A stretch of 28,928 nucleotides of DNA, from positions 1 through 28,928 of IMG/VR virus record IMGVR_UViG_3300043436_005817, one strand, 5' to 3'. The stretch's first letter is position 1. Each line of letters opens with the position of its first letter. This stretch comes from a virus. The notes beneath the pieces are model-generated. The model did no database searches and was not told the origin of the DNA. It was given only the letters and a program-made list of their open reading frames with translations. A program made the translations under genes and the position numbers. Below are positions 1 to 28,928 of this stretch, in pieces.

Positions 1-438
1 GACGCCGCCCCCTTTCCCTACCCCCCCAATGATAATAATTCTAACCCCCCCACCCATACCCCCGAGGGGGATATCCCGCGCACGCGTAAGGCCGAGCCCT
101 TTCCGATGCCGGAAGGGGTCGATGTCGGCCACTGGCGCGACTTCCTCGCCAACAGGAAGCGCAAGAGCCTGCCGAACACGCCCACGGCGCACAAACGGCT
201 GCTCGCCGACCTGGCGCGGCTGTCGGACGATGAATGGCCGCCCGGCCGGCTGATCGAGCATGCGGCGGCCAAGGGATGGGCCGCGATTTACGACCCCCGC
301 GAACAGGATCAGCGAAATGTTTCAGGACATCGGAACGGCAATCGGGGAGGCGGTAGACAGCCTGACGGATTCACCGCCGCCCTCCGAGAGCTGCAGCTTG
401 GTGGTCAAGCCGGCAATCCAGATGCCCGCCACGGCTGA
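1..438 (+). CDS. Phage replication initiator, O-like, C-terminal part (5' truncated by window)
   Basis: The frame is open from the first base to a TGA at 436-438, so the N-terminus lies outside. The visible part begins with a Pro/Asn-rich linker (about residues 4-25). A compact helical domain follows, with the segments HWRDFLANRKRK, RLSDDEWPPGRLIEHAAAKG and WAAIYDPRE. That pattern is typical of the C-terminal region of phage replication proteins that load host helicase, in the position of lambda O. The last 46 codons after the IYDPRE segment have weak coding character: by hand count only about half end in G/C. They overlap the next gene by 122 bp, so the natural end of the protein may have drifted or been altered here. 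The exact family could not be confirmed without the N-terminus. Confidence 0.65.
   Translation, partial: DAAPFPYPPNDNNSNPPTHTPEGDIPRTRKAEPFPMPEGVDVGHWRDFLANRKRKSLPNTPTAHKRLLADLARLSDDEWPPGRLIEHAAAKGWAAIYDPREQDQRNVSGHRNGNRGGGRQPDGFTAALRELQLGGQAGNPDARHG
8..70. other. C-tracts flanking an AT-rich core; possible origin within the replication gene
   Basis: A 17-base AT-rich block (28-44), striking in such GC-rich DNA, is flanked almost symmetrically by top-strand C runs at 8-12, 16-18 and 21-27 on the left and 45-51, 53-55 and 59-63 on the right. The bottom strand therefore has several G runs on each side, spaced closely enough for G-quadruplexes. The block encodes the low-complexity linker of the replication protein. 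In lambda the origin (iterons plus AT-rich stretch) lies inside gene O in the same way, so an origin is a reasonable inference. No clear iterons are visible and the window starts here, so this is a candidate only. Confidence 0.35.
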
Positions 439-961
439 AGAGTGTGGTGTGCTCATGCGTTGGGCCCAGGCGCAGCCCGACGGCTGGCCGTTGGCGACCG
501 TGGACGAGCTGGCGCGCCATCTCGACTTCCTCGGTTCCACCCTGCCTCGCCAAGCCACCGACGCGGAGAGCGGGCGGATGCGGGCGGCGGTATATGCCCG
601 GTTCCTGGCGAGCTACAGCAACAGCGCCTTGGCCTACATGTCCCGCCGCGCATGCGAAACGCTGGACTGGTTTCCGACGCCGCGTCAATGCCTCGACATC
701 CTTAAGGACTATCAGGCCCCGATAACGGAGAAGGAGACGGCGCTGCGCCTTTGTGGCGCTTTCTGGGGCGAGCGCTTCGACGCCTTCCTCTCCAACGTCG
801 TGCGGGCGGATAAGGTGATAACGCAGGCCGATATTGACGCCGTGCCCGAGCAGTGGCGCCGCATCGCGGTCGAGCGCGGGGCCCTGCGGCTCATGGCCGA
901 CGGGACGTTTGTTGTCCGTCGCGCTGCACTGGTCTGGGGTCGCGCTGATGAAGCCGACTGA
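317..961 (+). CDS. Phage protein of unknown function, possibly P-like helicase loader
   Basis: A 214-residue protein follows the replication gene directly. ATG 317 was chosen because AGGA lies 8 bases upstream and because codons 317-421 keep a high third-position GC (about 27 of 34 by hand count), which the overlapping upstream frame loses. An alternative start is ATG 422, with no obvious ribosome site. The protein is soluble and mostly helical. The central segment MSRRACETLDWFPTPRQCL resembles the R...FxPxPxQF region of lambda P-type loaders, and the O-then-P gene order fits, but this resemblance is weak and no catalytic motif is visible. The function remains an inference from position. Confidence 0.7.
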   Translation: MFQDIGTAIGEAVDSLTDSPPPSESCSLVVKPAIQMPATAEECGVLMRWAQAQPDGWPLATVDELARHLDFLGSTLPRQATDAESGRMRAAVYARFLASYSNSALAYMSRRACETLDWFPTPRQCLDILKDYQAPITEKETALRLCGAFWGERFDAFLSNVVRADKVITQADIDAVPEQWRRIAVERGALRLMADGTFVVRRAALVWGRADEAD

Positions 962-1364
962 CCTAATCCAGCGTCGAGACGTGGTCAAAGCCGCCTATTT
1001 CGAGGGATTCGAGCGCAGCGACGTTTTGGGCGTTGCGCCGGGCCATGGATATCGCGACGCCCGTCACGCATGGATGAGCAACCCAATGGCGGCCATTCCT
1101 GCCGCTTTCGAGCAGCGACGCCGCGATGCATTCATTGAAGCGTTCGACACTTGGGAGCGGGTCAAGTGGTCGATCGGCGCGCCGGCCTATGTCGCGGTAG
1201 ACTGGTACTGGCAGCGCAGTCTCGCCCGCGCCGCATTGGCCGATCTCAACTTCTCCGTGCTGCCCGGCACGCGATACCGAGCGACCGATCGTGATGCAGC
1301 ATTGGACAGCCTAGCCATTGGCAGGCGGGCTCACTCAATTATGAAAGAGGTAGACGCATCATGA
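948..1364 (+). CDS. Hypothetical phage protein
   Basis: A 138-residue product starting at ATG 948, overlapping the stop of the preceding gene by 14 bp and ending in a 4-bp ATGA overlap with the NusG-like gene, so it is translationally coupled on both sides. It is soluble, rich in Ala/Arg/Trp and predicted mostly helical, with an aromatic segment (VAVDWYWQRSLARAAL) near residue 90. No motif of known function is recognised. Its place between replication genes and the late regulator suggests a delayed-early role, which is inference only. Confidence 0.65.
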   Translation: MKPTDLIQRRDVVKAAYFEGFERSDVLGVAPGHGYRDARHAWMSNPMAAIPAAFEQRRRDAFIEAFDTWERVKWSIGAPAYVAVDWYWQRSLARAALADLNFSVLPGTRYRATDRDAALDSLAIGRRAHSIMKEVDAS

Positions 1365-1924
1365 GGGACAGGGCTGACATGTGGTGCATCCTGCGGATGT
1401 CGGCCGGGTCGACGCTGCTCGTCGCCGACGCGCTCCGGGAGACCGGTCACGACGTGTGGACGCCGACCGAGATGCAGAAGCGCCGGATAGGCCGCCGGCG
1501 CGAGGTGCAGGAGATCAGCTTGCCGATCACGCCTGGCATTGTGTTCGCGCGCGCGGAGCGGCTGCACGACCTGCTCGCGCTGTCGCGGTCGCCCGCCGCC
1601 ACCTATCAGCGGTGGAACGGCGAGACGAAGCGGATGGAGATACGCGGCTGTCCGCATTTCTCTGTCTTCCGCCATCAGGGCAAGGTGCCGATGGTGGCCG
1701 ACCGCTCGCTCGATCCGCTGCGCCAGTTCGAGCGCCGGGCCCGGCCGCGCGATCTTGTGCCGTCGTACAAGGCCGGTGATGAAGTGCGATCGCCCGCGCT
1801 GATCTTCGGCGGAATGATCGGTGTCGTGCAGTCGTCGCATCGCCGCCATGCTGTCGTGCGCTTCGGATCGCTGGAGGTGAAGGTCGAGATGTGCGACCTG
1901 CTGCCGTTGCGCGCCGCCGCTTGA
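1361..1924 (+). CDS. NusG-like transcription (anti)termination factor
   Basis: A 187-residue protein with the architecture of NusG paralogues. The N-terminal NGN-like domain opens with MWCILRMSAGSTLLVADAL, continues with GHDVWTPTEMQKRR, and includes the ITPGIVFARAERL strand. The C-terminal KOW-like half (about residues 135-187) includes YKAGDEVRSP, GGMIGVVQ and VRFGSLEVKVEM. NusG-family proteins bind RNA polymerase and ribosomes or Rho and change elongation and termination. The gene begins in an ATGA overlap; ATG 1379 is an alternative start. It is the last gene before a promoter, a tRNA and the packaging/head operon, which is the place of Q in lambda. I infer that it is the late-gene antiterminator. 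The NusG-like assignment is fairly secure; the regulatory role is unproven. Confidence 0.75.
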   Translation: MRDRADMWCILRMSAGSTLLVADALRETGHDVWTPTEMQKRRIGRRREVQEISLPITPGIVFARAERLHDLLALSRSPAATYQRWNGETKRMEIRGCPHFSVFRHQGKVPMVADRSLDPLRQFERRARPRDLVPSYKAGDEVRSPALIFGGMIGVVQSSHRRHAVVRFGSLEVKVEMCDLLPLRAAA

Positions 1925-1948
1925 CGCCGCCGATTCGGTGGGTTTAAT
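1921..1948 (+). promoter_or_regulatory. Predicted late promoter (sigma70 type)
   Basis: TTGACG (1921-1926), a 16-base spacer and TTTAAT (1943-1948) match the -35/-10 consensus at five of six positions each. The -35 box overlaps the TGA stop of the NusG-like gene. Transcription would start near 1955, leaving a leader of about 130 bases before the tRNA and then running into all late genes. The leader has a possible long-range stem: 1962-1968 (GAGGGTC) can pair with 2018-2025 (GACCCCTC) with one bulged C. No other equally good promoter was noticed between here and the tail genes. Confidence 0.55.
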
Positions 1949-2083
1949 AGGGTTCACCGCTGAGGGTCTATCGTCAGCCGGGCCGGACTAGCAGTGTACC
2001 ACCCTGGCCTCGCTATCGACCCCTCTCCATATGCGGTGTGACCCTGCTTTCGCGGGCGTCCGAAGGCATCCTGCAATCCATCT

Positions 2084-2159
2084 GTCGGCGTAGCTCAACT
2101 GGTAGAGCGCTGGTCTCCAAAACCAGAGGTTGCAGGTTCGACCCCTGTCGCCCTCGCCA
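2084..2159 (+). tRNA. tRNA-Trp (anticodon CCA), phage-carried
   Basis: A cloverleaf can be drawn by hand. Acceptor 2084-2090 pairs with 2149-2155; D stem gctc/gagc (2093-2096, 2105-2108) with GG in the loop; anticodon stem ctggt/accag (2110-2114, 2122-2126) around the loop ctccaaa (anticodon 2117-2119 = CCA); T stem gcagg/cctgt with loop ttcgacc; discriminator G and encoded CCA at 2157-2159. Acceptor pairs 2:71 (T-T) and 3:70 (C-C) are mismatched; the other five pair. The D stem keeps the usual G24, so there is no sign of the Hirsh-type UGA suppressor change. It lies between the late promoter and the packaging genes and would be cut out of the late transcript. Confidence 0.85.
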
Positions 2160-2163
2160 TCCC

Positions 2164-2227
2164 TTCCGTCGCCGCCTGTTCTCGACGGGAGCCGCCGCGC
2201 CCGGTCCTTGCTCCTGGGTGCGGCGGC
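2164..2227 (+). other. Two tandem RNA hairpins after the tRNA
   Basis: The first hairpin pairs CCGTCG (2166-2171) with CGACGG (2183-2188), extendable by a wobble and an A-T pair to 2164-2190. The second starts at the next base: 2191-2202 (GCCGCCGCGCCC) pairs with 2216-2227 (GGGTGCGGCGGC), twelve pairs including one G-U, around a 13-base loop. No U tract follows, so these are not typical intrinsic terminators. They lie between the tRNA end and the ribosome site of the next gene (GGAGG at 2236-2240). They could protect the processed mRNA end, pause polymerase or serve as a target for the NusG-like factor. Confidence 0.5.
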
Positions 2228-2245
2228 ATCTATCTGGAGGTCAGG

Positions 2246-2524
2246 ATGGCAATGATGCCGCACCGCACGACCCAGACTGGTGCACCTTGGCCGCTGAAAG
2301 CCCCCAGCCTGCTGACCATCATCCGGTCGTGGTTCGCATGGCGGGAGGTCCGCCGCTGCAACCAATGGCGCTATATGGAGAATGGGGAGACCGGGGAGCG
2401 GATCGTCAAGCGCATCCCCCGGCCTCGGGGATGGATGGCTGCGCCACCCGACGAGGGATGGCTCGACGGAAGCGATTTCGGGGAGGATCGAGGCGGCCCA
2501 CCCCCGCCCCGGCCATCGAGATGA
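2246..2524 (+). CDS. Small hypothetical phage protein
   Basis: A 92-residue product with a strong ribosome site, GGAGG at 2236-2240, five bases before ATG 2246. The N-terminal half is basic and aromatic (LLTIIRSWFAWREVRRCNQW), with one short hydrophobic patch that is too short and charged for a sure membrane helix. The C-terminus is Gly/Pro-rich. It is the first gene of the late transcript, ahead of the small terminase. No family is recognised. The 139 bases between its stop and the terminase start are C/G-rich with small inverted repeats and could hold part of the packaging site. Confidence 0.55.
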   Translation: MAMMPHRTTQTGAPWPLKAPSLLTIIRSWFAWREVRRCNQWRYMENGETGERIVKRIPRPRGWMAAPPDEGWLDGSDFGEDRGGPPPPRPSR

Positions 2525-2650
2525 CCGAGCGAGGCCCGAAACCCACGGTTTTCCGCCATTTACGACCCCCGGGGCCTCGGGTCCTTCCCCGCCGGCCCCA
2601 AGTACGGGGGGCAAAGGCGCATTAAAAGCCCAGCTCCAAGGTGTGAAAGG

Positions 2651-2881
2651 TGTCCGCACTGAAATGTCCGCACCTCCAAAACCCGTCTCTGTCCGCGAGT
2701 TCGCCCGGCTTGATGGCTGCAATGACAAGCTGGTGCGCCGAGCCATAGCCAACGGAAAACTGCCGTCTCTGCCCGACGGTAAGGTCGATGCGAACTTGGC
2801 TGGCAGCGGCTGGCGGAAGCAAAATCGCCGTGCGGCCGGCAGTGCGGACATGCCGAAAATGTCCGCACCAGATGTCCGCAC
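2651..2881. repeat. Cluster of 9-bp TGTCCGCAC repeats; candidate packaging (pac/cosB-type) site
   Basis: Exact copies of TGTCCGCAC are at 2651-2659, 2665-2673, 2860-2868 and 2873-2881. An inverted copy, GTGCGGACA, is at 2842-2850, and a partial copy (TGTCCGCGA) at 2690-2698. They form two groups about 145 bp apart. Direct copies occur in two different codon phases and one copy is inverted, so they are unlikely to reflect a protein repeat. All lie at or within the 5' third of the small terminase gene. Phage packaging initiation sites with repeated terminase-binding elements lie here in other phages (lambda cosB R sites, P1 pac, P22 pac in gene 3). Confidence 0.6.
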
Positions 2882-3302
2882 CTCGTCGCGCCGGAAGAAG
2901 GCGCCGCCCCCGACCGCTGAACGCACCGAGCAAGCGGCCGAAGAACTCTTCTCCGAAGAGGCCGAGAGCTTCCTGGATAACGTGCTCGCCGGCACCTACG
3001 CCGACACCGCGACCGCCGAGCGCGTGAAAGAGAACGCTCTGGCGGCCAAGCATCTACTCGCAGCCCGCCGCGACGCTGGTCATTTGATCGAGATCGGCAA
3101 AGCAGAGGACGTGCTGTTCGAGACCCAGCGGGGCCAGCGTGACGCCTGGATGAATTTCCCGACACGGATCGGGCCCTTGCTGGCGGCAGAACTGGGACTG
3201 GAGGCGGACAAGGTCGTGGAGGCCCTTACGATCCATGTCCACCAACAGCTTGTCGATCTCGGCGACCCTGAAGCCGACTTCGTCGCTCAGCGCGAAGGTT
3301 GA
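2664..3302 (+). CDS. terS: Terminase small subunit (Nu1-like)
   Basis: A 212-residue protein. The N-terminus (PVSVREFARLDGCNDKLVRRAI, about residues 7-28) is a helix-turn-helix of the Nu1/MerR-like kind that recognises the packaging site. A basic linker follows (RTSSRRKKAPPP) and then a helical C-terminal half, probably for oligomerisation and contact with the large subunit. ATG 2664 precedes the first conserved residues. GTG 2643 in the same frame is an alternative, and neither has a strong ribosome site. It overlaps the large subunit gene by 68 bp, the usual order. The frame is open well upstream (from about 2382), but that part lacks domain character and overlaps the preceding gene, so it was left out. 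Confidence 0.8.
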   Translation: MSAPPKPVSVREFARLDGCNDKLVRRAIANGKLPSLPDGKVDANLAGSGWRKQNRRAAGSADMPKMSAPDVRTSSRRKKAPPPTAERTEQAAEELFSEEAESFLDNVLAGTYADTATAERVKENALAAKHLLAARRDAGHLIEIGKAEDVLFETQRGQRDAWMNFPTRIGPLLAAELGLEADKVVEALTIHVHQQLVDLGDPEADFVAQREG

Positions 3303-5373
3303 TCGTCTCCGCGCTTCTGCGCGGAAGGGTTGGACGCCACCGCCGCGTATCAGTGTGCCGGACTGGGCGGACGGTTACCGCAAGCTCGCGAAGGAGGCGG
3401 GCTCGACGTCTGGCAATTGGCGGACCTCGACGGTGGAGGTGGCGCGCGGCGCGATGCTGTCGGTCACCGAGCCGGGCGTTCACCGTATCAGTCTGATGGT
3501 TTGCACCCAGCTGATGAAGACGGCCTTCATCGAGAATACGGTCGGCTACTTCGTTCATCTTGATCCGTGCCCGATGCTGCTGACCCAGCCGAAGGAAGAC
3601 GCGGCCGAACAATTCTCAAAGGAGCGCATTACTCCCCTCATCCGCGCCACGCCGGTGCTGCGAAAGATCTTCGGCCGCAGCAAGACGCGAAACGCAGACG
3701 AGACGCTCTTGTACAAGGCATTCCCCGGCGGCTTCCTCGCGATGGCTGGTGCGGGCAGCCCCGACAACCTCGCCCGCCGCCCGATCCGCGTCGGCATGAT
3801 GGATGAGTTCTCGAAATATCCGATCACTCGCGAGGGCAACCCCGGCGACCTCGTTGACGAGCGTATGGCAACCTTCGCGAACTGGCTGTCAATTCGCACC
3901 TCTTCGCCGACGATCGCCGACGAATGCCTGATCGAGGCCAGCTATAACGATGGCGACCAGCGGCAGGCATCGGTAGAGTGCCCCCACTGCCGGCACCGTC
4001 AGTTTCTCGATTTCTTCCAGCACGTCCATTGGGAAAAGGACGAGGATAGCGGCGAGCATTTCACGGCGCGCGCGGCAATTCATTGCGAGGCATGCGGAGC
4101 CGCGTGGTCAGAAGGTCAACGCCTGATGGCGTTGCAGACCACCCGATGGCATCAGACCAGGCCGTTTCACTGCTGCGGCCGGCGCCATGAGCCGCTGGAG
4201 GTGTATCGCCGCACATGGAGCGACCCGGAGCGCGCGGAGGGGGCGGCTGACCCCGTAGATGTCGTCTGGGACTGGTGGGCGTCAGATCGCTGGGCGGTTT
4301 ACCGGGCGGCCTGTCCCGAGTGTGGTCGCTGGGCAGTCGATAACGAGCATGCATCGTTCACCGCGTCTAAGCTGTTCAGCCCTTGGCCTAAGGACGCCCC
4401 GCCAAAGATCGCGAAGAAGTGGATTGCGGCCAAGGATGACCCGGATAAGCGGGTCACGTTCGACAATACCCAGTTGGGCAAGCCGCATAAGCGGCAGGCG
4501 GCCAAGGACATCGCCGCAGAGGCTCTCATGCGCCGAGCCGAAAACTGGCCCGGCGAGGTGCCGTTCGGTGTCGGGGTCGTTACCGCCGGCCTGGATACCC
4601 AGGACGATCGCGTGGAGATCGAGTTCGTAGGCTGGGGCCATGGGGAGGAAAGCTGGTCGCTCGATCATGTCGTAGTTGATGGTGACCCAGCTACCGACGA
4701 ACTGTGGAAGCGGGTCGATCGCGAGTTGCTGCGGACCTTTCGCCGCAGCGACGGGCGTGAGTTCACGGTCATGGCCGCCTGCATCGATTCGGGCGGCCAT
4801 CATACGCAAAAGGTTTATGCGTTCGCCAAGGCGCGGCTTGGTCGTCTGGTTTTCGCCATCAAGGGCCAGAGCGCCCGAAATGGAGATCGGACGCCTGTCT
4901 GGCCGATCGCCCGGCCCAGCGCCGCGAACCGGACAAAGTATAAGCCGACGATCATAGGGACGAACTCGGCGAAGGATTCGATACGCTGGCGGCTCGGCAT
5001 CGAAGAGCCTGGCCCCGGTTACATGCACTTCCCAGCCAAGCGCGACCTGGGATGGTATGTGCAGCTGGTCGCCGAGCGCCTCTTGACCAAGGTTGTCGGG
5101 GGGCGTCGCTTCACGGTTTGGGATTTGCCCAAGGGCAAAGCGAACGAGGCGCTTGACTGCCGCGTCTATGCTTTCGCTGCGCTAATGGCCCTGATCCAGC
5201 GTGGCATGCGGCTCAATGCGGTGGTCGAGGCGGTTTCTCCTGCCCCGGAAGCGCAAGCGCCCCGTAAATCGACAAAAATAGCGGCTTCTGAGGGAAATTC
5301 GCCCCCTCCAGCGCCGACAAAGCCGCGTAAATTCGCCAATCGCGGCGGCAGCTGGATGAACAGGAGGCGCTGA
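3235..5373 (+). CDS. terL: Terminase large subunit, GpA family
   Basis: A 712-residue packaging motor of the lambda gpA family, which pumps DNA into the procapsid and cuts concatemers. The ATPase half has a divergent Walker A around K95 (VCTQLMKTAF) and a Walker B with catalytic acid, VGMMDEF (D190, E191). The nuclease half includes GLDTQDDR (D454), ACIDSGG (D518) and a late LDCRVYAF acid. Cysteine pairs CPHC (249-252) and CEAC (284-287) suggest a zinc ribbon between the domains; HCC (312-314) and CPEC (360-363) may form a second. At 712 residues it is longer than lambda gpA (about 640). The start at 3235 has GGAGG 12 bases upstream and lies inside the small-subunit gene. Confidence 0.95.
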   Translation: MSTNSLSISATLKPTSSLSAKVDRLRASARKGWTPPPRISVPDWADGYRKLAKEAGSTSGNWRTSTVEVARGAMLSVTEPGVHRISLMVCTQLMKTAFIENTVGYFVHLDPCPMLLTQPKEDAAEQFSKERITPLIRATPVLRKIFGRSKTRNADETLLYKAFPGGFLAMAGAGSPDNLARRPIRVGMMDEFSKYPITREGNPGDLVDERMATFANWLSIRTSSPTIADECLIEASYNDGDQRQASVECPHCRHRQFLDFFQHVHWEKDEDSGEHFTARAAIHCEACGAAWSEGQRLMALQTTRWHQTRPFHCCGRRHEPLEVYRRTWSDPERAEGAADPVDVVWDWWASDRWAVYRAACPECGRWAVDNEHASFTASKLFSPWPKDAPPKIAKKWIAAKDDPDKRVTFDNTQLGKPHKRQAAKDIAAEALMRRAENWPGEVPFGVGVVTAGLDTQDDRVEIEFVGWGHGEESWSLDHVVVDGDPATDELWKRVDRELLRTFRRSDGREFTVMAACIDSGGHHTQKVYAFAKARLGRLVFAIKGQSARNGDRTPVWPIARPSAANRTKYKPTIIGTNSAKDSIRWRLGIEEPGPGYMHFPAKRDLGWYVQLVAERLLTKVVGGRRFTVWDLPKGKANEALDCRVYAFAALMALIQRGMRLNAVVEAVSPAPEAQAPRKSTKIAASEGNSPPPAPTKPRKFANRGGSWMNRRR

Positions 5374-5376
5374 CAA

Positions 5377-5589
5377 ATGGCATTTCAGCAGTCCGACCTC
5401 GACCGGCTCGACACCGCCATCGCCAGCGGCATCCGCAAGGTCACGTTCGCGGATGGCCGCGCAACCGAGTATCAGAACCTGTCCGATATGGTCGCTGCGC
5501 GCACCACGATCGAAAATGCGCTCGCCAAGGCGGCTTCGGGTTCGTCTCGCCGCCGCCGCTTCATTGTCGGACGGATTGGTCGGCGATGA
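5377..5589 (+). CDS. gpW-like head-tail joining protein
   Basis: Seventy residues, the size of lambda gpW (68). The pattern is that of the gpW family: an N-terminal helix (QQSDLDRLDTAIASG), a beta hairpin (IRKVTFADGRATEYQNL), a second helix and a basic tail (SSRRRRFIVGRIGRR). gpW plugs the filled head and is needed before tail attachment. AGGAGG at 5362-5367 precedes ATG 5377. Position between large terminase and portal is as in lambda. The stop overlaps the portal start (ATGA). Confidence 0.88.
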   Translation: MAFQQSDLDRLDTAIASGIRKVTFADGRATEYQNLSDMVAARTTIENALAKAASGSSRRRRFIVGRIGRR

Positions 5590-7082
5590 ACTGGATTGAC
5601 CGCACCGTAGGCTATTTCTCCCCTGTGTCTGGCCTCCGCCGTCAGGCTGCACGCAAAATGCTTGAGCGATCGGCGCCCCGCCCGCGCTCGGGCCGGCGTT
5701 TCTACGGCAAGGATCGCGACTTCGACACGGTGAGCGGCAATCCGAACGATGCGCGCCCAAAGCGCTACGTCGATCGGATGACGATCCTGAGGCTGATCGC
5801 CGAAAATCCCTTCGCGCGGAAAGCGCTGAACGCGCTTCTCAACAGCCTGATCGGCTGGGGCATCACCGGCGCGCCGACCGGCTCGAAAGCGCTACGGGAC
5901 CACTGGGCGACGTGGATCAAGAACTGCGATTACTGGGGCCGCCACGACTTTTATGGCCTCCAGAAGCTGTGGGCCATTTCCATGCTGCGCGATGGCGAGG
6001 TGTTCATCGTCCAGCGCTATGCCAAGCTGGCAGGGGTCATCCCCCTCCGCCTCCAGACGTTCGACAAGGGGATGCTCGCCGCCGACAAGTGGGGCAACAA
6101 CATCGAGCGCGGTATCGAATATGACGATGAAGGCCGCGTCGTCGCCTATCATTTCTATCGCGGTCGGCGAGGTTACCGCTGGTCCTCGACGGAGACGATC
6201 CGCTTTCCCGCCGATGAGGTGATCCACCTGTTCGACAGCGAATGGGTCGGCCAGACCGAAGGCGTCAGCCTGTTCGAGCCGATCGTGAAGCGGCTCGGCG
6301 ACGTCGAGGAAGGGATCGAGGCCGAGGTCGTGAAGGCGAACATTGCCGCCTGCCTCGTCGGTTTCCGCTATCGCTCACCCAGCCAGGACGGCGAAGACAG
6401 CAATATCGGGATCCCGGTCGAGGGGGATCATGACCGGCCGCCGATCGAAGAGTTCGTCCCCGGCATGATCGAAACGCTCGACGATGGCGAGCAGATCACC
6501 TTTTCCAATCCGCCTAAGACCGGCGGCATCGGTGACCTGGCACGCATCGCCCTGCTGGCGTCGGCGGCGGGCGTCGGCGTCACCTATGAACAGATGACGG
6601 GCGACCTCTCGAACGTCAACTTCTCCAGCTACAAGGCCGGCGCGCTGGAGAACAAGCGCTATATCGGCCGGCTGCAGTATCTGACCTTCATTCCGATTTG
6701 CCTCGATCGGGTATTCGCATGGTTCACCCGCATCGGCTGGGAAAGCGGCTATCTCAACAAGCCGACATCGCCGATCAAATGGACTCCGCCGCCTTTTGAG
6801 TCGATCGACCGCGAAGGTGATGCGATGGCGGACATTCTTGAGCTGGAAGGCGGGCTGGAGAGCCTGGCGAACCTGCTCAACTCTCGCGGCTACGACCATG
6901 ACGGGATGATGACGGAAATTGCGCGGGACCGCGACTTCCGCGCCAAGCTGAAACTCGCCTTCAAGGGCGATCCCATGACGCCCGGCCAGACCGAAGACGG
7001 TGGGGGTAATGCCGGGGCCGAAAATGACCCCACTCGCATGGTCATGCTGGCGCTGGCGCGCCGGCTGATGGCCTCCCGATAG
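5586..7082 (+). CDS. Portal protein, lambda gpB family
   Basis: A 498-residue protein forming the dodecameric gate at one capsid vertex through which DNA enters and leaves. Family features include the early segment RFYGKDRDFDTVSGNPND, the helical ENPFARKALNALLNSLIGWGI segment, the LRDGEVFIVQRY strand, the DEVIHLFDSEWVGQTEGVS turn and the FSSYKAGALE region before the C-terminal crown. Length matches the lambda-family portals. It starts in a 4-bp ATGA overlap with the gpW-like gene and is followed after 11 bases by the protease/capsid gene. Confidence 0.95.
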   Translation: MNWIDRTVGYFSPVSGLRRQAARKMLERSAPRPRSGRRFYGKDRDFDTVSGNPNDARPKRYVDRMTILRLIAENPFARKALNALLNSLIGWGITGAPTGSKALRDHWATWIKNCDYWGRHDFYGLQKLWAISMLRDGEVFIVQRYAKLAGVIPLRLQTFDKGMLAADKWGNNIERGIEYDDEGRVVAYHFYRGRRGYRWSSTETIRFPADEVIHLFDSEWVGQTEGVSLFEPIVKRLGDVEEGIEAEVVKANIAACLVGFRYRSPSQDGEDSNIGIPVEGDHDRPPIEEFVPGMIETLDDGEQITFSNPPKTGGIGDLARIALLASAAGVGVTYEQMTGDLSNVNFSSYKAGALENKRYIGRLQYLTFIPICLDRVFAWFTRIGWESGYLNKPTSPIKWTPPPFESIDREGDAMADILELEGGLESLANLLNSRGYDHDGMMTEIARDRDFRAKLKLAFKGDPMTPGQTEDGGGNAGAENDPTRMVMLALARRLMASR

Positions 7083-7093
7083 GAGTTCCCAAG

Positions 7094-9268
7094 ATGACCA
7101 CGCCCCAGCCGGCTCCGCAGCCCCCTGCGGAGGCCGACAGCCGCGTATCTGCGCCGCTGACCCCTGACGGGAAGACGCCCAAGAAGAAGAAGCCGCGTAA
7201 CGCGCCGCCGATCGATGACGCTACCGCCATCATGACGCGGTCCCCCGCCCCGGACGGCGACGCCGCCGAGCGCCGGCAGCCCCAGGTCGGCGGGCGCGGG
7301 ACGCGCAGCGCTGACGTCCGGTCTGCCAGCTACGACCCGAGCGCGCGCACCGTGGAGGCCGTTCTGTCCGCCGGGTCGCCGGTGCGCCGCTACTATTTCA
7401 CCGAAGAGCTTGAGATCAGCGACGACGCGATCGATCTCAACCGCGTCGCATCGGGCGTCTGCCCGCTCCTCGACACCCATAATCAGTATGAGGTGGACGC
7501 GGTCATCGGCCGCATCCTCTCCGTCCGTATCGAGGGCGGCCAGCTGATCGGGACGATCGCCTTCTCCGATAATGAGCGGGGCCGCGAGATCGAGGCGCGC
7601 GTCGTGTCCGGTGAATTGCGCGCCATCTCGATCGGCTACCACGTCAAGCGCTGGCAGATCACGTCCACCGACGAAAATGAACATGAGACATGGCGCGCTG
7701 TCGCCTGGGAGCTTCTCGAAGCCAGTCTCGTCCCCGTTCCCGCCGATCCGAACGCCGTGGTTCGATCAAATCCGGGCTCTCCTGCTCACGGCTCCAATGA
7801 TGAGGACGACGACATGAACCGTAACCTCCCGGGCGGCGGAGTCGCCCATCCCAATGCAAATCGCGGGGCCGCGCCGGCCGCGTCGGAGACCACTGTCGTG
7901 GTGGAACCGAACGGCGAAACCCGCGCCGAGCCGCACTCGCCCGCGCCCCCCGCGCCGGCGCAGGAGCAGCGCGCCGGCATCTCCGCTTCGCGCATCCTCG
8001 ACCTGTGCGCCCGTTCGGAGGATCTCGGCAGCGAGTTTGCCGCCGAACTGATCCGCGCGAACGAGACCACCCCCCTCACCGAAGCGGACCTTCAGTCGCG
8101 CATGACCGACCGCCTGATCAACGCCCGCCAGCGTCCGACCTCCGATACCCGCGCCGGGCGCTCGGGCACGGAAGACGAAGGCTACCGCCTGGCCGTCGAA
8201 GACGCACTGCTGCTGGCAGCCAATCCTTCGTCCCGCGCCGAGGACTTCGGCATCGATGCCCGGCGCGTCGAGGCTGCGCGCGAGTTCCGTGGCCTGACGC
8301 TCATGGAAATGTCGCGCGACTATCTCCAGCGCACCGGCATTCGCCCCCCGACCAACCGTCTGGAGGTCGCGGGCGCAGCGCTCGGTATGCGCGGCGGCGC
8401 GTTGACCACCAGCGACTTCGCCTTCGCGCTGGGCAATGCCGCGAACCGCCGCGTGCGTCGCGCCTTCGAGGTAGCCCCGCAGTCGTTCCGTCCGTTCGTC
8501 TCGACCGGCAGCCTGCCTGACTTCCGCCCCGCGAGCATCATCGGCATGGGCGACGCGCCCGCGCTGCTGCTGGTCAAGGAGAATGGCGAGATCAAGCACG
8601 GGGCCCTGACCGACACCGGCGATACTTACAAGCTCGCGACCTATGCGAGGATCATCCCGATCTCGCGTCAGGCCATCATCAATGACGACAAGGGCCTGTT
8701 CGGGCGCATTCCGACCCAGTTCGCCAACAAGGCGGCCGACCTCGAATCGGACCTTGTCTATAGCCAGCTGATCGGCAACCCGACCATGCCGGACGGGACG
8801 CCGCTCTTCCATGCCGACCATGGCAATCTGGCGGCGTCGGGCACCATCATCAACGTCGCCGCCGTCGGCGCTGGTCGCGCCGCGATGCGCCAGCAGAAAA
8901 CGGCGGAGGGCAACAACATGACGGTTCGCGCCCGCTATCTGATCGTCGGGCCGCTTCAGGAGACCGCTGCCGAGCAGTTCCTGACCGCTGTCGCGGCGGT
9001 TCAGACCAGCAACGTCAATCCGTTCCCGGGCAAGCTCGAACTGGTCGTGGACGAGCGCATCACCGACTACAGCTGGTATCTGTCGGCCGATCCCGACGCC
9101 TTCGACACCATCCTGCTCGCCCATCTGGAAGGCCAGGAGGAGCTGTTCACCGATACGCACCAGAGCTTCGATGTCGATGGCATCAAGTTCAAGGCGCGCC
9201 TCGATGTCACCGCCAAGGTTCTGGACCATCGCGGCTTCTACAAGAACCCCGGCGCGGCGCCGGCCTGA
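7094..9268 (+). CDS. Prohead protease / major capsid protein fusion
   Basis: One 724-residue frame joins two roles that are usually separate. Residues about 70-225 are an HK97-type (U35) prohead protease with catalytic His129 (CPLLDTHNQYEVDAVIGRI) and Ser179 (LRAISIGYHV). Residues from about 241 contain a Pro/Ala-rich linker, a helical scaffold-like region (about 285-420) and the major capsid fold (about 430-724; ALLLVKENGEIKHG, IIPISRQAIINDD, TPLFHADHGNL, LVVDERI). The protease would cut itself and the scaffold-like segment away during maturation. AGGAG (7081-7085) precedes ATG 7094. Such fusions are known in alphaproteobacterial phages. An internal start at 7814 may give protease-free capsid chains. 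Confidence 0.92.
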   Translation: MTTPQPAPQPPAEADSRVSAPLTPDGKTPKKKKPRNAPPIDDATAIMTRSPAPDGDAAERRQPQVGGRGTRSADVRSASYDPSARTVEAVLSAGSPVRRYYFTEELEISDDAIDLNRVASGVCPLLDTHNQYEVDAVIGRILSVRIEGGQLIGTIAFSDNERGREIEARVVSGELRAISIGYHVKRWQITSTDENEHETWRAVAWELLEASLVPVPADPNAVVRSNPGSPAHGSNDEDDDMNRNLPGGGVAHPNANRGAAPAASETTVVVEPNGETRAEPHSPAPPAPAQEQRAGISASRILDLCARSEDLGSEFAAELIRANETTPLTEADLQSRMTDRLINARQRPTSDTRAGRSGTEDEGYRLAVEDALLLAANPSSRAEDFGIDARRVEAAREFRGLTLMEMSRDYLQRTGIRPPTNRLEVAGAALGMRGGALTTSDFAFALGNAANRRVRRAFEVAPQSFRPFVSTGSLPDFRPASIIGMGDAPALLLVKENGEIKHGALTDTGDTYKLATYARIIPISRQAIINDDKGLFGRIPTQFANKAADLESDLVYSQLIGNPTMPDGTPLFHADHGNLAASGTIINVAAVGAGRAAMRQQKTAEGNNMTVRARYLIVGPLQETAAEQFLTAVAAVQTSNVNPFPGKLELVVDERITDYSWYLSADPDAFDTILLAHLEGQEELFTDTHQSFDVDGIKFKARLDVTAKVLDHRGFYKNPGAAPA
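7803..7816 (+). promoter_or_regulatory. Possible internal translation start for free capsid protein
   Basis: AGGA (7803-7806) lies seven bases before an in-frame ATG at 7814, between the protease domain and the linker to the capsid domain, exactly where a separate capsid gene would begin. Starting here would give a 484-residue product (MNRNLPGGG...). The Shine-Dalgarno bases are part of a codon run for Asn-Asp-Glu-Asp-Asp-Asp, so they might arise only from the acidic linker. Confidence 0.4.
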
Positions 9269-9288
9269 TCCACCAGTTGCGCGACCTG

Positions 9289-9312
9289 ACGGGGCGGCCA
9301 TCGCCGCCCCGT
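9289..9312 (+). terminator. Perfect hairpin after the capsid gene (terminator-like, no U tract)
   Basis: Ten perfect base pairs (9289-9298 with 9303-9312) around the loop CATC, 20 bases after the capsid stop and just before the ribosome site (GGAGG, 9317-9321) of the next gene. The downstream sequence AATCGG is not a U tract, so full intrinsic termination is unlikely. A role in partial attenuation or in protecting the 3' end of the highly expressed capsid message fits the position. Confidence 0.5.
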
Positions 9313-9329
9313 AATCGGAGGATGTTACC

Positions 9330-9653
9330 ATGAAGACCGTGAAGCTGGCGCAGCCCGCCACCATCAATGACGAACTTCGCTATCCCGTCGAGGGCGAGAT
9401 CACTTGTTCCGACACCGAAGCGAAGCGCCTGTTCGACAACAACCTGCTGGACGGCGAGCCCGCCGACTTTCCGGCGAACGGCGATGACGACGGTGGCGAC
9501 ACCGAAGAAGACGCCGATGACCTCAAGAAGCTCTCGGTTCCGGATCTCCACATCCTTGTCACGAAGGAGGGCGTCCCGCTCAACGGCGTGACGAAGAAGG
9601 ACGAGATCATCGCCGCCATCATCAAGCACCGCGAGGAAAAGGCGTCGGCCTGA
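9330..9653 (+). CDS. Small head-region protein with C-terminal HeH/SAP-like domain
   Basis: 107 residues. The N-terminal part (KLAQPATINDELRYPVEGEI) is beta-rich, followed by an acidic linker (DDDGGDTEEDADD, about residues 52-64). The C-terminal helix-extended-loop-helix segment (LKKLSVPDLHILVTKEGVP then VTKKDEIIAAIIKHR) resembles SAP/HeH/Rho-N modules, often nucleic-acid-binding and common in small phage head proteins. GGAGG (9317-9321) lies eight bases before ATG 9330. Placed between capsid and decoration genes, it is probably a head accessory protein; the exact role is unknown. Confidence 0.7.
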   Translation: MKTVKLAQPATINDELRYPVEGEITCSDTEAKRLFDNNLLDGEPADFPANGDDDGGDTEEDADDLKKLSVPDLHILVTKEGVPLNGVTKKDEIIAAIIKHREEKASA

Positions 9654-9691
9654 CCCGCCTGTGACCGGCCCCGCCGGCTAGGAGATCGATC

Positions 9692-10036
9692 ATGAAGAAC
9701 TATCAGCAGCTGGGCGACAATTTCCAGGCGCCCGCCCCCTATGATGTCGCCAGCGGCGATGCCGCACTTGTTGGCGGCATCGTCGCCATCGCCTCCACCG
9801 CCGCCCTCAGCGGCGAGGAGATCGCCTGGGTGCGTGTCGGCATCTTCAACCCCGTGAAGAAGCCGGGCAGTCAGGCGTGGGTCGCGTGGACCACGAAGAT
9901 TTACTGGGACAACACCGCCAAGGTATTCACCTCCACCGCCGGCGGCAACACGCTGTGCGGCGTGGCGTCGGTCGCGGTCGGCGCCGGCGCGGGGCTCACC
10001 ACGGGCGGCGTTTTGCTCACCGGGCAGATCGCCTGA
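9692..10036 (+). CDS. DUF2190-type capsid decoration protein
   Basis: 114 residues, with the typical opening (MKNYQQLGDNFQAPAPYDVASGD), followed by GALVGGIVAIA-like strands and a Gly/Ala-rich C-terminus ending GGVLLTGQIA. This is the pattern of the DUF2190 family, small beta-rich proteins found beside capsid genes and regarded as cement or head-fibre proteins. Compare lambda gpD in role, although it lies downstream here. AGGAG at 9680-9684 precedes ATG 9692. Confidence 0.8.
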   Translation: MKNYQQLGDNFQAPAPYDVASGDAALVGGIVAIASTAALSGEEIAWVRVGIFNPVKKPGSQAWVAWTTKIYWDNTAKVFTSTAGGNTLCGVASVAVGAGAGLTTGGVLLTGQIA

Positions 10037-10038
10037 TC

Positions 10039-10395
10039 ATGCCTGATCCGCACGCCTCGGCGCTGGACGCGCTGTTTCACGCGCCTGGCTCCGAGACGGC
10101 GGATCATCTTTCCACGTTCGACGGCACGATCACGGAAGGCGTCCGCGTCATCCGCGCCCGGCCCGATCGCGAGTTCAACATGGGCGAGGGCCGCTATGTC
10201 GCCGGCACCATGTCCATCGATATCCGCATGTCCGAACTGCACTGCCTGCGCGACGGCGATCGCCTGATATTCTGGGTCGAACGCGACGGCGAGCGGGTGA
10301 AGGGGCTGGAGATCGCGCTGCGCGGCGAGCCGCGCTCCGATGTCGAAAACATGACCTGGAACATGGACGCAGAAGAGGTCGGCTCCGACCTGTGA
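10039..10395 (+). CDS. Putative head-tail joining protein (FII-like)
   Basis: 118 residues starting at ATG 10039, three bases after the decoration gene. Predicted all-beta. Segments such as DHLSTFDGTITEGVRVIRAR and GDRLIFWVERDGERVK, and the position after the capsid and decoration genes, suit the FII/gp6-like completion proteins at the head-tail interface. No diagnostic motif is available, so the call rests mainly on order and size. It ends in a GTGA overlap with the next gene. Confidence 0.6.
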   Translation: MPDPHASALDALFHAPGSETADHLSTFDGTITEGVRVIRARPDREFNMGEGRYVAGTMSIDIRMSELHCLRDGDRLIFWVERDGERVKGLEIALRGEPRSDVENMTWNMDAEEVGSDL

Positions 10396-11078
10396 AGATC
10401 AGCGCCAAGCGCATCTCGCCCCCGCTCGCCACCCAGCTGGCGGAGATCGAGGGACAAATCGCGCAGGACATGACCGGCATCATGAAGGAGGAGGCGCGGG
10501 ACCTCACCCTCGTCTATCGCCGGCAGGTTACCGGCGCAGGTATGAGCACGCGGCTGGCCAACACCTGGCGCTCGCAGGTCTATCCCAAGGGCGGACGCGC
10601 ACTGAACCCCGCCGGCTATATCTGGTCCAACGCGCCGCTGATCATCGACAGCTTCACGCGCGGCGCCGTGATCCGTCCGGTGCGCGGCGCGAAATGGTTA
10701 TGGATACCGACCAAGAACGTGCCCCGGGCGCGGCGTGGCGGTGCCTATAAGTCGAACCTGTCCCGCAAGCGCGGCGCCGGATCAGCGATGGGGCCCGAAG
10801 AGGTCGAGCTTCATTTCAACGCCGAACTGCGCCTCGTGTTCGAGCGCGGCCACGGCCTCGCCTTCATCGATGTCGTGCGAGGCGTGCGCGGCGGATACCG
10901 CCAGGCAACGGCCGGACGTTTGAAGGGCCGCAAGGGCCAGGCCGCGCGGCCGATGAAGTCGATCCTCATGTTTACGCTGGTCAAGGGCGTCAAGATGCCT
11001 CGCCTGTTCGAGTTGCAGCAGCCGGCATACGCTGCCGCGCAGCGCGTTGCCGCCCGCATGAACGCTCGATGGAGCTGA
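10392..11078 (+). CDS. Neck/minor tail protein (DUF6441-like, gpZ position)
   Basis: 228 residues, starting at GTG 10392 in a 4-bp GTGA overlap. It is very basic. Recognisable segments are TGAGMSTRLANTWRSQVYP, a beta region with AGYIWSNAPLIIDSF and LWIPTKNVPRARRGG, and a C-terminal amphipathic helix (AYAAAQRVAARMNARW). Proteins of this pattern sit between head-joining and tail-terminator genes in alphaproteobacterial siphophages, the place of lambda Z. The role in tail completion is inferred from position. Confidence 0.65.
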   Translation: MKISAKRISPPLATQLAEIEGQIAQDMTGIMKEEARDLTLVYRRQVTGAGMSTRLANTWRSQVYPKGGRALNPAGYIWSNAPLIIDSFTRGAVIRPVRGAKWLWIPTKNVPRARRGGAYKSNLSRKRGAGSAMGPEEVELHFNAELRLVFERGHGLAFIDVVRGVRGGYRQATAGRLKGRKGQAARPMKSILMFTLVKGVKMPRLFELQQPAYAAAQRVAARMNARWS

Positions 11079-11081
11079 TCG

Positions 11082-11528
11082 ATGTCCAAGCGCCACGAGG
11101 TTGATCAGGCAGTGTTCGCGCTGCTGAAGGCCGGCCTGCCCAACTATGACGTCGCAGGTCTGGAAAATGGCGACGAGCGCGCACGGCGCGTCAACCCGAT
11201 CGGCAGCGTCGTCATGCGCGACGGCGAACCGGGTGAACCCGAGATCGACCTGTCGCCGGTCACTTACCACTATCGGCACAGCATCCCCGTCGAGATCGCC
11301 GCATCGGCGCCGACCGAACAGGACCTGCGCATTGTTCTCGACCGTATGGGCAGGGAGATCGGCGCGCTGATCGCCGCCGACCGCTTCCTGGGCGACCTCG
11401 TGGGCTACATCGAGGTGACCGCGCTCTCCATGGCTGATCTCGTCGGCATAGCCGGCCCCGGCGCTCAGACGATCAAAGGCGCGACCTTCGAGATCATCGC
11501 TTCCTACTCAACCGACACCCCCCTTTAA
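11082..11528 (+). CDS. Putative tail terminator protein (gpU position)
   Basis: 148 residues; GGAG (11071-11074) precedes ATG 11082 by seven bases. An alpha/beta protein with an N-terminal helix (KRHEVDQAVFALLKAGLP), a central strand set (VTYHYRHSIPVEIAAS), a helix (TEQDLRIVLDRMGREIGALI) and a final strand (GATFEIIASYSTDTPL). Such folds cap the growing tail tube in lambda gpU-like proteins. It lies directly before the tube gene, as expected. Sequence similarity alone would not establish this. Confidence 0.6.
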   Translation: MSKRHEVDQAVFALLKAGLPNYDVAGLENGDERARRVNPIGSVVMRDGEPGEPEIDLSPVTYHYRHSIPVEIAASAPTEQDLRIVLDRMGREIGALIAADRFLGDLVGYIEVTALSMADLVGIAGPGAQTIKGATFEIIASYSTDTPL

Positions 11529-11543
11529 AATCGGAGACGAACC

Positions 11544-12485
11544 ATGGCACACGGCATGGGCGCAAATGCTGTCATGTATGTGGTCGACGAGGCAAGCTAT
11601 GGCGTTACGCCTGCTAGCGGTTTTCGTCGCCTTCCCTTCGTCAGTCATTCCATGGGCGAAGAGCGTGGCCTGATCGAGGACGATCAGCTGGGCTTCGGCC
11701 GTGAGGGTCTGGACCCGGTTTATGATGTAGCAGCCAATGACGGTGACATCACGGTCCCTGTGGACGACCGTGCTTTTGGCGTCTGGCTGCGCAGTTTCTT
11801 CGGCAACCCGGTCACGACCGGCGCCGGCCCCTATACCCATGTCTTCACCTCCGGCGCGGCGGCCCTGCCCAGCCGGTCGATCGAGCGCGGCAACCCCGAC
11901 GTGCCGGCCTTCAGCGTGGACTATGGCGCGGCGCTCAACCAGATCCGTATCCCGATGTCGCGCGGCGGTATGCTCAATGCGGTGCTGTCGTTCATCGCCC
12001 AGGGAGAGACGGCCATCGTGGCCTCGTCCGTCGCCGGCACCCCGACCGACTTCCGGGGCGAGCGCTTCGAGCAGGCCACCGGCGTCATCGAGCGCGACGG
12101 CGTCGCGCTCGGCAATATCGTCGATGCCGACCTGTCGCTGTCGAACGGCTTCGAGAAGATCGAGGTCATCCGCCCAGACGGTCGGATCGGCGGCGTGGTG
12201 CCGGGGCCGCTGGCTGTGGCGCTGCGCATCCGCGCGCGCTTCGACACACTGGCGCTCTACAACGCGGCCACCGACAAGACGCCGGTCAACCTGACGAAGA
12301 TCGGATGGAGCCGTGGCTCTAACAGCCTGAGCTTCGCCCTCCCGCGCGTCTTCCTCCCCCGCGTCAAGCGCCCGATCCAGGGGCCGCGTGGCATCATTCA
12401 GGAGATCAACTGCATCGCGTCGGGCCAGGGCGGCAACAAGGCCATCGCCACGCTCGTCAACGCCGTCGCGACCTACACCTCGTAA
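11544..12485 (+). CDS. Phage tail tube protein
   Basis: 313 residues, beta-rich, with the typical tail tube opening: VVDEASYGVTPASGFRRLPF, then SIERGNPDVPAFSVDYG and repeated short strands. It forms the hexameric rings of the tube through which DNA passes. There is no sheath gene after it, so the tail is long and non-contractile. The C-terminal part (GIIQEINCIASGQGGNKAIATLVN) resembles the end of the tube_2-type family. A ribosome site (CGGAG) precedes ATG 11544. Confidence 0.85.
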   Translation: MAHGMGANAVMYVVDEASYGVTPASGFRRLPFVSHSMGEERGLIEDDQLGFGREGLDPVYDVAANDGDITVPVDDRAFGVWLRSFFGNPVTTGAGPYTHVFTSGAAALPSRSIERGNPDVPAFSVDYGAALNQIRIPMSRGGMLNAVLSFIAQGETAIVASSVAGTPTDFRGERFEQATGVIERDGVALGNIVDADLSLSNGFEKIEVIRPDGRIGGVVPGPLAVALRIRARFDTLALYNAATDKTPVNLTKIGWSRGSNSLSFALPRVFLPRVKRPIQGPRGIIQEINCIASGQGGNKAIATLVNAVATYTS

Positions 12486-12498
12486 TCGGAGACCATCC

Positions 12499-12837
12499 AT
12501 GACCAAGAAGCCGCAGGCGCCCTCGCCCGAGGTGGCCGACGAAATCGCCGCCCCGTCCGCCGTCGAGAAGCCCGATGTGCAGGAGGAACCGGTCCCGACG
12601 CACGTGAAGCTCAGCGAGACGCCGGCGTCGGTGCTGAGCCGTATCCGCGTCATCGACGTCGCCACCGGAGATGTGATCGCCAAGGTGATCGAGGCCGACG
12701 CGGCGGCCGGCATCGTCCATCGCTATGAGGTCGCAGGCGGCGCGCTGGTGCTGGAGAACGATCGGTTCAAGACGATCGAGGAAGAGCGCCCCGTCCGCAT
12801 CGAATGGACGACCGGCAACCAGAAGGGCAGCTTCTGA
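12499..12837 (+). CDS. Small tail-region protein, unknown
   Basis: 112 residues. The N-terminal 35 residues are disordered and acidic (Pro/Glu/Ala-rich). The rest is a small beta domain (SRIRVIDVATGDVIAKVIEAD, then YEVAGGALVLEND and PVRIEW). GGAG precedes ATG 12499. It lies between the tube and the chaperone genes. It may be a tube accessory protein; no family is recognised with confidence. Confidence 0.6.
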   Translation: MTKKPQAPSPEVADEIAAPSAVEKPDVQEEPVPTHVKLSETPASVLSRIRVIDVATGDVIAKVIEADAAAGIVHRYEVAGGALVLENDRFKTIEEERPVRIEWTTGNQKGSF

Positions 12838-12838
12838 T

Positions 12839-13408
12839 ATGGCGCGCGTGAACCTGGCCGCCGAGAAGAAGAAGCTGGAGCCATATTGGTTTTCGGTGGA
12901 GGAGGCGACCGAGGAGGAGCCTGCGGTTCGCGTGCTGCTGGCGCCGATCGGTCGCGTCGCGCTGCGCGCGGCCAAGCGTGCGGCTGGCGAGCACTACGCC
13001 GAGGCTGGTGATCTCGATGACGACAACCTGCCTATGGAACTGATCGAGAAGGCTGGCGACGCGCTTTCCCGCGCACTGTTGATGGCCGGGATCATCGACT
13101 GGGAGGGCGTCGGCTGGGATGAGACGCCGATTCCGGTCGATGAGGATATGCTGACGATCTTCCTTGCCGACCCCGACCGCTTCGAGAAGCTGGATGCCGA
13201 ATATGTGCATCCCTACATCCAGGCTCAGCTGGAAAAAAACGTCTCATCTCCCTCTGCGAATGGCATTTCCAGGGTGGAGGAGACTACTGCCGCGACTGCA
13301 ATCCCCGGCTCAACGGCCGGTGCAAGCCCGACCCCGAAGCGGAAACAGAAGAAGGCCGCAAAGGCTGCCCCTACGTCTGCTACGAGCCGCAAACCGACGG
13401 AGGAATAG
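12839..13408 (+). CDS. Tail assembly chaperone, G-like (zero-frame product)
   Basis: 189 residues if read without a frameshift. Residues 1-133 look like a real folded, helical protein (EPYWFSVEEATEEEPAVRVL, LMAGIIDWEGVGWDETPI, DEDMLTIFLADPDRFEKLD). The last 55, after the A7 run, are low-complexity Ser/Ala/Thr/Lys, as a wrong-frame translation would be. G-type chaperones bind the tape measure during tail assembly and are made together with a minor G-T fusion by -1 frameshifting. The order tube, G, T, tape measure matches. Confidence 0.75.
   Translation: MARVNLAAEKKKLEPYWFSVEEATEEEPAVRVLLAPIGRVALRAAKRAAGEHYAEAGDLDDDNLPMELIEKAGDALSRALLMAGIIDWEGVGWDETPIPVDEDMLTIFLADPDRFEKLDAEYVHPYIQAQLEKNVSSPSANGISRVEETTAATAIPGSTAGASPTPKRKQKKAAKAAPTSATSRKPTEE
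13234..13240 (+). promoter_or_regulatory. Programmed -1 frameshift site, A AAA AAC
   Basis: The zero frame reads GAA AAA AAC (13232-13240) within a run of seven A, giving the canonical X XXY YYZ heptamer. Slipping back one base puts ribosomes in a frame open for 122 more codons to TGA 13606-13608. A stem just downstream is possible: 13241-13245 and 13248-13251 pair with 13276-13284, with a 2-base bulge. It begins right at the heptamer, closer than usual. Confidence 0.75.
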
Positions 13409-13608
13409 CCGCCTGGGAGGTGATTGCCGGCTGCGCGCGCCAGTTGCGCACGACCATGTCCGGCGTGATCGGTCTCGACTTCGGTGCCGTGCTGGCGATG
13501 GGCGAGCATGGCGGCGCGGACATGGCGATGCTGGCGTCTGCGCTGCCGACGGTGGAGCATGTTCTGCTGGACAGGCTGGAAGATGATGGAGATGCTGGGA
13601 CCCGGTGA
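13240..13608 (+). CDS. Tail assembly chaperone, T-like extension made by -1 frameshift
   Basis: This is the downstream part of a G-T fusion of about 256 residues (134 before the shift, 122 after). It has no good start of its own. The new frame first gives a cysteine-rich segment (LCEWHFQ, YCRDCNPRLNGRC, GCPYVCYEP; seven Cys), possibly metal-binding. A compact helical domain follows: AAWEVIAGCARQLRTTMSG, then DFGAVLAMGEHGGADM and TVEHVLLDRLED. The residues are conserved-looking throughout the stretch where the zero frame becomes low-complexity. In lambda, G-T recruits tube subunits to the tape measure. The zero-frame G stop at 13408 lies inside this extension. Confidence 0.72.
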   Translation, partial: RLISLCEWHFQGGGDYCRDCNPRLNGRCKPDPEAETEEGRKGCPYVCYEPQTDGGIAAWEVIAGCARQLRTTMSGVIGLDFGAVLAMGEHGGADMAMLASALPTVEHVLLDRLEDDGDAGTR

Positions 13609-13619
13609 GGGAGGGTTCT

Positions 13620-14045
13620 ATGCGCTTCATATTGATCTCGGCGATCGTTTTGGCCTTGTCCGGTTGCAACAATCCTGCCCAGTCCGAAAAAATTGCCGCC
13701 CTTCAAGATCAGGTCAACGCAGCAGAGGCGCGTGCCGTGAAGGCGCAGACCGAGATCAATGTGATGAAGGCAGAGCGAGAGGCAGAAGACATCGCAGCGG
13801 CGGCCTTGCGCGGCGAGCGCCCCGTCGCTGTTAGCAGCCCCTCGAACGAAGATACTGCTCCTAACGAGCCGGGATGTTGGCAAGATTATTGCCCATGCGA
13901 AGAAGACGGCGACATGGACCGCATGATATGCCGCAATCTGCGTGCCGGCCTGCATGTGAAAGCGGATACCTTTGCAACCGCTGCGGCTCTCCGAGATTCC
14001 AGGCGCTCGATGGACAATTGGAAGCGCGAGAACCCAGATATGTGA
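13620..14045 (+). CDS. Lipoprotein encoded within the tail operon
   Basis: 141 residues with a clear type II signal peptide: basic start (MRF), hydrophobic ILISAIVLA and lipobox LSGC with Cys16. Residues about 22-60 are a likely coiled coil (KIAALQDQVNAAEARAVKAQ). The C-terminal part has a Cys cluster (CWQDYCPCEE, ICRNL) that could form disulphides in the periplasm. ATG 13620 was chosen over GTG 13605 because GGAGGG lies just before it. It sits between the chaperone and tape measure genes, where lambda has nothing. It could be a superinfection-exclusion lipoprotein (as the tape-measure-targeting Ltp of phage TP-J34) or a moron; its function is unknown. Confidence 0.7.
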   Translation: MRFILISAIVLALSGCNNPAQSEKIAALQDQVNAAEARAVKAQTEINVMKAEREAEDIAAAALRGERPVAVSSPSNEDTAPNEPGCWQDYCPCEEDGDMDRMICRNLRAGLHVKADTFATAAALRDSRRSMDNWKRENPDM

Positions 14046-14053
14046 GGTGAGCG

Positions 14054-16621
14054 ATGGCTAAAGCCCAAGTCGCAGTGCGCCTCGGCAGCGAGGGCAAGGC
14101 CGAGCTCCAGAGGGATTTCGCGGACGTCGGGGCGGCCGGGGAAGCGTCCGCCAGCCGAGCGACGCGCGCCTATGAGAAGGCTGCACAGGACATCGAAGCG
14201 GCTCAGCGCCGCCAGACCGCCGCCGCAAATAAGCTTGTCGCGCTCATGCCCGCTGATCAGCGCAGCAAGGCTGGTTTCATGAGCGACGCGGCAAGTATGC
14301 CGTCTACGCAGATGTTCCGCGATTTCCAGGCGCAGCAGGCCCTCTATCGCCAGCAGGCGGAGGCATTGCGTTCGTCTCTCGACCCGGCACGCGCGGCACA
14401 GCAGCGTTACAATGCCGAAATGAGCATCGCGAAGACGCTGATCGCGTCCGGCACGATCACGCTCGATGAGTTTTGCGGCAAGCTGCGCCAGGAACGGCAG
14501 CTGCTCGATCAATCCACGCAGGAGCGTCTAAAGAACACCGCCAGCTATGGCGCCATGCGCGCTGGAATGCAGACGGCCGGCTTCCAAGTGCAGGACTTCC
14601 TTGTCCAGGTTCAGGGCGGCACATCGGCATTGCGCGCCTTCTCGCAACAGGCGCCGCAGTTCATCGGCAGCCTGCAGATGATGACCTACGGCGCCGAACA
14701 GGGCACCGGCAAATTTGCTGCTTTCGCTCGCATTATGGGCGGCTGGCAAGGCGTAGTCCTTGGCATCGCAATCCCTGCTGCGGCCATGCTCGTCGAAAAG
14801 CTCCTCGACACCAGCGACGCCCATAAAAAGGCGGAGGAGGCTACGAAAAAGCATAAGGATGCCATCGACGCGCTAAACCAGACCGCGCGAGACTCGATCA
14901 AAACCGCCGAGGATAGGGCGCGCGCTCTCTATATCACTGCGGAGGCCGAACGGCAGAATGCCGTCGCTGCGGAACGCAATTTTCAGACCCAGTTGGCGGC
15001 AGCCAAGGCGGAGGCGGAAAAGAAGCAGATCAACACCCCTAGGGTCACGGCGCGGGGCGACGTGATCAACCCGGCGTTCGTCAGAATAACGCAGGAGATC
15101 GAGCAGCTCGAAGCCGCCCTGCGCGCTTCGCAGGAGCGCGTAGCCACCCAAACGACAACCGCCACAATCATGATGGGCCAGTATCAGCGCACCATCATCG
15201 ATCAGATGATGACGCCGCGCGGGCGAGCGGAGCGCAATTTCGATCGCCAGATCAATGCGGCGATCGCCAATGGCGATGGCGCCGAGGCCATTGCCCGCCT
15301 TACCCGGGCCCGCGAGGCGGAATTGAAGCGGATCGACGAGGCCGAGGCCGCCCTCAAGAAGTCCGGCAGCGCTCGCGATCAGGAAGCTGCTAGTGTCAGC
15401 CAGGTGACGCGCCTGATCGTCGAAGCCTTCGGCGGCACGGTCACGTCCGGCAAGCGCAATGCCGATGAGAATGCCCGTGCTGGTGGCTCGAAGACGTCCT
15501 ATCATCTGCGCGGACAGGCCATCGACTTCGTGCCGGCTGGCGGTATGGGGTCGATCACGAAGGACGAGATCCGCGCGGTAGCTGAAGCGGCTGGCCTCAC
15601 GGTCAAGGAAATCCTGGGGCCCGGCGACAAGAACCACAGTGACCATTACCACCTCGCCTGGCAGGGCGGGAAGACCGACATAGCCAGCGGACGCATCACG
15701 GCCGGCATTCAGGCCAAGGAGGATCGCGAGGCCGAGCGCACCGAGATCAAGCGCAACGAATGGCTGAACGACCAGATGGCCGACATCCGCAAGAAGAATG
15801 CGGATTGGGGCAAGGACGAAGTCGCGAAAATGAAAGAGGTCAGCGACTTCATGAGGCAGGAGCGTGCGGATACCGCTGCAAACACTGCCCTCCTCAATGT
15901 CGAATGGGAGATGCGCGGAAAGTCGCGGCAGGAAATCGAGCGCGCCTTGGCACTGCGCCAGTATCAGCTGGATATCGAGCGGGACATGCCTCGTCTCACC
16001 GCCGAACAGGTCGAAGAGCTGGTTAAGGCGAAGGGCGCGCAACTCGATTGGGCGCAGACGGTCGAGATGCAACGCTCGTATTTCGAGAACCTGCGCCGCT
16101 CCGGCGAAGATGCCATTGACCGGCTGTTTGACCCGTCCAGCGCCGAAACTTGGGGCCAGCGCATCAAGGGCGTGCTGAACGACTTGTTGAACGAGATGGT
16201 GCGCATGGCGGCCATCAACCCGTTGAAGAACATGCTCTTCGGATCCGGCCTTCCGACCTTGTTCGGCGGCGGCGGACTGCTCAGCTTCTTGGGTGGCAAG
16301 GGCGGTAGCGCGATAGGTCATGAATCTACCCCTGCCGGGCGGATGCTGATCGGGGAAAATGGTCCCGAATATGTCGATATGCCCGCCGGCGCGAAGGTTT
16401 TCACGGCAAGCGAGAGCCGGCGCATGGCCGCGAATGACAATCGGAGCGGCGGCCCGGTCAACGTCAATGTCTATGCGAACGACGCGGTGCTGGCTGAAAC
16501 CGTGCGGGGATGGGTCGCGCAAGGTGTCGCGATCGCGATCGAACGGGGATCGACCCAAGGCGCCAACCTCGCGGCATCCGAGGCGCGCTATAATGGCTTC
16601 CGCTCGCTGGAGGGGCGCTGA
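14054..16621 (+). CDS. Tape measure protein with embedded M15-type peptidase domain
   Basis: 855 residues. It sets tail length and enters the cell envelope at infection. The N-terminal half is Ala/Gln/Lys-rich helical coiled coil, with a hydrophobic stretch near residues 230-250 (WQGVVLGIAIPAAAMLVEKLL). Residues about 455-540 hold a VanY/M15-like zinc site: SYHLRGQAIDF (His484, Asp491) and DHYHLAW (His531-His533), preceded by VTSGKRNADENARAGG. This should cut peptide bonds in peptidoglycan. The C-terminus (AGRMLIGENGPEYVDMPAG and VNVNVYAND) is the standard tape-measure end. The tail operon continues immediately after it. Confidence 0.9.
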   Translation: MAKAQVAVRLGSEGKAELQRDFADVGAAGEASASRATRAYEKAAQDIEAAQRRQTAAANKLVALMPADQRSKAGFMSDAASMPSTQMFRDFQAQQALYRQQAEALRSSLDPARAAQQRYNAEMSIAKTLIASGTITLDEFCGKLRQERQLLDQSTQERLKNTASYGAMRAGMQTAGFQVQDFLVQVQGGTSALRAFSQQAPQFIGSLQMMTYGAEQGTGKFAAFARIMGGWQGVVLGIAIPAAAMLVEKLLDTSDAHKKAEEATKKHKDAIDALNQTARDSIKTAEDRARALYITAEAERQNAVAAERNFQTQLAAAKAEAEKKQINTPRVTARGDVINPAFVRITQEIEQLEAALRASQERVATQTTTATIMMGQYQRTIIDQMMTPRGRAERNFDRQINAAIANGDGAEAIARLTRAREAELKRIDEAEAALKKSGSARDQEAASVSQVTRLIVEAFGGTVTSGKRNADENARAGGSKTSYHLRGQAIDFVPAGGMGSITKDEIRAVAEAAGLTVKEILGPGDKNHSDHYHLAWQGGKTDIASGRITAGIQAKEDREAERTEIKRNEWLNDQMADIRKKNADWGKDEVAKMKEVSDFMRQERADTAANTALLNVEWEMRGKSRQEIERALALRQYQLDIERDMPRLTAEQVEELVKAKGAQLDWAQTVEMQRSYFENLRRSGEDAIDRLFDPSSAETWGQRIKGVLNDLLNEMVRMAAINPLKNMLFGSGLPTLFGGGGLLSFLGGKGGSAIGHESTPAGRMLIGENGPEYVDMPAGAKVFTASESRRMAANDNRSGGPVNVNVYANDAVLAETVRGWVAQGVAIAIERGSTQGANLAASEARYNGFRSLEGR

Positions 16622-16624
16622 CGC

Positions 16625-17221
16625 ATGTCGTTGCTGCTGCCGACCACCAATGCCTTCGCGCCCGGTACGAAGCCCCGCCCGGTGCGATACGGCGACACGC
16701 TGAAGGCGGTGCTAGGCGGCCCTTCGATCGACCTGCACCGGCTGGGCGACCGATGGGCAATTGATGTCATCACGGCGAAAATGGCAGAGGAGCCGGATGG
16801 ACGCCTATGGATAGCCGACCTGATCATCTCGATCGGGCAGGACGTTCGTATGATGTGGCCGCAATTTGGCCTCGCCGTCGGGGCGCCTGGCGGCTTCGTG
16901 GTCAATGGGGACGATCAACAGGGGTCCAGCCTTGCGATGGCTGGCGGCGCAGCAGGCTACACCGCAAGAAAAGGGCAGTTCTTCAACCTGATCCATGGCG
17001 GACGTCGATATCTCAAGATGGTAACGGCTGACACGATCGCGGATGGCGGCGGGACGATGACCGTGCCCTTCTGGCCAATGCTCCGCGTCTTGCCGTCGGA
17101 TGGCGACGCCATAGACTGGGTACCCCAGATTGAAGGCGTTCTCAGCGGCCAAGAGAGTGGCTGGACGCTTCAGCGCGTGCGTAACGATGGCCTGACGTTC
17201 TCGATCGAGGAACGGGACTGA
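16625..17221 (+). CDS. Distal tail protein-like
   Basis: 198 residues, beta-rich, with no cysteines or catalytic motif seen. GGAGGGG (16609-16615) precedes ATG 16625. The order tape measure, this gene, a second 198-residue gene, an NlpC/P60-like gene and a large hub gene is the order of the tail-tip genes in Rhodobacter-type gene transfer agents and related siphophages. There the first gene encodes the distal tail ring. The role is inferred from order and size. Confidence 0.65.
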   Translation: MSLLLPTTNAFAPGTKPRPVRYGDTLKAVLGGPSIDLHRLGDRWAIDVITAKMAEEPDGRLWIADLIISIGQDVRMMWPQFGLAVGAPGGFVVNGDDQQGSSLAMAGGAAGYTARKGQFFNLIHGGRRYLKMVTADTIADGGGTMTVPFWPMLRVLPSDGDAIDWVPQIEGVLSGQESGWTLQRVRNDGLTFSIEERD

Positions 17222-17224
17222 TCC

Positions 17225-17821
17225 ATGGAAACAACACCAGCAATGGACGTCGCGCTCAGCGGCGATCGCATCCCTATGGCTGGACTGCTTCGCTTGGATA
17301 CCATCGATCATGGGCCAGTAATGCTTCTGGACGGGGCGGGCGTGCTGAAATGGGGCGGTGACATTTACTCTGGTCGGCATCCGCAATTCGGCTCGATTGG
17401 TTCGATGCGGGCCATATCGGACGGCATAGCCGAAGCGGCTCCGTCCCTTCGTGTATCGCTGCTCATTCCCGACGAGTCTGTCGATGGCATCGCATGGTCC
17501 ACATTTCAGGGCTTTCGCTTCAGGCTGTGGATCGCTTGCTATTCCATGCAAACGGGTCTCGTCGTGCCAGATCCCTATGCCCTCTTCGATGGAGAGGTCG
17601 ATATCGTCACGTTGCGGCTGGGCGATAGAACGCTGTCTGTCGATATCGACTGCGTTTCGTCGTTCGAGCGCCTGTTCGAGGATGACGAGTGGATCAGGCT
17701 CAATCCCAGCTGGCTGCGAACCCATTTCCCGGATGCGGGCGGCCTGGATCAGGTCACCGGCGTAACCAATCAGGTCTATTGGGGCCAGAACGCGCCGAAA
17801 GGTAACGTGACATGGGGGTGA
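17225..17821 (+). CDS. Tail hub protein-like
   Basis: 198 residues; the start is weakly supported by GAGG about 15 bases upstream, but position 3 bases after the previous stop fits. Mostly beta. It includes ALFDGEVDIVTLRLGDRTLSV and DEWIRLNPSWLRTHFPDAGG, with a C-terminal QVTGVTNQVYWG motif seen in hub proteins of alphaproteobacterial siphophages and GTAs (second tail-tip gene). It would link the distal tail ring and the central hub. Assignment by order plus this motif. Confidence 0.65.
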   Translation: METTPAMDVALSGDRIPMAGLLRLDTIDHGPVMLLDGAGVLKWGGDIYSGRHPQFGSIGSMRAISDGIAEAAPSLRVSLLIPDESVDGIAWSTFQGFRFRLWIACYSMQTGLVVPDPYALFDGEVDIVTLRLGDRTLSVDIDCVSSFERLFEDDEWIRLNPSWLRTHFPDAGGLDQVTGVTNQVYWGQNAPKGNVTWG

Positions 17822-18237
17822 TGGATCGCCGCGTCGCGATCACGCAGGCGACATTTGACCATTGGCAGGGAAAGCCTTTCGAGTGGGGCCGGCACGATTG
17901 TGTCAAGCTCGCAGCACAGCACCTGCGGAGCATGGGCCATCGGGTGAAATTCGCCAAGGCCGGCGCATACAGTTCCGCGCTCGGCGCGCAACGCGCACTT
18001 CGGCGCGCCGGGTTTTCTTCGCTCGCCGAGGGATTGGATGCCCAATTTCTACCCCGCATTCCCGTGGCTGCAGCTGTCGAGGGGGACATTATAATGCTCG
18101 ATGGCGAGGGGCTGTTCGATGCTCTCGGGATCTACCTCGGCAACCAGGCCATCCTTGGCTTCCATGAGGATATGATTGGCGCCTCTGCGTTGCGCATCGT
18201 TGCTGCCACCGCTTGCTGGCAGGTGGTCCCGAAATGA
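17812..18237 (+). CDS. NlpC/P60-like (DUF6950-type) tail protein
   Basis: 141 residues. The segment PFEWGRHDCVKLAAQHL has the catalytic-Cys context of phage NlpC/P60-like peptidases (Cys30). The later strand where a catalytic His is expected reads FDALGIYLGNQAIL, without His in the usual place just before GIYLG. The enzyme may therefore be inactive or use another residue (His58 or His119 in FHED are far from the usual site). It overlaps the hub gene by 10 bp; ATG 17821 is an alternative start. Its place before the large tip protein is that of GTA gene 14, a peptidoglycan peptidase. Confidence 0.7.
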   Translation: MGVMDRRVAITQATFDHWQGKPFEWGRHDCVKLAAQHLRSMGHRVKFAKAGAYSSALGAQRALRRAGFSSLAEGLDAQFLPRIPVAAAVEGDIIMLDGEGLFDALGIYLGNQAILGFHEDMIGASALRIVAATACWQVVPK

Positions 18238-20375
18238 GCAAGATCATCCGAACCGCAGCCATGGTCGTCGGCGCCGTCGCGCTGGTTGCCACCGGCATTG
18301 GCGCGATCGGCGCGTTGAGCATGGGCGCGACATTGGGCGCGGTGGGCGGCTATACAGTCGGCATCGCCGGCCTAGGCGCACTCTCGGTCAGCACCCTTGC
18401 CACCATCGCATCGGTCGCGGGTCTGGTCGCCACGCTCGCGGCGAGCCGCCCGAAGATGCCGGGCGCAGGCGGGAGCCAGACGTCCTTCAAGGCCGATCCT
18501 GATGGCGCTGTGCCCTATGTCGTCGGAGAGACGCAGGTAGGCGGAAACATCGTCTACTGGAATAGCCACGGCGGCAACGAGAACCCCTATCAGACGCTCG
18601 TCACGGTCCACAGTGGATGCGGCCCGATCGAGGGCTACACGCAGACGATCATGGACGCAGAGCCCCTAAACTTCTCGGGCGGGCTAGAGGGTGTCCACCA
18701 GATCGACGGCCACAACCGCATTTGGCAGGACGTGCAAGTGGGCGTCATCGCCATGGCAACCGCGCTCGTATCACCCGTCGGATCGCCACCGGCATGGGGC
18801 TCTACCTCCACGCTACCAAGCCTCGCCGCCACACTTCTGACGATGAAATATGACGGCGCAGGCGACCATACGCTCGTCAGCACGCCGAAGATGGCGATGC
18901 GCGGGAAGTTCGTGAAGGGTTGGGACCCCCGCCTTGACGATACCTATCCTGGCGGCAGCGGCCCTTGCCGCGCGCTCGACGAGCCGACCTATATCTTCAC
19001 CCGCAACGGCGCGATCCAGGCGCTCACCTGGGCGATAGGCCGCTGGTACAACGGCAAGCGTATGGGCGGCATCGGCTCGCCCCTTGATTCAATCGACATC
19101 GCGTCTTTCGTCGAGGGCGCGAACTATGCGGACGCCAACGGCTGGACCAGCGACGGGCAGGTCGATCTCGCGCGCGGCAAGTGGAACAGCCTCAAGCTAA
19201 TGCTGCAGGCCGTCGGATGCGAGCCGGTCTGGCAGGGCGCACGCCTCGCTTGCCTTGTCCGCAAGCCGCGCGTGTCCCTCGGCGTTATCCCGCGCAGCGA
19301 CGTGGTCGGCGATATCACGCTGCCGCAGATGCAGACGCGCCGCGACCGCATCAATGCGGTCATTCCGCGTTATCGTTCAGCCGATCACAATTACGAGATG
19401 GTCGATGCCGGGCCTGTGGTCATCGCGGCGGCGGTCGCGCAGGACGGAGATCAGCGCACGCGCCGCATCGATTATCCGCTGGTGCAGTGCGCGGTTGGCG
19501 CGACGCCCGACCAGGCGGCGGCGCTGGCCTATCTGGACGCCGCCGCCGCACGAGAGGCAGGGCCGATCGTCCTCCCGCTTAAGCCGCGCTGGATCGGCGC
19601 GCGTTTCGGTGACTGCTGGACGTTGCCGACCGGCATGGGCGACTTGTCGGGCAAGACCGTCCTCGTCCGCGAACGCTCGCTTGATCCTGTCAGCGGCGTG
19701 CCGACGCTCTCGTTCCTCACCGAGGATATGTCGAAATATCCGATCGCGCTTGCCCAGACGGGCGTCGCTGCGCCGATCCCGGACAAGTCCGTCCCGGTCG
19801 CCCGCAACGCACCCTCGGCCAGCGACTGGAGCCATATCGAAGGCTCCAGCAGCATCACGATCAACGGTGCCGTCACGGACGTGAACGCGACATCGGTCAC
19901 GTTTGAATATCGAGAAGTGGGCGCTACCAACTGGATACAGTGGTCGTCCGTGCCGGCGACGACCGAAACGATCATTCAGACGATCACCGGGCTGGATCCT
20001 GCCAAGACCTATGAGGTCGCAATCAGCTATTACACGCTGAAGCGGCTGGTCCTCACGCCGATCACGCTCGACCCGGCTGCGCCGAACCCGACGACGAATA
20101 CCGAAGCGGCCGGTGGCGTCGGCGAGATCACCGCGTCGTGGCGCAATCCGGGCAGCACCAATTACGATTACACGCGCATCTTCATCACCGCCGGCACAAC
20201 GTTCACCAGCCCGATCGCATTGACGCCGGATGACGCTGCGGGCGCTCTTCAATATCGCTCCCGGACCTTCACCGGCGTCACGGCGGGGACATGGTACGTC
20301 TGGTCGCGGGCCTACAGCGCATCTGATGTGCCAGCGGCGCCGCACCGTGCGGCTACATCGGTAATTGTCTCATGA
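18234..20375 (+). CDS. Large tail-tip protein (J/host-specificity type) with FN3-like C-terminus
   Basis: 713 residues from ATG 18234 (ATGA overlap). Residues 1-70 form a Gly/Ala-rich hydrophobic region with two or three membrane-like stretches (AAMVVGAVALVATGIGAIGA, then LSVSTLATIASVAGLVATLA). The body resembles gpJ/GTA-gp15 tip proteins (IDGHNRIWQD, EPTYIFTRNGAIQALTWAIG, LDSIDIASFVEGANY). Residues about 528-610 and 620-713 are two fibronectin III-like modules (VTFEYREVGATNWIQWSSVP; GEITASWRNPGSTNYDYTRI). It forms the tip fibre and hub that contact the receptor. Confidence 0.82.
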   Translation: MSKIIRTAAMVVGAVALVATGIGAIGALSMGATLGAVGGYTVGIAGLGALSVSTLATIASVAGLVATLAASRPKMPGAGGSQTSFKADPDGAVPYVVGETQVGGNIVYWNSHGGNENPYQTLVTVHSGCGPIEGYTQTIMDAEPLNFSGGLEGVHQIDGHNRIWQDVQVGVIAMATALVSPVGSPPAWGSTSTLPSLAATLLTMKYDGAGDHTLVSTPKMAMRGKFVKGWDPRLDDTYPGGSGPCRALDEPTYIFTRNGAIQALTWAIGRWYNGKRMGGIGSPLDSIDIASFVEGANYADANGWTSDGQVDLARGKWNSLKLMLQAVGCEPVWQGARLACLVRKPRVSLGVIPRSDVVGDITLPQMQTRRDRINAVIPRYRSADHNYEMVDAGPVVIAAAVAQDGDQRTRRIDYPLVQCAVGATPDQAAALAYLDAAAAREAGPIVLPLKPRWIGARFGDCWTLPTGMGDLSGKTVLVRERSLDPVSGVPTLSFLTEDMSKYPIALAQTGVAAPIPDKSVPVARNAPSASDWSHIEGSSSITINGAVTDVNATSVTFEYREVGATNWIQWSSVPATTETIIQTITGLDPAKTYEVAISYYTLKRLVLTPITLDPAAPNPTTNTEAAGGVGEITASWRNPGSTNYDYTRIFITAGTTFTSPIALTPDDAAGALQYRSRTFTGVTAGTWYVWSRAYSASDVPAAPHRAATSVIVS

Positions 20376-20899
20376 GTGCGCAGCAGCCGCCCGTCATCGC
20401 TGCCGAGCGCGCGCCAGATGGCGACCTCACACCGATCATGGTGCCCGAGACGAAGGGGCCGCCCGGCAACACCGGATGGTCGCCCGTCTTCGCGATCGAG
20501 GAGGATGGCGCCGCTCGTTACATCAAGGTCACGGACTGGTGGGGCGGTGAGGGCACGAAGCCCTCAACCGGCTATCTCGGCACCACTGGCGTCGTCGCGA
20601 AAGCGCAGGCGTCGAACCTGAATGTGGCCAAGAAGTTCGGCATCTTTCAGGGCATCAGCAACGCGCAGGGGATCGCCACGGTCAGCTTCGGCACGACCTT
20701 CACCGCATCCAGTGCCCCGCCGAATATCGGCTTCTGGGCGCTCCCGGCCACCGCGATCGGGGCGGTGAAACCCAGTCAGGTCACGAACTCCCTGACCAAG
20801 GCGAGCGTGCAAATCAAAGTCGAAGGCTTCGGCCTCGTCGGCGGCGTCCTGACCCTGCTCGCGGGCGCCACCGTCTTCGTGTTCGCCGCCGAACCCTAA
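20372..20899 (+). CDS. Tail tip/fibre accessory protein
   Basis: 175 residues, beginning in a 4-bp ATGA overlap with the tip gene. An N-terminal disordered segment and a short Gly-Pro-Pro-Gly piece (KGPPGNTGW) are followed by the motif VKVTDWWGGEG-like (residues about 51-62) and a beta-rich C-terminal half. The GPPGxxGxSP...DG.R...V.DW.GG pattern recurs in alphaproteobacterial phage fibre proteins. It may trimerise and link fibres to the tip. No enzymatic motif. Confidence 0.6.
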   Translation: MSAQQPPVIAAERAPDGDLTPIMVPETKGPPGNTGWSPVFAIEEDGAARYIKVTDWWGGEGTKPSTGYLGTTGVVAKAQASNLNVAKKFGIFQGISNAQGIATVSFGTTFTASSAPPNIGFWALPATAIGAVKPSQVTNSLTKASVQIKVEGFGLVGGVLTLLAGATVFVFAAEP

Positions 20900-20921
20900 G
20901 CCTCACATCGGAGCATCGCCC

Positions 20922-21266
20922 TTGCTGAAGCGCCACAAGCGCGGCGGAACGCTGCGCGTCTTCCGCCCGCTGCCCTTCGACCCCGAAGGGTGGACCATCA
21001 CTGCCTCGCTGCGCGTCAATGGCGTGGTCTACGACTTCGACGTCGTGCCCATCGATCCGCGCACGCGCGGCGGTCAGCCCGGCGACCTGGGCATGGTGCG
21101 GCTGACGATCCGTGCATCCGTGCAGGCCGCGTGGCCGAAAGCGGCCCTCGCTCAATACGACCTCCGCGCAACGCGCCCCTCCGAAGACGAGGATGAAGAC
21201 GAGGTCGCGCACTCGGAAACCGACACCATCCTCATCGGGGAGGAAATTACGCATGAACGAGTTTGA
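20922..21266 (+). CDS. Small tail-fibre region protein, unknown
   Basis: 114 residues, starting at TTG 20922 with GGAG (20910-20913) eight bases upstream. The frame has no better ATG. A compact beta-sandwich is likely (FRPLPFDPEGWTITASLRVN, VYDFDVVPID, GMVRLTIRAS), ending in an acidic tail (EDEDEDE). It overlaps the large fibre gene by 14 bp. Probably a structural or assembly component of the fibre complex, judged from neighbours only. Confidence 0.6.
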   Translation: MLKRHKRGGTLRVFRPLPFDPEGWTITASLRVNGVVYDFDVVPIDPRTRGGQPGDLGMVRLTIRASVQAAWPKAALAQYDLRATRPSEDEDEDEVAHSETDTILIGEEITHERV

Positions 21267-23766
21267 TTGGACCGGCGGCGGTAAGGAGGGTCTGTCGGAC
21301 TATGGCCTCTATGTGAAGGCCGAGCGGCTCAATGGCCGCGTCCCGCTCTCCTATGAGGCGCGCGAGGCGAAGAAGATCGCCGACGCCACGCCTTGGGTGC
21401 TCAACGAAGAGGCGCCGGACTGGGATCCGGATGTCGAGTATCTGCGCAAAGCAGTCGTGCGCTATGCCGGCTCGCTCTGGCTGGCTCGGCAAAGCAGCAC
21501 TGGCGTCGAGCCGGAAAGGGACGGCGACACCTGGCTGCAACTGATCCCCGGCATCGATCAGTCCAAGTTCGATGAACTGCTGGAGGAAGCTGACGCGCGG
21601 GTGGCGCAAGCCGCCGTGCAGGCCGGCATCGCACAGGGTGCCGCGACCGGCGCGCTTGCGACGAAGAGCCAAATTGATGTCATTGCCGGGCAGGTTGGGG
21701 CCGCCGCCGCTTCGGTCGGGCGCTATGACAGCATTGCGGATGGTCTCGCCGCAACCACCAATGGTCAGTCCTTCTATGTCCCGACCGGCAACTATCTCCG
21801 CGCGTACAAGAACGTGGCGGGCGTCGAGCAGGCGCAGCCGGCGATGGATACCTACACCCGACAGGGCGTCAACGCCGTGTCACGCCGACCCGCGCACGCG
21901 ATCTTCGCAGCGGCCGGCCTGATCGGCGCCACCGTGGCGATTGGGACCGCGCTGGTCGGCGCCACGACGCTGGACGGGCGCAAGCTGGGCGAAGATCGCG
22001 CCTACACCGCTAAGGCGATCGGCGTGGCCGAGCCTCGCCGCGTATTGCCTTTTGCGGGCCTCGCTACCGCCACCTTCGGCAACGGCATGCTGATGACCGG
22101 CTCGACCATTGCCGGCGCCCAGATCACCGGGCCCACTGCCGTCACTCGCCGCGCCAGCGAGCCGCGCACCATCTTCGCGGCCGGCGGCGTGGTGTCGGGC
22201 GAATGGGATCGTGGTACGACCTTGCTCTCGGGCCGCACGATCGTAGGCGCGGCGATCAATTCGGGCGGCGGCGGTTCGGGCGGCGCGAACACCGAGCCGG
22301 AAACCCCGGTCGGTGGCGTGGAAACGCGCGCGGTAATCGATCCGCAGACCGGCCGGTCGCTCAACCAGCTCTGGCTCCGTCGTTCCGAGGGGGCCTATAC
22401 CAAGCTGACGGACGGCCCCTATGCCACCAGCCTCATCGGCATCAGCGGTCCCGGCGCGGCGACGCTCTATCGGCGCGGGGCGGTCAACGCGGTAAAGTGG
22501 CGCGCGACGCCGATCGGCTCTGCGGCGAAGGACCGTCCGCGTCGGCTGTATCTGTTCCTCGGCACGGGCCAGTCCCTTCGCTTGGGCCATACAGACGCGG
22601 CGCAGGAGCCGCTGCCCGCTTGGCGCGGCAACGTCCATGAGCGCGCCTATATGTTCGACAGCTCTGCCGTGGACGGGCTGGACCGTGGCCCGCGCGTGCA
22701 GGTGGTGTTCGACCGTAATCTGGTCGTCGCCGACGCGCAGTTCAGCCGCCGCGTGCCGCTGCATGGCGCGCCACATGCGGGCAACCTCAACCACGCGCAG
22801 ACCTCGTCTGAAGCCATGGGCCTCGCGTTCCTCGGGCAGCACGCGCACTGGCAGGACGAGGCGCTTTTCGTCGTCATCGGCACGGGCGCGACCGGCGTGT
22901 CTTACTTCACGCCCGGCAGCGCGCATTTCCAGTCGATCGAGAAGGCGATCGATGCCGCCGCCGCGCGGGTCGCAGCCTACAACGCCGTGTCCGCCAATGC
23001 GATGGAATTGCACGTCATCTCGGACGCCCAGCAGGGCGAGGAGGACAATGTCCTGGGCACCAGCCAGGCGAGCTACGTTTCGCAGTGGACGGCCATCATC
23101 AACGGTATTGCAGCGAAGGTAGCCGCAGTGGGCGGCACCTATCGCGGCCATATCTTCGCCCAGTGCCATCAGGTGCCCGGAAGCCAGCTGACCGAGGTCG
23201 GGATGGCGACCTACGGTCAGGCTGAACTGGTCCGCACAGGCATCGCGATGGCCGTGCCGGTCTATCCCATGCTGCCGGGCGGCAACGCGACGCACCTGTG
23301 GCCGCTGACCTATTTGCCGCTCGGGTGCAGCCTCGCCTATGCGGCGGCGGAGCGGATCAACGGCGTTAATCCTTCCGTCTATGTGAAGGAGACGGACGCC
23401 AAGCTCCAGCCCGGCGGCACCTCCACCCTCGTCACCATCACCGGCGGTACCGGGCCGTTCAACTTCGACACGACCACGATCCCGAACGCAGCCGATGGCA
23501 ACTACGGCATCCGCGCCAAGGACAATGCGGGTGCTCTCGCAGTCAGCAGTGTGACGTGGAGCGGGCAGCGCCAGTTCATGGTCAACCACGCCGCCACAAC
23601 GCTGGGGCAGGCTCCGAAGCTGGAACTCGGCACGCGCGGCACCGGGCAGTTGCCGACTGCCACCGCGACCCGCCTCAACATCCGCGATGCCAGCGCTTGG
23701 CCGTGCGCCGCCACCGGGCAAATCGTGTCCGGGTGGCTCCTTTGCGACACCATCCCGATTACCTGA
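21253..23766 (+). CDS. Tail fibre/spike with SGNH esterase-like domain
   Basis: 837 residues from ATG 21253 with GGGAGGAA just upstream. N-terminal segments (residues 1-140) include DWDPDVEYLRKAVVRYAGSLWLARQSS, an attachment module common in fibres, here with a helical stretch. A Gly/Ala-rich beta shaft follows (about 205-360). From about residue 430 an SGNH/sialate-O-acetylesterase-like domain begins with LFLGTGQSLRLG (Ser441), with a candidate His at NATHLW (His681). The usual Asp of the DxxH block is Asn-like here, so activity is uncertain. The C-terminal 130 residues are beta-rich. It likely binds, and perhaps deacylates, surface polysaccharide. Confidence 0.75.
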   Translation: MNEFDWTGGGKEGLSDYGLYVKAERLNGRVPLSYEAREAKKIADATPWVLNEEAPDWDPDVEYLRKAVVRYAGSLWLARQSSTGVEPERDGDTWLQLIPGIDQSKFDELLEEADARVAQAAVQAGIAQGAATGALATKSQIDVIAGQVGAAAASVGRYDSIADGLAATTNGQSFYVPTGNYLRAYKNVAGVEQAQPAMDTYTRQGVNAVSRRPAHAIFAAAGLIGATVAIGTALVGATTLDGRKLGEDRAYTAKAIGVAEPRRVLPFAGLATATFGNGMLMTGSTIAGAQITGPTAVTRRASEPRTIFAAGGVVSGEWDRGTTLLSGRTIVGAAINSGGGGSGGANTEPETPVGGVETRAVIDPQTGRSLNQLWLRRSEGAYTKLTDGPYATSLIGISGPGAATLYRRGAVNAVKWRATPIGSAAKDRPRRLYLFLGTGQSLRLGHTDAAQEPLPAWRGNVHERAYMFDSSAVDGLDRGPRVQVVFDRNLVVADAQFSRRVPLHGAPHAGNLNHAQTSSEAMGLAFLGQHAHWQDEALFVVIGTGATGVSYFTPGSAHFQSIEKAIDAAAARVAAYNAVSANAMELHVISDAQQGEEDNVLGTSQASYVSQWTAIINGIAAKVAAVGGTYRGHIFAQCHQVPGSQLTEVGMATYGQAELVRTGIAMAVPVYPMLPGGNATHLWPLTYLPLGCSLAYAAAERINGVNPSVYVKETDAKLQPGGTSTLVTITGGTGPFNFDTTTIPNAADGNYGIRAKDNAGALAVSSVTWSGQRQFMVNHAATTLGQAPKLELGTRGTGQLPTATATRLNIRDASAWPCAATGQIVSGWLLCDTIPIT

Positions 23767-23777
23767 AAGGACCGAAC

Positions 23778-24842
23778 ATGGGTGAACTCGTTGCGTCCCG
23801 CCTTCTCACCGTTAACCACCGGGCCGGCGCTTCCACGGCCGGCGTCAGCGTGCCTATCCTGTCGAAGTATGACACCGATGCCGAGGACAGCTTCGCGCGC
23901 GCCACCGCGCCCTACCTGTCGCTCTATTGGGAAGCGGGCCGGAACGAGGGTAAGGACATTCCGTCCTATGCCGGCGCGCCGACCGACAATTTCGACGCGG
24001 TCTATTCCGGCGCATCGGCCAAGGTCTTCAGCGGCGCCGGGCGCCTGCTGACGCAGTGCGCGGACGGCAAGCTGGCACTCGTCGGCTCGCTGCTGGGGAC
24101 CAGCTTCTCGGCGACCCGCGCCAGCGGCTCGAACGTGCTTACCGGCGTCTCGTCGATCGCCTATCTCGTCATCGGCCAGGGCATCAGCGGCACGGGCATC
24201 CCGGGCGGCGCCACGATCGACGCCATTGATGCCGCCGCCGCCACGGTCACCCTGTCGGTTCCCGCGACCGCGTCCGGCACCAGCACCCTCACTGCTGCGG
24301 CGTTGGCGAACGATGCGGGTCATGCCATTGTGGCGACGACGCCGCTCATCACGTCCACCGAGGACTGGACGATCCTCATGGTGATCGAGCCTCAGATCGT
24401 GAGCGGCACGCAGGTCATTCTCTCGACCGCCACCTATCCGGCGCTCAATCGCGTCGCGATCAAGATCGCCACGACGGGCGTCGTCGCGGTCGATAACGGT
24501 GCGGCGACCCCGGAGAACGCGCAGGCGAACGTCGGCATCGCCAATGGCGTCCGGTCGCTCTTCTGGGTCAGCTTCAAGGCTTCGACCAAGCAGGTGCTGA
24601 TTGGAGGCCGGAACGCGACGCCTGCGGGATCGACGACGTGGGCCAACGGCTTCGCGGCGTCTGTCGGCGGCGCGGGCGAGACGATCGGCGGCGTCCCAAA
24701 CACGGTTGGCGGCATCCAGCAGGCCGGCCAGGCGCTGATCCTCATGCGCGCGAAGATCCCGGCATTCGCGGCCGATGTGCCCGAACTGCAGACCATCCTT
24801 GATGCCCATGCCGTGAAATTCGGCGGGAACGGTCTCAACTGA
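23778..24842 (+). CDS. Fibre-associated structural protein (LamG-like beta domain)
   Basis: 354 residues; AAAGGA precedes ATG 23778. The middle holds a beta module (SGSNVLTGVSSIAYLVIGQG, then GTGIPGGATIDAIDAAAATV) of a kind repeated in various phage virion proteins. The C-terminal half (TSTEDWTILMVIEPQIVSG, RVAIKIATTGVVAVDNG, GRNATPAGSTTW) looks like a concanavalin/LamG-type jelly roll that could bind sugar. Placed after the large fibre gene and before lysis, it is probably a fibre tip or side component. Ala/Gly/Thr-rich composition throughout. Confidence 0.6.
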   Translation: MGELVASRLLTVNHRAGASTAGVSVPILSKYDTDAEDSFARATAPYLSLYWEAGRNEGKDIPSYAGAPTDNFDAVYSGASAKVFSGAGRLLTQCADGKLALVGSLLGTSFSATRASGSNVLTGVSSIAYLVIGQGISGTGIPGGATIDAIDAAAATVTLSVPATASGTSTLTAAALANDAGHAIVATTPLITSTEDWTILMVIEPQIVSGTQVILSTATYPALNRVAIKIATTGVVAVDNGAATPENAQANVGIANGVRSLFWVSFKASTKQVLIGGRNATPAGSTTWANGFAASVGGAGETIGGVPNTVGGIQQAGQALILMRAKIPAFAADVPELQTILDAHAVKFGGNGLN

Positions 24843-24870
24843 TCCGCGTGCAATCGTAGGAGCATCGACC

Positions 24871-25422
24871 ATGCTGACAGCGATCTACGGGGCCGCGCAG
24901 AGCGTCGCGGCGCGGGCAGTGGCGGAAGGGCCGGAAACGTCGGTCCCTCCGTCCTTCAACGACGGGGCATCGCTCTACCTGTTCAACCTGTTCCTCATGA
25001 CCGCTACGACCTTTCTCGGCGCGATGATGGTGGGGAAGCAGGCGAGCCGGATATGGTCGCAGCGCTATTACGACCATCCGCTCGACCCGGTCACGATCTA
25101 TCGGGCCATCACGCTGTTCGCCGGCATCGGCATCACTCTGCGGTGCGGTGCCGAGGCGATGTTCCTTTGGGGCTGGAGCCCGCACGACATCGTCACGACC
25201 GCGCGCGTCAGCATGGCGAAGCGCTGGCTCGATCCGATTGCCGTGGGCTGCGGCCTCATGTGGATGTCTCTCGTCGTGCTGGGCGAGCCCGGCCTTGAAC
25301 ATCAGCTGCGCAAGGCGCCGCTTCCGGTGGACATGTGGTCGCGCTGGCCGGCGCTCGCCCGCGCCCTTCTCGTCATCATTTTCAGCTTCATTGCGGCGCT
25401 CGCGGCGGTATGCCTGCGGTGA
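24871..25422 (+). CDS. Membrane protein of the lysis region, four predicted TM helices
   Basis: 183 residues. Hydrophobic segments at about 33-55 (ASLYLFNLFLMTATTFLGAM), 76-100, 119-138 (LDPIAVGCGLMWMSLVVLG) and 162-182 (ARALLVIIFSFIAALAAVCL). The start lies 29 bases after the fibre gene, with TAGGAG upstream. It stands immediately before the holin-like gene and two genes before the endolysin. It may be a holin partner (antiholin) or a moron membrane protein. No family is recognised. Confidence 0.6.
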   Translation: MLTAIYGAAQSVAARAVAEGPETSVPPSFNDGASLYLFNLFLMTATTFLGAMMVGKQASRIWSQRYYDHPLDPVTIYRAITLFAGIGITLRCGAEAMFLWGWSPHDIVTTARVSMAKRWLDPIAVGCGLMWMSLVVLGEPGLEHQLRKAPLPVDMWSRWPALARALLVIIFSFIAALAAVCLR

Positions 25423-25802
25423 GACTGCTCGCCGGCGCGGGGGCCGTCGCTATGACTTCTATCGCATCGCGCGAACCAGTTATCTGGTGGATATTCGGCG
25501 AGCCTTTTCACGCCGGTCCTACCATCGTCTGCATCTGCGCCGTCATCATCACCCGCGTCATCATCGGCCTCCAGGCGAAGGGCCGCGCGCAGTGGGTGCT
25601 CGACTGCGCGATCACCCTGCTCTGCCTGCTGGTGACCGTGCTGTGGGTACAGGCGCAGGGCCTTGAGCTGCTCGCCGCCGGCATAACCGGCATCGGCATC
25701 GGCTCGCTCGGCGCGGGCGTGATCGGCTTTGCGAAATCGCAGGTCGGCGGGCGCTTCAAGAAGGCGATGGACGCCTTTCTCGGCACTGACGTCAAACCCT
25801 GA
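25410..25802 (+). CDS. Putative holin, three predicted TM helices
   Basis: 130 residues from ATG 25410. GTG 25419 (GTGA overlap) and ATG 25452 are alternatives, and no start has a strong ribosome site. TM segments at about 36-55 (AGPTIVCICAVIITRVIIGL), 62-80 (WVLDCAITLLCLLVTVLWV) and 85-107 (LELLAAGITGIGIGSLGAGV), with a basic C-terminal tail (GRFKKAMDAF). Size, topology and position right before the endolysin suit a class I-like holin, which opens the inner membrane. Holins are poorly conserved, so this rests on context. Confidence 0.65.
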   Translation: MPAVRLLAGAGAVAMTSIASREPVIWWIFGEPFHAGPTIVCICAVIITRVIIGLQAKGRAQWVLDCAITLLCLLVTVLWVQAQGLELLAAGITGIGIGSLGAGVIGFAKSQVGGRFKKAMDAFLGTDVKP

Positions 25803-25813
25803 AGGACATCACC

Positions 25814-26500
25814 ATGGATCAGGTTTCGCTCCAGCGGCGCTTGGCGTCGCTCGGCTATTACGCTGGCGCGCTCGATGGCAAGATCGGGCCGATCAGCAAG
25901 GCAGCGATCCTCGCATGCCTTACGGACGGCCCTGACCATCCGATCACGGCCGACGACATCGCGATTGCAGCGCACGACCTGGGCGTCGAGCCGGCGAAGG
26001 TGTGGGCGGTCTATGACGTCGAATCGACCGGCTTGCCGTTCAGCGACGGCCGGCCTACGATCCTGTTCGAGCCGCACCGCTTCAGCCGGGCGACCGGGCA
26101 CCGCTTCGACAAGAGCCATCCGACGCTGTCGTCGCGCAGCTGGAACCGCACGCTCTATCCGCGCGCGCAGGCCGGGCGCTGGCAGCAGATGCTAGACGCG
26201 GTGGCGCTGGACGTCGATGCCGGCTTTGCGAGCGCCAGCTATGGCGGCTTCCAGATCCTCGGCGAGAATTATGCCGTCTGCGACGCGCCCGACCCGTGGT
26301 CGTTCGCATGGCGCCAGGCGCAGACGGAGGGCGACCAGCTGGAGGCGTTCGTCCGCTTCGTCGTCGGCCGGAGCCTGAAGGGAGCCCTTCAGCGCGGCGA
26401 CTGGGCGGCCTTCGCCAAGGGCTACAACGGCACCGCCTACCGCGAGAACAAATACGACACCCGGCTCGCCGCCGCCTACGCGAAGCGGCGCGATCGATGA
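25814..26500 (+). CDS. Endolysin: N-acetylmuramidase with peptidoglycan-binding domain
   Basis: 228 residues. Residues 1-55 form a peptidoglycan-binding domain (SLQRRLASLGYYAGALDGKI, IGPISKAAI). Residues about 60-225 match the N-acetylmuramidase family (once DUF3380). The catalytic Glu is Glu70 in AVYDVESTGLPF. Also seen are TILFEPHRFSRATGHRFD, a SASYGGFQILGENY segment, and an ending with AFAKGYNGTAYRENKYDTRLAAAY. It cleaves the glycan backbone. There is no signal peptide, so it needs the upstream holin to reach the wall. It follows the holin by 11 bases. Confidence 0.9.
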   Translation: MDQVSLQRRLASLGYYAGALDGKIGPISKAAILACLTDGPDHPITADDIAIAAHDLGVEPAKVWAVYDVESTGLPFSDGRPTILFEPHRFSRATGHRFDKSHPTLSSRSWNRTLYPRAQAGRWQQMLDAVALDVDAGFASASYGGFQILGENYAVCDAPDPWSFAWRQAQTEGDQLEAFVRFVVGRSLKGALQRGDWAAFAKGYNGTAYRENKYDTRLAAAYAKRRDR

Positions 26501-26655
26501 GGCGCGCCGCCGCCCTGCTCATTCTGTGCGGCCTCGCTGGCTGCGCGACGCCCGCTATCGACTGCGTCACCGCCAGCCGCGTGCGCGCCGCCGCCGTTGC
26601 CACGGTCGCCATCATCGACCGGGCCTGCCCGGCAACCATCGAAGGAGTGCTATAG
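26497..26655 (+). CDS. Short lipoprotein, possible lysis (Rz1-like) function
   Basis: 52 residues, in a 4-bp ATGA overlap with the endolysin. The signal peptide MRRAAALLILCGLAGC carries a lipobox (LAGC, Cys16). Only about 37 residues follow, with two more Cys (IDCVTAS, DRACPAT). The position after the endolysin is that of an outer-membrane spanin (lambda Rz1, 60 residues). However, no inner-membrane spanin partner with an N-terminal TM and coiled coil is evident nearby, and the mature part is not proline-rich. It is below usual gene-calling sizes but well supported by its start and lipobox. Confidence 0.65.
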   Translation: MRRAAALLILCGLAGCATPAIDCVTASRVRAAAVATVAIIDRACPATIEGVL

Positions 26656-26916
26656 ATGGCCCAAGGTTTCCCCGACATCAGTCTCTCCGGCGAATGGCAG
26701 GACATCACGCAGATGGCCGGCTACACGTCGATCGCCAACCAGACTGTCACGCTGCAAGCGAAATACGGCTATGCCGCGCTCGTCTATTTCGGCGGCGCAA
26801 GCGCCCCGGCCGGCGTCAGCGGGTTCAAGCTCGCCCCAGACGAATCCTATACCGGCACGTCTGATCATGTCTGGGTCAGGGGTTCCGGGTCTATCGCTAT
26901 CGGGCTGGAGGACTGA
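26656..26916 (+). CDS. Small beta-rich phage protein, unknown
   Basis: 86 residues; AAGGAG lies about ten bases before ATG 26656, which adjoins the stop of the lipoprotein gene. Mostly beta strands (QTVTLQAKYGYAALVYFGGA, SDHVWVRGSGSIAIGLE), similar in style to small virion surface or fibre-cap proteins. It precedes the second SGNH gene by only three bases, so the two are probably made together and may interact. No family is recognised. Confidence 0.6.
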   Translation: MAQGFPDISLSGEWQDITQMAGYTSIANQTVTLQAKYGYAALVYFGGASAPAGVSGFKLAPDESYTGTSDHVWVRGSGSIAIGLED

Positions 26917-26919
26917 TCC

Positions 26920-28290
26920 ATGGGCACGGTCAATCCCGGGCGCTTCGCCAAGGGCGCAGCGAACAAGTGGGCCTCGTCTCGCGTCCTGCCGCTGGGCGGC
27001 GCGTGTGGCGACAGCATCACGTCGCCGGATGCCGGCGGCGGCGGCACGAACATCCTCAAGGGCGTCAACGGCTATATGGCGTGGGCGCTGGTGCTCTGCG
27101 GCCAGCGCGTGAAGTGCCCGGTCCCCGCGTATACGCAGGGCAATCCGAGCCAGGAGACGAGCGTTATTCTGGCGAACCTGCCGGCGATGATCGCCGCCAT
27201 GCCCCGCAAGCCGGGCTTCATGGTCATCGAGTGCGGCACCAACAATATCTATCATGACGCGGCGGGCACCGGCGTCGGCTCGTTCGCGTCGATCACCGGC
27301 GACTGGCTGGCGATCGCCAATTACCTGATCAGCCTTGGCATCCGTGTTATCTTCGTGCCGATCCTGCCGCGCGGCGCCGGCTTCTCGACGCTGTTCACGG
27401 CTGCGCAGTTCAACGTCATGGACCGCTGCAATCGCTGGCTGATGAACTTCAGCCAGCAGTCGAGCATGGTGGCGGTGGCGTCGGATTGCCTCCAGCCGAT
27501 GACGGACCCGGCCAGCGTCGGTGCGCAGCCTAAGACGGGCATGATGTACGACGGTACGCATCCGGGCACCCGGGGCGCCTATTATATCGGCAAGGCCATC
27601 GCCCGCATCCTGTCGGCGTGGTTCCCGCCGCTCGACGTGCTGCCCTACAACAACCTGGCCTATTCGGCATCATCGCCCACCGCTAACCTGCTGGTGAACG
27701 GCATGATGGAGGGAACGGGCGGTGTGGTGAGCGCGGCGGCATCGGGCACGGCGACCGGGCAGGCGGCGACGAGCTGGACGGCCGACAACAATCTGGCGGC
27801 CGGATTGACCGCGACGCATTCGCTGGTGACCTCGGCGATCAGCGGCACCCGCATGCACCAGATTGCCTTCACCGGCTCGCATACGGTCGCCGGCTCCAGC
27901 GCCGGCCCGACCTTCGGCTACTATTCCCGCATTCGTCAGAGCGCGGCGCAGGCGGCGCTGGCGGCCGGCGATAGGATCGAGGCACTGATCGCCTTCGAGA
28001 TCGACGCCGGGCAGCAGGGGCTCGCTTTCCCGCAACTCCAGATGCGCTGGAAGGGGTCGAGTAACTACAACACGGACATGCACTCGTCGCATGGCGAGCT
28101 GCCCAACGAGGCTATCGCAGGCGTGCTGCGGACGCCCGAGCACCTGTATCTGCCGACCGAGTTTCCCTTGAATAGCGGGGACCTGATGATGCTCGCCTTC
28201 GCGCACCTCAAGAGCTATCCCGATGGGGCGGTGACCGATGGCGCCACGATCCGGTTCGGCCGGGCTGTGATCCAGAAGGTTGCGGACTAG
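26920..28290 (+). CDS. SGNH/GDSL hydrolase, probable virion-associated polysaccharide esterase
   Basis: 456 residues. The full set of SGNH blocks is visible: GGACGDSITS (catalytic Ser32), ECGTNNIYHD (Asn108/109, oxyanion block III) and YDGTHPGTRG (Asp211, His214). Residues about 260-456 form a beta-rich C-terminal domain, probably carbohydrate-binding (NLLVNGMMEGTGG, HQIAFTGSHTVAGSS). There is no signal peptide, so it would be a virion protein or be released at lysis. SGNH enzymes in phage remove acetyl or other acyl groups from capsule or O-antigen. It is the last + strand phage gene, placed after lysis like a separate receptor module. Its stop overlaps the end of an opposing gene. Confidence 0.85.
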   Translation: MGTVNPGRFAKGAANKWASSRVLPLGGACGDSITSPDAGGGGTNILKGVNGYMAWALVLCGQRVKCPVPAYTQGNPSQETSVILANLPAMIAAMPRKPGFMVIECGTNNIYHDAAGTGVGSFASITGDWLAIANYLISLGIRVIFVPILPRGAGFSTLFTAAQFNVMDRCNRWLMNFSQQSSMVAVASDCLQPMTDPASVGAQPKTGMMYDGTHPGTRGAYYIGKAIARILSAWFPPLDVLPYNNLAYSASSPTANLLVNGMMEGTGGVVSAAASGTATGQAATSWTADNNLAAGLTATHSLVTSAISGTRMHQIAFTGSHTVAGSSAGPTFGYYSRIRQSAAQAALAAGDRIEALIAFEIDAGQQGLAFPQLQMRWKGSSNYNTDMHSSHGELPNEAIAGVLRTPEHLYLPTEFPLNSGDLMMLAFAHLKSYPDGAVTDGATIRFGRAVIQKVAD

Positions 28291-28445
28291 ACACGAGGCG
28301 GGGCGCGCCTCGCCTGCTCTATGAGCCGCCGAACCTCGGCGAACAGGAGAAGTGTCGGGCTATCGTTCACCCCCTGGGCGCGAGCGGCGATGTCGATCAG
28401 GCGCTCGGCCATATCGAGGGGAAGCGGCACGATCTTGTCGGTCAT
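28287..28445 (-). CDS. Small minus-strand gene at the prophage end
   Basis: 52 residues read leftward from ATG at 28445, with GAGG (28456-28453 on the minus strand) seven bases upstream; ATG 28451 is an in-frame alternative. The product is amphipathic and helical: VPLPLDMAERLIDIAARAQG, then SPTLLLFAEVRRLIEQARR, with a basic end. It is below usual length cutoffs. It converges on the SGNH gene, sharing the last bases. It may be a small DNA-binding or regulatory protein expressed in the lysogen. No family is recognised. Confidence 0.55.
   Translation of the reverse strand: MTDKIVPLPLDMAERLIDIAARAQGVNDSPTLLLFAEVRRLIEQARRAPPRV
28294..28312. terminator. Short hairpin between convergent genes
   Basis: CGAGGCG (28294-28300) pairs with CGCCTCG (28306-28312) around a 5-base loop, just after the SGNH stop on the + strand and inside the last codons of the small minus-strand gene. 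There is no U tract in either direction. It may still act as a pause or mRNA end for the late transcript. Confidence 0.35.
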
Positions 28446-28587
28446 GGTCATGCCTCATGTTCGCGCTTCGTTCGCGAGTCGGTCAAGCCCGGCCATTCCG
28501 ACAAATTGTTGAACGCCGCAGGGTAGCGTCCGTGAACAGAACGTGTAACATGTCGGAAGATGCATTGAAATCATGGAGGTTTCCACC

Positions 28588-28634
28588 GACTTTTAATCAG
28601 TAGGTCGCTGGTTCGAACCCAGCTGGACTCACCA
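28588..28634 (+). other. Attachment site (right end): 3' part of tRNA-Lys(TTT)
   Basis: The sequence from 28588 contains the anticodon loop CTTTTAA (28590-28596, anticodon TTT), half of the anticodon stem (TCAGT), a variable loop, T stem GCTGG/CCAGC with loop TTCGAAC, 3' acceptor strand TGGACTC, discriminator A and CCA (28632-28634). No 5' half precedes it: bases upstream do not give a D arm, and one anticodon-stem pair already mismatches at 28587. This is what a phage leaves when it integrates into the 3' end of a tRNA gene. The complete gene should be at the other end, next to the integrase. Confidence 0.85.
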
Positions 28635-28766
28635 GATCGCTCCGAAATGGACAAGATCAGCGCGACCGCGAATCGGGCGCGGCAACATGTCGTTAAATAT
28701 TTGAGACCAGCATCGGCCGTGCGGAGGGCGAGTCGGCAATAGATCGACGGCGCAGGAGTGGTTCAG

Positions 28767-28928
28767 GTGAAGGGATCGGACTTCGTCTATTATTCCATGC
28801 GATGCCGAAAGCAGCGCATGATGAGCGAAGCGGCGACATCGCCGCGGGCGGCGGCTGCGCACAAGCGGCTGGCCAGCGCGCTGGCGGACAGGGCCGCGCG
28901 GGCGATGATGAACGAGGACAGCTGGTAG
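28767..28928 (+). CDS. Small hypothetical protein, likely host chromosome
   Basis: 53 residues, starting at GTG 28767 with AGGAG (28754-28758) eight bases upstream, ending at the window edge. It is helical and Ala/Arg/Met-rich (DFVYYSMRCRKQRMMSEA, AAAAHKRLASALADRAARAM), a style seen in small sphingomonad proteins with a YY...A...H..LA pattern. It lies beyond the tRNA-Lys remnant and so is probably bacterial rather than phage. The 130 bases between the tRNA remnant and this gene hold no clear promoter. Confidence 0.6.
   Translation: MKGSDFVYYSMRCRKQRMMSEAATSPRAAAAHKRLASALADRAARAMMNEDSW

Follow-up and report, generated by a model that had tools for sequence, protein, structure and literature searches.

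The 28,928-nt stretch of viral DNA analysed here (the window) is a contig whose ends do not fall at the predicted cos site, and it carries a terminase small subunit gene (terS) followed by a gpA-type large subunit gene (terL; Pfam GpA domains) and lambda-family portal and capsid genes. A tRNA-Trp (cca) gene at window 2084-2159 separates the replication-side genes from the predicted cos site, and a predicted transcription antiterminator (phrog_6386) lies at window 1361-1924. The features of the predicted cos region are collected in Table 1.

Table 1. Coordinates of genes, repeated words and predicted cos elements in the window.
Feature	Position	Strand	Remarks
cosQ-like element GGGTCCTTCC	2579..2588	+	lambda counterpart GGGTCCTTTCC
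Predicted cosN, 12-nt 5' cohesive end ~GGGCAAAGGCGC, +/- 2 nt	~2609..2620	+	from lambda/BZS1 cosQ-to-cut spacing
Conserved spacer from cosN to first word, ..CCCAGCT..GTGAAAGG	2621..2650	+	recurs as CCAGCTATG..TTTGAAAGG in relatives and BZS1
Putative R word 1, TGTCCGCAC, upstream of terS start; predicted cos bp 43-51	2651..2659	+	
Putative R word 2, overlapping ATG 2664; predicted bp 57-65	2665..2673	+	position common to most relatives
Partial word TGTCCGCGA	2689..2697	+	
terS, terminase small subunit, 212 aa	2664..3302	+	phrog_57, E=2.8e-12
Putative recognition helix codons D21-A29; covarying residues K22, R25	2724..2750	+	
Putative R word 3, inverted; predicted bp 234-242	2842..2850	-	
Putative R word 4, direct, linker codons; predicted bp 252-260	2860..2868	+	
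Putative R word 5, direct, linker codons; predicted bp 265-273	2873..2881	+	
terL, lambda gpA-type terminase large subunit	3235..5373	+	PF05876 E=1.8e-65, PF20454 E=2.9e-76

The small subunit TerS falls in the PHROGs family that also holds lambda Nu1. We base its kinship with Nu1 on PHROGs because a sequence search of the PDB with TerS did not find a Nu1 match and direct profile comparison of the two proteins gave a weak one. The predicted structure of TerS comprises a winged helix-turn-helix (wHTH, about residues 8-52), a linker (residues 54-84) with pLDDT below 50 at residues 54-74, and a helical C-terminal part, in a domain arrangement that is uninformative because pTM is 0.38. Foldseek neighbours of the N-terminal part are Xis, P2 Cox, BldC and RacA, all with weak E-values and all of the MerR/Xis/Cox-type wHTH kind.

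Both strands of the whole window hold four exact direct copies and one exact inverted copy of the 9-nt word TGTCCGCAC and no further exact copy, and all five are confined to the start of terS and the codons of the TerS linker, where the right-group words are encoded. The second copy shares bases with the conserved terS start codon (ATGTCCGCAC), and the first lies 5' of that codon. These counts bear out the preliminary description, which had reported four direct, one inverted and one partial copy in two groups about 145 bp apart; the groups are about 144 bp apart with the partial copy as left edge, and 168 bp apart between exact copies. The direct copies do occupy two codon phases relative to the start codon, as had been noted, and the estimate of less than one chance copy in the window agrees with dinucleotide shuffles, which give 0.24 copies, with five or more in 0 of 100 shuffles. 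Four bacterial genomes, of which two are Sphingomonas, were reached via related loci; in these the word is scattered at 10 to 42 copies per genome, and close groups of at least three copies are, among the matches listed, the entry loci only.

A DNA-first search of viral contigs for paired words returned 53 loci, about 34 of them in terS, and a stricter three-copy pattern, for which chance matches are almost never expected, returned 33 viral loci (32 in terS) and 17 bacterial loci (14 in terS). Word positions in relatives are stereotyped, with one set of words at the start codon, a second set, inverted, near +175 and +187, and a third, direct, near +205 to +250, and the first right-group copy is inverted in 88 of 97 relatives; copy number rises to about 11. 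The preliminary description had raised the possible loss of the 9-mer from relatives that keep the protein, and TGTCCGCAC itself is indeed missing from some of them, but another word then stands at the same positions in the same layout. An array is present in 88 of the 106 TerS genes of the protein-first sample, upstream DNA being included in the count. A close relative is the prophage of Novosphingobium fluoreni DSM 27568 (L082), with a TerS that is 75% identical. No clear array was found in some family members, namely Rhodobacter phages L174/L175, L158, L170 and L172-L173, and the alignment of very divergent TerS (A2) is too variable for a scan of the collection.

Since the right-group copies lie within a low-complexity linker, the words could in principle be a by-product of coding, with a favoured linker peptide (SAP, ADT, VRT) yielding similar DNA words through codon usage. 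However, the words of relatives are found in every one of the three codon phases, on either strand and in untranslated DNA, and an order shuffle that preserves codons still finds a significant in-gene array (p<=0.02) in 96 of 167 testable non-redundant TerS genes; some of these genes were gathered by motif, so the figure free of that bias is the one given above for the protein-first sample. Other clades have other words and hence other linker peptides, and in some the array lies wholly outside the gene. We regard a coding artefact as almost certainly the wrong explanation.

Upstream of terS, GGGTCC[CT] is present in 90 of 92 array-bearing relatives against 5.7 expected, and its distance to the first word is mostly 72-78 bp. 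At the right end of lambda, GGGTCCT lies 30 nt before the cut, and at the right end of Serratia phage vB_SspM_BZS1 the element GGGTCCTTCC lies 31 nt before the cut. The 12-nt 5' cohesive end of BZS1, GCATTGCGCGCC, was determined with PhageTerm and PCR, according to the available text of PMC7556043, which carries no mention of an array. This cohesive end lies 74 nt before a terS whose product is a relative of the window TerS, and the BZS1 sequences (L176, L177) hold nine GGTAACA words in a window-like layout of cosQ, cosN, spacer and array, the array lying in terS; unlike the window, BZS1 has GGTAACA as its word and another helix. The cosQ spacings in lambda, BZS1 and the relatives place the cosQ and cosN predicted for the window at the positions in Table 1, the cut being given to within 2 nt because the predicted overhang sequence differs from those of BZS1 and lambda. 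The preliminary description had put the cut between or beside the two groups of words, and it is the second option that is favoured, the cut being predicted about 43 bp 5' of the first word.

In P1 pac, repeated words stand in two groups. The two groups of words in and at terS recall this arrangement, and the preliminary description had drawn the parallel. However, the gpA-type TerL, the presence of cosQ- and cosN-like sequences and the 12-nt cohesive ends of the relative BZS1 favour a lambda-type cos, and a pac site for headful packaging of the P1 or P22 type is very improbable. We also considered that the words might be operators through which TerS or another regulator controls transcription of the terminase operon, and not packaging. 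The left words lie at the start codon and MerR/Xis/Cox-type wHTH proteins are often regulators, but an operator does not account well for the nearly fixed cosQ spacing across the relatives, for arrays that run 200-270 bp downstream or shift wholly upstream together with cosQ, or for the same layout at the mapped cohesive end of BZS1. Purely regulatory words are thus improbable, and the words may have a dual use in packaging and as operators.

The word varies by clade (TGTCCGCA, TGTTCGCA, GGTAACA, GGTTGCCA and others), giving about ten word classes. Words in the left-group orientation have GT in common (TGTCCGCA, TGTTCGCA, TGTTTGCA, GGTTGCCA, GGTTGAC, GGTAGCC, GGTAACA, GGTTTCA, GGTTAAC and TGTCCCA), and lambda CGTTTCC and N15 GGTTGTTG fit this alignment, which is post hoc, having been spotted once the words were known. 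Within the protein-first subset, all 44 genes with a -CG- word have Arg at residue 25 of TerS and none of the 42 lacking such a word does, and in the larger set Arg25 occurs in all 64 genes with GT[CT]CGC and in none of the 33 others. Among Arg25 genes, all 52 with GTCCGC have K, R or G at residue 22, and all 12 with GTTCGC have T or M there. Residue 25 differed in 91% of 34 different-word pairs versus 3% of 34 same-word pairs, the two sets of pairs having been matched for C-terminal identity (0.62 and 0.61, respectively).

Other columns of the wHTH (W50, D21 and R11) also separate the words, because whole domains seem to be exchanged. The TerS proteins L148 and L217, for example, share 79% of the C-terminal part and differ in helix and word, and the tree of the C-terminal part implies at least 17 word changes. 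Tree-independent pairs agree in 6 of 6 cases for Arg25 (only p=0.03), and all 3 pairs informative for residue 22 agree as well. A large share of the signal at single residues comes with whole-domain exchange, so that individual contacts can be told apart in part for residue 22 alone. Most TerS genes of known helix class that lack an in-gene array have the predicted word upstream, as in the clades with RKT[VI]T (L199-L216) and CSDTLVRRAIT (L115-L134). The joint variation of the word and of the TerS segment expected to read it points to a readable recognition code.

Word clusters were also seen at other loci. Pairs of the form TGTCCGCACN{3,6}TGTCCGCAC in lysozyme-like genes (L025, L046 and L049), in a zinc-ribbon-like gene (L044 and L062) and in L040, where a gene contains a 12-bp tandem repeat, look like unrelated coding repeats, and the pair in L071 looked like chance. 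In eight low-GC viral contigs (L016, L019, L021, L026, L041, L055, L056 and L057) the matches belong to one conserved intergenic element, AAAAACATGTCCGCAC(C/G)AAATGTCCGCAC, in an unrelated context; no cosQ stood beside it in the three loci read in detail, and a gene near the element in L021 looks Mu-like. Seven copies of TGTCCGCAC in alternating orientation lie at the 3' end of a 907-aa ORF, presumably a primase/helicase (L039:8612-8829), with no cosQ or TerS seen near the cluster. Five copies lie just 3' of a gene resembling a LexA/CI-type repressor (L067:6781-6912), and an inverted-direct cluster without cosQ lies 5' of a ParB/methylase-like gene, which is followed at a distance by terS (L078:3409-3457).

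At three further loci the words occur with other parts of a cos region. A contig of Sphingomonas faeni ALB2 (L081:6157-6260, minus strand; full sequence L306/L307) has a complete cosQ-like and word-array site adjoining a capsid-type gene, and a TerS of the phrog_57-type family was not found in that genome; the site may be left from a deleted prophage or, possibly, belong to a cos-bearing satellite. In IMG/VR 3300031413_000345 (L295; cos at 8275, reverse) the first codons of terS alone (MSAPSDTVSMREF) are fused to a tail-region gene, an apparent terS-to-tail-gene deletion that kept cos. The gammaproteobacterium Azotobacter beijerinckii (L074:3948-4182) has a TerS remnant with a word array and cosQ, apparently degraded.

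We conclude that the TGTCCGCAC words are very probably R sites read by TerS in a lambda-type cos. The preliminary proposal that they are TerS binding sites at the packaging site finds good support in their conservation, the helix covariation and the cosQ/cosN context. In the lambda model, as set out in the available text of PMC9026076, TerS bound to the R sites keeps TerL in place at cosN, and the first end to go into the capsid is the left one, which carries cosB. In the window, the N-terminal wHTH domain of TerS would bind the words, the two direct words right of cosN acting as R3-like sites and the inverted and direct words within terS as R2/R1-like sites, and binding would probably span a DNA loop. 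Bound TerS would set the gpA-type TerL on cosN to make a 12-nt staggered cut, packaging would proceed rightward into terS-terL, and cosQ would serve termination. We infer TerS binding, looping, the exact cut and the direction of packaging from this comparative analysis. The right group fits within the gene because it is written in codons of the disordered linker, and this appears to be a clear case of a coding linker doubling as a DNA-binding array.

Our reading predicts that the TerS wHTH would favour TGTCCGCAC over TGTTCGCAC or GGTAACA. For the Nu1/phrog_57 family at large, we think it somewhat probable that the cosB word is anchored on GT with the following bases set by a few helix residues, that specificity is readable, that wHTH and word are exchanged as a module, and that the array often lies in linker codons. 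To our knowledge, the sites that terminases recognise are established for few phages, most of which are enteric. If helix and word do correspond in this way, the packaging sites and specificity of many uncultured cos phages and satellites would be predictable from sequence, and the code would be directly testable through joint changes to the word and to residue 22 or 25.

Among the matches listed in the open-access literature we found no phage cos paper on these words; an earlier description may exist elsewhere. The available text of PMC4669245 and PMC9026076 reports that R site and recognition helix change together in lambda, 21 and N15, as shown genetically. Helix-dependent specificity is thus already known, and what appears to be new is an array of several copies inside the gene and a covariation of helix and word that extends over the whole family: its breadth, how many words it involves (about ten classes) and the way in which wHTH and word appear to be swapped as a unit among similar C-terminal domains.

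Compared with lambda cos (cosQ-cosN-cosB; R3-I1-R2-R1), the window has a TerS of the same family, a gpA-family TerL, a cosQ upstream of the predicted cosN with its 12-nt 5' overhang, and repeated putative TerS sites of which the middle one is inverted and whose core aligns with CGTTTCC on GT. Lambda R3 spans bp 50-65, and R word 2 of the window falls at a predicted R3-like position. In lambda, however, nu1 does not start until bp 191, after all three R sites, and the IHF site I1 lies between R3 and R2, whereas the predicted terS start in the window is at about bp 56, which places the inverted and right words, of five in all, inside the gene. The layout is most like that of N15, where R3 (GGTTGTTG, with a GT core) lies near cosN, TerS starts at bp 89 and an inverted rR2 at bp 249-260 lies inside the TerS gene, close to the predicted position of the inverted word in the window (available text of PMC4669245). 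N15 has one critical site, and its in-gene rR2 is not essential (same source), so the right group in the window may be accessory. The window site is not an N15-type simple cosB, because the defining single-site feature is absent: it has two left words, and two extra direct words accompany the inverted one in the gene. The preliminary description had called the cluster a probable new packaging site; a packaging site is what our analysis supports, though as a variant of the known lambda/N15 cosB organisation and not a new kind, and on its sequence layout we class it as a lambda-type cos whose cosB is a multi-copy, intragenic variant.
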